Origin: Actibacterium ureilyticum
GTDB taxonomy: Bacteria; Pseudomonadota; Alphaproteobacteria; Rhodobacterales; Rhodobacteraceae
Direction of reading: 5' to 3'
NCBI RefSeq assembly: GCF_002285435.1
Contig: NZ_NSBT01000037.1
Location: 930,001-994,000 of the forward strand
DNA: 64,000 bases
Shown here: one piece after another, positions 1-64,000 of the stretch
Layout: every line of letters begins with the position of its first letter
Numbering within the stretch: the first letter of the stretch is position 1
Program-made: the position numbers and the translations under genes
The notes under the pieces: model-generated
Seen by the model: only the letters and a program-made list of their open reading frames with translations
Databases searched by the model: none
What the model was told of the DNA's origin: nothing

Positions 1-648
1 CATATGAACAAGGTCTACGGCACGATGTCGGGTGGCCTTCTGGTGACCGCGCTGGTGGCGTGGGCCGTTGGCACGAACGATGCGATGGTCAGCGCGATCT
101 TCGCAACGCCGCTGAAATGGCTGGTGATGTTCGCGCCGCTGATCATGGTTTTCGCCTTTGGCGCGATGATCAACCGCCTGTCGGCCGCCGGTGCGCAACT
201 GTTCTTCTATGCCTTCGCGGCGATGATGGGCCTGTCGATCAGCTATATCATGGTGGTCTTCACCGGCATCTCGATCGCACAGACCTTCCTGATCACCTCG
301 ATCGCATTCGCCGGCCTGTCGCTTTGGGGCTATACCACCAAGAAAGACATCTCGGGCTGGGGCAGCTTCCTGATCATGGGTGTGATCGGCCTGATCGTGG
401 CGTCGATCGTGAACATCTTCCTGGGCAGCCCGGCGCTGATGTTCGCAATCTCGGTGATCGGCGTGCTGATCTTCGCGGGCCTGACCGCTTATGATACGCA
501 GAAGATCAAGACCGATTACCTGCAGCACGCGCATGCGATGGACAGTGAATGGCTGGGCAAAGCGGCGATCATGGGCGCACTGAACCTGTACCTGGACTTC
601 ATCAACATGTTCATGTTCCTGCTGCAGCTGTTCGGCAGCCGCGAGTGA
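1..648 (+). CDS. Bax inhibitor-1 (BI-1/YccA) family membrane protein, 5'-truncated by window edge
   Basis: An integral inner-membrane protein of the BI-1/YccA/YbhL family, whose members modulate membrane proteolysis or ion flux; the substrate is unknown. The visible 215 codons are almost entirely hydrophobic helices, about six or seven. A late segment, YDTQKIK, carries the conserved Asp of the family. The frame is open to base 1, with a His codon directly before the first Met. Family members normally have some 20-30 residues before the equivalent MNKVYG segment, so the true start very probably lies upstream of the window. A strong terminator follows at 673-698. Family assignment is confident; biological role is not. 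Confidence 0.88.
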   Translation, partial: HMNKVYGTMSGGLLVTALVAWAVGTNDAMVSAIFATPLKWLVMFAPLIMVFAFGAMINRLSAAGAQLFFYAFAAMMGLSISYIMVVFTGISIAQTFLITSIAFAGLSLWGYTTKKDISGWGSFLIMGVIGLIVASIVNIFLGSPALMFAISVIGVLIFAGLTAYDTQKIKTDYLQHAHAMDSEWLGKAAIMGALNLYLDFINMFMFLLQLFGSRE

Positions 649-672
649 TCCGCGCGAACATCTGAAAACACC

Positions 673-698
673 AAGGCCGGCATCACGCCGGCCTTTTT
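673..698 (+). terminator. Rho-independent terminator of the BI-1 gene
   Basis: A 7-bp perfect GC stem (675-681 with 687-693), loop ATCAC, is followed by five T residues. It ends transcription of the BI-1 gene and shields the convergent glycosyltransferase gene. Confidence 0.85.
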
Positions 699-709
699 CT
701 TGTGCGGTG

Positions 710-2242
710 TCAGCGCTTGATCCGGCCCGTCCAGAACAGGAATGCGCCGTCCTGCCCCACCACCTGCAGATCCCGCAAGCGCGGCGCCAGCTGCGGCAGG
801 TCATCCTGATGGCACACGCCGCGCAGCTTGCCCCTGAGCCGTTCGCGATACCCATCCACGCGATCGGGGGTCTTCAGCCCGACAAAGGGCTTGTCATTAA
901 CCGCGCCATAGACCGAAATCATACCATCGGGAAAACGGCTTTCGCGGGTGAAATTGCACACGACAAGGGTTTCGTCCTGCTGCAATCCCGGCGCCATCTT
1001 CGACAACGCCGCGATCTTGGCCAGGGTCAGGTCGCTGGGATAGAGCGTCAGGTCCGCCGCCGGACGAAACGGCCCGCCCGCCCCGGCCGAGATCAGCGCG
1101 GCCAGGCCCAGCCCCAGCACCTGCCAGCGGCGCGCGCACAGCGACACCAGCACCACGCCCAGCGCCGCCGCCAACAGCGGCACGAACAGCAGCGTATAGC
1201 GCGCATAGACGCTGCCATTGGCCAGCAGCATGGCCAACGCGAAAATGGCAAACAACCCCGGCAGGAACAGAAGATCCGCCTGCCGCAGGCGGAACGGCAA
1301 CCAGGCCAGCGCCACGATCATCAGGCTGCGCAACAGCGGCTCGGACGCGATGATCAGATCATAAAGATCGCTGCCGGTGCGCTGCTTCACCACCGGGCCG
1401 ACGGGCGCGAACCGCTCGACCATCTGGCGCCCGTACAGGTCCTGGATCGCGATCCCCCCATGCAGCAGAGACTGGAACAGGGGCCAGACCAGCACGCCCG
1501 CGATGGATAGCCAGATCGCGCGCTTGTAGTGCGGCGTTTCCTTGAACCGCGCGGTGGTGCCGCCGTGATAGGCCGCCGTCCGGTTATACAGCCACAGGCC
1601 CAGCCACAGTATCACCAGCCCCACCGGCGCCTTCTGCAACGCGCCCAGCGTGATCGACAGCGCGACCGCATACCACCATCGCGGGTTCTGGAACGCCTTG
1701 AGCATGGTGATCAGCGTCAGGGTCAGGAAAAACGTCGCCCCCACATCCAGCATCGCGGATACCGCATGGCCCCACAGCTCGACCGAGCTGGCGCATAGCA
1801 GCACCGCGGCGGGCATCGCCCAGGGCAGACCCGGCGCCAGCAGCAGCGCCAGCCAGGCGCACAGCCCCAGCGTGCCCAGCATGAACAGCATCGACGGCAG
1901 GCGCAGCGCCACGGTCTGGTCGACCCCGGCCTCGATCAGGCCGCCGATCATCCAGTATTGCAGCGGCGGCTTGCGAAAACCCGGCCTGTTGTTGTTATAG
2001 ACGGTCGTCCAATCGTCGAACCGGGCGAAGCCCATCGACCGGTCCAGCGTGTGGAATTCGTCGAAATGCCGGATCGCCCCCTGGGGCAGGTATTGCAGAT
2101 GCCAGATCCAGACCGCCGCGATCAGCAAAACGGTGACAATGGCCGGCAAAAGCACGGGCCCGGGCACCGCGCCCAAAGGCGGCTTTGCCTGGAAATGTTC
2201 CTTGATACGGTCGCTCAGCCGCGCAAGCGTCTGCTTCAACAT
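710..2242 (-). CDS. Glycosyltransferase family 39 (ArnT/PMT-like) membrane protein
   Basis: A 510-aa polytopic membrane protein resembling the GT39/ArnT group, which transfers sugars from polyprenyl-phosphate carriers at the periplasmic face. After the first membrane segment comes an acidic loop with DEFHTL. A following segment, RKPPLQYWMIGG, resembles the KPP-L-YW signature of these enzymes. Many hydrophobic segments follow, and the C-terminal third is a soluble periplasmic domain. I chose the ATG at 2242 because it has a GGGGG-rich ribosome-binding region. A longer reading from a TTG at 2293 would begin inside the rpmG terminator hairpin. Acceptor and donor cannot be told from sequence. Confidence 0.75.
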   Translation of the reverse strand: MLKQTLARLSDRIKEHFQAKPPLGAVPGPVLLPAIVTVLLIAAVWIWHLQYLPQGAIRHFDEFHTLDRSMGFARFDDWTTVYNNNRPGFRKPPLQYWMIGGLIEAGVDQTVALRLPSMLFMLGTLGLCAWLALLLAPGLPWAMPAAVLLCASSVELWGHAVSAMLDVGATFFLTLTLITMLKAFQNPRWWYAVALSITLGALQKAPVGLVILWLGLWLYNRTAAYHGGTTARFKETPHYKRAIWLSIAGVLVWPLFQSLLHGGIAIQDLYGRQMVERFAPVGPVVKQRTGSDLYDLIIASEPLLRSLMIVALAWLPFRLRQADLLFLPGLFAIFALAMLLANGSVYARYTLLFVPLLAAALGVVLVSLCARRWQVLGLGLAALISAGAGGPFRPAADLTLYPSDLTLAKIAALSKMAPGLQQDETLVVCNFTRESRFPDGMISVYGAVNDKPFVGLKTPDRVDGYRERLRGKLRGVCHQDDLPQLAPRLRDLQVVGQDGAFLFWTGRIKR

Positions 2243-2293
2243 CTTTGCCCCCAGCCCTGACCGGGGATCAGGATTTCTGGCCCTAAACTTCAA

Positions 2294-2317
2294 AGGGCCG
2301 CGCTGATGCGCGGCCCT
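2294..2317 (-). terminator. Terminator hairpin of rpmG
   Basis: A perfect 10-bp stem (2294-2303 with 2308-2317), loop of four, lies 25 bases beyond the rpmG stop on the minus strand. It is followed by only three U residues, so the U tract is weak. Confidence 0.65.
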
Positions 2318-2342
2318 GTGTCATGTTTACGATCAGGAAGGC

Positions 2343-2510
2343 TTACTTGATCTTGCCTTCTTTGTATTCGACATGCTTGCGCACGACGGGATCGTATTTC
2401 TTTACCACCATCTTCTCGGTCATGGTGCGGGCATTCTTCTTGGTCACATAGAAGTGGCCGGTGTCCGCGGTCGAGTTCAGGCGGATCTTGATCGTGGTCG
2501 GCTTCGCCAT
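2343..2510 (-). CDS. rpmG: 50S ribosomal protein L33
   Basis: A 55-aa basic ribosomal protein of the large subunit. The sequence [18 protein letters not shown] near the start and VTKKNART in the middle are the classic L33 pattern. It lacks the zinc-binding CxxC pairs, so it is the cysteine-free (C-) form usual in alphaproteobacteria. The ATG at 2510 is preceded by GGAG. An upstream in-frame extension to 2543 is arginine-rich and not part of the family. Monocistronic, with its own terminator. Confidence 0.97.
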
Positions 2511-2636
2511 TTTTCGTCTCCGTCGAGCGGGCGGCGCGGCCACCCGTGAAATCCTTGAAGCCCGCCTTTTACTGTTCTGACGACCCGAGTCAACCGCGAT
2601 TTCGCAATAACTGCGCCTGACCGGGCCGTGCCGTGG

Positions 2637-2661
2637 GAAAACCGGCCTGTGCCGGGCCGGT
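2637..2661 (-). terminator. Terminator of the TerB/DUF533 gene
   Basis: A 7-bp stem (2641-2647 with 2655-2661) begins immediately after the stop codon of the minus-strand gene and is followed by three U residues. Confidence 0.6.
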
Positions 2662-3366
2662 TCAGGCCTTCATCCCCATCGCCGCATGGACCCGGGCGCG
2701 GGTCGCATCGCTGAGACCCAGCGCCTTGGCCAGCCCGTCGAGATACTGTGCCTCGGGCGCGCTGTCGACCTTGACCGTCATCAATGAGGTTGCATAGACC
2801 TGCGATTTCATCTGTTCCGAGGTATCGGCAGCCAGCGCGGTGATATCGACGGGCGCGGCCATTTCCTTTTTCACGAAGTCGCGCTCTTCCTTGTCGAGCT
2901 CGCCCATCATCTCCATGATCTTGGCCTGCTCGTCCTTGTCGATCTCGCCATCGACCTTGGCGGCCTGGATCATCGCGCGGATCATCAGCTTGGCGTTTTC
3001 CTCCATGCTGGAACTGGCGACCTTGTTACCGGTCAGCGTGTCCCAGAAGGCGCCGGTCTGCTCGGCGCCCGCGGCGGCGGCCCCGGTCATGGCGCTCATC
3101 AGCCCGCCCATGCCCGCCATCGCGCTTTCGCCCGCCTGCGTCGGCATGCCGAATTTCGAAAACATGTCCTGCATCGCCTTGGTCCCGCCGGGAATGCCCA
3201 GCTTTTCCATCATGCCGTCCATCTGCTCGGCCATGTTGGCCGTGGCCGGGTTGGATTTCATCGCCTCTTGCAGGCCCGCCATGCCGCCCATCTGCTTGTA
3301 TTTGTCCAAGCCCTTGGCGGCGGCGAAACCTGCGGCCAGCGTGGCCAGCGTTCTGACGAAACTCAT
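2662..3366 (-). CDS. TerB/DUF533-family protein
   Basis: A 234-aa protein. The N-terminal stretch [19 protein letters not shown] is weakly hydrophobic, followed by a Met/Gly-rich low-complexity region to about residue 120. The C-terminal half is an alpha-helical TerB-like (DUF533/YebE) domain with the acidic DGEIDKDE loop characteristic of the family, probably a divalent-metal site. The start at 3366 has a strong AAAGGAG at proper spacing. Its function is unknown; TerB-like domains recur in stress-response membrane systems. It is convergent with nothing and is transcribed after rnpB in the same direction. A TerC/TelA cluster sits about 9 kb away and may be functionally related, but that is speculation. 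Confidence 0.8.
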
Positions 3367-3444
3367 GGAAATCTCCTTTGTGGCACCCTGCGATGAAACG
3401 TATCGGACCCACTGTAGCAATTTTTTTCGCGATTGCAGAAAAAT

Positions 3445-3838
3445 ATGCGCGGATGGCCTGTAAGCCGGATTCTGTCCACCCCGGACCGTGATCCGGGGCT
3501 GGATGACCATTCCTCTGGGCGCATCGTTGCCGATACGCTCTAGCTGCCAACCCGGGTCTCTGGGCCAAAGCTTCCCTGCGGGCGCACCCGCGCGAGACCC
3601 CTATTCGGCATTGCTCCCGGTGGGGCTTGCCGTGCCACGACTGTTACCAGCCCTGCGGTGGGCTCTTACCCCACCGTTTCACCCTTGCCCCGGCCGGGCC
3701 GGGGCGGTCTGTTTTCTGTGGCGCTTTCCCTCGGGTTTCCCCGGCCGGGCGTTACCCGGCACCGTTGCCTTGTGGAGTCCGGACTTTCCTCCCTGGCGGG
3801 TTGCCCCGCCGAAGGCGGCCATCCGGCCATCCGCGCAA
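3445..3838 (-). ncRNA. rnpB: RNase P RNA (class A)
   Basis: The catalytic RNA that matures tRNA 5' ends. On the minus strand the sequence contains the universal core GAGGAAAGTCCGGACTCCAC (about 3775-3794) and the 3' segment CAGAATCCGGCTTACAGGCC. The terminal P1 helix is visible: GCGCGGATGGCC at the 5' end (3836-3825) pairs perfectly with GGCCATCCGCGC at the 3' end (3458-3447). Length, near 394 nt, fits class A. The 3' end runs into an AU-rich ATATTTTT stretch that probably ends transcription. Several open frames overlap it on both strands and are artefacts. Confidence 0.96.
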
Positions 3839-3843
3839 GGGGG

Positions 3844-3872
3844 CAATACTCTTTGTGGACGGTCCGCGTCAA
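3844..3872 (-). promoter_or_regulatory. Sigma-70-type promoter of rnpB
   Basis: On the minus strand TTGACG (3872-3867) and GTATTG (3849-3844) are 17 bases apart. The RNA begins about 6-8 bases after the -10 element. The -35 box lies only a few bases past the ampD stop codon. Confidence 0.7.
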
Positions 3873-3878
3873 TGCGGC

Positions 3879-4544
3879 TCAGGTCCACAGCGCGCTGTGG
3901 CCCAGGGGCGTGAAATCCTCGGGCGCCAGCGGCCCTGTGGCCTGCGGGCGGTACCGCAAGCGCACAGCGGCCAAAAGGGTTTCGTCGTCAACCGGGGCCG
4001 TGAACCCCGCATCACGAGCAAGCTGTCGAAACAAGTCTGCCGGCACGTCCCCCGGCCCGGCATCATACCCCCGTCGTCCAGCCAGCCCCATCCGTTCCAG
4101 CCGCAGCCAGTCGAAACGCGGACCGGGATCGCATTTGCGGCCCGGCGCCATGTCGGAATGCCCGATCACGCCTGCGGGCGGAATGGACCAGCGCGCCATG
4201 ATACCGGGCAAAAGCCGTTCCAGCGTCGCCATCTGGGGTTCGGGGAAAGGGTGATCGCCGGTATTGGCCAGCTCGATCCCGATGGAATGGGAATTCACAT
4301 CCGTGATCGCGCCCCACTGCCCCGCCCCGGCATGCCAGGCGCGCTGGCCCTCGTCCACCATCTGCCACAGGGTGCCGGTTTCGCAGATCAGGTAATGCGC
4401 CGAAACCTCGGCCAGCGGGTCGCACAGGCGTTCCAGCGCCGCATGGGCGCTGGTCATGGCGGTATAGTGCAGCACGATCAGACCGGGCCGCGCCCCGTCA
4501 CGACGCGGGCCGAAATTGGGTGACAGGTGCCGGATCGGCGTCAC
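3879..4544 (-). CDS. ampD: N-acetylmuramoyl-L-alanine amidase, AmpD type
   Basis: A 221-aa zinc amidase that cleaves 1,6-anhydro-muropeptides (or peptidoglycan) during cell-wall recycling. The amidase_2 core shows LIVLHYTAM with the first zinc His, SAHYLI, SIGIELAN with the catalytic Glu, and GHSDMAPGRKCDPG with the second His and the Asp/Cys metal ligand region. No signal peptide is seen, as expected for cytoplasmic AmpD. The start is taken as the GTG at 4544, five bases after the upstream lipoprotein stop. A longer frame from TTG at 4589 would overlap that gene. There is no clear Shine-Dalgarno, so translational coupling is likely. Confidence 0.88.
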   Translation of the reverse strand: MTPIRHLSPNFGPRRDGARPGLIVLHYTAMTSAHAALERLCDPLAEVSAHYLICETGTLWQMVDEGQRAWHAGAGQWGAITDVNSHSIGIELANTGDHPFPEPQMATLERLLPGIMARWSIPPAGVIGHSDMAPGRKCDPGPRFDWLRLERMGLAGRRGYDAGPGDVPADLFRQLARDAGFTAPVDDETLLAAVRLRYRPQATGPLAPEDFTPLGHSALWT

Positions 4545-4549
4545 CGTGC

Positions 4550-5245
4550 TCAGCGGTTCACGGCCAGCCGGAACGGGCGCGGGTCCCAACCACAGGCAAA
4601 GCCGTCGCCATCGGGGTCCAGGTTCAGCTTGTCCTTTTCCGGGCCACCGGCCTTCAGGAAGGCCTCCTGCGCCAGATCGGACGAGGTGTATTTGGCACAG
4701 GACCGCGCCGGATCGCCGCGCAGCCCCGACCGGCGATAGGCCTGCTGTCCGGGCTGGTTGTTGGTGGACAGCGCGAAGTCGACGATGTTCACACCGCTGC
4801 CGCCCTGCCGCGTGGGCACGGCGGTGGGCGCGATCACCTCATAGGTCTGGCGCTGCGCCTGCAGGCGCTGGCGGTCGCTCTGTATCGTTTCACGCTCGGA
4901 CACGGCCGAAAAATCCTGTTCGTCCGAGATCCCGGGGTTGTTGGTCGTGACCACAGGCGCGGGCGCGCCCGTCCCCTCTGACGCGTCAATGGCCGCACCC
5001 GCGACCCGGGCGATGTCGACCTCGGCGGATTCGGGGGGACCCGCGATCTGTTGCGGGCTGACGGTTGCCTGACCCTGCGGCGCGCGCACGGTGGTTTCCC
5101 CGGCCAGCTGCCGGTCCCGCTGGATACGCTGCTGCTGATAGCTGCCGTAATCTTCAAACCCGACACCGGCACCGGAATCCGGCACCTGCGGCGCGCATGC
5201 CGTCAGAAGAACACCGACCAGAACGAAGGAACCCGTACGCATCAT
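4550..5245 (-). CDS. Lipoprotein with C-terminal excalibur-like calcium-binding motif
   Basis: A 231-aa secreted lipoprotein. The N-terminus MMRTGSFVLVGVLLTAC is a typical lipoprotein signal with lipobox LTAC. The middle is Gln/Arg-rich and low in complexity. The last 60 residues hold two Cys and the DPDGDGFACGWDP loop, matching the excalibur domain (Dx DxDGxxC), a predicted calcium-binding fold. The domain also carries GDPARSCAKY upstream, matching the family's paired cysteine. Function unknown; probably envelope-associated. It is co-directional and nearly contiguous with ampD, suggesting a small cell-envelope operon. Confidence 0.75.
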   Translation of the reverse strand: MMRTGSFVLVGVLLTACAPQVPDSGAGVGFEDYGSYQQQRIQRDRQLAGETTVRAPQGQATVSPQQIAGPPESAEVDIARVAGAAIDASEGTGAPAPVVTTNNPGISDEQDFSAVSERETIQSDRQRLQAQRQTYEVIAPTAVPTRQGGSGVNIVDFALSTNNQPGQQAYRRSGLRGDPARSCAKYTSSDLAQEAFLKAGGPEKDKLNLDPDGDGFACGWDPRPFRLAVNR

Positions 5246-5282
5246 ACCAACCTGCCCTTGTTTTCAAGCGTTTCGGCGCAAC

Positions 5283-6770
5283 TTACCACCATTTCACAGG
5301 CTTGGAAACAAAGCCCGCGGCGGCTTCCAGCGCATAGGCCGTGTTCAGCAGATCGCCCTCTTCCCACGGCCGCCCGATCAGTTGCAGCCCTAGCGGCAGC
5401 CCTTGTTTATCAAGCCCCGCGGGCACCGAAATGCCGGGCAGACCGGCCAGGTTCACGGTGACGGTGAAGACGTCGTTCAAATACATTTGAACCGGATCGG
5501 CATCGGCCATCTCGCCCAGCCCGAAGGCGGCCGAGGGCGTCGCGGGCGTCAGGATCGCATCGACCCCGGCGGCAAAGACATCCTCGAAATCCTTCTTGAT
5601 CAACGCGCGCACCTTGCGGGCGCGGTTGTAATAGGCGTCATAGAAGCCCGCCGACAGCACATAGGTGCCGATCATCACCCGGCGCTTGACCTCGGGGCCG
5701 AAGCCCTCGGCGCGGGTCTTTTCGTACATCTGCACGATGCCGTCGCCCTGTGCCAGCTTGGCCCGGTGGCCATAGCGCACCCCGTCATAGCGCGCCAGGT
5801 TGCTGGACGCCTCGGCCGGGGCCACCACGTAATAGGCGGGCAGCGCGTATTTGGTGTGCGGCAGGGTGATATCGACGATCTCGGCGCCCGCATCCTTCAG
5901 CATCTCGGCGCCGTCATGCCACAGCTTCTCGATCTCTTCGGGCATGCCATCCATGCGGTATTCCGCCGGGATGCCGATCTTCTTGCCCTTGATGTCGCCG
6001 GTCAGCATGGCTTCGAAATCCGGCACCGGCAGATCGGCGCTGGTGCTGTCCTTGGGGTCATGGCCCATCATCGCCGTGCCCATGATCGCCGCATCGCGCA
6101 CGGTCTTGGTCATCGGCCCGGCCTGATCGAGGCTCGAGGCAAAGGCCACGATGCCCCAGCGCGAGCACCGGCCATAGGTGGGTTTCAGCCCCACGATGCC
6201 GGTAAAGGCCGCGGGCTGGCGGATCGAGCCGCCGGTATCGGTGCCGGTCGCCGCCAGGCACAGGTCGGCGGCCACGGCACTGGCCGAGCCACCGGACGAG
6301 CCGCCCGGCGTCAGCGCCGCGTCGTCATTGCCGCGCCGCCAGGGGTTCACCGCATTGCCGTAAACGCTGGTTTCATTGGACGATCCCATGGCGAATTCGT
6401 CCATGTTCAGCTTGCCTAGCATCACCGCACCGTCATCGGCCAGTTTCTGGCTGACGGTGGATTCGTATTCCGGCTTGAACCCTTCCAGAATGCCACTGGC
6501 GGCCTGGCTGGCCACGCCTTTGGTGCAGAACAGGTCCTTGATCCCCACCGGGATGCCGCACATGGCGGGCGCGTCCCCGGCCTGAATGCGGGCATCGGCG
6601 GCCTTGGCACGCTCCAGCGCGATCTCGGGCGTCTTGTGCACGAAAGCGCCCAGCGCATCGGCGGCGTCGATGGCGCTCAAACAGGCTTCGGTCAGTTCGA
6701 CGGCGGTGGTGTCGCCCGCGCGCAGCTTGTCGCGCGCCTCGGCAATGGTCAGGTTGTTCAGATCAGACAT
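5283..6770 (-). CDS. gatA: Aspartyl/glutamyl-tRNA amidotransferase subunit A
   Basis: The 495-aa amidase subunit of GatCAB, which releases ammonia from glutamine to convert Glu-tRNAGln (and Asp-tRNAAsn) to the cognate aminoacyl-tRNA. The amidase-signature triad is visible: Lys78 in GIKDLF, cis-Ser158 in [10 protein letters not shown], and nucleophile Ser182 in TGGSIRQP. The start codon overlaps the gatC stop by one base (TAATG), so the two subunits are translationally coupled. gatB is not adjacent. Confidence 0.97.
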
Positions 6771-7057
6771 TATTCCACCACCTTCGGCACGGCAAAGAAC
6801 CCCTCGCGCGCGTCGGGCGCGTTCGACAGGATCTGGTCCTGATAGCCCCCGTCGGTCACCACGTCGTCACGGCGTTTCAGGCGCATTGGCGTCACGCTGG
6901 TCATCGGCTCTACGCCCTCGACATCGACCTCGTTCAACTGCTCCATGAAGGTCAGGATCTGCGACAGCTCGCCCGCCAGCGCGGGCAGGTCGGCTTCGTC
7001 TACAGCGATGCGCGCCAGATGGGCCACCTTGCGCGCGGTGTCGATATCGATGGACAT
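6770..7057 (-). CDS. gatC: Aspartyl/glutamyl-tRNA amidotransferase subunit C
   Basis: A 95-aa subunit that wraps around and stabilises GatA-Gat[21 protein letters not shown] at the N-terminus and [20 protein letters not shown] at the C-terminus are typical of the family. The start is preceded by GGAGATTTCC. First gene of a gatC-gatA operon. Confidence 0.96.
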
Positions 7058-7087
7058 GGAAATCTCCGTCTCTTGTCAGCGCCGGGT

Positions 7088-7741
7088 TTAGCCTTGCGGG
7101 CCTTGGGCTGCAAGCCTGTGGCGGCGCAGAACCGCGATCATCCAGCCCAGCATCAACGCATTGCAGCAATGCCACAGGAAATGCGTGCCCACCGGGATCG
7201 CGGCGCAAAGCGGTTGGTCGAGACTGCGAAAGGTCAGCGACACCACCAGAAGCCCCGCGCCGATGGCCAGCCCGCGCGCCACCTGCGGCAGGCGGTTGCG
7301 CAGCAGCACGGCATAGATCGCGATCAGGATCGGCAGCGGCGCATAGGCCGATGCCGCCTGCATCCCGGGCACCCGGTCGACCAGCGGGGTGACCACGGCG
7401 GCAAAGGGAAAGAACAGCGCCGTCAGGCCCAGCGCAAGCCAACGGCCAAGCCCCCAGAACCGGCGATTGGCCGCAAAGATATAGAGCAGCGAGAACACCG
7501 CGATGGGCGCCACATCCGCCACCCCGGCCCAGACCGTGGCATGGGTGTGAAACAGGTACGACCCCACCCCGATGCCCCCCAGGATCAGGCACAAGGCACG
7601 CTCCAGCACGCCATCCACCCGCCGCCACATCACCAGCGCCGCAATCACGAAGGCGGCATTCGTCACCGCGTTCAGCGGCTCGGCCCAATAGCCCGGGCCA
7701 AGCCGTTCGCAATAACCGTCAACCTGACGCATCCAGTCCAT
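7088..7741 (-). CDS. Ceramidase-like (CREST superfamily) membrane hydrolase
   Basis: A 217-aa, seven-helix membrane protein. The CREST-superfamily catalytic signature is visible: a Ser-x3-His with a later Asp in SYLFHTHATVWAGVAD, and the HxxxH pair in HFLWHCCNAL near the C-terminus. The family includes alkaline ceramidases and other metal-dependent transmembrane amidases; in bacteria the substrate is mostly unknown. The start at 7741 was chosen because family homology begins at MDWMRQVDGYCERL. A longer frame to 7834 overlaps the divergent hydrolase gene. Start codons at 7741 and 7732 are both possible. Confidence 0.72.
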   Translation of the reverse strand: MDWMRQVDGYCERLGPGYWAEPLNAVTNAAFVIAALVMWRRVDGVLERALCLILGGIGVGSYLFHTHATVWAGVADVAPIAVFSLLYIFAANRRFWGLGRWLALGLTALFFPFAAVVTPLVDRVPGMQAASAYAPLPILIAIYAVLLRNRLPQVARGLAIGAGLLVVSLTFRSLDQPLCAAIPVGTHFLWHCCNALMLGWMIAVLRRHRLAAQGPQG

Positions 7742-7796
7742 CGTGACAGGGGCCCGTGCTTTGTTAGACTTCCCCCAACCACATAGGAGGGAATCG

Positions 7797-8489
7797 ATGA
7801 AAATCATATGGCTCGGGCATTCCGGCTTTCGCATCGAAATCGGCGATCAAGTCCTGCTGGTCGACCCGTGGCTGACCGGCAACCCGATGTTCCCCGAAGG
7901 CGCGCGGGCCGAAGCCATTGCCGGGGCGACCCATATCCTGCTCAGCCACGGTCATGGCGATCACTCCGCCGACACGCTGGCGATTGCCAAGGACCTGTCG
8001 ATCCCTGCCGTCGGCATCTATGACCTGATGTCCTTCTGGGAGGAAAGCGAGGGCATCGCCACCGTGGGCTTCAACAAGGGCGGCACGGTCACCCTGGGCG
8101 ATGTGTCGGTGACGATGGTGCATGCGGTGCATTCCTCGTCGCTGGGGTCGGCCAACGGGCCGGTCTATGCCGGGTCCGAGGCCGGGTTCATGATCTCGGG
8201 CGAGGGGCGCACGATCTACTTTACCGGCGATACGGATGTGATGGCCGACATGGCGCTGTTTCAGGACCTGCATGCGCCCGATATCGGCATTCTGTGCGCG
8301 GGCGGGCATTTCACGATGGGGATGGAACGCGCGGCCTATGCGGCAAAGAAATTCTTCGATTTCAAAACGGTCATCCCCTGCCACTACAAGACCTTCCCGC
8401 TGCTGGAACAATCCGCACAGGCGTTGAAAGACGGGTTGCCCGGCGTCGATGTGATCGAGCCCGAGGTCATGACACCCATGGTGCTGTAA
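7797..8489 (+). CDS. UPF0173-type metal-dependent hydrolase (metallo-beta-lactamase fold)
   Basis: A 230-aa cytoplasmic metallo-hydrolase. The fold's metal ligands are seen in LSHGHGDHSAD (HxHxDH), HAVHSS, FTGDTDV, and a late PCHYKTFP His. The start has a textbook AGGAGGG seven bases upstream. Members of this family are widespread but their substrate is not established. The next gene, a DoeA-like peptidase, starts five bases after the stop, so they form an operon. Confidence 0.85.
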   Translation: MKIIWLGHSGFRIEIGDQVLLVDPWLTGNPMFPEGARAEAIAGATHILLSHGHGDHSADTLAIAKDLSIPAVGIYDLMSFWEESEGIATVGFNKGGTVTLGDVSVTMVHAVHSSSLGSANGPVYAGSEAGFMISGEGRTIYFTGDTDVMADMALFQDLHAPDIGILCAGGHFTMGMERAAYAAKKFFDFKTVIPCHYKTFPLLEQSAQALKDGLPGVDVIEPEVMTPMVL

Positions 8490-8493
8490 CCGC

Positions 8494-9666
8494 ATGCCCG
8501 CACAGGATTTCACACCCGCCGAATACGAAACCCGCCTGTCCCGCACCCGCGCCGAGATGGCGCGCCGGGGGCTTTCCGTCCTGATACTGGCCGATCCGTC
8601 GAACATGGCCTGGCTGACCGGCTATGACGGGTGGAGCTTTTATGTCCCCCAGGCCGTCATCGTGCATGTGCGCGACGGCGTGTTGTGGTGGGGGCGAACA
8701 ATGGACATGCCGGGGGCCGCCCAGACCACATGGCTGTCTGATGACGACCTGTTCGACTGGCCCGAGGCGCATGTGCAGCACCCCGACCACCATCCGTTCG
8801 ACCATCTGGCCGAGAGCCTGCAATCGCGCGGCTGGACCGCCGGGATCGGGGTCGAGATGGACAATTACTATTATTCCGCCGCCGCGCACCGGGTGCTGGA
8901 ACGCGCGCTGGGGGCTGGCGCGTTGCAGGATGCGACCGGGCTGGTCAACTGGCAGCGCGCGGTGAAAAGCGGCGCCGAACTGGCGCTGATGCGCAAGGCC
9001 GGGCAACTGACCGCCGCCATGCATCGGGTGTTGCGCGAAACCGCCCGGCCCGGCCTGCCCAAGCACGAGCTGGTGGCGCGGGTTCAGGCCGCAGGGCTGA
9101 CCGGCGTGCCGGGGTTGGCCGGCGATTACCCGGCAATCGTACCCATCGCGCCATCGGCGCGCGAGGCCGCCGCAGCGCATCTGACCTGGAACGACAAGCC
9201 GATGCAGCCGGGCGAGGCGACCTATTTCGAGATCTCGGGTTGCTATCAACGCTATCACTGTCCGGTCAGCCGCACGCTGCACCTGGGCCCGCCCCCGGCC
9301 GAGATGAAGCGCGCCGAAGAGGCGGTTCTGCAAGCGGTCGCGGATGCGCTGGCCGCCGCCCGGCCCGGCGCAACCTGCGAGGCTGTGGCGGCCTGTGTCT
9401 ATGACGCGCTGGGGCGGGCGGGGTTCGAAAAGACCAGCCGCACCGGCTATTCCGTGGGCCTCAGCTATCCGCCCGACTGGGGCGAGCGCAGCATGAGCCT
9501 GCGGCCCGGCGATACGACGGAGCTGCAGGAAAACATGTGTTTTCACCTGATGCCCGGGCTTTGGACACCCGAATGGGGGCTGGCGATCACCGAAACCTTT
9601 GTGGTGACCCCCGATGGCGGCCAGCCGCTGACCGACATCCCGCGCGGGATTGCCGAAATCGGCTGA
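8494..9666 (+). CDS. M24 (pita-bread) hydrolase, DoeA/ectoine hydrolase-like
   Basis: A 390-aa M24-family metallo-hydrolase. It has an N-terminal creatinase-like domain (about 10-160) with MAWLTGYDGWSFYVPQ, and a C-terminal catalytic domain. It resembles ectoine hydrolase DoeA/EutD in GVEMDNYYYSAAA, ALVNWQRxVKS-like, DYPAIVPIAPS, HLTWNDKP, SRTGYxxGxSYPPDWGER and FHLMPGLW. Several classical aminopeptidase-P metal ligands are replaced, as also in DoeA. Ectoine hydrolase opens the ectoine ring to N-acetyl-diaminobutyrate. The rest of the ectoine-degradation operon is absent here, so the exact substrate is uncertain. Confidence 0.7.
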   Translation: MPAQDFTPAEYETRLSRTRAEMARRGLSVLILADPSNMAWLTGYDGWSFYVPQAVIVHVRDGVLWWGRTMDMPGAAQTTWLSDDDLFDWPEAHVQHPDHHPFDHLAESLQSRGWTAGIGVEMDNYYYSAAAHRVLERALGAGALQDATGLVNWQRAVKSGAELALMRKAGQLTAAMHRVLRETARPGLPKHELVARVQAAGLTGVPGLAGDYPAIVPIAPSAREAAAAHLTWNDKPMQPGEATYFEISGCYQRYHCPVSRTLHLGPPPAEMKRAEEAVLQAVADALAAARPGATCEAVAACVYDALGRAGFEKTSRTGYSVGLSYPPDWGERSMSLRPGDTTELQENMCFHLMPGLWTPEWGLAITETFVVTPDGGQPLTDIPRGIAEIG

Positions 9667-9679
9667 CCCCGCGCGCCCG

Positions 9680-9901
9680 TCACCACAGATCGTGCCGCCC
9701 CGCCGAGGTGGGCGGCACCGGGGGCAAGCCGATATCGCGCCGCAAATGATCGGACAGATCCTGCGGCGGCATGTGCCGCGCGCGGGGTTTCAGGACCACC
9801 GCGATCACCGCCCGCAGGGTCGCCCGCGCGCCGTAACGGGCGATCAGCCGTTCGACCGTATCGGACAGGGGAATTTCATCGTCCAGAAGATCAATATTCA
9901 T
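9680..9901 (-). CDS. Conserved-looking small hypothetical protein (73 aa)
   Basis: A 73-aa protein starting MNIDLLDDEIPLSDTVERLI and ending in a Pro/His-rich tail. The first 45 residues look helical; the middle, RATLRAVIAVVLKPRAR, is amphipathic and basic. The frame keeps good codon bias and lies antisense to nothing real. I do not recognise a family. It is convergent with the M24 gene, 13 bases between stops. Function unknown. Confidence 0.55.
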   Translation of the reverse strand: MNIDLLDDEIPLSDTVERLIARYGARATLRAVIAVVLKPRARHMPPQDLSDHLRRDIGLPPVPPTSAGRHDLW

Positions 9902-10015
9902 AGCGGGTCCCAGCCGGTGCTTACCGGCCCTTTCGAAATAGATTGGTCAAGACATCTGCGCAGACCCCGCAACCGGGTGCCCTGCGCTTACGCGTCCGAA
10001 GCTGTGAAGGGTTTG

Positions 10016-10038
10016 AAAAATCCAGCCGTCAGGCTGGA
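10016..10038 (-). terminator. Rho-independent terminator of a small transcription unit
   Basis: On the minus strand TCCAGCC-TGAC-GGCTGGA (10038-10021) is followed by five U residues (10020-10016). It sits 8 bases after the stop codon of the 25-aa ORF at 10046-10123, the only gene it can serve. Confidence 0.8.
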
Positions 10039-10045
10039 CGCCGGA

Positions 10046-10123
10046 TCAGCGCTGACGGCCTCGTCGTGCTGCGGCAACCGCTGCCACTGTGCAATAGCCG
10101 GGGCGCGAAATCATGTACGTCAT
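10046..10123 (-). CDS. Putative 25-aa small protein or dual-function small RNA
   Basis: An ORF too short for normal gene calling, encoding MTYMISRPGYCTVAAVAAAR plus RGRQR. Its ATG follows AAGGAGG, one of the strongest Shine-Dalgarno sequences in the window, at correct spacing. A Rho-independent terminator lies just beyond its stop codon. Upstream is an AT-rich patch (10161-10186) in otherwise GC-rich DNA that could hold the promoter. Together these define a transcript of perhaps 130-150 nt. The peptide is basic and cysteine-containing. It may act as a protein or mark an Hfq-type small RNA. I do not recognise the family. Confidence 0.5.
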   Translation of the reverse strand: MTYMISRPGYCTVAAVAAARRGRQR

Positions 10124-10165
10124 GTCAGTGCCTCCTTCTTGCATTGGCGGGATGCGTGCTCTTTA

Positions 10166-10186
10166 GCAATTTATGGGAAAAATTGC
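10166..10186. repeat. Inverted repeat in AT-rich intergenic patch
   Basis: GCAATTT (10166-10172) and AAATTGC (10180-10186) form a 7-bp perfect inverted repeat in the 384-base gap between the 73-aa gene and tadA. It lies where the promoter of the small unit at 10046-10123 should be, so it could be an operator. The remainder of this gap shows nothing else I can support. Confidence 0.4.
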
Positions 10187-10285
10187 CATGCATTTCTGCG
10201 GGCACCGCAGACCGGCACGCACCGCGCGCGGGAAACCGCCGGAATTTGAGTATTTTCGGAGCAATGAAACAGCCGGGTGGCGATC

Positions 10286-10738
10286 TTAGCGCAGCCGGTC
10301 GAAGAACGACCGGAGCAGGCTTTCGGCCGCGCGCGCGTCGATCCCGTCATAGACCTGTGGGACGTGGTGTGCCTGTGGGTGGTCGAAGACGCGCGGGCCG
10401 TGGGCCACGCCGCCCGATTTCGGATCGGCCGCGCCATAGTATAGCCGCGCGATGCGGGCCTGGCTGATCGCGGAGGCACACATCGGACACGGCTCCAGCG
10501 TCACATAGAGGTCATGTCCCGGCAGCCGTTCCGATCCGGCGGCGGCGCAGGCGGCGCGCAGGGCAAGGATCTCGGCATGGGCAGTGGGATCGTGCAGCTC
10601 GCGCGTGCGGTTGCCGGCGCGGGCGACGATGCTGCCATCCGGCGCCACGATCACGGCGCCCACCGGCACCTCGCCCCGGGTGGCGGCGGCGCGGGCCTCG
10701 TCCAAAGCGGCCTGCATATGGCTGGTGAAGGGGCTCAT
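10286..10738 (-). CDS. tadA: tRNA-specific adenosine deaminase
   Basis: A 150-aa zinc deaminase converting A34 to inosine in tRNAArg(ACG). The cytidine-deaminase fold signature is clear: His54-Ala-Glu56 in PTAHAEILAL, and Pro83-Cys84-x-x-Cys87 in LEPCPMCASA. The start at 10738 gives the standard TadA length. A longer frame to 11035 is only the antisense of rluB. Divergent from rluB with a 75-base gap. Confidence 0.92.
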   Translation of the reverse strand: MSPFTSHMQAALDEARAAATRGEVPVGAVIVAPDGSIVARAGNRTRELHDPTAHAEILALRAACAAAGSERLPGHDLYVTLEPCPMCASAISQARIARLYYGAADPKSGGVAHGPRVFDHPQAHHVPQVYDGIDARAAESLLRSFFDRLR

Positions 10739-10813
10739 GCCCCCTGATGCCCTGCCCCGCCCCGGCTGCGCAAGCCGCTTTCGCTTGGCCGCGGAAACCG
10801 ATAGGGATCGGCC

Positions 10814-11626
10814 ATGAGCACTGAAACACCCAAGGGCGACCGCATCGCCAAGGTTCTGGCGCGGGCCGGTATCGCCAGCCGGCGCGAGGCCGAGCGCATG
10901 ATCGAGGCCGGTCGCGTGACCGTGAACGGGCGCAAGATCGACAGCCCGGCGCTGAACGTGACGCCCGCCGACAAGATCACCGTCGACGGCAAGCCGCTGG
11001 CCGAACCCGAGCCGCCGCGGCTGTGGCTTTACCACAAGCCCACCGGGCTGGTGACCACGGCACGCGACGAAAAGGGGCGCGAGACCGTGTTCGACGCCCT
11101 GCCCGAGGGGATGCCGCGCGTGATGTCGGTGGGGCGGCTGGACCTGAATTCCGAAGGCCTGCTGCTCTTGACCAATGACGGCGAGATCAAGCGGCGGCTG
11201 GAGCTGCCGTCAACCGGCTGGCTCAGGCGGTACCGCGTGCGGGTCAAGGGCGCGCCCGAGGATGCGACGCTGGAGCCGCTGCGCCAGGGGCTGACCGTCG
11301 ATGGCGAGGCGTTCCAGCCGATGGAGGTCACGCTGGACCGGCAGCAGGGCGCGAATGCCTGGCTGACCGTCGCCCTGCGCGAGGGGCGCAACCGCGAGAT
11401 CCGCCGCGCGATGGAGGCCGTGGGCCTGACGGTGAACCGGCTGATTCGTGTCAGCTATGGCCCGTTCCAGCTGGGAAACCTGAAACCCGGCGAGGTCGAG
11501 GAGCTGCGCGCGCGCGTTCTGCGCGACCAGCTGGGCCTGGACAAGGAATTCAAGCCTGCGACAAGCCCGAAACGGGCGGTCAAACGCCCGGCGCGCAAGC
11601 GTGGGGGAAAACCGCCGCGTCAGTAA
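10814..11626 (+). CDS. rluB: 23S rRNA pseudouridine synthase, RluB family
   Basis: A 270-aa RNA-modifying enzyme of the RsuA/RluB group, probably making pseudouridine 2605 of 23S rRNA. It has an N-terminal S4 RNA-binding domain (RIAKVLARAGIASRREAERM, about 10-70). The catalytic domain carries GRLDLNSEGLLLLTNDG with catalytic Asp110. The EGRNREIRRAMEAVG segment is the family's third motif. The C-terminus is a lysine/arginine-rich tail. RluB rather than RluE/F is inferred from the S4 domain and length. Confidence 0.88.
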   Translation: MSTETPKGDRIAKVLARAGIASRREAERMIEAGRVTVNGRKIDSPALNVTPADKITVDGKPLAEPEPPRLWLYHKPTGLVTTARDEKGRETVFDALPEGMPRVMSVGRLDLNSEGLLLLTNDGEIKRRLELPSTGWLRRYRVRVKGAPEDATLEPLRQGLTVDGEAFQPMEVTLDRQQGANAWLTVALREGRNREIRRAMEAVGLTVNRLIRVSYGPFQLGNLKPGEVEELRARVLRDQLGLDKEFKPATSPKRAVKRPARKRGGKPPRQ

Positions 11627-11690
11627 CCTTGCCCCAGGGTCGGGAATATGGCTGGATGCCACGGGACCAACCGGGATGGAGAGGCGTTGA

Positions 11691-12572
11691 ATGGCCGACT
11701 TGCTGACGATCGAAAATCTGGGAAACCTGCTGATGCTGTGTTTCCTGCAGGCCGTGCTGGGCTTCGACAACCTGTTGTATATCAGCATTGAATCGCAACG
11801 CGCGCCGGTCGCGCAACAACGCGCGGTGCGGTTCTGGGGCATCATCATCGCCGTGGCGCTGCGGGTGGTGCTGCTGTTCGTGATGATCAACCTGATCGAA
11901 CGCCTGAGCGAACCGTTCTTCGTCATGAACTGGACCGGCATCCTGGAAGGCGGGGTGAATTTCGCCACGCTGGTCTTCGTGATCGGCGGGATTTTCATCA
12001 TCTATACGGCGGTCAAGGAAATCTCGCACATGTTGTCGGTCGAACACCTTGACCATGATGTGGAACATAAATCGGGCAAGTCCGCGGTTCAGGTGATCAT
12101 GCTTATCGTGTTCATGAACCTGATCTTCAGCTTCGATTCGATCCTGTCGGCGCTGGCCATCACCGATGTCTTCTTTGTTCTGGCCACCGCGATCCTGCTG
12201 TCGGGGGCGGCGATGCTGCTGTTGGCCGATCATGTGACCGCCTTTCTGGAAAAGAACCGCATGTACGAGGTTCTGGGCCTGTTCATCCTGCTGATTGTCG
12301 GCGTGGTTTTGCTGGGCGAGGCCGGGGTCGCGGCCGAACATGCGATGCATGCGGCCGCAGCCGAGGCCGCCCATGGTGCGGCCGATGCCGCACACGGTGC
12401 CGCCGAAGCCACGGATCTGAGCATCAGGGTCTTCGGCTATCCGCTTGTTCCGATGTCGAAAACCACGTTCTATTTCGCGGTGATCGTCCTGTTTGCGGTC
12501 GAGATCCTGCAATCGGGCTATGCCCGCAAGCTGGCCGCCGAACGCCACGCCGCGCAAAGCCGCAAGGTCTGA
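11691..12572 (+). CDS. TerC-family integral membrane protein
   Basis: A 293-aa protein with about eight transmembrane helices. Conserved acidic membrane residues are seen in AVLGFDNLLYISIES and MNLIFSFDSILSAL, the duplicated FDN/FDS motifs of TerC. A His/Ala-rich insert near residue 220-240 (repeats of AAAEAAHGAAD type) may bind metal. TerC proteins are linked to tellurite resistance and, in other bacteria, to manganese export to exoenzymes. Its position ahead of XpaC and TelA genes fits the known Ter-type membrane stress complex. GGAGAGG precedes the ATG. Confidence 0.88.
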   Translation: MADLLTIENLGNLLMLCFLQAVLGFDNLLYISIESQRAPVAQQRAVRFWGIIIAVALRVVLLFVMINLIERLSEPFFVMNWTGILEGGVNFATLVFVIGGIFIIYTAVKEISHMLSVEHLDHDVEHKSGKSAVQVIMLIVFMNLIFSFDSILSALAITDVFFVLATAILLSGAAMLLLADHVTAFLEKNRMYEVLGLFILLIVGVVLLGEAGVAAEHAMHAAAAEAAHGAADAAHGAAEATDLSIRVFGYPLVPMSKTTFYFAVIVLFAVEILQSGYARKLAAERHAAQSRKV

Positions 12573-12643
12573 GCGCCGCGCTTTCACCGAAACGCTGCAT
12601 CGCCTATAACGGGCGGTGTGGCACGTTCAGGGGGTGACCTTCC

Positions 12644-12730
12644 ATGTCGGAAACGGGACTGCAGAAAATGTCCTTTCTTCTGCTGGTGATGCTGATCTTC
12701 TATGTCTCGGCCAGCGCGGTGGCTGGCTGA
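12644..12730 (+). CDS. 28-aa small membrane protein overlapping the XpaC gene
   Basis: A short ORF, MSETGLQKMSFLLLVMLIFY plus VSASAVAG, with a single predicted transmembrane helix. Its stop overlaps the next start as TGATG, the arrangement of translationally coupled genes. A GGGGGTGACC segment upstream could serve as a weak ribosome-binding site. The frame also fits a short hydrophobic leader whose translation drives the XpaC-like gene. It is too short for standard callers; real but modest evidence. Confidence 0.5.
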   Translation: MSETGLQKMSFLLLVMLIFYVSASAVAG

Positions 12731-13623
12731 TGGCGCAGCGCTATGGCGGCAAATACAGCCCCCAGGGCGATCCGGCTGGCACGACGCCGCCGGGGCAGAA
12801 CCCCTATCACGGCAAGAAACGCACCCGGGTAGGCGCCAAGATCAACATGCTGTTCTTTGCGCCGCTGCCGCTGGCGATCAAGGCGTTTTCGGCGGAACCG
12901 GTGGTCATGGCGACCTATCTGGTGGCGTTCGGCACGCTGATCCTGGCGGCCTGGCTGACGCGCGAGGGGCTGATCGCGCAAGAGGCGTTTGAGGCGCGCA
13001 AGATCGCCCGCCGCCCCGCCCTGCCGCGCAAGATCCTGGGATCGGTGCTGACCGGCGCCGGGCTGGCGATTGCCGGGTTCGCGGGCCACGGGGTGGTCGA
13101 GGCTGCGATTTTCGCCGTGCTGGGCGCGGCGCTGCATTTCTTCACCTTCGGGCCGGACCCGCTGCGCGACAAGGGGATGGACGGTGTCGACACGTTCCAG
13201 CAGGACCGTGTCGCGCGCGTGGTGGACGAGGCCGAAGCGCATCTGAAAGCCATGTCCGACGCAATCCGCCGGGTACAGGACCGCCAGCTGGAAACGCGCG
13301 TGGACCGGTTCATGACGATCGCCCGCGACATGTGCCGCACGGTCGAGGATGACCCGCGCGACCTGACCGCTGCGCGCAAGTATCTGGGCGTCTATCTGCT
13401 GGGCGCGCGCGATGCGACGGTGAAATTCGCCGATCTTTACGCCCGCAACCGCGACCCCCGGGCGCGCGCCGATTACGAGGCACTGCTGGACGATCTGGAA
13501 CGCAATTTCACCGCCCGCACGCAGACCCTGCTGCTGGATGACAAGACCGACCTGGATGTCGAAATCGAAGTGCTGCGTGAAAGATTGCAGCGCGATGGCG
13601 TGCGCCTGGAACGCGCGCAGTAA
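12730..13623 (+). CDS. XpaC-family (5-bromo-4-chloroindolyl phosphate hydrolysis) membrane protein
   Basis: A 297-aa protein. Residues 1-35 are Gly/Pro-rich and cytoplasmic. Two pairs of hydrophobic helices lie between about 40 and 140. The rest is a charged helical domain with coiled-coil character ending LERAQ. The layout matches XpaC, the usual partner of TelA. Despite its historical name no catalytic motif is evident. TelA follows after 16 bases with a GGAGAG site. Function: probably part of a membrane-stress or toxic-anion tolerance complex. Confidence 0.78.
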   Translation: MAQRYGGKYSPQGDPAGTTPPGQNPYHGKKRTRVGAKINMLFFAPLPLAIKAFSAEPVVMATYLVAFGTLILAAWLTREGLIAQEAFEARKIARRPALPRKILGSVLTGAGLAIAGFAGHGVVEAAIFAVLGAALHFFTFGPDPLRDKGMDGVDTFQQDRVARVVDEAEAHLKAMSDAIRRVQDRQLETRVDRFMTIARDMCRTVEDDPRDLTAARKYLGVYLLGARDATVKFADLYARNRDPRARADYEALLDDLERNFTARTQTLLLDDKTDLDVEIEVLRERLQRDGVRLERAQ

Positions 13624-13639
13624 AATGGAGAGTTGAGAG

Positions 13640-14833
13640 ATGTCTGATACCGTTCGCGATAAGGCCAAGCAGGCCCTGGCCGAGGTCGAGGAGATCACCG
13701 CCGTGATCCTGCCCGAACCGGCGGGCGATGTGGTCCCCCTGGCGGCCGCCGAGGCCCCCGTCGCCGGCGAGATCCGCAAGCGCATGGACGAGATCGACAT
13801 GTCCAACACCCAGTCGATCATCGAATTCGGATCCTCCGCCCAGGCCGAGTTGCAGGAAATCAGCCAATCGATGCTGGCCGATGTCCGCAACAAGGATGTC
13901 GGCCCCGCCGGTGACAACCTGCGCGACATCGTCACCACCATCCGCGGCTTTTCGGTCAGCGAACTGGATGTGCGCCGCAAGCGCAGCTGGTGGGAACGGC
14001 TGCTGGGCCGCGCCGCGCCCTTCGCCAAGTTCGTCGCGCGTTACGAGAACGTGCAAAGCCAGATCGACAAGATCACCGACAACCTTCTGGGGCATGAGCA
14101 CAAGCTGCTGAAGGACATCAAGTCGCTGGACAAGCTCTATGAGAAGACGCTCGATTTCTATGACGAGCTGGCGCTTTACATTGCGGCGGGCGAGGAGAAG
14201 CTGGCCGAGCTGGACAACACCATCATCCCCGCCAAGGATGCCGAGGTTCAGGCCGCGCCCGAGGACCAGCAGGTCATCAAGGCGCAGGAGCTGCGCGATC
14301 TGCGCGCCGCGCGCGACGACCTGGAACGCCGGGTGCATGATCTGAAACTGACCCGCCAGGTGACGATGCAGTCGCTGCCGTCGATCCGGCTGGTACAGGA
14401 AAACGACAAATCGCTGGTGACCAAGATCAACTCGACCCTGGTCAACACCGTGCCGCTTTGGGAAACCCAGCTGGCGCAGGCGGTGACCATCCAGCGCTCG
14501 CGCGAGGCGGCCGAGGCCGTGCGCGAGGCGACCGACCTGACCAACGAGCTGCTGACCAGCAATGCCGAGAACCTGAAAGAGGCCAACAAGGTCGTCCGCC
14601 AGGAGATGGAGCGCGGCGTTTTCGATATCGAGGCCGTCAAGCACGCCAACGCCACCCTGATCGACACGATCGAGGAAAGCCTGGCCATCGCCGACGAGGG
14701 CAAGGCGCGCCGCGCCGCCGCCGAGGTCGAGTTGAAGAAGATGGAGGCCGAACTGCGCGATACGCTGGCCGCCGCCAAGTCACGGCGCGACGGTGTGGGC
14801 GATACCGCCGGCACCTCGGTTCCGCGCAGCTGA
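13640..14833 (+). CDS. Toxic anion resistance protein, TelA/KlaA family
   Basis: A 397-aa cytoplasmic, mostly helical coiled-coil protein of the TelA family, associated with tellurite and bacteriocin/antibiotic tolerance. Typical segments: IIEFGSSAQAELQEISQSML, KRSWWERLLGR, ENVQSQIDKITDNL, and the late LTNELLTSNAENLKEANK. Sequence and length are standard for the family. It follows the XpaC-like gene and precedes a DUF2927 lipoprotein by 16 bases. It acts with XpaC at the membrane; the molecular mechanism is not established. Confidence 0.9.
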   Translation: MSDTVRDKAKQALAEVEEITAVILPEPAGDVVPLAAAEAPVAGEIRKRMDEIDMSNTQSIIEFGSSAQAELQEISQSMLADVRNKDVGPAGDNLRDIVTTIRGFSVSELDVRRKRSWWERLLGRAAPFAKFVARYENVQSQIDKITDNLLGHEHKLLKDIKSLDKLYEKTLDFYDELALYIAAGEEKLAELDNTIIPAKDAEVQAAPEDQQVIKAQELRDLRAARDDLERRVHDLKLTRQVTMQSLPSIRLVQENDKSLVTKINSTLVNTVPLWETQLAQAVTIQRSREAAEAVREATDLTNELLTSNAENLKEANKVVRQEMERGVFDIEAVKHANATLIDTIEESLAIADEGKARRAAAEVELKKMEAELRDTLAAAKSRRDGVGDTAGTSVPRS

Positions 14834-14849
14834 CGCGCCGACGCGACGA

Positions 14850-15800
14850 ATGAAACGGATCCGCGCCGCCATAATCGGTTGTCTTGCCCTGATCGCGCTG
14901 GGGGCCTGCGAATTGCAGGACCCCGGCAGCGGCACGGTCCCGCCCCCGGCCGAACCGGCCAAGCCCGAACCCCCGACGCCACAGCCCCCGTCAAAGGCCA
15001 GCCAATCCATCGCGCGCCATTTCGCCAGGGTACAGGCGGACCTGGTCGCGCGCGGCTTGCTGCGCACCGATGGCGGCGGGCCGGACGTGCCCTTCGACGC
15101 CAAGATGCTGGCCGAGGATTTCGTCCGCATCGCGCTTTACGACGAATATGTCACCAATGGCGGGGTGCTGGTCGCGCGCGAAACCGAAAGCCGCCTGCGC
15201 CGCTGGAAGGACCCGATCGCCCTGGGCGTGGTCTTTGGCGATTCCGTGCCCGCCGCCAAGCGCGCCAAGGACAAGGCGATCATCGCCAGCTATGCCGCGC
15301 GGCTGCGCCGAGTGTCCGGGCACCCGATCTTCGTGGTCCCGCCCGAACACGCCAATTACCACCTGCTGATCCTGAACGAGGACGAACGCCGCGCCCTGGG
15401 CCCGCGCCTGCAGGATCTGGTGCCGGGGGTCGACGATACCGTCATTCGCACCATCACCCAGATGCCGCGCTCGACCTTCTGCCTGGTCTTCGCCTCGTCC
15501 GAGGGCGCCTCGCCCAACTACAAACAGGCGGTCGCGGTCATCCGGTCGGAACACCCCGACCTGCTGCGCAAATCCTGCATCCACGAGGAGCTGGCCCAGG
15601 GCATGGGCCTGGCCAACGACAGCCCGCAGGCACGGCCGTCGATCTTCAACGATGACGAGGAATTCGCACTGCTGACAACGCATGACGAACTTCTGCTGAA
15701 GATGCTCTACGATCCGCGCCTGCGCCCCGGCATGACCCCGGACGAGGCCCGCCCGATCGTTCAGGCGCTCAGCCGTCAATTGCTGGGCGGCGAAAGCTGA
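14850..15800 (+). CDS. DUF2927 lipoprotein
   Basis: A 316-aa lipoprotein. The signal MKRIRAAIIGCLALIALGAC ends in lipobox LGAC. A Pro-rich linker (PPPAEPAKPEPPTPQPP) tethers the domain. Then comes a DUF2927-like domain with SCIHEELAQGMGLANDSP, resembling the HExxQ/HExxH-like motif of a putative metallopeptidase, and late NDDEEFALLTTHDELLLKML. Family function unknown; the His-Glu pair suggests a zinc peptidase-like site. Co-directional with TelA and the SPFH gene. Confidence 0.78.
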   Translation: MKRIRAAIIGCLALIALGACELQDPGSGTVPPPAEPAKPEPPTPQPPSKASQSIARHFARVQADLVARGLLRTDGGGPDVPFDAKMLAEDFVRIALYDEYVTNGGVLVARETESRLRRWKDPIALGVVFGDSVPAAKRAKDKAIIASYAARLRRVSGHPIFVVPPEHANYHLLILNEDERRALGPRLQDLVPGVDDTVIRTITQMPRSTFCLVFASSEGASPNYKQAVAVIRSEHPDLLRKSCIHEELAQGMGLANDSPQARPSIFNDDEEFALLTTHDELLLKMLYDPRLRPGMTPDEARPIVQALSRQLLGGES

Positions 15801-15848
15801 CCGGCCCGAAACCGAACACACAGCAACCCGACATGCCGGGAGGTAACC

Positions 15849-16991
15849 ATGGGTATTTTCGATTTTCTGTCCGGTGAATTCATCGACGTCATCCACTGGG
15901 TCGACGACACGCGCGACACGATGGTCTGGCGCTTCGACCGCGAAGGGCACGAGATCAAATACGGTGCCAAGCTGACCGTCCGCGAGGGCCAGGCCGCCGT
16001 CTTCGTCCACGAGGGGCAGCTGGCCGATGTGTTCACGCCCGGGCTCTACATGCTCGAAACCAACAACATGCCGATCCTGACCACGCTTCAGCATTGGGAT
16101 CACGGGTTCAAATCGCCCTTCAAGTCAGAGATCTATTTCGTCAACACCACGCGGTTTGCCGATCTGAAATGGGGCACCAAGAACCCGATCATGCTGCGCG
16201 ATCCGGAATTCGGCCCCACCCGGCTGCGCGCCTATGGCACCTATACGGTCAAGGTGAGCGATCCCGCGCGCTTCCTAGTCGAAATCGTCGGCACCGACGG
16301 CGAATTCACCATGGACGAGATCAGCTATCAGATCCGCAACATCATCGTGCAGGAGTTTTCCCGCATCATCGCCTCTGCCGGTATCCCGGTGCTGGACATG
16401 GCCGCCAATACCGGCGCCCTGGGCAAGCTGGTTGCGACCCATATCGCGCCGGTGCTGGAACAATACGGGCTGACCATCCCCGAGCTTTACATCGAAAACA
16501 TCAGCCTGCCCCCCGCGGTCGAAGAGGCGCTGGACAAGCGCACCTCGTTGGGGATGGCGGGCGATCTGGGCCGCTTCACCGAATATTCCGCGGCCGAGGC
16601 GATGACATCGGCCGCCCGCAACACCGGCGGTGCGGGGGCCGGGATCGGCGCGGGCATCGGCATGGGGCTTGGCATGGGGCTGGCGCGCCAACTGCCGCAA
16701 TCGGGCCCTTGGGGCCCGGTCACCCCCGACCAGCCGCAATTGGCAAAGATGCCCACCGCGGCCCAACTGCCGCCCCCCGCCCCGGTCGAACATGTCTGGC
16801 ACATCGCCGAGGCCGGCCAGACCCGCGGCCCCTTCTCCAAGGCCGACCTGGGCCGCATGGCGCTGGACGGCAGCCTGACCCGCGACACCCATGTCTGGAC
16901 CCCGGGCCAGGACGGCTGGCAAACCGCCGACGAGGTCGCCGAGCTCGCGCAGCTCTTCACCATCCTGCCCCCACCGCCACCGGGGGCGTGA
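15849..16991 (+). CDS. SPFH-domain protein with C-terminal GYF_2 domain (YdjI/virion-core-like)
   Basis: A 380-aa protein. The N-terminal 250 residues form the SPFH/band-7-like domain of the YdjI group (MGIFDFLSGEFIDVIHWVDD, then WGTKNPIMLRDPEFG). A Gly-rich hinge (about 260-285) follows, then a Pro-rich linker. A GYF_2 domain comes last, about 315-375 (VWHIAEAGQTRGPFSKADL, then WTPGQDGW). SPFH-GYF proteins recruit partners to membranes and typically pair with zinc-ribbon proteins like the next gene. GGAGG precedes the start. Role inferred: scaffold of the TerC/TelA stress system. Confidence 0.85.
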   Translation: MGIFDFLSGEFIDVIHWVDDTRDTMVWRFDREGHEIKYGAKLTVREGQAAVFVHEGQLADVFTPGLYMLETNNMPILTTLQHWDHGFKSPFKSEIYFVNTTRFADLKWGTKNPIMLRDPEFGPTRLRAYGTYTVKVSDPARFLVEIVGTDGEFTMDEISYQIRNIIVQEFSRIIASAGIPVLDMAANTGALGKLVATHIAPVLEQYGLTIPELYIENISLPPAVEEALDKRTSLGMAGDLGRFTEYSAAEAMTSAARNTGGAGAGIGAGIGMGLGMGLARQLPQSGPWGPVTPDQPQLAKMPTAAQLPPPAPVEHVWHIAEAGQTRGPFSKADLGRMALDGSLTRDTHVWTPGQDGWQTADEVAELAQLFTILPPPPPGA

Positions 16992-17042
16992 TATACCGCT
17001 TCTTCTTGGCCGAAATACTCCCGCCGGAGGCATGAAATCAAA

Positions 17043-18185
17043 ATGGCCCTGCGCCCGTTTCCCGCGCCTGACGATGCGATGCAGGAACACCGCTTTCCCT
17101 GCGACAATTGCGGGGCCGATTTCCGGTTCGATCCCGAAACCGGCGATCTGGCCTGTGATCATTGCGGCAACCGCCAACCGATCGAGGGGTCGGGCCATTT
17201 CACTTCCGCGATCCGCGAGCTTGACCTGCGCACCGCGTTGCAGGCCGCCCTGCCCGAGGCCGAGATCGAGGAAACCCGCGTCCTGTCCTGCCCCAATTGC
17301 GGGGCGCAGGTGGAATTCGATGCCGACACCCATGCCGCCGAATGCCCGTTCTGCGCCACGCCCGTGGTCACCGATACCGGCACGCACCGGCATATCAAAC
17401 CCAAGGCCCTGCTGCCCTTCGCGCTGGACGAAGGCACCGCGCGGCAGGCCATGAGCGACTGGCTGGGCCGGCTTTGGTTCGCGCCAAACGGGTTGCAGCA
17501 ATATGCACGCAAGGGGCGCCGGATGCAGGGGATCTATGTGCCCTATTGGACCTTCGACGCCGACACGCGCAGCGTCTATCACGGCGAACGCGGCACGGTT
17601 TACTATCAGACCCGCACCGTCACCCGGAACGGCAAGCGCCAGCAGGTCCGGGTCCAGAAAATCCGCTGGACCCGCGCCTCGGGCCGGGTGGCGCGGTTCT
17701 TCGACGACGTGCTGGTGCTGGCCAGCCGGTCGCTGCCCAAACGGTTCACCGACGCGCTGGAACCCTGGGATCTGGCCGCGCTGGAACCCTATCGCCCCGA
17801 ATACCTGGCGGGCTTCCGGGCCGAGGGTTACACGGTCGAGCTTGAGGACGGGTTTGGCGAGGCGCGCCACCACATGGACCGCATGATCGAACGCGACGTG
17901 AAATTCGATATCGGCGGCGACCGGCAGCGGATCCACAGCCTGGATACCAGCCTCAGCGATGTGACCTTCAAGCATATCCTGCTGCCGGTCTGGCTGGCGG
18001 CCTATAAATATCGCGGCAAATCCTATCGGTTCGTCGTCAATGGCCGCACGGGCCGGGTGCAGGGCGAACGCCCCTATTCGGCCTGGAAAATCGCCGCCGC
18101 GGTGATCCTGGGCCTGATCGTCGCGGCGGCGGTGGGCTATGTCTTTGCGCTGAACCAAGACGCGGGCGGCTGGGTGCCGCGCTAG
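17043..18185 (+). CDS. Double zinc-ribbon protein with C-terminal membrane anchor
   Basis: A 380-aa protein. Two zinc ribbons occupy the first 110 residues: CDNCG paired with CDHCG, and CPNCG paired with CPFC. The long middle domain (about 120-340) is rich in aromatics and charged residues. One transmembrane helix (AAAVILGLIVAAAVGYVFAL) ends the protein. Such proteins accompany SPFH-domain proteins and are often misannotated as replication factor-Y-like; no helicase motif is present. Function unknown, probably membrane quality control with the upstream SPFH protein. Confidence 0.75.
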   Translation: MALRPFPAPDDAMQEHRFPCDNCGADFRFDPETGDLACDHCGNRQPIEGSGHFTSAIRELDLRTALQAALPEAEIEETRVLSCPNCGAQVEFDADTHAAECPFCATPVVTDTGTHRHIKPKALLPFALDEGTARQAMSDWLGRLWFAPNGLQQYARKGRRMQGIYVPYWTFDADTRSVYHGERGTVYYQTRTVTRNGKRQQVRVQKIRWTRASGRVARFFDDVLVLASRSLPKRFTDALEPWDLAALEPYRPEYLAGFRAEGYTVELEDGFGEARHHMDRMIERDVKFDIGGDRQRIHSLDTSLSDVTFKHILLPVWLAAYKYRGKSYRFVVNGRTGRVQGERPYSAWKIAAAVILGLIVAAAVGYVFALNQDAGGWVPR

Positions 18186-18281
18186 CCCTGCCGAAATGCG
18201 CGGAAAACCGGTTCCGGGAACCTTGACCAGTGCTGGAATTCGCTCCACCGAGCGGGTTGAAAAAATAGGAGGGAAGCGGCA

Positions 18282-18725
18282 ATGCGCGCAGTTGTTCAAC
18301 GGGTATCCGAGGCCCGCGTCAGCGTGTCCGGTCAGGTGGTCGGGCAGATCGGCGCGGGGCTGGTGATCCTGGTCTGTGCCATGCCGGACGACACCGCCGA
18401 AACCGCGCGGGCGCTGGCGGCCAAGATCGCGAAGATGCGGATCCTGGCCGATCCCGACGGCAAGATGAACCTGTCGCTGCTGCAGACCGGCGGCGGGGCG
18501 CTGGTGGTCAGCCAGTTTACCCTGGCCGCCGATACACGCCGCGGCAACCGGCCGGGCTTTTCCGCCGCCGCGCCGCCCGATCTGGGCCGGGCGCTGTACC
18601 GGGAATTTGCCGCGGCCCTGCGTGCCTTGGGCATGCCCACCGAAACCGGCCGGTTCGGCGCCGACATGCAGGTTTCGCTGACAAATGACGGGCCCATCAC
18701 GATCTGGCTGGACAGCGACGGCTGA
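18282..18725 (+). CDS. dtd: D-aminoacyl-tRNA deacylase
   Basis: A 147-aa enzyme that hydrolyses D-aminoacyl-tRNAs (and glycyl-tRNAAla) as chiral proofreading. Signature motifs are complete: [15 protein letters not shown] at the N-terminus, [12 protein letters not shown] (SQFTL), and [12 protein letters not shown] (the Gly-cisPro region) at the C-terminus. Start preceded by AGGAGGGAA. Length standard. Confidence 0.96.
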
Positions 18726-18837
18726 CGGGCGCCCAAAAATTAACCATTTGCCCACCCGCTGGACGATTTTGCAGCGTCAGCCGGGGTGTTTCGACGAAAC
18801 AAGTTGCAGCCCGCTGCTCAAATCCTAGGCTTGACCC

Positions 18838-20265
18838 ATGACGGACGAACCCCATTTCTTTGACGAAATGCGTAAGGCAGACAACGCACCGCGCGCGCCT
18901 TACCAAGGCTTCAACAACTGGTTTTCGGGCGAGGATATCAGCCGGCTGCAACGCAAATCGCGCGAGGCCGAGCAGTTCTTTCGCAAGACCGGCATCACCT
19001 TCAACGTCTATGGCTCGGGCGAGGCCGATGAGCGGCTGATCCCCTTCGACATCGTGCCGCGCATCATCTCGGCGCAGGAATGGGCGCGGCTGACCAAGGG
19101 GATCGAACAGCGCGTGCGCGCGATCAACGCGTTTCTCTATGACATCTATCACCGGCAAGAGATCCTGCGCGCGGGCCGCATCCCGACCGAGCTGATCGCC
19201 CGGAACGAGGCGTTCCTGCCGCTGATGATCGGCGTGGCACCGCCCGGCGGGATCTATACCCATATCGTGGGCGTCGATCTGGTGCGCACGGGCGAGGATG
19301 ATTTCTTCGTGCTCGAGGACAATGCCCGCACGCCATCGGGCGTGTCCTATATGCTGGAAAACCGGGAAACCATGCTGCAGATGTTCCCCGAACTGTTCAG
19401 CAAGATCAAGGTGCAGCAGGTGTCCGATTACCCCACCCGGCTGCGGCGGTCGCTGTGCGCCGCGGCGCCGCCGGCGACCACCGGCAAGCCGGTGGTGGCG
19501 GTGCTGACGCCGGGGCTGCACAACTCGGCCTATTTCGAACATTCCTTTCTGGCCGATCACATGGGGGCCGAGCTGGTCGAGGGGCACGATTGCCGCGTGG
19601 TCGACGGGCGGATCGCCATGCGCACCACGCGCGGCTATCAGCCCATCGATGTGCTCTATCGCCGCGTAGACGACGATTTCCTGGACCCGCTGAACTTCAA
19701 TCCCGACAGCATGCTGGGCATTCCGGGCATCATGGATGTGTACCGCTCGGGCGGGATCACCATCGCCAATGCGCCCGGCACGGGCATCGCCGATGACAAG
19801 GCGATCTATAGCTACATGCCCGATATCGTGGAGTTCTATACCGGCGAAAAGGCGATCCTGAAGAACGTGCCGACCTGGAGATGTTCGGAACCCGATGCGC
19901 TGGCCTATGTGCTGGATCACCTGGACGAGTTGGTGGTGAAAGAGGTCCACGGCTCGGGCGGCTATGGCATGCTGGTGGGGCCTGCCGCGTCCAAGCGCGA
20001 GCTTTCGGCGTTCCGCGCCAAGCTGACGGCGCGGCCCGGCAACTATATCGCGCAGCCGACGCTGGCGCTCAGCACCTGCCCCATCCTGACGAAAGCAGGC
20101 CTGGCGCCGCGCCATGTTGATCTGCGCCCGTTTGTTCTGGTGTCGCCCGAAAAGGTGGATATCACGCCGGGCGGTCTGACCCGCGTGGCGCTGAAAAAGG
20201 GATCGCTGGTGGTGAATTCCAGCCAGGGCGGCGGGACCAAAGACACCTGGGTACTGGGGGAGTAA
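18838..20265 (+). CDS. Circularly permuted ATP-grasp protein (DUF404/DUF407)
   Basis: A 475-aa cytoplasmic ATP-grasp enzyme of the circularly permuted type 2 group. Conserved features include FVLEDNARTPSGVSYMLENR, NAPGTGIADDKAIYSYMPD, and the nucleotide-loop region VVKEVHGSGGYGMLVGP. Known family context: fixed association with alpha-E and transglutaminase proteins, all present here in order. It presumably ligates an amine or peptide to a carboxylate; the substrate is not known. No clear Shine-Dalgarno lies before the ATG. Confidence 0.9.
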   Translation: MTDEPHFFDEMRKADNAPRAPYQGFNNWFSGEDISRLQRKSREAEQFFRKTGITFNVYGSGEADERLIPFDIVPRIISAQEWARLTKGIEQRVRAINAFLYDIYHRQEILRAGRIPTELIARNEAFLPLMIGVAPPGGIYTHIVGVDLVRTGEDDFFVLEDNARTPSGVSYMLENRETMLQMFPELFSKIKVQQVSDYPTRLRRSLCAAAPPATTGKPVVAVLTPGLHNSAYFEHSFLADHMGAELVEGHDCRVVDGRIAMRTTRGYQPIDVLYRRVDDDFLDPLNFNPDSMLGIPGIMDVYRSGGITIANAPGTGIADDKAIYSYMPDIVEFYTGEKAILKNVPTWRCSEPDALAYVLDHLDELVVKEVHGSGGYGMLVGPAASKRELSAFRAKLTARPGNYIAQPTLALSTCPILTKAGLAPRHVDLRPFVLVSPEKVDITPGGLTRVALKKGSLVVNSSQGGGTKDTWVLGE

Positions 20266-20271
20266 CGGGTC

Positions 20272-21213
20272 ATGCTGGGCAAGACGGCCGGTGGCATTTT
20301 CTGGATGTTCCGCTATCTGGAGCGGTCCGAGAACACCGCGCGCCTGATCGAGGCGGGCTTTCGCATCGCGTTGACGCGCCCGGATTCGGCGCAGGACGAA
20401 TGGGCCTCGGTCCTGCAATCGGCCAGCGTACGCGACCTCTATGACCAGCACCATGACGACTATGACGCCAGCCAGGTGGTCAACTTCCTGCTACGCGACA
20501 AGGCCAACCCGTCGTCGGTCCTGAGCGCGTTCGAGGCGGCGCGCAACAATGCCCGCATGGTCCGCACCGCCCTGACCCAAGAGGTGTGGGAGGCCGTGAA
20601 CGAAAGCTGGATGCAGCTGACCGATGCGCTGCGCCGCCCCGTGCGCGAGGCCGACCTGCCCGAGGCGCTGGGCCTGATCCGCCGTCACAGCGCGCTGGTG
20701 CGCGGGGCGACCCACGGCACGATGCTGCGCAATGACGTGTTCGATTTCGCCCGTGTGGGCACATTCCTGGAACGCGCCGACAACACCGCGCGCATCCTGG
20801 ATGTGAAATACTATGTGCTGCTGCCGTCGATCACCCAGATCGGATCGTCGCTGGACAATGTGCAGTGGGAAACCATCCTGCGGTCTGTTGCGGGCCAGCG
20901 CTCGTACCGCTGGCTGCACGGCACCGATATCAGCCCGCGCGGCATTGCCGAGTTCCTGATCCTCGATTCGCGCATGCCGCGTTCGTTGGCGTTCTGCGTG
21001 TCCAAGATGTCGGGCAACCTGGGCTATCTGCAATCGCAGTATTGCGAGGACTGTCCCAGCTTTGCCAGGATGCAGGTGCTGCGCGATCAATTGAAGGAAA
21101 CCGAGATTGATCATGTGTTCGAGATGGGCCTGCACGAATTCATCATCGGCTTCCTGCGCGACAACGCCGATCTGGCCGCCCAGATCGAGGAGGATTTCCG
21201 TTTCAATGGCTGA
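20272..21213 (+). CDS. Alpha-E domain-containing protein
   Basis: A 313-aa all-helical protein of the alpha-E family, recognised by MLGKTAGGIFWMFRYLERSE at the N-terminus, FERADNTARILDVKYY-like in the middle, and ERWLHGTDIS-type segments. It has no known catalytic residues and probably scaffolds the ATP-grasp enzyme. It starts six bases after that gene's stop. Confidence 0.9.
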   Translation: MLGKTAGGIFWMFRYLERSENTARLIEAGFRIALTRPDSAQDEWASVLQSASVRDLYDQHHDDYDASQVVNFLLRDKANPSSVLSAFEAARNNARMVRTALTQEVWEAVNESWMQLTDALRRPVREADLPEALGLIRRHSALVRGATHGTMLRNDVFDFARVGTFLERADNTARILDVKYYVLLPSITQIGSSLDNVQWETILRSVAGQRSYRWLHGTDISPRGIAEFLILDSRMPRSLAFCVSKMSGNLGYLQSQYCEDCPSFARMQVLRDQLKETEIDHVFEMGLHEFIIGFLRDNADLAAQIEEDFRFNG

Positions 21214-21216
21214 CGC

Positions 21217-22020
21217 ATGCTTCTGAACCTGACACACCGCACCCGCTACAGCTATGAACGGCCGGTCACCTATGGGCTGCAGCAATTGCGCCTGACGCCG
21301 AAATCGCGCCAGACGCAAAAGGTGCTGAGCTGGGAGATCGAGATCACCGGCGGCGCGATCGAGCTGCAATTCGATGACGAGCATATGAACACCGTCACGC
21401 TGATCAGCTTCGACGGCGATGGCCACACGATCGAGATCGCCTGCCACGGCCAGGTCGAAACCACCGACACATCGGGCGTGATCGGCCAGCACAAGGGCGA
21501 CGTGCCGCTGTGGCTGTTCGAAACCCCAACCGACATGACCCGCGCCGGCAATGCCACGCGCAAGCTGATCAAGGGGCTGAGCGCCGAATTCGACGATCCG
21601 ATCGCACGGATGCACGAGCTGTCGCGCCGGGTCCTTGAGGCGGTCAAATATGAGCTGGGCCACACCCACGCCCTGACCAGCGCCGAGGATGCACTGGCCG
21701 CCGGGCATGGTGTCTGCCAGGATCACGCGCATGTCTTTCTGGCCGCCGCCCGCGCGATGGGCGTGCCCGCGCGTTATATCTCGGGCTATCTGATGATGAA
21801 CGACCGGGTGGAACAGGATGCCTCCCACGCTTGGGTCGAGGCGCATATCGACGGCATCGGCTGGGTCGGCTTCGACATTTCGAACCAGATCAGCCCCGAT
21901 GAACGCTACGTCAGGGTGGCCACGGGTCTGGACTATCGCGGTGCGGCCCCGATATCGGGTATCCGGATCGGCGATCACGGCGAAGAAGCGCTCGAGGTGG
22001 ACATACAGGTCCAGCAATAA
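21217..22020 (+). CDS. Transglutaminase-like peptidase
   Basis: A 267-aa transglutaminase-fold enzyme. N-terminal Bact_transglu_N domain (about 1-80), then the papain-like core with catalytic Cys167 in GHGVCQDHAHV, His204 in ASHAWVEAHI and Asp220 in WVGFDISN. It starts three bases after the alpha-E stop. In this conserved operon it is thought to cleave or crosslink the peptide tag made by the ATP-grasp enzyme; that link is inferred. Confidence 0.92.
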   Translation: MLLNLTHRTRYSYERPVTYGLQQLRLTPKSRQTQKVLSWEIEITGGAIELQFDDEHMNTVTLISFDGDGHTIEIACHGQVETTDTSGVIGQHKGDVPLWLFETPTDMTRAGNATRKLIKGLSAEFDDPIARMHELSRRVLEAVKYELGHTHALTSAEDALAAGHGVCQDHAHVFLAAARAMGVPARYISGYLMMNDRVEQDASHAWVEAHIDGIGWVGFDISNQISPDERYVRVATGLDYRGAAPISGIRIGDHGEEALEVDIQVQQ

Positions 22021-22053
22021 GATGATCGGCGCAACAAGCGGCAAGGCGGGCCC

Positions 22054-22797
22054 ATGACCTATTGTGTTGGCATGATGTTGAATGCGGGACTGTTGTTCAT
22101 GTCCGATACCCGCACCAATGCGGGCGTCGACAACATCTCGAGCTTTCGCAAGATGCAATGCTGGTCGGAACCCGGCCAGGCGGTGATCACCGTGATGACG
22201 GCGGGCAATCTGGCCACCACCCAGGCGGTGATCAGCCTGTTGGACGAACGCAGCAAGGCGAAAGAGGACCGCAACCCGTCGATCCTGGAACAGCCGTCGA
22301 TGTTCCGCGTTGCACAGCTGGTGGGCGAGACCCTGCGCGAGGTCATCGCCGAACATGCCGACGAAGGCCAGCGCGCCGACAGCTCGTTCAACGCCACGAT
22401 GATCGTCGGCGGCCAGATCGGCAATGGCGCCCCCCGGCTGTTCCTGATCTATCCCGAGGGCAATTTCATCGAAGCCTCGCCCGACACGCCGTTCTTTCAG
22501 ATCGGCGAAACCAAATACGGCCGTCCGATCCTGGTGCGCGCCTATGATCCGGACATGAGCTTTGCCGAGGCGGTGAAGCTGTTGATGGTGTCCTTCGATT
22601 CCACCATCAAGGCGAACCTGTCGGTCGGCCTGCCGCTGGATTTCCAGACCTATCGCACCGACAGCCTGACCCCCGATCCGATCCGCCGGATCGAACGCGA
22701 CGATCCTTATTACGAAACGATCTCGGACGGTTGGGGCGATGCGCTGCAGCTGGCTTTCAACAGCCTGCCCCCGTTCCAGATGCCCGAGGACGGCTGA
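22054..22797 (+). CDS. Anbu (ancestral beta-subunit) proteasome-type peptidase
   Basis: A 247-aa N-terminal-nucleophile hydrolase of the Anbu class, a bacterial homologue of proteasome beta subunits and HslV. After Met removal the N-terminal residue is Thr (TYCVGMMLNAGLLF), the predicted nucleophile. SDTRTNAG supplies the Asp, and SSFRKMQCW the Lys of the active site. The family forms open helical or ring assemblies. Anbu is typically the last gene after ATP-grasp, alpha-E and transglutaminase, exactly as here. Substrates unknown. Confidence 0.92.
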   Translation: MTYCVGMMLNAGLLFMSDTRTNAGVDNISSFRKMQCWSEPGQAVITVMTAGNLATTQAVISLLDERSKAKEDRNPSILEQPSMFRVAQLVGETLREVIAEHADEGQRADSSFNATMIVGGQIGNGAPRLFLIYPEGNFIEASPDTPFFQIGETKYGRPILVRAYDPDMSFAEAVKLLMVSFDSTIKANLSVGLPLDFQTYRTDSLTPDPIRRIERDDPYYETISDGWGDALQLAFNSLPPFQMPEDG

Positions 22798-22930
22798 ACG
22801 CCGCCCTTTCGGCGCCCCGAAAACGGCCCGGCACCCGCGTGGCGCCTGGCCGCTTGTCATCCGCTCTCAGGGATGAAACAAAGACCGTGGAATTGCGCCC
22901 CGGCCCTTTCGTTTCACAGGAGAGTTGATC

Positions 22931-24145
22931 ATGAAAGACCTTGATAACACTGGCTTTGGTCCGTCGCTGGCCGCTTTCGACTGGGCCGATCCCTTCCGTC
23001 TGACCGATCAGCTGGACGAAGACGAACGGATGCTGGCCGATGCCGCCCATGGCTTTGCCCAGGACGTTCTGTTGCCGCGCGTGACCCAGGCCTATGCCCA
23101 GGAAACCGTCGACCCCGAAATCTTTGCCCTGATGGGGCAAGCCGGTCTGCTGGGCAGCACCATCCCCGAGGAATTCGGCGGGCTGGGCGCGGGTTACGTG
23201 ACCTATGGCCTGATCGCCCGCGCGGTCGAACGGGTGGACAGCGGATATCGGTCGATGATGAGCGTTCAAAGCTCGCTGGTGATGTATCCCATCCACGCCT
23301 ATGGCTCGGACGCGCAAAAGGCGAAATACCTGCCGGGCCTGTCCAGTGGCGAACTGATCGGCTGTTTCGGCCTGACCGAACCCGATGCCGGATCGGACCC
23401 CGCGGGCATGAAGACGCGCGCCGAAAAGATCGACGGCGGCTATCGCCTGACCGGCTCGAAAATGTGGATTTCCAACAGCCCGATTGCCGATGTCTTTGTC
23501 GTCTGGGCGAAATCGGCGGCCCATGACGGCAAGATCCGCGGCTTCGTGCTGGACAAGGGCCTCAAGGGCCTGTCCGCGCCCAAGATCGAGGGCAAGCTTT
23601 CCCTGCGCGCCTCGGTCACCGGTGAAATCGTTCTGGACGGGGTCGAGGTCGGCGAAGACGCCCTGCTGCCGGGGGTCGAGGGGCTGAAGGGCCCGTTCGG
23701 CTGTCTGAACCGCGCCCGCTATGGCATTGCCTGGGGCACGATGGGCGCGGCCGAGGATTGCTGGCTGCGCGCCCGCGACTATGGTCTGGACCGCAAGCAG
23801 TTCGGCCGCCCGCTGGCCCAGACCCAACTGTTCCAGAAGAAACTGGCCGACATGCAGACCGAAATCACGCTGGGCCTGCAAGCCGCGCTGCGCGTGGGCC
23901 GGTTGATGGACGAAGGCAAGGCCGCGCCCGAGATGATCTCGATGATCAAGCGCAACAATTGCGGCAAGGCGCTGGATATCGCGCGCATGGCCCGCGACAT
24001 GCATGGCGGCAATGGCATCAGCCAGGAGTTCCACGTGATCCGCCACGCCGCGAACCTGGAAACGGTGAACACCTATGAGGGGACCCATGACGTGCACGCG
24101 CTGATCCTTGGGCGGGCACAGACCGGGCTTCAGGCGTTCTTCTAA
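22931..24145 (+). CDS. gcdH: Glutaryl-CoA dehydrogenase
   Basis: A 404-aa FAD acyl-CoA dehydrogenase that oxidises and decarboxylates glutaryl-CoA to crotonyl-CoA. Family signatures: [48 protein letters not shown], and the catalytic Glu in [17 protein letters not shown] near the C-terminus. Start at 22931 uses AGGAGAG upstream; a TTG six bases earlier is ignored. The next two genes fit the same pathway (lysine/2-aminoadipate). Confidence 0.92.
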
Positions 24146-24148
24146 GTC

Positions 24149-26341
24149 ATGGACCGCACCCGGATCGTCGAGGAGAATTTCCTGACCCGCGTCGCGACCG
24201 GGGATTTCCCCGCAGGCGGCGATCCGGTCGCGGGGCTGGGCGATGACGACGCCGTAGGCCTGTTCCGCGCGCAGGTGCTCAGCCGGGCGCTGGACCTGGA
24301 AGCACGCGCGATGCAGAAGGCGGGCCAGGGGTATTACACCATCGGTTCGTCCGGGCACGAAGGCATGGCCGCTGTTGCGCACGCCCTGCGCCCCACCGAC
24401 CCCGCGTTCCTGCATTACCGCGACGGTGCGTTCCAGATTGCCCGCGCGGGTCAGGTGCCGGGCCAGACGATCCTGCGCGACATGCTGCTCAGCTTTGCCT
24501 GTTCGGCCGAGGACCCGATCTCGGGCGGGCGGCACAAGGTGCTGGGGTCCAAGGCGCTGTGCATCCCGCCGCAGACCTCGACCATTGCCAGCCACCTGCC
24601 GAAAGCGGTCGGCGCGGCCTATGCCATCGCGGCGGCCCGGCGCAACCGGCCCGAACATGCCGAATACGCCGATGATGCGATTGCGGTGGCGACATTCGGC
24701 GATGCCTCGGCCAACCATTCCACGGCGCAGGGCGCGTTCAACACCGCCGGCTGGACCAGCTTTCAATCCGCCCCGCTGCCGATCCTGTTCGTGTGCGAGG
24801 ATAACGGCATCGGAATTTCGGTCAAAACGCCGAAGGGCTGGATCGCGGCCAGTTTCGCGCAGCGCCCCGGCATCCGGTATTTCCATGCCGACGGGCTGAA
24901 CATCTATGAGACCTATGCCGTCGCGCGCGCGGCGGCCGATTACGTGCGCACCCAGCGCAAGCCCGCCTTTCTGCATCTGCGGACCGTGCGGCTTTACGGC
25001 CATGCGGGCGCGGATGTGGCGACCAGCTATCTGCCCCGGGCCGAGGTCGAGGCGGATGAGGCCAACGATCCGCTGCTGCATTCCGCCCGGCTTCTGGCGG
25101 CGACCGGCGCGCTGGCGCCCGACGCGGCGGTGAATATCTATCACGACACACGGGCCGAGGTTGCCCAGGCCGCGCAGGAGGTCATCACCCGCCCTCGCCT
25201 GCGAACCGCAAGCGATGTGATGGGCAGCCTTGTGCCCCCTGCCCGCGCATGCGCCGCCACGAACGGCCCGACGGACGACGCCCGCGCCGCGGCCTTTGGC
25301 GGGGATCTGAAATCGCTTGCCGAGCCGCAGCCGATGAGCCGCCTGATCAACTGGGCGCTGACCGATCTGATGCTGGACCACCCCGAGATCACGTTGATGG
25401 GCGAGGATGTGGGCCGCAAGGGCGGCGTCTATGGCATCACGCAAAAGCTGCAAAATCGCTTTGGCCCGGACCGGGTGATCGACACGCTGCTGGACGAAAC
25501 CTCGATCCTGGGGCTGGCGATCGGTATGGCGCAGAACGGCTTCATCCCGATCCCCGAGATCCAGTTCCTGGCCTATCTGCACAATGCCGAGGATCAGTTG
25601 CGGGGCGAGGCCGCCACCCTGCCCTTCTTCTCGAACGGGCAATACACCAACCCGATGGTCGTGCGGATCGCCGGGCTGGGGTATCAGAAGGGCTTCGGCG
25701 GGCATTTCCATAACGACAACTCGGTCGCCGTGCTGCGCGATATTCCGGGGCTGATCCTGGCCTGCCCGTCGAACGGGGCCGATGCCGCCCGGATGCTGCG
25801 CGAATGTGTCCGGCTGGCGCGTGAAGAACAGCGGCTGGTGGTGTTCCTGGAACCCATCGCGCTTTACCCGATGCGCGATCTGGATGCGCCGGGCGATGGC
25901 GGCTGGATGCATCCCTATCCCGCGCCGGACGAACGGATCGGGCTGGGCGAGATCGGCCAGCATGGCGATGGCACCGACCTGGCGATTGTCAGCTTTGGCA
26001 ATGGCGTCTACCTGTCACGTCAGGCGCAGGCGCGGCTGCTGGCCGAGGGGGTTGCGGCCCGGGTGATCGACCTGCGCTGGTTGTCGCCCCTTCCCCGCGC
26101 CGCTCTGCTGGAGGCCGTGCGCGACTGCGCCCATGTGCTGATCGTCGATGAAACCCGCCGCTCGGGCGGGGTGTCCGAGGCGCTGATGACCCTGATGGCC
26201 GAGGATACGGATATCCCCACCCGCCGCATCGCGGCCGAGGACAGCTTCATCGCCACCGGCCCGGCCTATGCCGCCACGATGCCGTCGGCCGACACCATCC
26301 ACGCCGCCGCCCGCGCGCTGATTGCCGGGCAAAAGCAATGA
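24149..26341 (+). CDS. Fused E1 alpha/beta 2-oxo acid dehydrogenase
   Basis: A 730-aa thiamine-diphosphate enzyme combining E1 alpha (about 1-330) and E1 beta (about 390-730) in one chain. The alpha part has the ThDP/Mg motif Gly184-Asp185 to Asn219 (GDASANHST ... EDNGIGI). The beta part shows LMGEDVGRKGGVYGIT and the C-terminal transketolase domain with IVSFGNGVYLS. It resembles branched-chain 2-oxo acid dehydrogenase E1. Between gcdH and an aminoadipate-semialdehyde dehydrogenase, it could be the 2-oxoadipate dehydrogenase E1 (inference). E2 and E3 are not here. Confidence 0.85.
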   Translation: MDRTRIVEENFLTRVATGDFPAGGDPVAGLGDDDAVGLFRAQVLSRALDLEARAMQKAGQGYYTIGSSGHEGMAAVAHALRPTDPAFLHYRDGAFQIARAGQVPGQTILRDMLLSFACSAEDPISGGRHKVLGSKALCIPPQTSTIASHLPKAVGAAYAIAAARRNRPEHAEYADDAIAVATFGDASANHSTAQGAFNTAGWTSFQSAPLPILFVCEDNGIGISVKTPKGWIAASFAQRPGIRYFHADGLNIYETYAVARAAADYVRTQRKPAFLHLRTVRLYGHAGADVATSYLPRAEVEADEANDPLLHSARLLAATGALAPDAAVNIYHDTRAEVAQAAQEVITRPRLRTASDVMGSLVPPARACAATNGPTDDARAAAFGGDLKSLAEPQPMSRLINWALTDLMLDHPEITLMGEDVGRKGGVYGITQKLQNRFGPDRVIDTLLDETSILGLAIGMAQNGFIPIPEIQFLAYLHNAEDQLRGEAATLPFFSNGQYTNPMVVRIAGLGYQKGFGGHFHNDNSVAVLRDIPGLILACPSNGADAARMLRECVRLAREEQRLVVFLEPIALYPMRDLDAPGDGGWMHPYPAPDERIGLGEIGQHGDGTDLAIVSFGNGVYLSRQAQARLLAEGVAARVIDLRWLSPLPRAALLEAVRDCAHVLIVDETRRSGGVSEALMTLMAEDTDIPTRRIAAEDSFIATGPAYAATMPSADTIHAAARALIAGQKQ

Positions 26342-26358
26342 CACGACAGGAGCCGAAG

Positions 26359-27852
26359 ATGACCCATGCAGATGTTTTGAAAGCCGCCGGACTGACCGAG
26401 GCGGAATTGCAGGGCGGCACGCTGGCGGTGCAGTCACCGATTGACGGGGCCGTGGTGGCGCATGTGCACGAAACCGGGCCCGAGCAGATGCCCGACATTA
26501 TCGCCCGCGCGCAGGCGGCGTTCAAAGCCTGGCGCAGCGTGCCCGCCCCGCGCCGGGGCGAGTTGGTCCGCCTGCTGGGCGAGGAGCTGCGCGCATCCAA
26601 GGAGGAACTGGCCGCCGTCGTAACGCTGGAAGCCGGCAAGATCCTGTCCGAAGGCCTGGGCGAGGTGCAGGAGATGATCGACATCTGCGACTTTGCCGTC
26701 GGCCAGTCGCGGCAGCTTTACGGGCTGACCATCGCCTCGGAACGGCCCGGTCACCGGATGATGGAAACCTGGCACCCGATGGGGCCCTGTGGCGTGATCA
26801 CCGCGTTCAACTTCCCCGTCGCGGTATGGTCGTGGAACACCGCGCTGGCGCTGGTCTGCGGCGATCCGGTGATCTGGAAACCGTCGGAAAAAACCCCGCT
26901 GACCGCCATGGCCTGCATGAAAATCCTGGACCGCGCGCTGGCCCGGTTCGGCGACGCGCCCGACGGTCTGGTGCAGCTGGTCATCGGCGGGCCCGAGATC
27001 GGCGCGGCGCTGGTCGCCTCGACCGATATCCCGATCCTCAGCGCGACGGGATCGACCCGGATGGGCGGCCAGGTGGGGCCGCAGGTCGCCGCGCGCTGGG
27101 GCCGCCCGATCCTGGAACTGGGCGGCAACAATGCGATGATCGTGGCCCCCTCGGCCGATCTGGAAATGGCCGTGCGCGCCATCGTCTTTTCGGCGGTGGG
27201 CACTGCCGGGCAGCGCTGCACCTCGCTCCGCCGGGTGATCGCGCATCATTCGATCAAGGACGATCTGGTGGCGCGGCTGACGGCGGCCTATGCCAGCCTG
27301 CCCATCGGCGATCCGCGCGACGCCGCCACGCTGATCGGGCCGCTGATCGACCAGGCCAGCGCCGACCGCATGGCAGCGGCCCTGTCCGATGCCACGGCGC
27401 AGGGCGGCACGGTGCATGGCGGCGGCGCGGCCGATTGCGGGATCGGCGGTGCCTATGTCCGGCCCGCGATCGTCGAGATGCCCGCGCAGACCGAGATCGT
27501 GCGCACCGAAACCTTTGCGCCGATCCTGTATGTCATGGGCTATGACGATCTGAACGCGGCCATCGCGCTGCAAAACGACGTGCCGCAGGGGCTGTCATCC
27601 TGCATCTTCACCCTGAACCTGCGCGAGGCCGAGGTGTTCCTGTCCGCCGCTGGCTCGGATTGCGGGATCGCCAACGTCAATATCGGGCCGTCGGGGGCCG
27701 AAATCGGCGGGGCGTTCGGCGGCGAGAAGGAAACCGGCGGCGGGCGCGAAAGCGGCTCGGACGCGTGGAAGGGCTACATGCGGCGCCAGACCAACACGAT
27801 CAATTACTCAGCCGAATTGCCGCTGGCGCAGGACGTGGTGTTCGACATCTAG
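26359..27852 (+). CDS. Aldehyde dehydrogenase, ALDH7-like (2-aminoadipate-6-semialdehyde dehydrogenase)
   Basis: A 497-aa NAD(P)-dependent aldehyde dehydrogenase. Catalytic Glu253 lies in LELGGNNAMI and catalytic Cys287 in GTAGQRCTSL. The GGNNA and AGQRCTSLRR segments are typical of ALDH7A1/AmaB, which oxidises aminoadipate semialdehyde from lysine. Start at 26359 has AGGAG six bases upstream; a longer frame overlaps the E1 stop. Assignment to ALDH7 is firm, the physiological substrate inferred from neighbours. Confidence 0.88.
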   Translation: MTHADVLKAAGLTEAELQGGTLAVQSPIDGAVVAHVHETGPEQMPDIIARAQAAFKAWRSVPAPRRGELVRLLGEELRASKEELAAVVTLEAGKILSEGLGEVQEMIDICDFAVGQSRQLYGLTIASERPGHRMMETWHPMGPCGVITAFNFPVAVWSWNTALALVCGDPVIWKPSEKTPLTAMACMKILDRALARFGDAPDGLVQLVIGGPEIGAALVASTDIPILSATGSTRMGGQVGPQVAARWGRPILELGGNNAMIVAPSADLEMAVRAIVFSAVGTAGQRCTSLRRVIAHHSIKDDLVARLTAAYASLPIGDPRDAATLIGPLIDQASADRMAAALSDATAQGGTVHGGGAADCGIGGAYVRPAIVEMPAQTEIVRTETFAPILYVMGYDDLNAAIALQNDVPQGLSSCIFTLNLREAEVFLSAAGSDCGIANVNIGPSGAEIGGAFGGEKETGGGRESGSDAWKGYMRRQTNTINYSAELPLAQDVVFDI

Positions 27853-27947
27853 GCGTGATCTGCCCCGGCGCAGCGTCGGGGCATATTCCTGTTGCCGTGG
27901 GGCGGCCCGGTGCGGCTAAGCTGGCGCAGCACCAACAGGACGACCCG

Positions 27948-29087
27948 ATGCCCGACAGCCCGGCGATCTTTCCCGCCACCGAATACGCCGCCCGTGTCGC
28001 GCGGCTGCAATCGGGACTGCATCGGGCCGGGATCGACGCGCTGCTGCTGACCACACCGGCGGATGTGTTTTACGTGACCGGTTTCCTGACCCGGTTCTGG
28101 GAAAGCCCCGCGCGGCCCTGGTTCATCGTGGTGCCCGCCCAGGGCGATCCGGTCGCCGTGATCCCGGCCATCGGCGCTGAGCTGATGGGACGCACCTGGA
28201 TCAGCGATATCCGCACCTGGCCCGCGCCCGACCCGCAGGATGACGGCGTCGGGCTGCTGACCGATACGCTGGCAACGCTGGTCCCCGAAGGCGGGCAGAT
28301 CGGCATCCCGATGGGTCTGGAAACCCACCTGCGGATGCCGCTGGCCGATTACCACCGCCTGCGCGACCTGCTGGCCCCGCGCCGGTTCGTGGATGCGACC
28401 GCATTGGTGCAGCGCGTGCGCGAGATCAAGTCCGAAGCCGAGATCGCCAAGATCCGCGCGACCTGCGCCGTGGCGGACCGGGCCTTTGCCCGCGTGCCGG
28501 AATTTGCCGGGGTCGGCCGACCGCTCGACCGGGTGTTCCGCGATTTTCAGATCGCGCTGCTGCAGGAAGGCGCCGATTGGGTCAGCTATGTCGCCGGCGG
28601 CGCGGGCCCCGGCGGTTATGGCGATGTGATCTCACCCGCCGATGCGCGGCCACTGGCGCGCGGCGATGTGCTGATGCTGGACACCGGCGCGGTGCGCGAC
28701 GGGTATTTCTGCGATTTCGACCGCAACTTTGCCATCGGCGCCGCCAGCGATGCCGCCAAACGCGCCCATGCGGCACTGTTTGCCGCGACCGAGCGTGCCT
28801 TGCGCGATCTGCACGCGATCCTGTGGGATGCGCTGATTGCCCGGGACGCCACGCCACTGGACGGGCGGCTGGGGCACGGTCTGGGCCTGACGCTGACGGA
28901 ATGGCCCTCGCTGTCGGCAAAGGATAACACGGTGCTGCGGACGGGGATGGTGCTGACGCTGGAACCGGGCGTGGAAATCGAGAAGGGCAAGATCATGGTG
29001 CATGAGGAAAACATCGCCCTGCGCGACACCGGGCCGGAACTGCTGTCGCAACGCACGCTCGACACCCTGCCCGAGATCGACACATGA
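27948..29087 (+). CDS. M24-family metallopeptidase (Xaa-Pro dipeptidase/creatinase-like)
   Basis: A 379-aa M24 hydrolase with a creatinase N-terminal domain (VFYVTGFLTRFWESPARPW) and a complete pita-bread metal site: DTGAVRDGYFCDFDRN (two Asp), LGHGLGLTLTEWPSL (His), LEPGVE (Glu) and VHEENIAL (Glu). Start at 27948 follows AACAGGACG. Unlike the DoeA-like protein at 8494, it keeps the classical ligands. It is coupled with the EutA-like gene (4-base overlap), as in several amino-acid or ectoine derivative catabolic operons. Substrate unknown. Confidence 0.82.
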   Translation: MPDSPAIFPATEYAARVARLQSGLHRAGIDALLLTTPADVFYVTGFLTRFWESPARPWFIVVPAQGDPVAVIPAIGAELMGRTWISDIRTWPAPDPQDDGVGLLTDTLATLVPEGGQIGIPMGLETHLRMPLADYHRLRDLLAPRRFVDATALVQRVREIKSEAEIAKIRATCAVADRAFARVPEFAGVGRPLDRVFRDFQIALLQEGADWVSYVAGGAGPGGYGDVISPADARPLARGDVLMLDTGAVRDGYFCDFDRNFAIGAASDAAKRAHAALFAATERALRDLHAILWDALIARDATPLDGRLGHGLGLTLTEWPSLSAKDNTVLRTGMVLTLEPGVEIEKGKIMVHEENIALRDTGPELLSQRTLDTLPEIDT

Positions 29088-29824
29088 TCCGCGCGCCCTA
29101 TCGCCTGGCCACACCCACCGGCGCGACGTTGGGCCTTGTGGTGCTGCAATCGGATGAAACGGTCGAACAGGACATCCGCCGGCTGTTTCCCTACCCGGAT
29201 ACCGCGCTGCATTTCACGCGCATCCCCTCGGGCGCGGCGGTGACGCCCGAAACACTGACCCAGATGAAAACCGACCTGCCGCGTGCGGTATCACTGTTGC
29301 CGCCATCGGCCAGCTTCGACGTGATCGGCTATGCCTGCACCTCGGGCGCGACGATGATCGGGGCGGCGGCCGTGCATGCGCTGGTCGCCGACAATGCCCG
29401 GACCCGCGCCGTCACCGACCCGTTGACCGCCGCGCTGGCCGCGCTGAACAGCCTGCAAGCGCGCAGCATCGCCATCGTCTCGCCCTATATCGACACGGTG
29501 GCCGCGCCCATGCGCCGCGCGTTCGAGGCCGGCGGGATCAACGTGCGCGAAACCGTATCCTTCGGCGAAGAGACCGAGGCCCGCGTCGCCCGGATCGACG
29601 CCGCATCGATCCGCGACGCGGCGCTGCTGGCGGCCCGGACGCCGGGCATCGACGCGCTGTTCCTGTCCTGCACCAATCTGCGCACGCTGGACGTGATCGA
29701 CGATCTGGAAGACCGGCTGAACCTGCCGGTGCTGAGCAGCAATCAGGTGCTGGCCTGGCACATGGCCGTTCATGCCGGGTTGCCGCTGCCCGGCCTTGGC
29801 CCGAGACGGCTGTTCCGACAATAA
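29084..29824 (+). CDS. Maleate cis-trans isomerase / Asp-Glu racemase superfamily protein (EutA-like)
   Basis: A 246-aa Asp/Glu racemase-fold protein with two catalytic-type cysteines: IGYACTSGAT and FLSCTNLRT. Both motifs match the maleate isomerase/arylmalonate decarboxylase group. Ectoine-utilisation protein EutA belongs here too. ATG overlaps the upstream stop (ATGA). Precise role unknown. Confidence 0.78.
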   Translation: MIRAPYRLATPTGATLGLVVLQSDETVEQDIRRLFPYPDTALHFTRIPSGAAVTPETLTQMKTDLPRAVSLLPPSASFDVIGYACTSGATMIGAAAVHALVADNARTRAVTDPLTAALAALNSLQARSIAIVSPYIDTVAAPMRRAFEAGGINVRETVSFGEETEARVARIDAASIRDAALLAARTPGIDALFLSCTNLRTLDVIDDLEDRLNLPVLSSNQVLAWHMAVHAGLPLPGLGPRRLFRQ

Positions 29825-29995
29825 GGGCGGCCGTGAGCGGGTGGATTCGCTCGCCAGGCGCCACGCGCCCCAGCCAACAAAGGCAGAAATTGCGACCGTA
29901 ATGCGCACAGTCCGCGCGCAATCGGGATAAAAACGATGCAATTGCGATCTGCGGGCGGATGCTGCGCACGCGAGACTGGACAATCCGCCACCGGG

Positions 29996-30012
29996 GTTTC
30001 CACCATGGAAAC
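29996..30012. repeat. Inverted repeat upstream of nifA (first)
   Basis: GTTTCCA-CCA-TGGAAAC, a perfect 7-3-7 inverted repeat about 80 bases before the nifA start. It may be an operator for a nifA regulator. No sigma-54 or TGT-N10-ACA element was found in the 267-base gap before nifA. Confidence 0.45.
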
Positions 30013-30031
30013 GGTGTAAGGGGTCCAGCCA

Positions 30032-30049
30032 GACCGATTCCGATCGGTC
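30032..30049. repeat. Inverted repeat upstream of nifA (second)
   Basis: GACCGAT-TCCG-ATCGGTC, a perfect 7-4-7 inverted repeat about 43 bases before the nifA start codon. It may be an operator or a 5'-leader hairpin. Confidence 0.45.
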
Positions 30050-30091
30050 CGCGTTGCCAGATCAGGCATTTCCTTGAAAGGCCATTAAGCC

Positions 30092-31840
30092 ATGCACTTC
30101 GACGTTGCAGAGCCAATTCGTGTCATTTCCTCGGCCTCCCGCCGGCCCAGCGATCACAGTGCGACGCGGGAAACCGAAATCTCGTCGCTTGAGACGCTGT
30201 TCGAAATCTCGAAGATCCTGACCGGCGCGGTCGATCCCGTTGCCGCGATGCCGGGGGTGTTTTCCGTGCTGTCGTCCTTCATGGGGCTGGAGCACGGATC
30301 GCTTGCGCTGATCTCGGAACCCGATACCCGGCGTGGGGCGCGGCCCGGGCAGAACCCGTTCATCCTGGCCGCCACCGAACACGGCACGGCTGAGAACCTG
30401 TCGCGCAAGACGCCGCGCCCGAACCGCGCGGTCGAGATGGTGATGCTGACCGGTGTGCCGCTGGTGTCGCTTGATATCGTCGGGGAGTTCGGCCGCGATG
30501 CGCTGCCGCCGCGAGTCGACCCGGGCAAGCACGCGCTGATCGCCGTACCCGTGCGCGCCGAGCCGCATCTGCCGCTGGTCGTGGGGGTGCTGACCGTCTA
30601 TCGCCCCTTTGTCGATGACCCCGCGCGCGAGGTCGCCAACGATCTGCGGGTCATGTCGATGATCGCCTCGGTGCTGGAACAGTCGCTGCGGTTCCGCCGC
30701 GCCGTCGCACGCGACCGCGAACGGCTGTTCCGCGAGGCCGGCAATGCGCTGAAGGCCGCGCAGGAGGTTCACGAGCCCGTCGAGCCGCTGGCGCCCGAAC
30801 AGGGGATTGTCGGCGAAAGCCCGGTGATCCTGTCGGTGATCAAACGCATCCGCAAGGTGGCCAAGACATCGGCCCAGGTTCTGCTGCGTGGCGAAAGCGG
30901 CACCGGCAAAGAGCTGTTTGCGCGCGCCATCCACCAGCTGAGCGACCGCGCCGACAAGCCCTTCGTCAAGGTGAACTGCGCCGCGTTGAGCGAAACCCTG
31001 CTGGAGACAGAGCTGTTCGGGCATGAAAAGGGCTCGTTCACCGGCGCCACGACCCAGCGCAAGGGCCGGTTCGAACTGGCCGATGGCGGCACGCTGTTCC
31101 TGGACGAGATCGGCGAGATCAACCCCGAGTTCCAGACAAAGCTGCTGCGGGTCCTGCAAGAGGGCGAGTTCGAACGCGTGGGCGGCACCAAGACGCTGAA
31201 GGTCGATGTCCGCCTTGTGACCGCGACCAACCGCGATCTGGAAGCCGATGTCGCGCAGGGCAAATTCCGCGCCGACCTGTATTTCCGGATCTGCGTCGTG
31301 CCGATCCAGCTGCCGCCGCTGCGCGAACGGCCCGAGGATATCCCGGAGCTTGCCCAGACCTTCCTGACCCGTTTCAACCAGGAAAACGGCACCTCGATCG
31401 GGCTGTCGCATGACGCGCTGGACACGCTTGTGGGCTGCCGGTTCCCCGGCAACGTGCGCGAGCTGGAAAACTGCGTCAACCGCAGCGCCGCGCTGTGCGA
31501 GGGCGATGTGATCCGGGAACAGGACATGGCCTGCACCCAGGGCACTTGCCTGTCGGCCCTGCTGTGGCGGATGCAGAACAACTCGATGACCCCCATCGAA
31601 AGCCTGTCGGCGGGCGAGGTCGTCTTTCCCGCCACGCCCAACACCCCCAACCCGCGCGCCACGACGCCGCGCGCGCCGGTGCAGCCGCGTAAATCCACCA
31701 ATACCGAACGTGACGAACTGATCCAGGCCATGGAACAGGCCGGGTGGGTTCAGGCCAAGGCGGCCCGGCTTCTGGGCCTGACGCCGCGCCAGATCGGCTA
31801 TGCGCTGAAAAAGCACAATATCGAGATCAAGAAGATCTGA
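30092..31840 (+). CDS. nifA: Nif-specific sigma-54 transcriptional activator NifA
   Basis: A 582-aa enhancer-binding protein that activates nif promoters with sigma-54. Domains: GAF (about 30-195), AAA+ (about 235-470) with Walker A GESGTGKE at 267-274, sigma-54-contact loop GSFTGA (variant of GAFTGA), Walker [10 protein letters not shown], and a C-terminal Fis-type HTH (about 540-580) ending [12 protein letters not shown]. The AAA+/linker junction carries C-X11-C-X19-C-X4-C (from GCRFPGN to CTQGTC), the motif of oxygen-sensitive alphaproteobacterial NifA. Monocistronic head of the island; AAAGG lies before the start. Confidence 0.97.
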
Positions 31841-31882
31841 TCCGCCCCCCCCGGCCCCTTTCCCATTTTCTGTAATTGTCGA

Positions 31883-31918
31883 TGTCGGTTTCGCGACGGC
31901 TTTGTCGGCCCCGCAACG
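31883..31918 (+). promoter_or_regulatory. Candidate tandem NifA-binding sites upstream of nifB
   Basis: Two 5-of-6 matches to TGT-N10-ACA: TGTCGGTTTCGCGACG (31883-31898) and TGTCGGCCCCGCAACG (31903-31918), spaced 20 bases centre to centre (two helix turns). They lie about 45-75 bases before the -24 element. Confidence 0.55.
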
Positions 31919-31960
31919 GGCGCGCAAATATTATCCCCCTGATTTCACGTGATAATATCT

Positions 31961-31975
31961 TGGCACGCCCCTTGC
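31961..31975 (+). promoter_or_regulatory. Sigma-54 promoter of the nifB operon
   Basis: TGGCACGCCCCTTGC: GG and GC dinucleotides at consensus 12-base spacing. nifB starts 44 bases downstream. Confidence 0.92.
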
Positions 31976-32018
31976 TTTGATCCTTTCAGGAACACGCGTA
32001 GTCAGAAAGGAACAGCGC

Positions 32019-33506
32019 ATGACAGAGAATGTTATCTCGCTTGGCGGTCTGCAGGTGACAAGCCGCGACGCCCTCAGCAAGGCCATGGAAAGTTCCGGCT
32101 GCGAAAGTTCGGCCTGCGGCACATCGGACGGCCCCGCCGACATGGCGCCCGAGGTCTGGGAAAAGGTCAAGGATCACCCCTGCTATTCCGAAGAGGCGCA
32201 TCACTACTTCGCCCGCATGCACGTGGCCGTGGCGCCGGCGTGTAACATTCAATGCAACTACTGCAACCGCAAATACGACTGTGCCAATGAAAGCCGCCCC
32301 GGCGTCGTGTCGGAACGACTGACCCCCGATGGCGCGGCCCGCAAGGTGATCGCCGTTGCCAACGAGATCCCCCAGCTGTCGGTGCTGGGCATCGCCGGCC
32401 CCGGCGACAGCGCCTATGACTGGCGCAAGACCAAGGCGACATTCCAGCAGGTGGTGCAGGATCTGCCCGACATCAAGCTGTGCCTGTCCACCAACGGCCT
32501 GGCCCTGCCTGACCACGTGGACGAGTTGATGGATATGAACATCGATCACGTCACCCTGACAATCAACATGATCGACCCCGAGATCGGGACGAAGATTTAT
32601 CCCTGGATCTTCTATGACCACCGCCGGATCGAAGGGCTGGAAGCCAGCCAGATCCTGCATGAACGGCAGATGCAAAGCCTGGACATGCTGTCCGAACGCG
32701 GCATCCTGGTGAAGGTCAATTCGGTGATGATCCCCGGCATCAACGACAAACACCTGCTGGAGGTCAACAAAGAGGTCAAGAAGCGCGGCGCGTTCCTGCA
32801 CAACATCATGCCGCTGATCTCGGACCCCGCGCATGGCACCGTCTTCGGCCTGAACGGCCAGCGTGGCCCGACCGCAGCCGAGCTGAAGGAACTGCAGGAC
32901 GCCTGTGCCGGTGGGGCCAACCTGATGAAGCATTGCCGCCAGTGCCGCGCCGACGCGGTCGGCCTGCTGGGCGAGGATCGCGGCCAGGAATTCACCATGG
33001 ATCAGGTGCCCGAGCAGGTCACATACGATCCCAGCAAGCGCGAGGCCTATCGCGAATGGGTGGCCGAGGAACGTGGCGAACGCCGCGCTGCCGCGCAGGA
33101 GGCCAGGACCGAAACCGCCGCGGCAGTCACCAGCGACGCCGATGCGATGCTGATTGCCGTGGCCACCAAGGGCGGCGGCCGGATCAACCAGCATTTCGGC
33201 CATGCGACCGAATTCCAGATTTTCGAGGTCGACGCCCAGGGCGTGCGCTTCGTCACCCACCGGCGCTGCGACAATTACTGCGTCGGCGGCTATGGCGAAG
33301 AGGACAAGCTGGAGCTGGTGATCAAGACGCTGGAGGGGATTGACACGATCCTGTGCGCCAAGATCGGCGATTGCCCGCGCGAGGATCTGGCCGCCGCCGG
33401 GATCGAGGCGATCCAGGACTATGCCTATGACTATATCGAAACGGCGGTCTCGGCGGTCTATCGCGCGCGGATGGGCCAGCCTGCAACCGAAGCCGAAATC
33501 GCCTGA
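32019..33506 (+). CDS. nifB: FeMo-cofactor biosynthesis radical SAM protein NifB (NifB-NifX fusion)
   Basis: A 495-aa radical SAM enzyme that builds NifB-co, the 8Fe-9S-C core of FeMo-co. The radical SAM motif CNIQCNYC lies near residue 75-82, followed by YDCANESRPGVVSE. The C-terminal ~120 residues form a NifX/dinitrogenase-cofactor-binding domain (LIAVATKGGGRINQHFGHA) found in the longer NifB form. Additional Cys in KHCRQCRADAVGLLGED bind the K-cluster. Start at 32019 is preceded by AAAGGAA. Confidence 0.97.
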   Translation: MTENVISLGGLQVTSRDALSKAMESSGCESSACGTSDGPADMAPEVWEKVKDHPCYSEEAHHYFARMHVAVAPACNIQCNYCNRKYDCANESRPGVVSERLTPDGAARKVIAVANEIPQLSVLGIAGPGDSAYDWRKTKATFQQVVQDLPDIKLCLSTNGLALPDHVDELMDMNIDHVTLTINMIDPEIGTKIYPWIFYDHRRIEGLEASQILHERQMQSLDMLSERGILVKVNSVMIPGINDKHLLEVNKEVKKRGAFLHNIMPLISDPAHGTVFGLNGQRGPTAAELKELQDACAGGANLMKHCRQCRADAVGLLGEDRGQEFTMDQVPEQVTYDPSKREAYREWVAEERGERRAAAQEARTETAAAVTSDADAMLIAVATKGGGRINQHFGHATEFQIFEVDAQGVRFVTHRRCDNYCVGGYGEEDKLELVIKTLEGIDTILCAKIGDCPREDLAAAGIEAIQDYAYDYIETAVSAVYRARMGQPATEAEIA

Positions 33507-33734
<228 letters not shown>

Positions 33735-33738
33735 GCCG

Positions 33739-34509
33739 ATGCCCGAGGGTCCCGCCCCCGTCGACTGGCAGGGCACCGCGCTGGATTGCGCACGGTGCCG
33801 GTTCCGGGCGCGCCTGGACCTGGGGCGCTGCGGCTTGCGATGGGCCTGTGTGCATGACCGCTATGCCAAGCGGATCGAACGGTTCTTCGTGCTGAACCCG
33901 GAACTGGCCGACGATTGTCTACGCATGCCCTATTTCGAAACCCGCATCAACGCGGCGCGGGTGGCCACGCTGTTCCGCCTGCCGCCGCTGCTGAATGATC
34001 CCGATGCCGGGGTGCGGGCGATGGCGGTGCTGCGCCTGCCGGTCAGCCACGCGCGACGGCGGATCAAGGATCCCGACCGCCGAGTGCGGATCGCGGTGGC
34101 CCATCGCCTGCCATCGGACGAACTGCTGCCGATGCTGTCCGATCCCGACAATTACGTCCGTCAGATCGCGGTGCGGCGGGCCGAACCCGGCACCCTGCCC
34201 GCCCTGCTGGGCGACGCAGACCCCGAGATCCGCCGCGTGATCGTGCGCCGCATCCGCCCCGACTGGCTGACCGCGTTCATCACCGATCCCGATCCGCTGG
34301 TGCGGCGCGACGCCGCCCATCGCATCGCGCCCGAACGGCTGCACGGGTTTGCCGCCGATCCCGATATTCGGGTGCGCCACGCGGTGGCCGAACGCGCGCC
34401 CCGCCCGGTGCTGGAAACCCTGCTGCACGACCCCGAGGCGCTGATCCGCGAAACCGCGGCCGAACGGCTAGCCGCCCCCACACAGGAGACACCCCATGTC
34501 GACCGATGA
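33739..34509 (+). CDS. Leucine-rich repeat variant (LRV) protein with N-terminal Fe-S motif
   Basis: A 256-aa protein. The N-terminus has four Cys (DCARCRF, GRCGLRWACVH) for a 4Fe-4S cluster, as in Azotobacter LRV. At least seven tandem degenerate helical repeats follow (consensus DPDxxVRxAVAxRxP), from about residue 70 to the end. The last 14 bases overlap nifZ. LRV proteins recur in nif clusters near nifB but their role is unknown; the repeats suggest protein-protein interaction, perhaps redox-dependent. Confidence 0.88.
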   Translation: MPEGPAPVDWQGTALDCARCRFRARLDLGRCGLRWACVHDRYAKRIERFFVLNPELADDCLRMPYFETRINAARVATLFRLPPLLNDPDAGVRAMAVLRLPVSHARRRIKDPDRRVRIAVAHRLPSDELLPMLSDPDNYVRQIAVRRAEPGTLPALLGDADPEIRRVIVRRIRPDWLTAFITDPDPLVRRDAAHRIAPERLHGFAADPDIRVRHAVAERAPRPVLETLLHDPEALIRETAAERLAAPTQETPHVDR

Positions 34510-34789
34510 CCGCGAGATCGAGGTCTATAGCCCGCCTGTCTTTCTGCCGGGGGACAAGGTGGTTTCGAAGAAGAACGTCAAGAATGACGGCACCATGTTC
34601 GGCAAGGAGATCGGCGAGGTCGTCGTGCGCAAGGGCGATGTTGGATACGTCCGCGATATCGGCACGTTTCTACAGCAATTCTACATCTATGCCGTCGACT
34701 TCATCGAGCGCGGTTCGATCGTCGGCATGCGCGCCCGCGAATTGACCAGCCTCGCCGAACCGGCCACCGAAAAGGAGAAGACATCATGA
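34496..34789 (+). CDS. nifZ: Nitrogen fixation protein NifZ
   Basis: A 97-aa NifZ, required for maturing the second P-cluster of NifDK. Typical segments: FLPGDKVVSKKNVKNDGT, EIGEVVVRKGDVGYVRDIG and LQQFYIYAVDFIERG. Start overlaps the LRV gene; ends overlapping nifT as ATGA. Confidence 0.95.
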   Translation: MSTDDREIEVYSPPVFLPGDKVVSKKNVKNDGTMFGKEIGEVVVRKGDVGYVRDIGTFLQQFYIYAVDFIERGSIVGMRARELTSLAEPATEKEKTS

Positions 34790-34998
34790 AGATCATGGTT
34801 CGCAAGACCCCCAAGGGCACCGAGGTCTATGTGCCCAAGAAAGACCTGGAAGAGATGGTGGTCGAAACCGAAAAGCCGGGCCTGTGGGGCGGCTGGGCGC
34901 GGCTGTCGAATGGCTGGATGCTGGAAATGCCCGCCTTTCCCGAGCCGCCCAAGATGCCGATCACCGTCGATGCCCGGCGCCTGGCGGATGCGGAGTGA
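34786..34998 (+). CDS. nifT: Nitrogen fixation protein NifT/FixU
   Basis: A 70-aa NifT: MKIMVRKTPKGTEVYVPKKD then LWGGWARLSNGWMLEMP. Function unclear; dispensable in studied strains. ATG overlaps the nifZ stop and AAGGAG lies upstream. Confidence 0.94.
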   Translation: MKIMVRKTPKGTEVYVPKKDLEEMVVETEKPGLWGGWARLSNGWMLEMPAFPEPPKMPITVDARRLADAE

Positions 34999-35003
34999 CG
35001 AAG

Positions 35004-35831
35004 ATGAGCGATATGGACAAGCTGAACGCCGCATTGGATGCCGTCGCCGCAGGCCGGATGATCCCCTATCTCGGGCCCGGCATCGCCGGGTTGAGCGATG
35101 CGGTTCCAGCCTCGCCCGAGGCGCTGTGCGCGCGGATCGAGGCCGAGGTGCGGGTGCCGAAACGGTCCACCGGCAACCTGTGGTCCGCTGCGCAATATGT
35201 CGAAAGCCGCAAGTTTCGCGCCACGCTGGACGACATCATGCACCGCGCCTTTGCCCCCGGGCTGGGACAGGCGAACGCGGTGCACAAGGCGCTGGCGGCC
35301 ATGCGCCCGCCGATGATCGTCGACACCTGGTATGACGACGGGATGCTGGCGGCGCTTGACGGGCAATCCGGCTGGGGCTGGGTTCAGGGCGTCAGCCGCA
35401 ATGGCGAATGGATCGAGATCTGGACCCGAACCTATGCCCCCGACGGGACCGAACGCGCCGAAGGCCCCGACAGCGGCTGGGAAACGCTGGTCTACAAACC
35501 GCACGGCATGGCGCGCAAGGGGTCGAGTTTTCTGATGTCGGACAGCGACTATGTCGAGGTCCTGACAGAGATCGACATCCAGACCCCGATCCCGGACGAG
35601 GTCCGCACCCGCCGCACCGACCGCGGCTTTCTGTTCCTGGGCTGCCGGTTCGACGACCAGATGCTGCGCATCTTCGCGCGCCAGATCGCCAAGCGGTCGG
35701 GCGGCCAGCATGTCGCGGTGATCGAGGGCGAGCTGACCCGGATGGAACGGAAATTCCTGGACGAGCTGAACATCACCCGGCTGGACCTGCCGGTATCGGC
35801 CATCACGGACGCGCTGGCCGCCACGGTCTGA
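35004..35831 (+). CDS. Nif-associated SIR2-like domain protein
   Basis: A 275-aa protein of the SIR2-like group found between nifT and nifH in several diazotrophs. The region around GRMIPYLGPGIAGLS resembles the nucleotide-binding start of the SIR2-like fold. Later hydrophobic strand GFLFLGCRFDDQMLRIFARQ is the C-terminal SIR2-like signature ('FxG-S/C-x-x-D'). The classical catalytic His of sirtuins is not evident. Likely NAD or nucleotide-binding; no function known. Stop overlaps the next start as TGATG. Confidence 0.75.
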   Translation: MSDMDKLNAALDAVAAGRMIPYLGPGIAGLSDAVPASPEALCARIEAEVRVPKRSTGNLWSAAQYVESRKFRATLDDIMHRAFAPGLGQANAVHKALAAMRPPMIVDTWYDDGMLAALDGQSGWGWVQGVSRNGEWIEIWTRTYAPDGTERAEGPDSGWETLVYKPHGMARKGSSFLMSDSDYVEVLTEIDIQTPIPDEVRTRRTDRGFLFLGCRFDDQMLRIFARQIAKRSGGQHVAVIEGELTRMERKFLDELNITRLDLPVSAITDALAATV

Positions 35832-36229
35832 TGCCCGCCCCGCCGCACCCCGAACGGCCCGTTGCGCTCCCGTCGGCGCAGCGGGCTTTTCTTATGGCGT
35901 TGGGCCCTGAACAGGTGGATTGCGCGATCGCGGTCATGCTGAAGATCCTGGACGGCAAATGCCGGATGCCCCCGCCCGAGGCGCGGATCATGACCGGCGT
36001 CTATGAGCTGTTGCGTGACAGGTCCGGCGCGCGCCTGGGCGCGGACAGTCACCGCCTGATCGACCGGGCGCGGGCGGATCGCGACATGCCGCGCCGTCAG
36101 ATCTATGAGGCGCGCGTTCTGGCCGAAACCCGCATCTCGCGCCCGGTGATGAAGGCGTTCAAGGCCGCCCTGCGCGATGCCCGCGTCCTGCCGGACAAGA
36201 CCCCGCCCGCCCCGGCCGACAGGCCCTGA
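35831..36229 (+). CDS. Conserved nif-cluster hypothetical protein (132 aa)
   Basis: A 132-aa, basic, mostly helical cytoplasmic protein (FLMALGPEQVDCAIAVMLKI then KMPPPEARIM-like region) with a Pro-rich tail. Two cysteines (VDCAIA, GKCRMP). Translationally coupled to the SIR2-like gene (TGATG) and last gene of the nifB operon. I do not recognise the family. Good codon usage and fixed coupling argue it is real. Confidence 0.7.
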   Translation: MPAPPHPERPVALPSAQRAFLMALGPEQVDCAIAVMLKILDGKCRMPPPEARIMTGVYELLRDRSGARLGADSHRLIDRARADRDMPRRQIYEARVLAETRISRPVMKAFKAALRDARVLPDKTPPAPADRP

Positions 36230-36257
36230 CCGGCCGGCCGCGCGAATGTCGGGGAAA

Positions 36258-36273
36258 TGTTGCGTTCAGCACA
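36258..36273 (+). promoter_or_regulatory. NifA upstream activator sequence of nifHDK
   Basis: TGTTGCGTTCAGCACA is a perfect TGT-N10-ACA about 75 bases ahead of the -24 element. Confidence 0.9.
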
Positions 36274-36338
36274 TTGGACCGATCCGGCGAAACCCCGGCA
36301 ACCACCTGAAAAACAACAGTTTCACACGAAACCGGGCT

Positions 36339-36353
36339 TGGCACGCTTGCTGC
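36339..36353 (+). promoter_or_regulatory. Sigma-54 promoter of nifHDK
   Basis: TGGCACGCTTGCTGC: GG and GC dinucleotides spaced correctly; the -12 box is CTGC rather than TTGC. nifH begins 66 bases downstream. Confidence 0.88.
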
Positions 36354-36359
36354 TTCTAA

Positions 36360-37304
<945 letters not shown>

Positions 37305-37315
37305 GCACCCCCAGG

Positions 37316-37340
37316 GGGCCGGGTGCGACCGGCCCTTTTT
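37316..37340 (+). terminator. Intercistronic terminator-like hairpin between nifH and nifD
   Basis: A 7-bp GC stem (37316-37322 with 37329-37335) is followed by five T residues. It looks like a weak intrinsic terminator or processing site that could make nifH mRNA more abundant than nifDK. Confidence 0.65.
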
Positions 37341-37370
37341 CCCAAACCCGCAGTGAGAGGAGCCAAAAGA

Positions 37371-38882
37371 ATGGCCAAAGATCACGCAGACGGCCCGGAA
37401 GACTATGAAGCCCTGATCGAACAGGTGCTGGAAGCCTATCCCGCCAAAGCCAAGAAGAAGCGCGCCAAGCACCTGCAGGTGTCGGCGCCCGATCCCGAAG
37501 CCGAGCCCGATCCCGCGACCGGCATCGCATCGAAATGCGACACGACCAAGTCGAACATCAAGTCGATCCCCGGTGTGATGACCGTGCGCGGCTGTGCCTA
37601 TGCAGGGTCCAAGGGCGTGGTCTGGGGGCCGGTCAAGGACATGATCCACATCAGCCACGGCCCCGTGGGCTGCGGACAATACAGCTGGTCGCAGCGCCGC
37701 AATTACTACATCGGCAAGACCGGCGTCGACAGCTTCGTGACGATGCAGTTCACCACCGATTTCCAGGAAAAGGACATCGTGTTCGGCGGCGACAAGAAGC
37801 TGGCCAAGATGATCGACGAGCTGGAAGAGCTGTTCCCGCTGTCGAATGGCACCACGATCCAGTCGGAATGCCCCATTGGCCTGATCGGGGACGACATCGA
37901 AGCGGTCGCCAAGCAGAAGAACAAGGAACACGACAAGACGATGGTTCCGGTTCGCTGCGAAGGGTTCCGCGGGGTGTCGCAATCGCTGGGCCACCACATC
38001 GCCAACGACGCGGTCCGCGACTGGGTCTATGAAAAGGGCGATGGCGGCGCGGCCAAGGATTACGAGCCCGGCCCCTATGACGTGAATGTCATCGGCGACT
38101 ATAACATCGGCGGCGACGCATGGGCCTCGCGCATCCTGCTGGAAGAGATGGGCCTGAACGTGGTCGGCAACTGGTCCGGCGACGCGACCCTGGCCGAGAT
38201 GGAGCGCGCGCCCAAGGCGCGGCTGAACCTGATCCACTGCTATCGGTCGATGAATTACATCTGCCGCTACATGGAAGAGAAGTACGATATCGGCTGGATG
38301 GAATACAACTTCTTCGGCCCGACCCAGATCGCGGCGTCGCTGCGCGCCATCGCCGAGAAATTCGACGACAAGATCAAGGAAGGCGCCGAAAAGGTCATCG
38401 CCAAGTACCAGCCGCTGGTGGATCAGGTGAACGCCAAGTATCGCCCCCGCCTAGAGGGCAAGTCGGTGATGCTGTACGTGGGCGGGCTGCGTCCGCGCCA
38501 CGTGGTCACCGCCTATGACGACCTGGGCATGAAGGTGGTCGGCACCGGCTATGAGTTCGGGCATGGCGACGACTACAAACGGACCGGCCATTACGTCAAG
38601 GACGGCACGCTGATCTATGACGACGTGACCGGATACGAGCTGGAGAAGTTCATCGAGGGCATCCGCCCCGATCTGGTCGGCTCGGGCATCAAGGAAAAGT
38701 ACCCGGTGCAGAAGATGGGCATCCCGTTCCGCCAGATGCACAGCTGGGACTATTCCGGCCCCTATCACGGCTATGACGGCTACGCGATCTTTGCCCGCGA
38801 CATGGACCTGGCGATCAACAACCCCGTCTGGGGCATGTACGACGCCCCCTGGACCCAGCCCGCGGCCATCGCCGCCGAATGA
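37371..38882 (+). CDS. nifD: Nitrogenase MoFe protein alpha chain NifD
   Basis: A 503-aa subunit carrying FeMo-co and half of the P-cluster. P-cluster Cys in [20 protein letters not shown] and [11 protein letters not shown]. FeMo-co ligands: Cys290 ([11 protein letters not shown]) and His457 ([19 protein letters not shown]). The conserved YNIGGD and GRxRHV-like loops are present. AGAGGAG precedes the ATG. Confidence 0.99.
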
Positions 38883-38890
38883 TCCCCGCC

Positions 38891-38950
38891 GGTGCGCGCA
38901 GCCCGCGCGCACCGCAACCACCGCGGGGAGGTGTCCCGCCCTCCCCGCGG
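38891..38950 (+). other. Two strong hairpins between nifD and nifK
   Basis: A 9-bp perfect stem (38891-38899 with 38905-38913) is followed by an 11-bp perfect stem (38921-38931 with 38940-38950), neither with a T tract. They fill much of the 128-base nifD-nifK gap and may stabilise or process the mRNA. Confidence 0.6.
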
Positions 38951-39010
38951 CCCAAATCTTCAGACAAGGCGCGTCTCGGAATGCGGACGGCCCATAGAAG
39001 GATCAAGACT

Positions 39011-40555
39011 ATGCCTCAATCGGCTGACAAAGTGCTCGACCATGCTCCTCTGTTCCGCGAACCGGAATACCAGGAGATGCTGGAAAACAAGAAGGTCAAA
39101 TATGAATGCGGTCACCCGGACGAACTGGTCCAGGAGATCGGCGACTGGACCAAATCCTGGGAATACCGGGAAAAGAACCTGGCCCGCGAGGCCGCGACGA
39201 TCAACCCCGCCAAGGCCTGCCAGCCGCTGGGCGCGGTCTTTGCTGGCGCGGGCTACGAAAAGACCATGAGCTTCGTGCATGGCTCGCAAGGCTGCGTGGC
39301 CTATTACCGGTCGCACCTGTCGCGCCATTTCAAGGAACCCAGTTCCTGCGTGTCCTCGTCCATGACCGAAGACGCGGCGGTGTTCGGCGGTCTGGTCAAC
39401 ATGGTGGACGGCCTGGCCAACACCAAGGCGCTTTACGACCCCGACATGATCGCCGTTTCAACCACCTGCATGGCCGAGGTGATCGGCGACGACCTGAATT
39501 CGTTCATCCTGCAGGCCAAGGAAAAGGGCTCGGTCGCCGAGGATTTCGATGTGCCCTTCGCCCACACGCCCGCTTTCGTCGGCAGCCATATCGATGGCTA
39601 TGACAACATGCAGAAAGGCATCATCAGCCATTTCTGGAACAAGACCGACGCGCGCACCGAAACCGACAGCATCAACATCATCCCCGGCTTCGACGGGTTC
39701 GCGGTCGGCAATGTGCGCGAGCTGAAGCGCATTCTGGCCGAGATGCAGATCACCGGTTACACCATCCTGTCGGACGTATCGGATGTCTATGACACCCCGT
39801 CAGATGGCGAATTCCGGATGTATTCGGGCGGCACCAGCCTGGCCGACATGCCCGCGGCCAAGAACGCCAAGGCGACGCTGAGCCTTCAGGAGTTCTGCAC
39901 GCCCAAGACGCTGGCCTATTGCAAGGAAAAGGGCCAGGAAACCGCGTCCTTCCACTATCCCATGGGCGTCAAGGGCACCGACGCATTCCTGATGAAACTG
40001 TCGGAACTGACGGGCAAGGAGATCCCCGAAAGCCTGCGCCTGGAACGCGGCCGCCTGATCGACGCGATGGCCGACAGCCAGGCACACCTGCATGGCAAGA
40101 CCTATGCGATCTATGGCGATCCGGATTTCGTCTATGCCATGGCCGCGTTCATCCTGGAAACCGGGGGCGAGCCGCGCCACTGTCTGGCCACCAACGGCTC
40201 CAAGGCCTGGGCCAAGCAGATGCAGGAACTGTTCGACAGCTCGCCCTTCGGCAAGGAATGTCAGGTCTGGGCCGGCAAGGATCTGTGGCACATGCGCTCG
40301 TTCCTGAACACCGAGCCGGTGGATATGCTGATCGGCAATTCCTATGGCAAGTATCTGGAGCGCGACACCGGCACGCCGCTGCTGCGTCTGGCCTTTCCGA
40401 TCTTCGACCGGCACCATCACCACCGCTTCCCGACGATGTTCTATCAGGGGACGCTGACGGTGCTGGTCAAGGTTCTGGACATGATCTTCGACAAGTTCGA
40501 CCTGGACACGATCGAACCGGGGGTCACCGATTATTCGTTCGACCTGACACGCTGA
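39011..40555 (+). CDS. nifK: Nitrogenase MoFe protein beta chain NifK
   Basis: A 514-aa subunit completing the P-cluster. Cys ligands in [27 protein letters not shown] and [13 protein letters not shown], plus the SSxSSxTE-like stretch [14 protein letters not shown]. Starts 39011 with AGAAGGA upstream. Followed by a strong terminator. Confidence 0.99.
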
Positions 40556-40596
40556 TCTCTCCGCGACTGCCACCCCCAAGCTGGCAAGACGCACCT

Positions 40597-40628
40597 GACC
40601 GGCCGCTCCGTGCGGCCGGTCCTTTTTT
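40597..40628 (+). terminator. Rho-independent terminator of nifHDK
   Basis: A 10-bp perfect stem (40597-40606 with 40612-40621), loop TCCGT, followed by six T residues. Confidence 0.9.
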
Positions 40629-40667
40629 GTTGATGAGGGCCAGTCCAGACAGCGCGCCGCAATGTCG

Positions 40668-40683
40668 TGTCGCATCACCGACA
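40668..40683 (+). promoter_or_regulatory. NifA upstream activator sequence of nifEN operon
   Basis: TGTCGCATCACCGACA, perfect TGT-N10-ACA about 60 bases ahead of the -24 element. Confidence 0.9.
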
Positions 40684-40733
40684 ATCGCGCACGAAAATCG
40701 CACTTTGCCGCCCACAACGGCCGATCCGCCACT

Positions 40734-40748
40734 TGGCACGGTTGATGC
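40734..40748 (+). promoter_or_regulatory. Sigma-54 promoter of nifEN operon
   Basis: TGGCACGGTTGATGC with GG/GC at 12-base spacing. Because transcription starts near 40760, an in-frame ATG at 40745 cannot be the nifE start. Confidence 0.85.
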
Positions 40749-40780
40749 TTGAGAAAGGGCAGAAAGCGGTGGAGAGCCAG

Positions 40781-42307
40781 ATGTCCGATGCGCTGAAAAG
40801 CAAGATCAACGATGTGTTCAACGAACCCGCCTGCGGGCACAACGTGAACAAGACCGAGCAGCAGCGCAAGAAGGGCTGCGCCAAGCCGCTGACCCCCGGC
40901 GCGGCGGCGGGCGGCTGTGCCTTTGACGGGGCCAAGATCGTGCTGCAACCCATTGTCGATGTCGCCCATCTGGTCCACGCGCCGCTGGCCTGCGAGGGCA
41001 ATGGCTGGGACAATCGCGGCGCGGCCTCGTCGGGGTCGGAACGCTATCGCACCGGGTTCACCACCGACCTGACCGAGCTGGATATCGTCATGGGCCATGG
41101 CGAAAAGAAGCTGTTCCGGTCGATCCGCGAGGTGATCGAGGCCGAAAATCCCCCCGCCGTCTTCGTCTATGCCACCTGTGTGCCGGCGCTGATCGGCGAT
41201 GACATCGACGCCGTCTGCAAGGCCGCGACCCAGACCTTCGGCGTGCCCTGCATCCCGGTCAATGCGCCGGGCTATGTCGGGTCCAAGAACCTGGGCAACA
41301 AGCTGGCGGGCGAGGCGATGCTGGATCACGTGATCGGCACGGTGGAGCCCGCGGAATGCACGCCCTATGACCTGAACTTCGTCGGCGATTACAACCTGTC
41401 GGGCGAGCTGTGGCAGGTCAAGCCGCTGCTGGACCGGCTGGGCATCCGCATCCTGGGATCACTGTCGGCGGACGCGCGCTATAAACAGGTCGCGATGATG
41501 CACCGCGCCCGGGTGACGATGATGGTCTGTTCCAAGGCGCTGATCAACGTGGCCCGCAAGCTGGAAGAAAATTACGGGATCCCCTATTTCGAGGGGTCTT
41601 TCTACGGCATCTCGGACACGTCGGACAGCCTGCGCCAGATGTGCCGCATCATGATCGAGCGCGGCGCCGCGCCCGAGCTGATGGATCGCTGCGAGGCGCT
41701 GATCGCCGAGGAAGAAGCCAATATCTGGGCCCAGCTGGAACAGTTCCGCCCCCGCGTCGCGGGCAAGAAGGTGCTGCTTTATACCGGCGGCCACAAAAGC
41801 TGGTCCGTCGTCGCCGCGCTTCAGGAACTGGGGATGGAGGTGATCGGCACCTCGGTCCGCAAGGCCACCGAGGGCGACAAGGACCGCGTCAAGGACATCA
41901 TGGGCGATGACAAGCACATGTTCGACAACATGGCGCCCAAGGACATGTACCGCCTGCTGAAAGAGGCAAAGGCCGATGTGCTGATGTCGGGCGGGCGCAG
42001 CCAGTTCGTGGCGCTGAAGGCCAAGATGCCCTGGGTCGACGTGAACCAGGAAAAACACGAACCCTATGCCGGTTACATGGGGATGGTCGATCTGGTCCGC
42101 GCCATCGACCGGGCGGTGAACAATCCGATGTGGGCCGACCTGCGCGGCCCGGCCCCGTGGGACGAACCGGTCGCCAGTCAGGGCGCTTATGTCCCGCCGC
42201 TGCGCGGGACCTGTCCGGTCACCAATGCCAGCACGCCGGGGGTGACCATCCCCGTCGCGGATGCGGCGTTCGGCCCGTCCTCGGACACCGATTTCGAGGA
42301 TTGCTGA
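40781..42307 (+). CDS. nifE: FeMo-cofactor scaffold protein NifE
   Basis: A 508-aa NifD-like subunit of the NifEN scaffold on which NifB-co is matured with Mo and homocitrate. Conserved Cys-containing segments include KPLTPGAAAGGCAFDGAK, APLACEGNGWDNRG and YATCVPALIGDD. The start at 40781 lies after GGAG and downstream of the sigma-54 promoter; the longer frame would start inside the promoter. The C-terminus has no unusual extension. Confidence 0.97.
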   Translation: MSDALKSKINDVFNEPACGHNVNKTEQQRKKGCAKPLTPGAAAGGCAFDGAKIVLQPIVDVAHLVHAPLACEGNGWDNRGAASSGSERYRTGFTTDLTELDIVMGHGEKKLFRSIREVIEAENPPAVFVYATCVPALIGDDIDAVCKAATQTFGVPCIPVNAPGYVGSKNLGNKLAGEAMLDHVIGTVEPAECTPYDLNFVGDYNLSGELWQVKPLLDRLGIRILGSLSADARYKQVAMMHRARVTMMVCSKALINVARKLEENYGIPYFEGSFYGISDTSDSLRQMCRIMIERGAAPELMDRCEALIAEEEANIWAQLEQFRPRVAGKKVLLYTGGHKSWSVVAALQELGMEVIGTSVRKATEGDKDRVKDIMGDDKHMFDNMAPKDMYRLLKEAKADVLMSGGRSQFVALKAKMPWVDVNQEKHEPYAGYMGMVDLVRAIDRAVNNPMWADLRGPAPWDEPVASQGAYVPPLRGTCPVTNASTPGVTIPVADAAFGPSSDTDFEDC

Positions 42308-42308
42308 G

Positions 42309-43700
42309 ATGGCCCGCATCACCCACCCCAAACGCGCATTGTCGACGAACCCGCTGAAATCCTCGGCCCCGCTGGGGGCCGCGCTGGCCTATTTGGGTAT
42401 GGACGGGGCGGTGCCGCTGTTTCACGGCTCGCAAGGGTGCACCGCCTTTGCGATGGTCCATCTGGTGCGCCATTTCAAGGAAGCCGTGCCGCTGCAGACC
42501 ACGGCGATGAACGAGGTTTCGACGATCCTGGGCGGGGCCGACCAGATCGAAGAGGCCATCGAAAACCTGCGCAAGAAATCCAACCCGCGCTTCATCGGCA
42601 TCGCCTCGACCGCGCTGACCGAAACCCGGGGCGAGGATGTGGTGGGCGAGCTGAAGGACATCGTCGCCCGGCGCAGCGATTTCGCCGATACCGCGATCGT
42701 CTATGCCTCGACCCCCGATTTCAGCGGCGGGATGGAGGACGGCTGGGCCAAGGCGGTCGAGGCGATCGTCGCCGCGCTGCTGCCCGATATCGACCCGGTC
42801 TTTCGCAAGACCGAACCGCGCCAGGTGAACCTGCTGTGCGGATCGTACCTGACCCCGGTCGAGATCGAAGAGATCGTGCGCCTGATCCGTGCCTTCGGGC
42901 TATCGCCCATCGTGCTGCCGGATATCTCGACCTCGTTGGACGGGCATATGTCCGACAACTGGTCGGGGACCTCTCTGGGGGGGACGACCCGCGCCGATGT
43001 CGCCAGGATGACCGAAAGCGCCTTTACCCTGGCCATCGGCGAAAGCATGCGCGGCGCGGCCAAGTTGATCGAAGACAGGGCCTTTGTTCCCTATCGCGTG
43101 TTCCAGTCGGTCACCGGCCTGAAACCTGTGGATGCGCTGGTGCGCACGCTGATGGGGGTGTCGGGGCAGCCCGACGCGCCGCCATCTGTCAAACGCGACC
43201 GGTCGCGCCTGATCGACGCCGCGCTGGACGCGCATTTCCATATCGGCGGGCTGAAGGTCGCGATGGGCGCCGATCCCGATCTCCTGTTTGCGCTGTCAAA
43301 CTGCCTGAGCGGCATGGGCGCGCAGATCGTCACCGCCGTCAGCACCACCACCGCCAATCCCGTGGCCGAACGGGTGCCGGCGGACACGGTGCTGATCGGC
43401 GATCTGGGCGATCTGGAACGGCACGCGGGCCAATCCGGCGCGCAGATGCTGATCACCCATGCCCATGGCCGCCACGCGGCGCAGCGGCTGCAGCTGCCGC
43501 TGTTGCGCGCGGGCTTTCCGATTTTCGACCGTCTGGGCGCCCAGGACATCTGCCGCGTCGGCTATCGCGGCACGCGCGCGTTCCTCTACGAGGTCGCGAA
43601 TATCGTCCAGGCCCGGCACCACCGCGCGCGTCCCGAAGATTTCGGCGCCGCCCCAATTCCCGAGGAGTTCGAGCATGACCCGCACCCTGCGTCTCATTGA
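42309..43700 (+). CDS. nifN: FeMo-cofactor scaffold protein NifN
   Basis: A 463-aa NifK-like partner of NifE. Typical N-terminal RALSTNPLKSSAPLGAALAY and HGSQGCTAFAMVHLVRHFKE with the conserved Cys. The ATG is one base after the nifE stop. The tail runs 26 bases into nifX. Confidence 0.96.
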   Translation: MARITHPKRALSTNPLKSSAPLGAALAYLGMDGAVPLFHGSQGCTAFAMVHLVRHFKEAVPLQTTAMNEVSTILGGADQIEEAIENLRKKSNPRFIGIASTALTETRGEDVVGELKDIVARRSDFADTAIVYASTPDFSGGMEDGWAKAVEAIVAALLPDIDPVFRKTEPRQVNLLCGSYLTPVEIEEIVRLIRAFGLSPIVLPDISTSLDGHMSDNWSGTSLGGTTRADVARMTESAFTLAIGESMRGAAKLIEDRAFVPYRVFQSVTGLKPVDALVRTLMGVSGQPDAPPSVKRDRSRLIDAALDAHFHIGGLKVAMGADPDLLFALSNCLSGMGAQIVTAVSTTTANPVAERVPADTVLIGDLGDLERHAGQSGAQMLITHAHGRHAAQRLQLPLLRAGFPIFDRLGAQDICRVGYRGTRAFLYEVANIVQARHHRARPEDFGAAPIPEEFEHDPHPASH

Positions 43701-44160
43701 TACCAACGCCCCCGATCCGGCCGAAAGGCCGCTGCGCGTGGCCATCGCCACCAACGATCTGGAAAACCTGAACGCGCATTTCGGGTCGGCGAAGAAATTC
43801 GCGATCTACGATGTCACGACCACGGGCGTGCAGTTCATCCAGGCGGTTGGGTTCGACGATGTGACGACCCAGTCGGGCAAACACGACGATATCGACGACA
43901 AGATCACCCCCAAGGTCGCGGCCCTGAGCGGCTGCGCGCTGCTGTTCGCGCTGGCCATCGGCGGCCCGTCCGCCGCCAAGGTGGTCAAGGCCGGGGTGCA
44001 CCCGATCAAGCGCAAGCAGGCCGAGCCGATCCCGGCGGTTCTGGATCAGGTCCAGACCATGCTGAAGGGCACGCCGCCCCCCTTCCTGCGCAAGATCCTG
44101 GGCCGCGCCGACAAGCCCAGCTTCATGGACGATTACGAAACCGAAGGATACGCCCAATGA
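43675..44160 (+). CDS. nifX: Nitrogen fixation protein NifX
   Basis: A 161-aa NifX that binds NifB-co and VK-cluster during FeMo-co assembly. The domain core begins LRVAIATNDLENLNAHFGSA and ends in the usual PSFMDDYE tail. It overlaps nifN by 26 bases and DUF269 by 4, implying coupling. Confidence 0.95.
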   Translation: MTRTLRLIDTNAPDPAERPLRVAIATNDLENLNAHFGSAKKFAIYDVTTTGVQFIQAVGFDDVTTQSGKHDDIDDKITPKVAALSGCALLFALAIGGPSAAKVVKAGVHPIKRKQAEPIPAVLDQVQTMLKGTPPPFLRKILGRADKPSFMDDYETEGYAQ

Positions 44161-44633
44161 GTGACGCAGCCGACATCGCCGCCCCCCGTGGCGGCGAGAT
44201 GACCGAAAGCCCGTTCCTGAAACAGCTGGCCGCGGTGATCCGCGCCGAAGACAGCTATGGCACCTGGGACGACAAGACCGATGCCGACATCATGGCCGAA
44301 TTCATCGTCACCGCCGACGAACGCCGCGAGATCCCGATCATCGGCGATCCCGATCCCGACGTGATGTGGCGGATCGGCAAGTTCTATGACGCGGTCGGGC
44401 TGATGATCGAAAAGGAAACCGGCTGCATGGCCAGCCAGATGCAGAAGATGAGCCACGAGGGGTTCGGCCGGATCGTCCTGATCGCGGGCAAGCTGGTCGT
44501 GGTGTCAAAGCACCTGCGCGACGTGCACCGGTTCGGCTTCACCACCTGGGACAAGCTGGCCCAGGGCGGCGAGAAGATCGTGGCGCAGGCGGTCGAGGTC
44601 ATCGAACGCTTCCCCGATGCGGCCCGCGCGTAA
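44157..44633 (+). CDS. NifX-associated nitrogen fixation protein (DUF269)
   Basis: A 158-aa DUF269 protein, found next to nifX in almost all Mo-nitrogenase clusters. Segments FLKQLAAVIRAEDSYGTWD and GRIVLIAGKLVVVSKHLRDV are diagnostic. Role unclear. The stop overlaps a coupled 49-aa ORF (TAATG). Confidence 0.94.
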   Translation: MSDAADIAAPRGGEMTESPFLKQLAAVIRAEDSYGTWDDKTDADIMAEFIVTADERREIPIIGDPDPDVMWRIGKFYDAVGLMIEKETGCMASQMQKMSHEGFGRIVLIAGKLVVVSKHLRDVHRFGFTTWDKLAQGGEKIVAQAVEVIERFPDAARA

Positions 44634-44782
44634 TGATCCAGATCGTCCTGCCCTTTTCCCGCCCCGGCGCGGCGCCGCGCAAGCCGCTGCCGCCAGTCAA
44701 GCTGAAACCGTCCACCGGACGCACCGCCGCCAGCCGCCGGCTGCGCAGCGCGCGCGTCAAACCCGAAAGGAAACCGACATGA
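44633..44782 (+). CDS. Coupled 49-aa basic small protein in the nifEN operon
   Basis: A 49-aa ORF starting MIQIVLPFSRPGAAPRKPLP and ending RVKPERKPT. It begins within TAATG at the DUF269 stop and ends with an ATGA overlap on the CCE_0567-like gene, so it is in frame-coupled position at both ends. Strongly basic and Pro-rich. Too short for most annotators. It fills exactly the gap between two genes that are otherwise adjacent, which supports it; family unknown. Confidence 0.55.
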   Translation: MIQIVLPFSRPGAAPRKPLPPVKLKPSTGRTAASRRLRSARVKPERKPT

Positions 44783-44985
44783 GCATCGAAGAGCTGCAAG
44801 CCAGGGTCAAGAAACTGTCGATGCGGTCGACCACGGCCAAGATGAACCTGCATGACCTGTCCGAGGAATTGCCGACCGACTGGGAAAAGATCCCCGACGT
44901 GGCCCAGGAAACCTTCGAGGTGTTCCGCGAACTGGCCGACGCGCGCAAGGCGCTGAAGGCCGCCCGGAAAGCCGAGGAGGTCTGA
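44779..44985 (+). CDS. CCE_0567-family nif-associated metalloprotein
   Basis: A 68-aa helical protein: MSIEELQARVKKLSMRSTTA then MNLHDLSEELPTDWEKIPDV. Members of this nif-linked family form a coiled-coil bundle and have been called metalloproteins. GAAAGGA lies upstream. Function unknown. Confidence 0.85.
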   Translation: MSIEELQARVKKLSMRSTTAKMNLHDLSEELPTDWEKIPDVAQETFEVFRELADARKALKAARKAEEV

Positions 44986-44988
44986 GCC

Positions 44989-45285
44989 ATGCCCATGGTG
45001 GCCTATAACCGGGGCGGGGCGGAATACACGCCGGAATTCCTGATGGCGATCGACGACAAGAAATGCATCGGCTGCGGGCGCTGCTACAAGGTCTGTGGCC
45101 GGGATGTCATGACGCTGAAGGGGATCACCGACGAGGATATGGTGGTCGAACTGGATGACGAGGAATACGAGGACGACATCGAACGGCGGGTGATGGTGAT
45201 GACGAACCCCGACAATTGCATCGGATGCGGCGCCTGCAACCGGGTCTGTCCCAGCGATTGCCAGACCCATGCACCGCTTGATTGA
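44989..45285 (+). CDS. fdxB: Nif-specific ferredoxin III
   Basis: A 98-aa 2[4Fe-4S] ferredoxin. Cluster motifs KKCIGCGRCYKVCGRDV and DNCIGCGACNRVCPSDC, separated by an acidic linker (VELDDEEYEDDIERR). The first motif lacks the usual Pro after the fourth Cys, as in FdxB. Starts three bases after the CCE_0567 stop. Confidence 0.95.
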   Translation: MPMVAYNRGGAEYTPEFLMAIDDKKCIGCGRCYKVCGRDVMTLKGITDEDMVVELDDEEYEDDIERRVMVMTNPDNCIGCGACNRVCPSDCQTHAPLD

Positions 45286-45817
45286 GGCGACCCAGGTCAA
45301 ACCGACGCTGCTGCGCACCCTGATCCGGTCCGATTTCGCCTGTATCCTGTCGCTGGCGCTGGAAGAGCGCGAGGCCGGTCTGGGCAGCCTGCCGGAACGG
45401 CTGGGGGTGATGCCCGCCCAACTGGCCGAGCTGGCCGATACCTGGTTTCCCGATCTGCACCTGCCCGATCTTGACGCGCCCGATCCGCAGCGCCCCGCCG
45501 ATCAGGATGCGATCGCACTGCTGTTGCTGTGGCGCGGCGGTGGGCGGGCGCCGGAAAGCCACTGGCTGGCGGCCATGATCGGACGCCGCGCGCTGGAACG
45601 GCGCCACCTGTGGCAGGATATGGGCCTGCCCAGCCGGGCCGCGCTGGGCGACCTGATCGCCCGGCATTTCCCCCGGATCTATGCCGCCAACCACCAGAAC
45701 ATGCGCTGGAAGAAATTCTTTTATCGCCAGATCTGTTCGGACAGTGATTTCGCGCTGTGCCTGTCGCCCACCTGCGACGATTGCAAAGAACGCGCCGATT
45801 GTTTCGCCGACGACTAG
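45269..45817 (+). CDS. nifQ: Molybdenum-loading protein NifQ
   Basis: A 182-aa NifQ that feeds molybdenum to the NifEN/NifH complex. The diagnostic C-terminal motif C-x4-C-x2-C-x5-C is seen in CLSPTCDDCKERADC, the Mo-Fe-S ligand set. It overlaps fdxB by 17 bases. Conserved HFPRIYAANHQNMRWKKFFY precedes it. Confidence 0.95.
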   Translation: MHRLIEATQVKPTLLRTLIRSDFACILSLALEEREAGLGSLPERLGVMPAQLAELADTWFPDLHLPDLDAPDPQRPADQDAIALLLLWRGGGRAPESHWLAAMIGRRALERRHLWQDMGLPSRAALGDLIARHFPRIYAANHQNMRWKKFFYRQICSDSDFALCLSPTCDDCKERADCFADD

Positions 45818-45825
45818 GGGCGCGG

Positions 45826-46302
45826 ATGACATCACCCGACGACGATACCGCCGCCGCATTGGACCTGCTTCGGGGCGGGGCCGCCCGCGCCCGCAGCGAT
45901 CCCGCCCGGTCCGAAGCCGCGCTGCAACAGGCGCTGCGCCTTGCGCCCCAGGATTTCGATGTGCGGCTGGGGGCCTATCGGTTCTATTTCTACAACCACC
46001 GCTATGACGACGCGTTGCCCCATTGCGCCGCGCTGATCGCGCATGCCGCGCGGCGGCTGAACATCGCCGCCGACTGGCGGTCGGTCGGGCCCGGGGACGC
46101 GCCCTTTGCCGAAGCCGAATTCGCACCGGGCCTGTATCTGCAGGCGCTGATCGCCTGGGGCTATTGCCACCTGCGCCTGGGCGACCATGACACCGCCCGG
46201 GCCGCCCTGTCGAAATGTGTTGCGCTCGATCCCGGCGACCGGTTCGGCGCTGCCGCGATCCTGGGGCATCTGCACGACCGCCTAAACGATTCCGCCACCT
46301 GA
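45826..46302 (+). CDS. Nif-cluster TPR-like protein (158 aa)
   Basis: A 158-aa helical protein with two or three tetratricopeptide-like repeats: EAALQQALRLAPQDFDVRLG and HLRLGDHDTARAALSKCVAL. It ends the nifEN transcript region just before the iscA promoter. Probably an assembly adaptor; I recall similar unnamed proteins in Rhodobacter nif loci but cannot name the family. Confidence 0.7.
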   Translation: MTSPDDDTAAALDLLRGGAARARSDPARSEAALQQALRLAPQDFDVRLGAYRFYFYNHRYDDALPHCAALIAHAARRLNIAADWRSVGPGDAPFAEAEFAPGLYLQALIAWGYCHLRLGDHDTARAALSKCVALDPGDRFGAAAILGHLHDRLNDSAT

Positions 46303-46313
46303 GCGGCGCGGAC

Positions 46314-46329
46314 TGTCAGAAAACCGTCA
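46314..46329 (+). promoter_or_regulatory. Candidate NifA site of the iscA-nifUSV operon
   Basis: TGTCAGAAAACCGTCA, 5 of 6 match to TGT-N10-ACA, about 84 bases ahead of the -24 element. Confidence 0.45.
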
Positions 46330-46404
46330 TTGTCGCATCCCTGTCGTCGCACGGCCCTGGCGCGCCAATCACGATAACCCACTGATAAATAGCGAAAACC
46401 AGCT

Positions 46405-46419
46405 TGGCACGGCTTTTGC
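46405..46419 (+). promoter_or_regulatory. Sigma-54 promoter of the iscA-nifUSV-modABC-rpoN operon
   Basis: TGGCACGGCTTTTGC, full consensus spacing. IscA starts 44 bases downstream. Confidence 0.92.
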
Positions 46420-46462
46420 TTTGATCCCATCGAAGCGCGACTTTTCCAGACAGGAGAGAAAA

Positions 46463-46783
46463 ATGCTCGAACTCACTGACACCGCGAAACAGGCCATACG
46501 GTCGGCCATAGACGGCGCCGGACAGCAGGTCGCCGGGCTGCGCGTGATGGTCCAGGACGGCGGCTGCGCGGGTTTGAAATACGGCATGGCGCTGGAACTG
46601 GACCAGCAGGACGACGATGCCGTGATCGAAGCCGATGGTGTTGTGGTCCTGATCGACCCGGCCAGCCAGGAACATCTGAACGGCACGACGATCGACTATG
46701 TCACGTCGCTGGAAGGGTCCGGTTTCGTCTTCAACAACCCCAACGCCACCAAAAGCTGCGGTTGCGGCAAATCATTCTGCTGA
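46463..46783 (+). CDS. Nif-specific A-type Fe-S carrier (IscA-N)
   Basis: A 106-aa HesB/IscA-type protein. Conserved metal-binding cysteines: DGGCAGLKY and the C-terminal [10 protein letters not shown]. It carries Fe-S clusters from NifU to nif apoproteins. Start follows AGGAGAGAA. Homologues accompany nifU/nifS in Azotobacter. Confidence 0.92.
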
Positions 46784-46794
46784 GGAGGCCTGCC

Positions 46795-47838
46795 ATGTGG
46801 GAATACAGCGAAAAGGTAAAGGACCACTTCTTCAACCCGCGCAATGCTGGCGCGATGGAGGACGCCAATGCGGTGGGCGAGGTCGGCTCGTTGTCCTGTG
46901 GCGATGCGCTGAAGCTGATGCTGAAGGTCAACCCCGAGACCGACATCATCGAGGACGCGAAATTCCAGACCTTCGGCTGCGGCTCGGCCATCGCCTCGTC
47001 CTCGGCGCTGACCGAGCTGGTGATCGGCAAGACCATCGACGAGGCCCGCGCGCTGACCAACCAGGACATCGCCGAATTCCTTGACGGCTTGCCGCCCGAG
47101 AAGATGCATTGCTCGGTCATGGGGCAAGAGGCGCTGACCGCCGCCGTCGCCGCCTGGAAGGGCGAAGAGCTGGAAGAGGACGACCACGAGGAAGGCGCGC
47201 TGATCTGTAAATGCTTTGCCGTCGATGCGGGCATGATCGAACGCGCGATCCGCACCAACAAGCTGACCACGCTGGAAATGGTGACCTTCTATACCAAGGC
47301 GGGCGGCGGGTGCAGTTCCTGCCGCGAACCGCTGGAAGAGCTTCTGTCCGACGTGAATGCCGCCATGGTCGCCGAAGGGGTGATCGCGGCGGCGGATGCC
47401 TTCGTGTTCGGCGCGGCCCCCGTCGCGCCCCCGCCGCAGAAAAAGACCACCGGCTTCGTCATCCCCGACATGCCGCCCGACCCGCCCGCCACCGCCGCGC
47501 CTGAACCGATCGCCATCCAGCCGATCCGGGTCAAGCCCGCCACCGCTGCCAAGCTGCCCCCGGCACCGGCGCCGGAAACCGCGACCTCGCCCAAGGGGTT
47601 GTCGCTCGCCCAGGAAACCATCGCCATCGCCCGCATCATCGAGGAAATGCGCCCGATCTTTCAGGCAGATGGCGGCGACGTGATCCTGATGGATGTCGAC
47701 GGCAACAAGGTCTCGGTCGAGATGACGGGCGCCTGCGCGGGCTGCCAGATCGCATCGCTGACACTGGGCGGGCTGCGCAAGCGGATCCGCGACGAACTGG
47801 AACGCGATTTCATCGTCGTTCCGGCCCCGAAAAACTGA
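46795..47838 (+). CDS. nifU: Fe-S cluster scaffold NifU
   Basis: A 347-aa three-domain scaffold. N-terminal IscU-like domain (1-125) with Cys in [16 protein letters not shown] and KMHCSVMG. Central [2Fe-2S] domain (ICKCFAVDA, then [10 protein letters not shown]). A Pro/Ala-rich linker is long (about 205-265). C-terminal Nfu domain has [16 protein letters not shown] precedes the ATG. Confidence 0.97.
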
Positions 47839-47849
47839 TGGAGCGCGCC

Positions 47850-49049
47850 ATGGACCCGATCTATCTGGACAACAACGCCACCACGCGGGTCTTCCCCGAG
47901 GTGGTGCAGGAAATGCTGCCCTTTTTCACCGAACAGTTCGGCAATGCCTCGTCGATCCATGCCTTCGGCGAGGAGGTGGGCAGCGCCATGCGCACGGCCC
48001 GCCGGGCGGTGCAGGCGCTGATCGGCGCGGAACATGATCACGAGATCATCTTTACCTCGGGCGGGACGGAATCCAACAACGCCGCAATCCGTTCGGCGCT
48101 GGCCGCCAATCCGGCCCGGAACGAACTGATCACCTCGGCCGTCGAACACCCGGCGATCCTGTCGCTGGCCGACTGGCTGGAAAAGCACGAGGGCGTGGTC
48201 GTCCACCGCATCCCCGTCGACGGCAAGGGGCGGCTGGATATCGACGCCTATCGCGCCGCACTGGGGCCGAAGACCGCCCTGGTCAGTTTCATGTGGGCCA
48301 ATAACGAGACCGGCACGATCTTCCCGGTCGACGGTCTGGCCGATCTGGCCCATGACGCGGGCGCGCTGTTTCACACCGATGCGGTACAGGCGGCGGGCAA
48401 GGTGCCGATCGACCTGAAATCGACCGAGATCGACATGCTGTCGCTTTCCTCGCACAAGCTGCACGGGCCAAAGGGCTTGGGCGCGCTTTACCTGCGCAAG
48501 GGCACGCGGTTCCGGCCGCTGCTGCGCGGCGGGCATCAGGAACGCGGCCGCCGGGGCGGCACCGAAAACGCCCCTGCGATCATCGGTCTGGGCAAGGCCG
48601 CCGAGATGACGCTGGCCACCATGGCCCAGGATCTGCCCCGGATCGAGGCGCTGCGCAACCGGCTGGAAAACGGCATCGTCCAGAAGGTCGGGCATTGCTT
48701 CATCACCGGCGACACGCGCGACCGGCTGCCCAACACATCGACCATCGCCTTCGAATATATCGAGGGCGAGGCGATCCTGATGCTGCTGAACAAGCAGGGG
48801 ATTGCGGCTTCGTCGGGGTCGGCCTGCACCTCGGGCTCGTTGGAGCCCAGCCATGTGCTCAGGGCGATGGACATCCCCTTTACCGCCGCCCATGGCGCGA
48901 TCCGGTTCTCGCTGTCGCGCGAAACGACCGAGGCCGAGATCGACCGCGTGATCGACGCCGTGCCCGCAATCATCGATCAGTTGCGCGACATGTCGCCCTT
49001 CTGGTCGACCGAAGGCGGCGTCGCGGCCTTCAACCCCGAATACGCCTGA
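47850..49049 (+). CDS. nifS: Cysteine desulfurase NifS
   Basis: A 399-aa PLP enzyme that provides sulfur to NifU. Conserved MDPIYLDNNATTR N-terminus, PLP Lys in SLSSHKLHGPKG, and catalytic Cys in SSGSACTSGSLEPSH. I start at 47850 because GGAG lies six bases upstream; an in-frame ATG at 47838 overlaps the nifU stop and would add four residues. Confidence 0.96.
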   Translation: MDPIYLDNNATTRVFPEVVQEMLPFFTEQFGNASSIHAFGEEVGSAMRTARRAVQALIGAEHDHEIIFTSGGTESNNAAIRSALAANPARNELITSAVEHPAILSLADWLEKHEGVVVHRIPVDGKGRLDIDAYRAALGPKTALVSFMWANNETGTIFPVDGLADLAHDAGALFHTDAVQAAGKVPIDLKSTEIDMLSLSSHKLHGPKGLGALYLRKGTRFRPLLRGGHQERGRRGGTENAPAIIGLGKAAEMTLATMAQDLPRIEALRNRLENGIVQKVGHCFITGDTRDRLPNTSTIAFEYIEGEAILMLLNKQGIAASSGSACTSGSLEPSHVLRAMDIPFTAAHGAIRFSLSRETTEAEIDRVIDAVPAIIDQLRDMSPFWSTEGGVAAFNPEYA

Positions 49050-49060
49050 GGGGCCGCGCG

Positions 49061-50260
49061 ATGACACAGCCCGCCTTTGCCCATTCCGCCGCGCCCGCCC
49101 CGGGCAAGGTCACGATCTGCGACACCACCCTGCGCGATGGCGAACAGACCGCCGGGGTGGCTTTCAGCCTGAGCGAGAAATGCGCCATTGCCCTTGCGCT
49201 GGATGCGGTGGGCGTGGCCGAGGTCGAAATCGGTGTCGCCGCGATGGGCCATCAGGAAATCGCCGAGATGCGCGCCATCGCCGCCACGCTGGAACGCGCG
49301 GCGCCGGTCGTCTGGACGCGCCTGCGGCGGGGCGATATCGAACTGGCCCGCCAGACCGGCGTGCGGCGGCTGCATATCGCGGTGCCCACCTCGGACGCAC
49401 AGGTCAGCGGCAAGCTGCGCACCGACCGCGCCTGGGTCCTGGAGGAAACCGCGCGGCTGGTGCGGCACGCGGTCGGGCTTGGCTTCGGCGTTTCGGTCGG
49501 CGCCGAGGATGCCAGCCGGACCGAGCTGGGCTTTCTGATCCGCCTGGCCGATGTCGCCGCGCGGGCGGGTGCGATCCGGTTCCGCATTGCCGACACGCTG
49601 GGCATCCTGAACCCGTTTGCCGCGCATCGCCTGGTCTGCGACCTGACCGGGGCGGTTCGGCTGCCCGTCGAATTTCACGCCCATAACGATTTCGGGATGG
49701 CCACCGCCAACACGCTGGTCGCGGCCAGCGCGGGCGCGCCGTTCCTGTCGGTCACGGTCAACGGGCTGGGCGAACGGGCCGGCAACGCCGCGCTGGAAGA
49801 GGTCGCCGCCGCGCTGGAGGCCGCGGGCGTCGCGACCGGCATCACCCTGAACACCCTGCCCCAGCTTTCGGCGCTGGTCGCGACCGCATCGGCGCGCCCG
49901 CTGCCCGCGGCCAAGCCCATCGTGGGCGAATATGTCTTCACCCACGAGGCCGGCATTCACGTCGACGGCTTGCTGAAGGACCGCCGCGTATACGAGGCCG
50001 CGGTGATCGCACCCGACCGGTTCGGGCGGGCACATCGGCTGGTGGTGGGCAAACATTCGGGTGTCAGCGGTCTTTGCCATGCCCTGCGCGAAGCCGGGCT
50101 GCCCGACGATCCCGACACCGCGCGGGCGCTGCTGCCGTTTCTGCGCGCCTGGGCAAACGGGGCCAAGCGCCCCGCCGGACCGGCGGATCTGGCCCAACTG
50201 ATGCAGGCGCTGCCGCCCCTGCACCATGGCGGGGGCACCGCGACAGGGGGGCTGGCATGA
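49061..50260 (+). CDS. nifV: Homocitrate synthase NifV
   Basis: A 399-aa TIM-barrel enzyme condensing acetyl-CoA and 2-oxoglutarate to homocitrate, the organic ligand of FeMo-co. [16 protein letters not shown] and the metal-binding [14 protein letters not shown] are diagnostic. The C-terminal domain has [29 protein letters not shown] precedes the ATG with no good SD. Confidence 0.95.
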
Positions 50261-50973
50261 GGCTGGGCTTCCGGACATTGGTCGCGCGCGACTTCGCCGC
50301 CATCCGGGCCCGCGACCCGGCGGCACGCGGGGCGCTGGAAACCGCGCTGTGCTATCCCGGCCTGCACGCCACATTCGTCTATCGGATCGCCAATGCGCTC
50401 TGGCGGCGCAATTTCCGCTTCGGCGCGCGGTTCATGTCCTATCTTGCCCGCGCGTTTACCGGCATCGACATCCACCCCGGCGCGACCATCGGTCCGGGCT
50501 TCTTTATCGACCATGGGGCGGGCGTGGTGATCGGCGAAACCGCCGAGGTCGGCGCCGATGTGACGCTTTATCACGGGGTGACACTGGGCGGCGTGTCCTG
50601 GTCGCCCGGCAAGCGCCACCCCACCCTGGGCGATGGCGCCATGGTCGGCGCGGGCGCCAAGATCCTGGGGCCGGTCACGGTGGGCGCCGGTGTCCGCGTC
50701 GGCGCGAATTCGGTCGTGGTGTCCGATGTCCCGGACGAGGCCACGGTGATCGGCATCCCCGCCCGCATCGTGCAGACCGACCTGAAACCGTCGGCCGATC
50801 CGCTGCGCGTGAACCTGGACCACCACCTGATGCCAGACCCGGTCGGCCGCGCGCTGGCCCGTCTGGCCGACCGCACGGCCTTTCTGGAGGCCCGCCTGAA
50901 TGCCCGACAGGGGCATATCCCGCCCATCGGCGACCCCAACAAGAAACCCCAAAGGGCCGATTGCCCGCTTTGA
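50257..50973 (+). CDS. cysE: Serine O-acetyltransferase (nif-linked CysE)
   Basis: A 238-aa left-handed beta-helix acetyltransferase. [20 protein letters not shown] and [20 protein letters not shown] hold the His and hexapeptide repeats. It makes O-acetylserine for cysteine, the NifS substrate. Starts overlapping nifV (ATGA). The extra C-terminal tail after residue 180 is typical of the nif-linked form. A second, housekeeping CysE is likely elsewhere. Confidence 0.93.
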
Positions 50974-50989
50974 CCAACAGGAGACAGCC

Positions 50990-51337
50990 ATGACATCCAG
51001 CTATGAACAAAACGGCGTATTGACCCATATCGCCAACCTCTCCTCGGCCGAGGATATCTTTACCTATCTGCTGCTGCCCTTCGAACAGGAGGTGCTGAAC
51101 GTCTCGCGCCTGCACATCATGAAACGCATGGGCCAATACCTGAAAACCGCCGATTTCGCCGATCAGGACGAAGAGACGATCTTTCTGGAAACCCGCAAGC
51201 AGCTGAAACGCGCCTATCTCGATTTCGTGGAATCGACCCCGTTGCGGGAAAAGGTGTTCAAGGTCTTTACCGACAAGGCCGCCGAACAGGCCGCCAGCCT
51301 GGTTCAGATCGACGCGTCCGGCATGACCGTGCACTAG
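50990..51337 (+). CDS. nifW: Nitrogenase-stabilising/protective protein NifW
   Basis: A 115-aa NifW, which helps MoFe protein maturation and oxygen protection. LSSAEDIFTYLLLPFEQEVL and RLHIMKRMGQYL are typical. ACAGGAGA upstream of the ATG. Confidence 0.94.
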   Translation: MTSSYEQNGVLTHIANLSSAEDIFTYLLLPFEQEVLNVSRLHIMKRMGQYLKTADFADQDEETIFLETRKQLKRAYLDFVESTPLREKVFKVFTDKAAEQAASLVQIDASGMTVH

Positions 51338-51357
51338 GCCGGAAAGGAAAGCGTCCG

Positions 51358-52125
51358 ATGGCGAACCGCCCCCTGCGATGGAAACGGCTGGGCCTTGCGC
51401 TGCTGGCGGCACTGGGCCTGTCGGCGGCGCGGGCCGAACCGGTGGTCTTTGCCGCCGCATCGACGCGCGCGGCCCTAAGCGCGGCCATCGCGGAGTGCGG
51501 CTGCGGCGGGGTGGTGTCCTATGGCGCATCTGGCACGATCGCGCGCCAGATCGCCCAGGGCGCCCCCGCGGATATCTTCCTGAGCGCCAATCCCAGATGG
51601 ATGGCCCATCTGGTCGATGCCGGGCTGATCGACGCCCAGACGGTACAGGTTCTGGCATCGAACCGGCTGGTGCTGATCGCCCCGCAGGGCCACGCCGAAA
51701 CCGCCCTGACCGCCGCCGATCTGACGCGGGCGCTGGATGGCGGGTTCTTCGCGGTGGCCGATCCCGATATCGCCCCGGTCGGCCAATATGGCCGCGCCGC
51801 GTTACAGGCGCTGGATCTGTGGGCGGCGGTCGAACCCAGCCTGCTGCCGACCCGCAACACGATCGCGACCGTCGCGGCGGTGCGCAGCGGGGCGGCGGCC
51901 CTTGGCCTGGTCTATCGCAGCGACACCATCGGGGCGGACGGGGTAACCGTCGCCGCCGCGATCCCCGCCGACAGCCACCCGGCCGTGCAATACCTGATCG
52001 CCCCCGTGGCCCAGGGCCGCGACCCGGGCGCCGCCGCCGAGCTGCTCTCCTGTCTGGTGGGCCCGGCGGGACAGGCCCGGTTCGCCGCCTTCGGTTTTGC
52101 CCCGGCCAGGGGGGACGGCTCGTGA
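51358..52125 (+). CDS. modA: Molybdate ABC transporter substrate-binding protein
   Basis: A 255-aa periplasmic protein with signal peptide (LGLALLAALGLSAARA, cleavage about residue 26). ModA motifs: VVFAAASTRAAL, SYGASGTIARQIAQGAPADI and YPxx/HPAVQYLIAP. Within the nif operon, so molybdate uptake is induced with nitrogenase. Confidence 0.94.
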   Translation: MANRPLRWKRLGLALLAALGLSAARAEPVVFAAASTRAALSAAIAECGCGGVVSYGASGTIARQIAQGAPADIFLSANPRWMAHLVDAGLIDAQTVQVLASNRLVLIAPQGHAETALTAADLTRALDGGFFAVADPDIAPVGQYGRAALQALDLWAAVEPSLLPTRNTIATVAAVRSGAAALGLVYRSDTIGADGVTVAAAIPADSHPAVQYLIAPVAQGRDPGAAAELLSCLVGPAGQARFAAFGFAPARGDGS

Positions 52126-52817
52126 CCTGGACCCTGACAGAGATGGAGCTTCAGGCGCTGATGCTGAGCCTGCGCGCGTCGGTTCTGGCGGTTTTGGTCT
52201 CGTTGCCGCCGGCGCTGTTCTTCGGCTGGCTGCTGGCCCGGCGGCGCTTTCCCGGCCATGACCTGCTGAACGCCGCGCTGCACCTGCCGCTGGTGCTGCC
52301 GCCGGTGGTGACGGGCTATCTGCTGTTGCTGCTGCTGGGGCGCAATGGCTGGATCGGCGGCCCGCTGGAGCGTCTTTTCGACCTGCGCATCGCGTTTTCC
52401 ACCACCGCCGTGGTGATCGCGTGTGCCGTCGTGTCCTTTCCGCTGATGCTGCGCGCCATCCGCCAGTCCGCCGAGGCCGCCGATACCCGGCTCGAGACCG
52501 CCGCGCGTAGTCTGGGCGCGTCGGAACTGCGCATCCTGCTGACGGTCACGCTGCCGCTTCTGTCGCCGGGGATCCTGACCGGGATGACGCTGGCCTTTGC
52601 CCGCGCGGTCGGTGAATTCGGCGCCACGATCACCCTGGCGGCCAACATTCCCGGCCTGACCCAGACCCTGCCGCTGGCGCTTTTTTCGGTAACGCAGGTG
52701 CCCGGCGCCGATGCCGCGGCGGCGCGACTGTGCGTGCTGTCGCTTCTGCTGGCCGGTGGAGCGCTTGTCACCGCCGAGGTCATCGCCCGCCGCCTGAACT
52801 GGGAGCCGCAGACATGA
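52122..52817 (+). CDS. modB: Molybdate ABC transporter permease
   Basis: A 231-aa inner-membrane permease with about six helices and the EAA loop (SAEAADTRLETAARSLGASE). The GTG start overlaps the modA stop (GTGA) and follows AGGGGGG. Length standard. Confidence 0.93.
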   Translation: MTWTLTEMELQALMLSLRASVLAVLVSLPPALFFGWLLARRRFPGHDLLNAALHLPLVLPPVVTGYLLLLLLGRNGWIGGPLERLFDLRIAFSTTAVVIACAVVSFPLMLRAIRQSAEAADTRLETAARSLGASELRILLTVTLPLLSPGILTGMTLAFARAVGEFGATITLAANIPGLTQTLPLALFSVTQVPGADAAAARLCVLSLLLAGGALVTAEVIARRLNWEPQT

Positions 52818-53512
52818 TCGAGATCGACATCGCCAAGCGTCAGGGCGACTTTCACCTGAACATCCAGGCCGCGCTGCCGTTTCAGGGCACATTCGGCCTG
52901 ATCGGGCCGTCCGGTTCTGGCAAAAGCTCGCTCTTTTCCATGCTGGCGGGGCACAGCGCGCCGGATGCGGGCCATATCCGCATCGCCGGGCGGACGCTGT
53001 TTGACGCCCACCGGCGGATCGACGTGCCCCCGGCCCGGCGCGGCATCGGGCTGGTGTTTCAGGACGGGTTGCTGTTTCCGCATATGACCGTGCGCCGCAA
53101 CCTGACCTATGGGGCGGGTCCCGGCGCGCAGACCCTGTTCGATGAGCTGGTGGACACGCTGCGCCTGGCGCCGCTTCTGAACCGGCGCCCCGCGCGGCTG
53201 TCGGGCGGCGAGCGCCAGCGGGTCGCCATCGGGCGCGCGCTGATGGCCCAGCCCCAATTCCTGCTGCTGGACGAGCCCGTCTCGGCGCTGGATCCGGGGC
53301 TGCGGGCGGATGTGCTGACGCTGTTGCAGGCGCTGCACCGCCGCACCGGCACGCCGATGATCTATATCAGCCATGCCCCCGAAGAGATCCGCCAGCTGGC
53401 AAACACCGTCGTGACGCTGAAAGATGGGGCGATTGCCGACATTTCCCGAAACCCGCACCCCTATCCGCTTGGCGCGCCCGCGCCCGCCAGGGATATGCTG
53501 GCCACAGGCTGA
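52814..53512 (+). CDS. modC: Molybdate ABC transporter ATPase, short form
   Basis: A 232-aa ATPase. Walker A GPSGSGKSS, signature LSGGERQRVAIGRAL, Walker B FLLLDEPVSALDPG. It stops after the nucleotide-binding domain. Usual ModC is some 350 residues with a C-terminal Mop/TOBE molybdate-binding domain, which is absent here. Overlaps modB by four bases. Confidence 0.92.
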   Translation: MIEIDIAKRQGDFHLNIQAALPFQGTFGLIGPSGSGKSSLFSMLAGHSAPDAGHIRIAGRTLFDAHRRIDVPPARRGIGLVFQDGLLFPHMTVRRNLTYGAGPGAQTLFDELVDTLRLAPLLNRRPARLSGGERQRVAIGRALMAQPQFLLLDEPVSALDPGLRADVLTLLQALHRRTGTPMIYISHAPEEIRQLANTVVTLKDGAIADISRNPHPYPLGAPAPARDMLATG

Positions 53513-53564
53513 AGCCACCACGGAGACACCACCACCCGCCAGACCGACCGGAAAGACGAAGCCC

Positions 53565-54842
53565 ATGCAGCTTTTACAGACGGCAGAGACCAGGATCACC
53601 CTGGCGATGACACAGCGGATGCAGGCCAGCCTGAACATCCTGCAGATGAACAACGCCGATCTGACGGAATTTCTGGCCGAAAAGGCGCTGGAAAACCCGT
53701 ATGTCGAGCTACGCATGCCCAGTCGCGGCAGCGGCGGGGATGCCGACTGGGACCGTATCGCGGCGCTGGAATCCGATCTGCCCAGCCTGTTTTCCCATGT
53801 GTCGGCGCAGATCGAGCTGACCTTTGACGCGCCCAAGCTGAAATCCGTGGCCTATGGGTTTCTGGACGGGCTGGACCGCAGCGGCTGGCTGACCGCCAAC
53901 CCTCATGCCATCGCGATTGCCAAGGGCGTGTCGTTCCGCGTGGCCGAGGCGGTGCTGGAGCAGATGCAACGGTTCGAACCGACGGGGATCTTTGCCCGCT
54001 CGCTTGCCGAATGCCTGATGCTTCAGGCCGAAGAGGACGGCCTGCTGACATGGGAGCTTCGGGCGCTGATCGAGAACCTGCCGCTTCTGGCCGATGGCAA
54101 GACCGCCGAGCTGGCCGAGATCTGTGACTGCGCCCCCGGCGACATCCCCGAGATCGCGGCGATCCTGCGCCGTTTCAATCCCAAGCCCGGCCTGCGCTTC
54201 GACGACGACCGGCCGCCGGTGTTCCCGCCCGATCTGACGGTGCGGCGCGTGGGCGGCAAATGGCAGGTCGAACTGAACCGCTCGACCCTGCCCGCGATCA
54301 CCGTGGCCGATGCCGCCATCGGCCGCGACCAGGCGGCCGAAGCGCGCAAGTACCAGGCACAGGCCCTGTCCGAGGCGCGCTGGCTGGCCAGCACCCTGGT
54401 GCGGCGGCAATCGACGCTGTTGCAGACCGCCACCGCGATCGTGGCGCATCAATCGGGCTTTCTGGAACAGGGGCCCGGCGCGTTGCAGCCCCTGTCGCTG
54501 GCCGATATCGGCGCGACGCTCGATCTGCATCCCAGCACCATCAGCCGCGCGATTGCCGGGCGCATGATCGACACGCCCATCGGTGCGCTGCCGCTGAAAT
54601 CCTTCTTCAGCCGGGCCTTTCCGGCCAGCGCGGGCCACCCTGCGCAATCGCAGGACGCGGTCCTGCAACTGGTGCGCCGGATCGTCGAGGACGAGGACGC
54701 CCGCAACCCGCTCAGCGATACCGAGATCGCCGAACTGGCCGCCCGCGCGGGCACCCCGATCGCCCGGCGCACCGTGGCCAAGTTCCGCGGGCTGCTGGGC
54801 ATCGCGTCGTCCTATGCCCGCCGCAAGGTGGCGATGGCCTGA
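53565..54842 (+). CDS. rpoN: RNA polymerase sigma-54 factor (nif-linked RpoN)
   Basis: A 425-aa sigma-54. N-terminal activator-interacting region (TLAMTQRMQASLNILQMNNA), core-binding region, then HTH and the C-terminal RpoN box ARRTVAKFRGLL. It is shorter than typical RpoN because the acidic region II linker is reduced. In Rhodobacter a nif-specific rpoN lies similarly in the nif cluster. The operon's own sigma-54 promoters imply positive feedback. Confidence 0.95.
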   Translation: MQLLQTAETRITLAMTQRMQASLNILQMNNADLTEFLAEKALENPYVELRMPSRGSGGDADWDRIAALESDLPSLFSHVSAQIELTFDAPKLKSVAYGFLDGLDRSGWLTANPHAIAIAKGVSFRVAEAVLEQMQRFEPTGIFARSLAECLMLQAEEDGLLTWELRALIENLPLLADGKTAELAEICDCAPGDIPEIAAILRRFNPKPGLRFDDDRPPVFPPDLTVRRVGGKWQVELNRSTLPAITVADAAIGRDQAAEARKYQAQALSEARWLASTLVRRQSTLLQTATAIVAHQSGFLEQGPGALQPLSLADIGATLDLHPSTISRAIAGRMIDTPIGALPLKSFFSRAFPASAGHPAQSQDAVLQLVRRIVEDEDARNPLSDTEIAELAARAGTPIARRTVAKFRGLLGIASSYARRKVAMA

Positions 54843-54858
54843 TGTCGTTTTCACGACA
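54843..54858 (+). promoter_or_regulatory. NifA upstream activator sequence of the 2Fe-2S ferredoxin gene
   Basis: TGTCGTTTTCACGACA, perfect TGT-N10-ACA, begins right after the rpoN stop and lies about 50 bases before the -24 element. Confidence 0.9.
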
Positions 54859-54897
54859 GTTGCCCCCGCAACCGCACGCGGGGGCGGGCGATGCGGG

Positions 54898-54912
54898 TGG
54901 CACGGGCCTTGC
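54898..54912 (+). promoter_or_regulatory. Sigma-54 promoter of the 2Fe-2S ferredoxin gene
   Basis: TGGCACGGGCCTTGC, consensus spacing. Confidence 0.92.
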
Positions 54913-55010
54913 TTCACTATCAACAGGCAGAGGCGCAGTTGCCTGGAACCCGAAACCCGTGGGTGGGCCGTTCGGCCAGCCCCCAAACCTGTCCGAAAGG
55001 AGCCATGAGG

Positions 55011-55379
55011 ATGGCAAATATCACGTTCACCTCGCCGGTGATGCACCGGGACAAGACGATCTATGCGGTGGCTGGCGACACCAAGACGATCCTGGCGCTG
55101 GCCGATGAGCACCAGATCCCGATCCCCTTTGAATGCCGCGACGGGAATTGCGGCTCGTGCCTGATCGAGGTCACATATCTGGAAGACAAGCCCAAGATGG
55201 GCATGGCCCTGACCGAAAAGGAAAAGGCGCGGCTGAAAGAGCTGCAATTGCTGAGCAGCGCCGATATCGAGGAGGCCGAGGTCAACGACATGCCGCCGCG
55301 CTTTCGGCTGGCCTGTCAGTTCATCGCCCGGCACGAGGATGTGCGCATCAGCTTTACCGGAACGCCCGGCGGGTCGTGA
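55011..55379 (+). CDS. Plant-type [2Fe-2S] ferredoxin, nif-regulated (FdxD-like)
   Basis: A 122-aa ferredoxin with C-x4-C-x2-C-xn-C in PFECRDGNCGSCLIEV and FRLACQF. The 54-residue insert between third and fourth Cys (LTEKEKARLKELQLLSS) is a distinctive lysine/glutamate-rich helix. It resembles Rhodobacter FdxD. Start at 55011 has AAAGGAG at 8 bases; ATG at 55005 is also in frame. Monocistronic under its own sigma-54 promoter. Confidence 0.85.
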   Translation: MANITFTSPVMHRDKTIYAVAGDTKTILALADEHQIPIPFECRDGNCGSCLIEVTYLEDKPKMGMALTEKEKARLKELQLLSSADIEEAEVNDMPPRFRLACQFIARHEDVRISFTGTPGGS

Positions 55380-55399
55380 TCGCCGCGCCCTGACCTGGA

Positions 55400-55428
55400 A
55401 ACGGCGCCGAAGGATACGGCGCCGTTTT
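55400..55428 (+). terminator. Bidirectional terminator between convergent ferredoxin and flavoprotein genes
   Basis: A 9-bp stem (55400-55408 with 55418-55426), flanked by TTTT on the plus side. It serves the plus-strand ferredoxin gene and, on the other strand, the flavoprotein gene, though with a poorer U tract. Confidence 0.7.
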
Positions 55429-55437
55429 GCGTCCGGG

Positions 55438-56460
55438 TCAGGCGGACAGGACCGCCGCCACGGCCCGGCCCTGTGCGCGGGCGGCGGCAGTGGTGCGCGT
55501 TGCGCCCTTGCGCGCGTCCCCCAGCACCATCGTCTGTGGCCGCAGCCGGGACCGATGGGCATCGTCGCAGGGACACCAGCCGCTGTCATCGGTCAGCCCG
55601 GCCAGCCGCGCCAGATCGCCCGCCTGCTGCGGCACGATGAAATTGACCGCATCGGCGCGGATCTCTCCGGCATCGGTGCCCAGCACCCCCCGCGCGGTAT
55701 TGACCCACAGCACCCCGCCCCCGGCACCCGGACCCCGCCAGTCGACCGGAATCGGCACCTCCGCCCCGGCAAGGTGCGCGTCATAAAGCGCCGCTGCCTG
55801 CGATTGCCGCGCGCCATCCAGTACCGTCAGCCGCGCATCGGGGCGATGGTCCCGCAGGTATCGCGCCAGCGCCCGGGCACGGTCGGCGGCAATCGCCGGA
55901 TATCCACCGCCGTCGGCGGGCAGGCGCAGCACCACATGCGCGGATGCGGGCAGCGCGCCCAGTTGCGCCAGCAGGCGCCGCGCCGCGCGCGGGCTGCCCC
56001 AGGCGGCGGGCCAATGGTGCGCGGCGGCGGCGTCATAGCCCGCGATCCCCTCGTCCCTTGGGGCGGTGCCGGGGGCCAGCACCAGCCGGCCAAAGGGCAG
56101 CGTGCGGCCGCTGAAGAGTTCGACCCGCCCGGCCCGCCAATCGACCCCAACCGCGTCGTCCAGCACCAGATCGACCCCCGCCGCGCGCAGGCGCCGGTGA
56201 TCGGGTCCACCCGCCGGGCGCGTGAACCCCTGCAGCGCGGTCTCGACGGGCCGCAGCCGGGTCGGGTCTCGCTCGACCAGGATCACGGGCCGGTCGGGCG
56301 CCGCGCGGCGCAGCGTCAGCGCGGCGCGCGCACCTGCCGGACCGCCGCCGACGACGATCACCGGCTCGGCCCGCGCGCGCGGGCCAATCAGCCCAGCCGC
56401 GCCCAGCGCCGTGGCACCGCCCAGCGCGGTATGAAGGAAATGACGACGTGTCAGCATCAT
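55438..56460 (-). CDS. Tat-exported FAD-dependent oxidoreductase (flavocytochrome-c sulfide dehydrogenase-like)
   Basis: A 340-aa flavoprotein. N-terminal Tat signal RRHFLHTALGG followed by hydrophobic segment and GPRARA cleavage site. Dinucleotide fold VIVVGGGPAGARAALTLRRA and a distal FAD-binding QTMVLGDARKGATR, like FccB/SoxF/sulfide:quinone enzymes. It is shorter than FccB. Its own sigma-54 promoter and NifA site lie upstream, so it belongs to the nif regulon. Physiological role unknown; possibly a periplasmic electron donor or acceptor to Rnf. Confidence 0.8.
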   Translation of the reverse strand: MMLTRRHFLHTALGGATALGAAGLIGPRARAEPVIVVGGGPAGARAALTLRRAAPDRPVILVERDPTRLRPVETALQGFTRPAGGPDHRRLRAAGVDLVLDDAVGVDWRAGRVELFSGRTLPFGRLVLAPGTAPRDEGIAGYDAAAAHHWPAAWGSPRAARRLLAQLGALPASAHVVLRLPADGGGYPAIAADRARALARYLRDHRPDARLTVLDGARQSQAAALYDAHLAGAEVPIPVDWRGPGAGGGVLWVNTARGVLGTDAGEIRADAVNFIVPQQAGDLARLAGLTDDSGWCPCDDAHRSRLRPQTMVLGDARKGATRTTAAARAQGRAVAAVLSA

Positions 56461-56530
56461 GTGCCTGGCCCCTTTTCTCATATCCAGTCCCGGGACCGGC
56501 CCTACAGCGGCCCGTTCCCTGTTTTCCGAA

Positions 56531-56545
56531 GCAAGATCCGCGCCA
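56531..56545 (-). promoter_or_regulatory. Sigma-54 promoter of the exported flavoprotein gene
   Basis: Minus strand TGGCGCGGATCTTGC with consensus GG/GC spacing. It is about 70 bases before the flavoprotein start and inside the gap after apbE. Confidence 0.7.
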
Positions 56546-56554
56546 ACCGTCGCC

Positions 56555-56570
56555 TGTCGGCAATCCGACA
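56555..56570 (-). promoter_or_regulatory. NifA upstream activator sequence close to the flavoprotein promoter
   Basis: TGTCGGATTGCCGACA on the minus strand, a perfect TGT-N10-ACA. Its centre lies only about 20 bases ahead of the -24 element, much closer than at the other promoters. Confidence 0.7.
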
Positions 56571-56574
56571 CAGG

Positions 56575-57663
56575 TCAGTTCAGCGCGGCGGGATGCAGCA
56601 CCCGCAGCACCGGCCGCCGCCCCCCGCCGGTTGGCGGCAAAAGCTCCAGCCGCGCCGCCATCTCCGGTGTCGCCAGCATCTGGCCGCTGTCGTCGATCAG
56701 CAGAACCTGATCCAGCCCCATCGCCTGTGCGATCTCTGCCCAGTGATCCGGTCCCGCCACGCTCAGCGCCGTGGCCCCAGCATCAGCGCGGGCACCATCG
56801 CGCGCCACCACCGTGGCCGACACGATTCCGCGCACGGGCCAGCCGGTGCGTGGGTCGATGATATGCGAAAACCGCACCCCGTCGCCTTGCAGGAAACGCT
56901 CGTAATTGCCCGAGGTATAGACGCCCTCGCCCGGTTCCACCGACAGCGCCGCCACCGCGCCCCACCCCTGCGGGTCGCGGATCGCCACGCGCCAGGGCCG
57001 GTCGCCATGGCGGCCGATCACCTGCAAGTCGCCACCGGCATTCAGCACCGCATTGTCGATGCCCAGTGCGATCAGCCTTTGCACCGCCAGATCCAGCGCG
57101 GCGCCCTTGGCATAGCCGCCCAGATCGAGTTGTACCGCCGGGTTGCGCGACGTGACCACGTGGCCATCGAAACGCAGATCCGCAATGCGCGGACGGGCCG
57201 CCACAAGCCGGTCGATCTGTTGGGGATCGGGCATCGGTCCCTGCGGCGGCAGGTCGTCGTGAAACCCCCAGAGCGCGACCAGCCCCCCGATCGCGGGATC
57301 GAACGTGCCCCGGCTTTCGCGCGAAAGCGCCTGCCCCTGTTTCAGCACCTGCAACAGCGGATCGGACACCGCCATGCCCTGCCCCCTGGCCAGCGCCGCG
57401 TTCAGCCGCGTCAGCTCGCCCGGTCGCCAGGCATGCCAGTCGCGGTGAAGCCGGCGAAAGTCGCCCTCAAGCATCGACATGGCGGCGCGGGCGCGGGGTT
57501 CGGGGGTGTCGCGGATCACGACCTCGACCAGCGTCCCGAACAGATAGAACGTCTGGGACAAGCCGTCATCGGGGGCGGCCTGGCGCGGGTCACGCGCCCA
57601 GAGGCCAAGCGCCAGCACCAGCGCCGCAAGCGCGCCGGGCACAAGACGCCGCGCGGGCGTCAC
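56575..57663 (-). CDS. rnfF: FAD:protein FMN transferase (ApbE/RnfF)
   Basis: A 362-aa periplasmic ApbE-family enzyme that attaches FMN to threonine of Rnf subunits. N-terminal hydrophobic anchor LVPGALAALVLALGLW, and the ApbE core LFGTLVEVVIRDTPEPRARA, DLGGYAKGAALD, NAGGDLQVIGRHG and HIIDPRTGWP. GTG start overlaps the RseC-like stop by four bases. Context (rnf, fdxC) supports RnfF. Confidence 0.88.
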   Translation of the reverse strand: MTPARRLVPGALAALVLALGLWARDPRQAAPDDGLSQTFYLFGTLVEVVIRDTPEPRARAAMSMLEGDFRRLHRDWHAWRPGELTRLNAALARGQGMAVSDPLLQVLKQGQALSRESRGTFDPAIGGLVALWGFHDDLPPQGPMPDPQQIDRLVAARPRIADLRFDGHVVTSRNPAVQLDLGGYAKGAALDLAVQRLIALGIDNAVLNAGGDLQVIGRHGDRPWRVAIRDPQGWGAVAALSVEPGEGVYTSGNYERFLQGDGVRFSHIIDPRTGWPVRGIVSATVVARDGARADAGATALSVAGPDHWAEIAQAMGLDQVLLIDDSGQMLATPEMAARLELLPPTGGGRRPVLRVLHPAALN

Positions 57664-58109
57664 GGCGCCGTGTCCGCAGGTTCCAGCCACAGCACGGGCG
57701 CGCGCCCCGCCCGCCGGTCGGCCCGCCGCAACGGCACAAAGGACACCGCCAGCGCCGGGACGCAGATCACTGCCGTCGCCAGATCCGACAGGCCAAGCGC
57801 GGCGCAAACCGACGCGGCACCGGCCAGGGCCACGGGCGGGATCAGATAGGCCCGCAGCGCCGCGCCCAGGAACACGTCCCGTTCCATCGCCACGGTCACA
57901 TCCGTACCAGCCGTCAGCGGCGCGTCACCGGGCAGGCTCAGATCGCGATCCGTGCCCAGCAATTGCGCCAGCGCCGCCGCCCCGCACCCGGCCCGGGCCG
58001 CACAGGCCGCGCAGCCCGCATCGCGTTCCAGACGCAGCGCGGCCCGGCCATCGTCCAGCGCCACGACCTGCAACCGTTGGCGCAGCGCCGTGTCCGCAGG
58101 CCCGGTCAT
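57660..58109 (-). CDS. RseC/RnfE-like SoxR-reducing-system protein
   Basis: A 149-aa membrane protein: RDAGCAACAARAGCGAAALA carries four Cys of the RseC family and two later transmembrane helices (LIPPVALAGAASVCAALGL, LATAVICVPALAVSFVPL). RseC-like proteins assist assembly of Rnf/Rsx. It overlaps fdxN by four bases and precedes apbE. Confidence 0.85.
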   Translation of the reverse strand: MTGPADTALRQRLQVVALDDGRAALRLERDAGCAACAARAGCGAAALAQLLGTDRDLSLPGDAPLTAGTDVTVAMERDVFLGAALRAYLIPPVALAGAASVCAALGLSDLATAVICVPALAVSFVPLRRADRRAGRAPVLWLEPADTAP

Positions 58110-58303
58110 TCCGCCGGGATGATGCACCCGTCCTCCAGGCACACGCTCAGGCATTGCGGCATGTCGTGATCGGGTTCGCATTCGGTGCAGATGTCGGCCT
58201 TGATGAAGAACACGCCCTTTTGGGGAATGATCGCCCCGGTGGGGCAGACCGGTTCGCAATCCCCGCAAGAGGTGCACAGATCCGCCACTATTTGCATTGC
58301 CAT
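58106..58303 (-). CDS. fdxN: 2[4Fe-4S] ferredoxin FdxN
   Basis: A 65-aa ferredoxin with LCTSCGDCEPVCP and ICTECEPDHDMPQCLSVC, the latter with the C-x2-C-x8-C-x3-C spacing. In Rhodobacter this is the main electron donor to NifH, made from Rnf-reduced pools. AAAGGAAAT upstream. A second FdxN-like protein is at 33540. Confidence 0.93.
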   Translation of the reverse strand: MAMQIVADLCTSCGDCEPVCPTGAIIPQKGVFFIKADICTECEPDHDMPQCLSVCLEDGCIIPAE

Positions 58304-58374
58304 CTGAATTTCCTTTCCTGGTTTCAATCCGATATCCCCGCGCCGCGGGGACGTTGCATTGCGCGCCGCGCCGG

Positions 58375-58689
<315 letters not shown>

Positions 58690-59988
58690 TCACAGATCGG
58701 CGAAGTCGACCTCGCGCGGTTGCATGCGGCCGGTCAGATGCGCCGCCAGACGGCGGCCGAAGTCCCGGCAATCTTCCAGTTCGGCATCGGTCGGGTGCAG
58801 CTTGATCTTCAGCCCCTTTTCCGGCACCCGCATCTTCAGCCCCTGCAGGCGCCCCTCGACCATCTGCACCGCCTCGCCGGTCCAGCCATAAGAGCCAAAG
58901 GCCGCGCCAAGCTTGCCCTTGGTGTCGATATCGACCAGCCCCGCCAGCAGGTCCCAGACCGTCTTGACCGCATCGCCGTTGATGGTGGGCGAGCCGAAGA
59001 CCAGCGCATCGGCTTCCTCGATCAGGTCGACAAAGGGCGTGAACTCGCCGATCTGCAGATCGAAGAGCGAGGCGCGCACATCGGGATTTTCCGCCGCCCC
59101 CTCATAGATCGCGCCGGCCATCATCGACGTCGCGCCATAGGCGCTGACATAAAAGATCAGCAGGGTCTTCTGATCGCCCACCTCGCTGGCCAGGCGCGAT
59201 TTCACCAACCGGCGGTAATGGGTGATGTACTGGCGCGGATGCGCGCGCAGGATCGGTCCGTGGCTGGGGGCGATCATGGCGATGTCCAGAGGCTCGATCA
59301 GGTCCAGCGCCGCGACGACATAGGCCTTGAAGGGCCGCATGATGTGTTCGAAGTAATATTCGAACGAAAACCGGAAATCGCCGACCCGGTCGTTGAACAG
59401 CCGCGCATCGCAGAAATGGCAGCCAAACAGGTCGCAGGTGAACAAAAGCCGCTGATCCTGAAGATGCGTGCATTGCGTATCGGGCCAATGGACATAGGGC
59501 GTGGTCAGGAACCGCAGCGTCTGATCGCCCAGCGAAACCGTATCGCCGGTGCGCACGATCCGCACCGCATAATCGTCGAACCTGTCCTTCAGCAAGGCGC
59601 GTAGAACCTGTACCCCGCGCGGCGATACGCAGATTTCCAGATGCGGGGCGCGGCGCAGCAATTCGGGCACCGCGCCGGTGTGGTCGGGCTCCAGATGGTT
59701 CAGCACCAGGGTGGTCAGTTCGTCATAGCGCGCCACCGCCTCCAGCCGTTTCAGGAAGGGTTCGGTGAATTCCTGTTTGACCGTGTCGATGACCGCGACG
59801 CCGGTGCTGCCGCGCACGACATAGGCATTATAGCTGGTCCCGTTGGCGGTGCGCAGGATGATGTCGAAATTGCGCAGATCGGGGTCCAGCGCGCCGACCC
59901 AATGCACACGGTCGGCCACGGGCACCGGCTGCATCGCATCCGCGGCACCGGCCATCTGTGGCAGGTCGAGTGTTGCACGTGGGGTCAC
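58690..59988 (-). CDS. Flavodiiron protein (FprA-type A flavoprotein)
   Basis: A 432-aa protein: metallo-beta-lactamase-like diiron domain (about 1-260) with ligands [11 protein letters not shown] (H-x-E-x-D-H), [12 protein letters not shown] and [10 protein letters not shown], then a C-terminal flavodoxin domain ([30 protein letters not shown]). Such proteins reduce O2 or NO. GTG start at 59988 follows CAGGAG; a much longer upstream frame is non-coding. First gene of the minus operon. O2 scavenging for nitrogenase is inferred. Confidence 0.92.
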
Positions 59989-60053
59989 CGAAAGCTCCTG
60001 CAGCGTGGTCTTGGCCCGGAGCCGCCGTGGCGCCCCGGGTCGATGCAGGTGAA

Positions 60054-60068
60054 GCAACCCGCGTGCCA
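60054..60068 (-). promoter_or_regulatory. Sigma-54 promoter of the flavodiiron/fdxC/fdxN operon
   Basis: Minus strand TGGCACGCGGGTTGC, consensus spacing. The 369-base divergent gap 59989-60357 holds this promoter, the rnfA promoter and the candidate NifA sites. Confidence 0.92.
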
Positions 60069-60168
60069 AGCGCCGGACCCCGCGAGGCCGCCCCGCCCCA
60101 GCGGTCAATCGGGGCTGGATCGCGCGCGTTGCGCGCCCGGTCCGCCTGGATGCGACATCGGCCCGACA

Positions 60169-60184
60169 ATTGTCGCAAAACCGA
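60169..60184. promoter_or_regulatory. Candidate shared NifA site in the divergent rnf/fdx region
   Basis: TGTCGCAAAACCGACC, 5 of 6 match to TGT-N10-ACA. It lies about 100-110 bases from both divergent -24 elements, so it could serve both. Confidence 0.5.
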
Positions 60185-60263
60185 CCTTGCCCTGCCCCGG
60201 CAGGACACCCCGTGCAAGACCGACGCGCCCCTTGGCACATGAGAGCCGCCCGGCGCCACCCGT

Positions 60264-60279
60264 GTCGGCAAGCCAACAT
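60264..60279 (+). promoter_or_regulatory. NifA-like site abutting the rnfA promoter
   Basis: TGTCGGCAAGCCAACA, a perfect TGT-N10-ACA match, ends at the first base of the -24 element of rnfA. So close a position would be unusual for NifA activation. Confidence 0.5.
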
Positions 60280-60293
60280 GGCATGGCGCTTGC
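60279..60293 (+). promoter_or_regulatory. Sigma-54 promoter of rnfABCD
   Basis: TGGCATGGCGCTTGC with consensus spacing (TGGCATG in place of TGGCACG). rnfA starts 65 bases downstream. Confidence 0.88.
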
Positions 60294-60357
60294 TTCAACA
60301 TCGCCAAGCCCGGGGCGCCGTCCCCGGCCCCGAAGCCACACGCGGCGGAGCAATTCG

Positions 60358-60939
60358 ATGCAAGACTATCTGGTCATCCTGCTGAGCACGGCATTGGTCA
60401 ACAATGTGGTCCTGGTGAAATTCCTGGGGCTCTGCCCGTTCATGGGCGTGTCGCGCAAGACCGATGCGGCGCTTGGGATGGGCTTTGCCACCACATTCGT
60501 CCTGACCCTGGCCGCCGCCGCCAGCTGGTGTGTCGAAACGCTGTTGCTGGTGCCGCTGGGGCTGGAATTCCTGCGCATCCTGTCCTTCATCCTGGTGATT
60601 GCCGGGATCGTGCAGTTCACCGAAGCCGCCATCCGCAAGATCTCGCCCACGCTTTATCGGGCGCTGGGGATCTATCTGCCGCTGATCACCACCAATTGCG
60701 CGGTGCTGGGCGTGGCGCTGCTGAACATCCAACAGGGCCATTCCTTTGCCGAAAGCCTGCTTTACGGGTTCGGATCGGCGGCGGGCTTCACGCTGGTGCT
60801 GGTGATCTTTGCCGGGCTGCGGGAACGCCTGGCGCGTCTGGATGTGCCCGCCCCGTTCCAGGGCGCCCCCATCGCCTTTGTCACCGCTGGCCTGCTGTCC
60901 ATGGCGTTCATGGGCTTTGCGGGGCTGGTAAGCCAATGA
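60358..60939 (+). CDS. rnfA: Rnf electron transport complex subunit A
   Basis: A 193-aa membrane subunit with six helices. Conserved [18 protein letters not shown] and [14 protein letters not shown] each carry a Cys; paired Cys coordinate an inter-membrane iron. AGCGGAG-like site upstream. First gene of the rnf operon driven by sigma-54. Confidence 0.97.
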
Positions 60940-60955
60940 CCGGAAAGGACAGACC

Positions 60956-61504
60956 ATGATCGAGGCCGTCGCGACGATGTCCGCCCTGGGGCTGGGGCTG
61001 GGAACCATCCTGGGGGTGGCCGCGCGGCGGTTTCACGTCGAAACGCCGCCCATCGTCGACGAGATCGAGGCCCAGTTGCCCGGCACGAATTGCGGCCAAT
61101 GCGGCTTTCCGGGGTGCCGGGGCGCGGCCGAGGCGGTGGCCGAAGGCGCCGCGCCCGTCACCCTGTGCCCGCCCGGCGGGCGCGAGGTCGCCGTGACTCT
61201 GGCCGAGATCACCGGCGCCGAACCGCCTGGCAGCGGCGGCACGGGGCAGGATGCCGAGCCGGTCGTGGCGTTCATCTTCGAGGATCACTGCACCGGCTGC
61301 ACCAAATGCTTCAAGCGCTGCCCGACCGACGCGATCATCGGGGCCGCCAAGCAGATTCATACCGTGGTCAACGACGCCTGTATCGGCTGCGACGCCTGTG
61401 TCGCGGTCTGCCCGACCGAGGCGATCATCCTGCGCACCAAGCCGCGCACCTTGCGCAACTGGCACTGGCCCAAGCCCGGCACCCCCGCCGATGCCACGCT
61501 GTAA
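60956..61504 (+). CDS. rnfB: Rnf electron transport complex subunit B
   Basis: A 182-aa Fe-S subunit. An N-terminal membrane anchor, then the four-Cys motif in PGTNCGQCGFPGCRGAA, then two 4Fe-4S motifs CTGCTKCFKRCPTDAI and CIGCDACVAVCPTEAI. It receives electrons from RnfC. GGAAAGGA precedes the start. Confidence 0.97.
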   Translation: MIEAVATMSALGLGLGTILGVAARRFHVETPPIVDEIEAQLPGTNCGQCGFPGCRGAAEAVAEGAAPVTLCPPGGREVAVTLAEITGAEPPGSGGTGQDAEPVVAFIFEDHCTGCTKCFKRCPTDAIIGAAKQIHTVVNDACIGCDACVAVCPTEAIILRTKPRTLRNWHWPKPGTPADATL

Positions 61505-61516
61505 CGAGGCCCGCCC

Positions 61517-63064
61517 ATGTCCCTGATTTCGCTTTCCGCCCTCAGACGCACCGCCGGGGCCTTTGCCGGGCGGGGCGGCATCCACCCCGAAACCCGCAAA
61601 TACCTGTCCGCCGACAGCCCGATCGAAGCGATGCCGCTGCCGTCGATCCTGCGGGTGCCGTTGCAACAGCACATCGGGGCCGAGGCCGTACCGGTTGTCG
61701 CACGCGGCGACCAGGTGCTGAAAGGGCAGCTGATCGGCAAGGCGCGCGGGCCGGTATCGGCCAATGTGCACGCCCCGACCTCGGGCAAGGTAATCGCGGT
61801 GGGCTATTTCGCGGCGCCGCACCCGTCGGGGCTGCCGGTGTCGACGATCACGATCCGCCCCGATGGCGCGGACCGCTGGGGCGCGCGCCTGCCGCGTCTG
61901 GTGCCCGAACAGGCGACACCGGACGAGATCGCGGATCATGTGAAACAGGCCGGGATCGTCGGCATGGGCGGGGCGACGTTTCCTTCGGCGGTCAAGCTGG
62001 ACCTGCGCAAGCGTTTCGCCCTGAAGACGCTGATCATCAACGGCGCGGAATGCGAACCCTATCTGACCTGCGACGACCGGTTGATGCGCGAGTTTTCCGA
62101 AGAGCTCGCCGATGGCATCGCGATCATGGCCCGCGCGCTGGGTGTAGAGCAGGTGATCGTCGCCATCGAATCCAACAAACCGCAGGCGATCGAGGCGATG
62201 CAGCGCCGTATGCTGGCCATCGGCTGCCCGGCGCGGGTGACCCGGGTGCCGACGCTCTATCCCATGGGGTCGGAAAAGCATCTGGTGCAGGCCGTTACCG
62301 GTCTGGAAACCCCCGCCCGCGCGCTGACGGCGGAACTGGGCGTCGTGGTGCATAACGCGGCCACGGCCTATGCGGTGCATCTGGCGTTGCGCTATGGCGA
62401 GCCGCTGATCTCGCGCGTGTTGACGGTGTCGGGCTTCGGCGTGACCCGCCCGGCGAATGTAAAGGTTCTGATCGGCACGCTGGTGGCGGAAATCCTGGAC
62501 CATTGCGGCGGGCTGGATGGCACGCCCGACCGGCTGTTGCTGGGCGGGCCGATGATGGGTCTGCCGATCCGCAGCCAGCGTGTGCCGGTGATCAAGGGCA
62601 CGAACGGCATCCTGGCCCTGCAGAAATCGGAAACCCGGCGGCACCGGGAAATGCCCTGTATCCGCTGCGGTGGCTGCATCAAGGTCTGCCCCTGCGGGCT
62701 GATGCCGATGGAAATGCACGGGATGATTCAGGCGGGCGATCTGGACAAGGCCGTCGATATCGGCCTGCTGGATTGCGTGGCCTGCGGGTCGTGCTCGTTC
62801 AACTGCCCGTCGAACATCCAGCTTGTGCAAAGCTTCAACTATGCCAAGGGGCGGCTGGCCTTTCAGCAGAGCCAGAAGCACCAGCAGGAGGAAACCAAGC
62901 GCCTGGCCGAAACCCGCAAGGCGCGCATGGATGCCATCGCCGAGGCCAAGCGCCAGGCGATGGCCCGCCGCAAGGCCGAGATGGCCGCACGCAAGAAGCG
63001 CGAGGCTGAAACCGAAACGCCCGCCGTCCCGGCCCCGGCTCCCACCGCCGAGCGCACCGGATGA
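61517..63064 (+). CDS. rnfC: Rnf electron transport complex subunit C
   Basis: A 515-aa peripheral subunit with NADH/FMN and Fe-S sites. It shows GGATFPSAVKL, NGAECEPYLTCDD, two 4Fe-4S motifs (IRCGGCIKVCPCGL, VACGSCSFNCPSNI) and a C-terminal Ala/Lys/Arg-rich coiled coil (about 445-505). Overlaps rnfD by four bases (ATGA). Confidence 0.96.
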   Translation: MSLISLSALRRTAGAFAGRGGIHPETRKYLSADSPIEAMPLPSILRVPLQQHIGAEAVPVVARGDQVLKGQLIGKARGPVSANVHAPTSGKVIAVGYFAAPHPSGLPVSTITIRPDGADRWGARLPRLVPEQATPDEIADHVKQAGIVGMGGATFPSAVKLDLRKRFALKTLIINGAECEPYLTCDDRLMREFSEELADGIAIMARALGVEQVIVAIESNKPQAIEAMQRRMLAIGCPARVTRVPTLYPMGSEKHLVQAVTGLETPARALTAELGVVVHNAATAYAVHLALRYGEPLISRVLTVSGFGVTRPANVKVLIGTLVAEILDHCGGLDGTPDRLLLGGPMMGLPIRSQRVPVIKGTNGILALQKSETRRHREMPCIRCGGCIKVCPCGLMPMEMHGMIQAGDLDKAVDIGLLDCVACGSCSFNCPSNIQLVQSFNYAKGRLAFQQSQKHQQEETKRLAETRKARMDAIAEAKRQAMARRKAEMAARKKREAETETPAVPAPAPTAERTG

Positions 63065-64000
63065 CCGCCCCGCTGATCATAAGCGGGCCGCACACCCACT
63101 CGAAATTCTCGGTCACCGAAACGATGATCGCCGTCATGCTGTGCCTGACCCCGGCCACGGCGCTGGGATTCTATATGTTCGGCCTGCCCGCGATCCTGCT
63201 GTTTGCCGTCACGATCGCCAGCGCCCTGCTGTTCGAGGCGCTGTGCCTGGCGCTGGCCGCACGACCGGTCGGGCGCGCGCTGTCGGACGGCTCGGCCATC
63301 CTGACCGGCTGGATCCTGGCGATGACCCTGCCGCCCTGGGCGCCATGGTGGATCGGCACCGTGGGGGCGTTCATCGCCATCGTGCTGGGCAAGCATGTCT
63401 ATGGCGGGCTGGGACAGAACCCGTTCAACCCGGCGATGGTCGCGCGCGCGATGCTGCTGGTGGCGTTGCCGGTGCCGATGACGATGTGGGTCCTGCCCGC
63501 GCCGCTCTTGTCGCCCGGCGCCCCGGATCTGGGCGCGGCGCTGGCGATCACCTTTGGCACGCCGCCGGCCGATATCGACAGTGTCAGCGCGGCATCGACG
63601 CTGGGCCATGTTGGCGCGGCGCTGGATGGTGGGCGCACGCTGGACCGCATCCTGCCTGAAACCTTCGACCTGCACCGGCTGTTTTTCGGCAATGTCCCGG
63701 GCAGCATGGGCGAGACCAGCGCGCTTTTGCTGCTGGTGGGCGGCGTATTTCTGGCGGCGATGCGGATCATCCGGCTAAATATCCCGCTGGCGGTTCTGGG
63801 ATCGGCGGCGGCGCTGTCGGGGCTGCTGCATCTGATCGACCCGGGCCAGTTTCCGTCGCCGCTTTGGCATCTGTCGTCCGGCGCGCTGATGTTCTGTGCG
63901 TTCTTCATCGCGACCGATTACGTGACCTCGCCGGTATCCGGTGTGGGCCAGTTGATCTATGGCGCGGGGATCGGGCTGTTGGTGGTTGTGATCCGCACCT
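63061..64000 (+). CDS. rnfD: Rnf electron transport complex subunit D, 3'-truncated by window edge
   Basis: First 313 codons of RnfD, beginning MTAPLIISGPHTHSKFSVTE; frame stays open to the last base. Membrane helices plus GLGQNPFNPAMVARAML. The flavin site is seen in the SVSAASTLGH loop, where the family's FMN-bearing Thr lies. The remaining rnf genes (rnfG, E, H) should follow outside the window. Confidence 0.95.
   Translation, partial: MTAPLIISGPHTHSKFSVTETMIAVMLCLTPATALGFYMFGLPAILLFAVTIASALLFEALCLALAARPVGRALSDGSAILTGWILAMTLPPWAPWWIGTVGAFIAIVLGKHVYGGLGQNPFNPAMVARAMLLVALPVPMTMWVLPAPLLSPGAPDLGAALAITFGTPPADIDSVSAASTLGHVGAALDGGRTLDRILPETFDLHRLFFGNVPGSMGETSALLLLVGGVFLAAMRIIRLNIPLAVLGSAAALSGLLHLIDPGQFPSPLWHLSSGALMFCAFFIATDYVTSPVSGVGQLIYGAGIGLLVVVIRT

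Follow-up and report, generated by a model that had tools for sequence, protein, structure and literature searches.

What does a predicted exported FAD protein do when its gene lies among genes for nitrogenase and for the Rnf complex? The question is raised by a gene in the 64,000-nucleotide stretch of Actibacterium ureilyticum DNA analyzed here (the window), which had been predicted to encode a Tat-exported, FccB-like flavoprotein co-induced with nitrogenase. We use FADp as a working name for this Rnf-linked FAD protein. By sequence and fold, FADp descends from FccB/SoxF, the flavoprotein of flavocytochrome c sulfide dehydrogenase (FCSD), yet it fails the tests for an FCSD. In purple bacteria and their relatives, it accompanies the Rnf electron pump and control signals of nitrogen fixation instead. 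It is probably an uncharacterized helper of nitrogenase electron supply.

The FADp gene and its surroundings

The window carries a nif cluster with nifHDKENX, nifUS, nifA, nifB and a linked rpoN, named from their translations. The features around the FADp gene are as follows.

55438–56460, minus strand: FADp coding sequence, 340 residues, ATG at 56460, TGA at 55440–55438
56368–56460, minus strand: twin-arginine N-terminus of FADp, residues 1–31 (TRRHFL ... RARA)
56530–56545, minus strand: sigma-54 -24/-12 promoter TGGCGCGGATCTTGCT, one mismatch to TGGCACG-N4-TTGCW
56555–56570, minus strand: NifA-type UAS TGTCGGATTGCCGACA (TGTCGG-ATTG-CCGACA), a perfect TGT-N10-ACA with fully palindromic arms
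56575–57663, minus strand: apbE, flavin transferase family (PF02424, 237 bits); the GTG start at 57663 is approximate and inferred
57660–58109, minus strand: rseC-like gene (PF04246), start approximate
58106–58300, minus strand: 4Fe-4S-type ferredoxin in the fdxN position, cysteine motifs read by eye, start approximate
58375–58662, minus strand: 2Fe-2S ferredoxin in the fdxC position
58690–60279, minus strand: frame of an fprA-like flavodiiron protein (PF19583, PF00258), with the true start somewhere inside it
60263–60278, no strand assigned: TGT-N10-ACA site lying between fprA and rnfA and directly next to the -24 element of rnfA
60279–60294, plus strand: sigma-54 site of rnfA TGGCATGGCGCTTGCT
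60358–60939, plus strand: rnfA, named by reading
60956–61504, plus strand: rnfB, named by reading
61517–63064, plus strand: rnfC

The predicted upstream series of apbE, rseC-like gene, 4Fe ferredoxin, 2Fe ferredoxin and fprA is borne out, the order of transcription being fprA, fdxC, fdxN, rseC-like gene, apbE, FADp. The rnfABC genes are divergent; rnfG, rnfE and rnfH follow rnfC past the window end, in the overlapping locus L070. We take rnfF to be the R. capsulatus name of apbE. Tail to tail with the FADp gene, a 2Fe-2S ferredoxin gene (54843–55379) adjoins the nif-linked rpoN and has its own sigma-54 site and UAS, 39 bp apart. Elsewhere in the nif cluster, the ORF at 34884–35831 resembles, by eye, a SIR2-family protein with the R. 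capsulatus counterpart Rcc03262, listed as not found without NifA in a table of PMC6925177.

We set the FADp start at ATG 56460. The mechanical ORF list had GTG 56571, which would swallow the promoter; hence the interval of the original prediction (55438–56570) corresponds to the coding sequence plus the promoter. The N-terminus contains the twin-arginine motif MMLTRRHFLHTALGG...RARA. R5 and R6 are invariant in 27 aligned FADp sequences, window included, and the pattern is matched in 31 of 32 FADp rows, L068 missing it through the choice of a later Met as start. Signal cleavage would occur after A31, and an uncleaved membrane anchor is possible. FADp would be a periplasmic protein with non-covalently bound FAD. 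Twin-arginine N-termini also occur in FccB, for instance in the FccB of the same genome (L002).

FADp proteins measure 314–345 residues (median 338.5, the minimum of 314 coming from a row whose start was called too late) as compared to 406–434 residues (median 421) for FccB, a difference of about 80 residues. The genome holds no second FADp copy, apart from an FccB paralogue with 31% identity.

Genomic company and control signals

Close relatives of FADp are rare in the family. Among 295 family genomes, own genome included, only three others have one (284–300 bits, 51–56% identity), and the next best match scores 148 bits. A scan of named genomes with the single FADp sequence gave no match; with a 4-sequence FADp alignment, it gave at least 26 loci. 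These include two R. capsulatus strains, R. viridis, R. aestuarii, Cereibacter ovatus and three Rhodovulum, as well as Salipiger, Tropicimonas, Rhodothalassium and Filomicrobium. Plasmids gave no FADp match at 1e-20.

Gene order was compared in 32 genomes, namely the 26 listed ones plus the window, G051, G497, G547, G548 and G550; the count omits L033, L034 and L072, whose contigs match those of L042, L050 and L056 in length. Among the matches listed, FADp directly follows rnfH of the rnf operon, recognized by genes other than rnfD, in 23 of the 32 genomes, R. capsulatus included, so that the link to Rnf and ApbE is stronger than originally claimed. At the 20 loci measured, the gap from rnfH to FADp is 14–78 bp (median 39.5). 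Nine genomes fall outside this order. In six of them FADp follows apbE: the window, Tropicimonas (L035), Poseidonocella (L051), Mangrovicoccus (L053), G547 (L073) and G548 (L074). The three others are L041, whose piece has no other match, L058 and L060. In L058 (Filomicrobium), FADp is not beside rnf, and RnfC lies on the same contig more than 10 kb away. There (L058:9087–12089), FADp is part of a nif island that contains iscN-nifU-nifS, and the next genes are peroxiredoxin-like and Bfd-like, the names being given partly by reading. In L060 (Salipiger thiooxidans), the nif and rnf matches are split into several pieces, which suggests frameshifts, sequencing errors or cluster decay.

Co-occurrence points the same way. 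Of 390 genomes drawn from the order, 8 have FADp and 14 have NifD, all 8 being among the 14. A nif-type RnfE (at least 343 bits) is found in exactly the 8 NifD genomes with FADp, and the 6 others have no RnfE match at 1e-20, the RnfE search having covered 16 of the 390 genomes. A ninth order match, in G050 (177 bits), groups among FccB in the tree. Across 385 genomes of the class, FADp is present in the own genome, with a more distant relative (279 bits) in G587; the remaining class matches, at most 216 bits, were read as FccB. At E 1e-55, RnfE is found in the own genome, G628 and G877. The latter two, Rnf-bearing alphaproteobacteria outside the order, have no FADp at E 1e-50, so Rnf can probably work without FADp. 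In G587, apbE is followed at L112:2067–5532 by an FADp-like gene, an RnfB-like gene and one that resembles pyruvate:ferredoxin oxidoreductase, the last named by reading; this order is unusual. This genome has no RnfC match at 1e-30, which suggests that a link of FADp to ApbE and RnfB can exist without a full Rnf complex. Overall, FADp is linked to, and co-occurs with, nif-type Rnf, with G587, G628, G877 and Filomicrobium as exceptions. The genome-level link between FADp and Rnf is real; taken together, the order and class results tie FADp to nif-type Rnf within the order, yet FADp is not universal to Rnf.

The sigma-54 consensus is TGGCACG-N4-TTGCW; the sites were read against it, the NifA consensus and the norms of UAS spacing. 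In the window, the UAS and sigma-54 element of FADp both lie 3' of the apbE stop. They are 9 bp apart, an atypical spacing between a UAS and a -24 element; elsewhere in the window, five more UAS/sigma-54 pairs have gaps of 0 (rnfA), 39, 50, 65 and 194 bp. The gap of 0 at rnfA (60263–60294) is as odd as the 9-bp gap at 56545–56570. TGT-N10-ACA occurs 8 times in the window (4.8 expected; at least 8 in 10 of 100 shuffles) and is, alone, weak evidence above chance. Sigma-54-like patterns number 17 (6.6 expected), a count reached in none of 100 shuffles. With a stricter score, 9 sites are found in the 64 kb window, 8 of them inside its nif/rnf part. This score and its cut-offs are our own, and the same cut-off was applied to both groups of loci compared below.

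Within 250 bp upstream of FADp, a sigma-54 site is found at 6/6 loci where FADp follows apbE and a TGT-N10-ACA UAS at 4/6, versus 0/20 and 0/20 at the loci where it follows rnfH. Dinucleotide shuffles of the six apbE-FADp upstream regions gave means of 0.006 sigma-54 sites and 0.018 UAS per locus. The contrast has a Fisher p of 4e-6, computed as if the loci were independent, with near copies (L055/L057, L044/L046) among them; the six apbE-FADp loci form about two lineages, which leaves a small number of independent events behind the contrast. The comparison comprised 23 listed loci plus the window, L073 and L074. It left out L041 (damaged 5' end), L058 (no rnf within 10 kb) and L060 (broken frames), as well as L032, L071 and L075, all of the rnfH-FADp order. 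Hence, an own promoter is seen only where FADp lies outside the rnf operon. The gap from UAS to -24 is 42 bp in L051, 41 bp in L053 and 68–73 bp in L073, where two sites overlap.

The rnf operon carries signals of the same type. Within 700 bp upstream of rnfA, a sigma-54 site is found at 16/18 loci and a UAS at 18/18. In R. capsulatus DSM 1710 (L057), the rnfA region has the UAS TGTCGGGAATCCGACA, of the form TGTCGG-N4-CCGACA as in the window. According to passages of PMC6925177, expression of rnfA-lacZ and fprA-lacZ in R. capsulatus drops strongly when NifA is missing. Of 124 loci, only 6 contain the exact palindrome CGACAATTGTCG, one of them being L070, which overlaps the window; it lies either in the fprA-rnfA region (window, at 60164–60175, L035, L073, L074) or upstream of FADp (L051, L053). 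This palindrome could be a set of arrayed NifA half-sites or the site of another regulator.

The window FADp gene thus has the combination by which membership of the NifA/RpoN regulon was judged, a sigma-54 promoter with an upstream NifA-type site. The promoter and perfect TGT-N10-ACA of the original prediction are present, with a sigma-54 element at all six apbE-FADp loci, and the relatives strengthen its claim on regulation. Its further statement, that they are direct sequence evidence of co-induction with nitrogenase, is overstated: the comparative promoter evidence is good, but the perfect UAS is missing in 2 of the 6 promoters and the UAS spacing in the window is unusual.

FADp compared with FCSD, and the label of rcc03294

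The FccB-like character of FADp is well founded. The protein matches PDB 5n1t at E 1e-37, and its AlphaFold model, built from 27 sequences (mean pLDDT 85), matches FccB over residues 31–340; a model from 4 sequences (pLDDT 53.6) was left unused. Against three FCSD structures (1fcd, 3vrd, 5n1t), Z is 29.0–30.7 with 30–34% identity. The best of these is 5n1t (301 residues aligned at rmsd 2.4, Z 30.7), and with 1fcd (Z 29.0) the alignment runs up to residue 321 of 401. PF07992 is found in 27/27 FADp members and PF21706 (FCSD_central) in 26/27, the window protein scoring 30.4 against a cut-off of 27 bits. G38/G40/G43, E63, A129/G131 and G314/D315, which match FAD-binding motifs and presumably have that role, are invariant in the 27 sequences, in agreement with the predicted FAD protein. 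Sulfide:quinone oxidoreductase and NDH-2 share the two-dinucleotide-fold superfamily with FADp (Z 21.7–24.3 among the matches listed), but at 12–20% identity.

In FCSD, Cys42 (1fcd numbering) binds FAD covalently, and Cys161 and Cys337 form a redox disulfide. Cys42 is present in 45/45 FccB rows and 0/32 FADp rows. The same counts hold for Cys161, replaced by His in 26/32 FADp rows, and for a conserved C-terminal Cys, which we take to be Cys337. PF09242 is absent from the 19 families matched by the 27 FADp members at E 0.01, while the FccB of the own genome, on another contig, has it at 79 bits. A coding-like CXXCH cytochrome ORF within 1.5 kb is found at 0/25 FADp loci versus 25/27 FccB loci. 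As for the samples, the 32 FADp rows include the window protein and the identical pairs L004/L042 and L056/L065, and the 45 FccB rows the identical pair L008/L069. The latter are the best-scoring family, order and class matches plus the own paralogue, hence not a neutral sample. L012 was dropped as broken, and L091 (G587), kept apart from both groups, carries P, Y and a gap in place of the three cysteines. By reading, the own FccB gene adjoins a c-type cytochrome gene and a thioredoxin-like gene.

In a quick tree that includes two FccB rows read on the wrong strand (L006, L103), 43 FccB rows and 1fcd are set apart from every FADp row with full SH-aLRT support; the branch uniting FADp as one group has a support of only 21. 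Two other candidate features were rejected. A redox CXC motif (WCPC) does not hold, the second Cys being T, V or A in 9/32 rows. FADp as an ApbE substrate was discarded as well, the target motif [ST]GA[ST] given in passages of PMC8238504 occurring in only 3/32 rows.

FADp thus shares the fold, the FAD-binding motifs and the central domain of FccB/SoxF but has none of the three cysteines, no PF09242 match and no cytochrome partner, and lies in an Rnf/nif context instead. With these missing, FADp was rejected as an FCSD/SoxF. The profile comparison with FCSD/SoxF families, proposed as a check, gave the central domain without PF09242, and the predicted shorter length fits the measured medians. 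The suggestion that FADp handles sulfide finds no support, every FCSD-defining residue, domain and partner tested being absent; sulfide oxidation by FADp is disfavored.

This bears on R. capsulatus. According to passages of PMC6925177, rnfA is rcc03287 and RnfG is Rcc03291, so the gene after rnfH is, by numbering, rcc03294. The gene directly after rnfH in the two R. capsulatus loci L055 and L057 is FADp, and rcc03294 is presumed to be its ortholog. These R. capsulatus proteins are 46–47% identical to the window FADp, and their genes have no own sigma-54 site within 250 bp upstream. In PMC9995734, as far as its passages go, rcc03294 is named "a putative FCSD", and SqrR is stated not to control the FCSD gene. 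The gene differs from window FADp in lying directly after rnfH, not after apbE, and its residues do not back the printed label. The two draft R. capsulatus genomes have no FccB match at 1e-20, as is the case for Rhodothalassium. R. viridis and Alloyangia have only a weak FccB match, located at the FADp gene itself, and a strong one (at least 328 bits) is found in 9 of the 14 genomes searched. The evidence, which is that of sequence comparison, says that rcc03294 would be an Rnf-linked protein instead of an FCSD, and argues against counting it as FCSD evidence in R. capsulatus.

The main text of PMC6925177 does not mention rcc03294, and the available passages of open-licence papers, including PMC4014512, PMC12174285, PMC12052999 and PMC4999443, describe no Rnf role for FADp. 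As the original prediction stated that no such enzyme is a standard part of the N2-fixation chain, it agrees with these literature passages, whose named electron-chain proteins do not include FADp. FADp shares gene clusters and control-site type with the Rnf complex (rnfABCDGEH with ApbE/RnfF and RseC); however, it is not among the subunits named in the literature passages and is not found with some Rnf clusters.

Possible roles at the Rnf complex

It is very probable, judging from sequence, that FADp is not an FCSD, that it belongs with nif-type Rnf in the order, and that it is under NifA/sigma-54-type control signals, either directly or apparently via the rnf operon. What it does there is more tentative. 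Our order of preference puts electron exchange with RnfG before FAD supply to ApbE, followed by another periplasmic redox task and, last, FCSD.

In the reading that we rank first, FADp would be an accessory of the nif-type Rnf complex that binds FAD and is exported by a Tat-type route. In evolving from FccB/SoxF, it would have lost its cytochrome partner and its C-terminal domain, along with the covalent-FAD Cys and the redox disulfide. Its FAD would be held non-covalently, and probably be more exposed after loss of the C-terminal domain. FADp would dock on the periplasmic face of Rnf and trade electrons with the FMN of RnfG, and this exchange could tune or feed the reverse flow of electrons to ferredoxin that serves nitrogenase. 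In the own genome and in R. capsulatus DSM 1710, no FMN_bind protein other than RnfG was found; RnfG or ApbE would therefore be the natural flavoprotein partner outside the cytoplasm, if there is one. FADp also has (near-)invariant, group-specific arginines at positions 68, 112, 119, 158, 161, 162, 179 and 317, and arginines 210 and 322 are mostly Lys in FccB. As a speculation, the group-specific arginines could bind a phosphate or an acidic partner. Against electron exchange, FADp keeps no redox partner motif besides FAD. That FADp acts as a periplasmic Rnf accessory exchanging electrons with the FMN of RnfG thus comes close to an even prospect, without quite reaching it.

Several of these observations can be read in another way. 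FADp might fold with FAD in the cytoplasm, be exported by Tat and hand a dissociable FAD to ApbE (RnfF), which would then attach FMN to RnfG and RnfD. The loss of the covalent-FAD Cys42 with retention of the FAD-binding motifs would suit such a carrier, as would a protein without evident substrate or electron partner whose gene follows apbE at six loci (window included), with an FADp-like gene placed likewise in G587. In addition, the position of FADp alternates between two Rnf-building operons, a shift to be expected of a maturation factor no less than of a subunit. However, at most loci FADp follows rnfH and apbE belongs to the divergent operon, spending an FAD on every protein exported is costly, and of two Rnf clusters outside the order that have no FADp, one has an apbE-like gene. 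We know of no precedent for this role and consider it rather unlikely. Still less likely is that FADp serves diazotrophic cells in some other periplasmic redox role, such as thiol, quinone, oxygen or peroxide chemistry, and is merely co-regulated with Rnf. The invariant WCP Cys (32/32 FADp rows) and the peroxiredoxin-like gene, named by reading, after FADp in the Filomicrobium nif island would favor it, together with PrxS (Rcc03281), which passages of PMC6925177 place within the R. capsulatus fprA-rnfF operon. Yet the same Cys is present in 28/45 FccB rows and hence is not a new active site, and in the 14 NifD-bearing genomes FADp tracks nif-type RnfE, not nif alone (8/8 vs 0/6).

That FADp is an FCSD flavoprotein (FccB/SoxF), the function under which rcc03294 is named in PMC9995734, has clear homology on its side. 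Given the cysteines, domain and cytochrome gene that are missing and, from the same passages, the absence of SqrR control, it is highly improbable.

To our knowledge, events at the periplasmic side of Rnf, and the source of FAD for ApbE there, are poorly known. The classic R. capsulatus rnf operon may have an eighth functional gene, whose product, a flavoprotein exported by Tat, would give Rnf a periplasmic port, either flavin-to-flavin to RnfG or as an FAD carrier for ApbE; we put this forward as a plausible proposal on which doubt still weighs somewhat more than belief. If true, either port, electron route or FAD carrier, would be a new element of nitrogenase electron supply in an organism where Rnf is a key electron route to nitrogenase, as stated in passages of PMC10936413. 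The function of FADp can be tested directly in R. capsulatus. As a conserved flavoprotein that accompanies nif-type Rnf, FADp offers a handle, rcc03294 in a model diazotroph, on the periplasmic side of Rnf and on the source of FAD for ApbE there.
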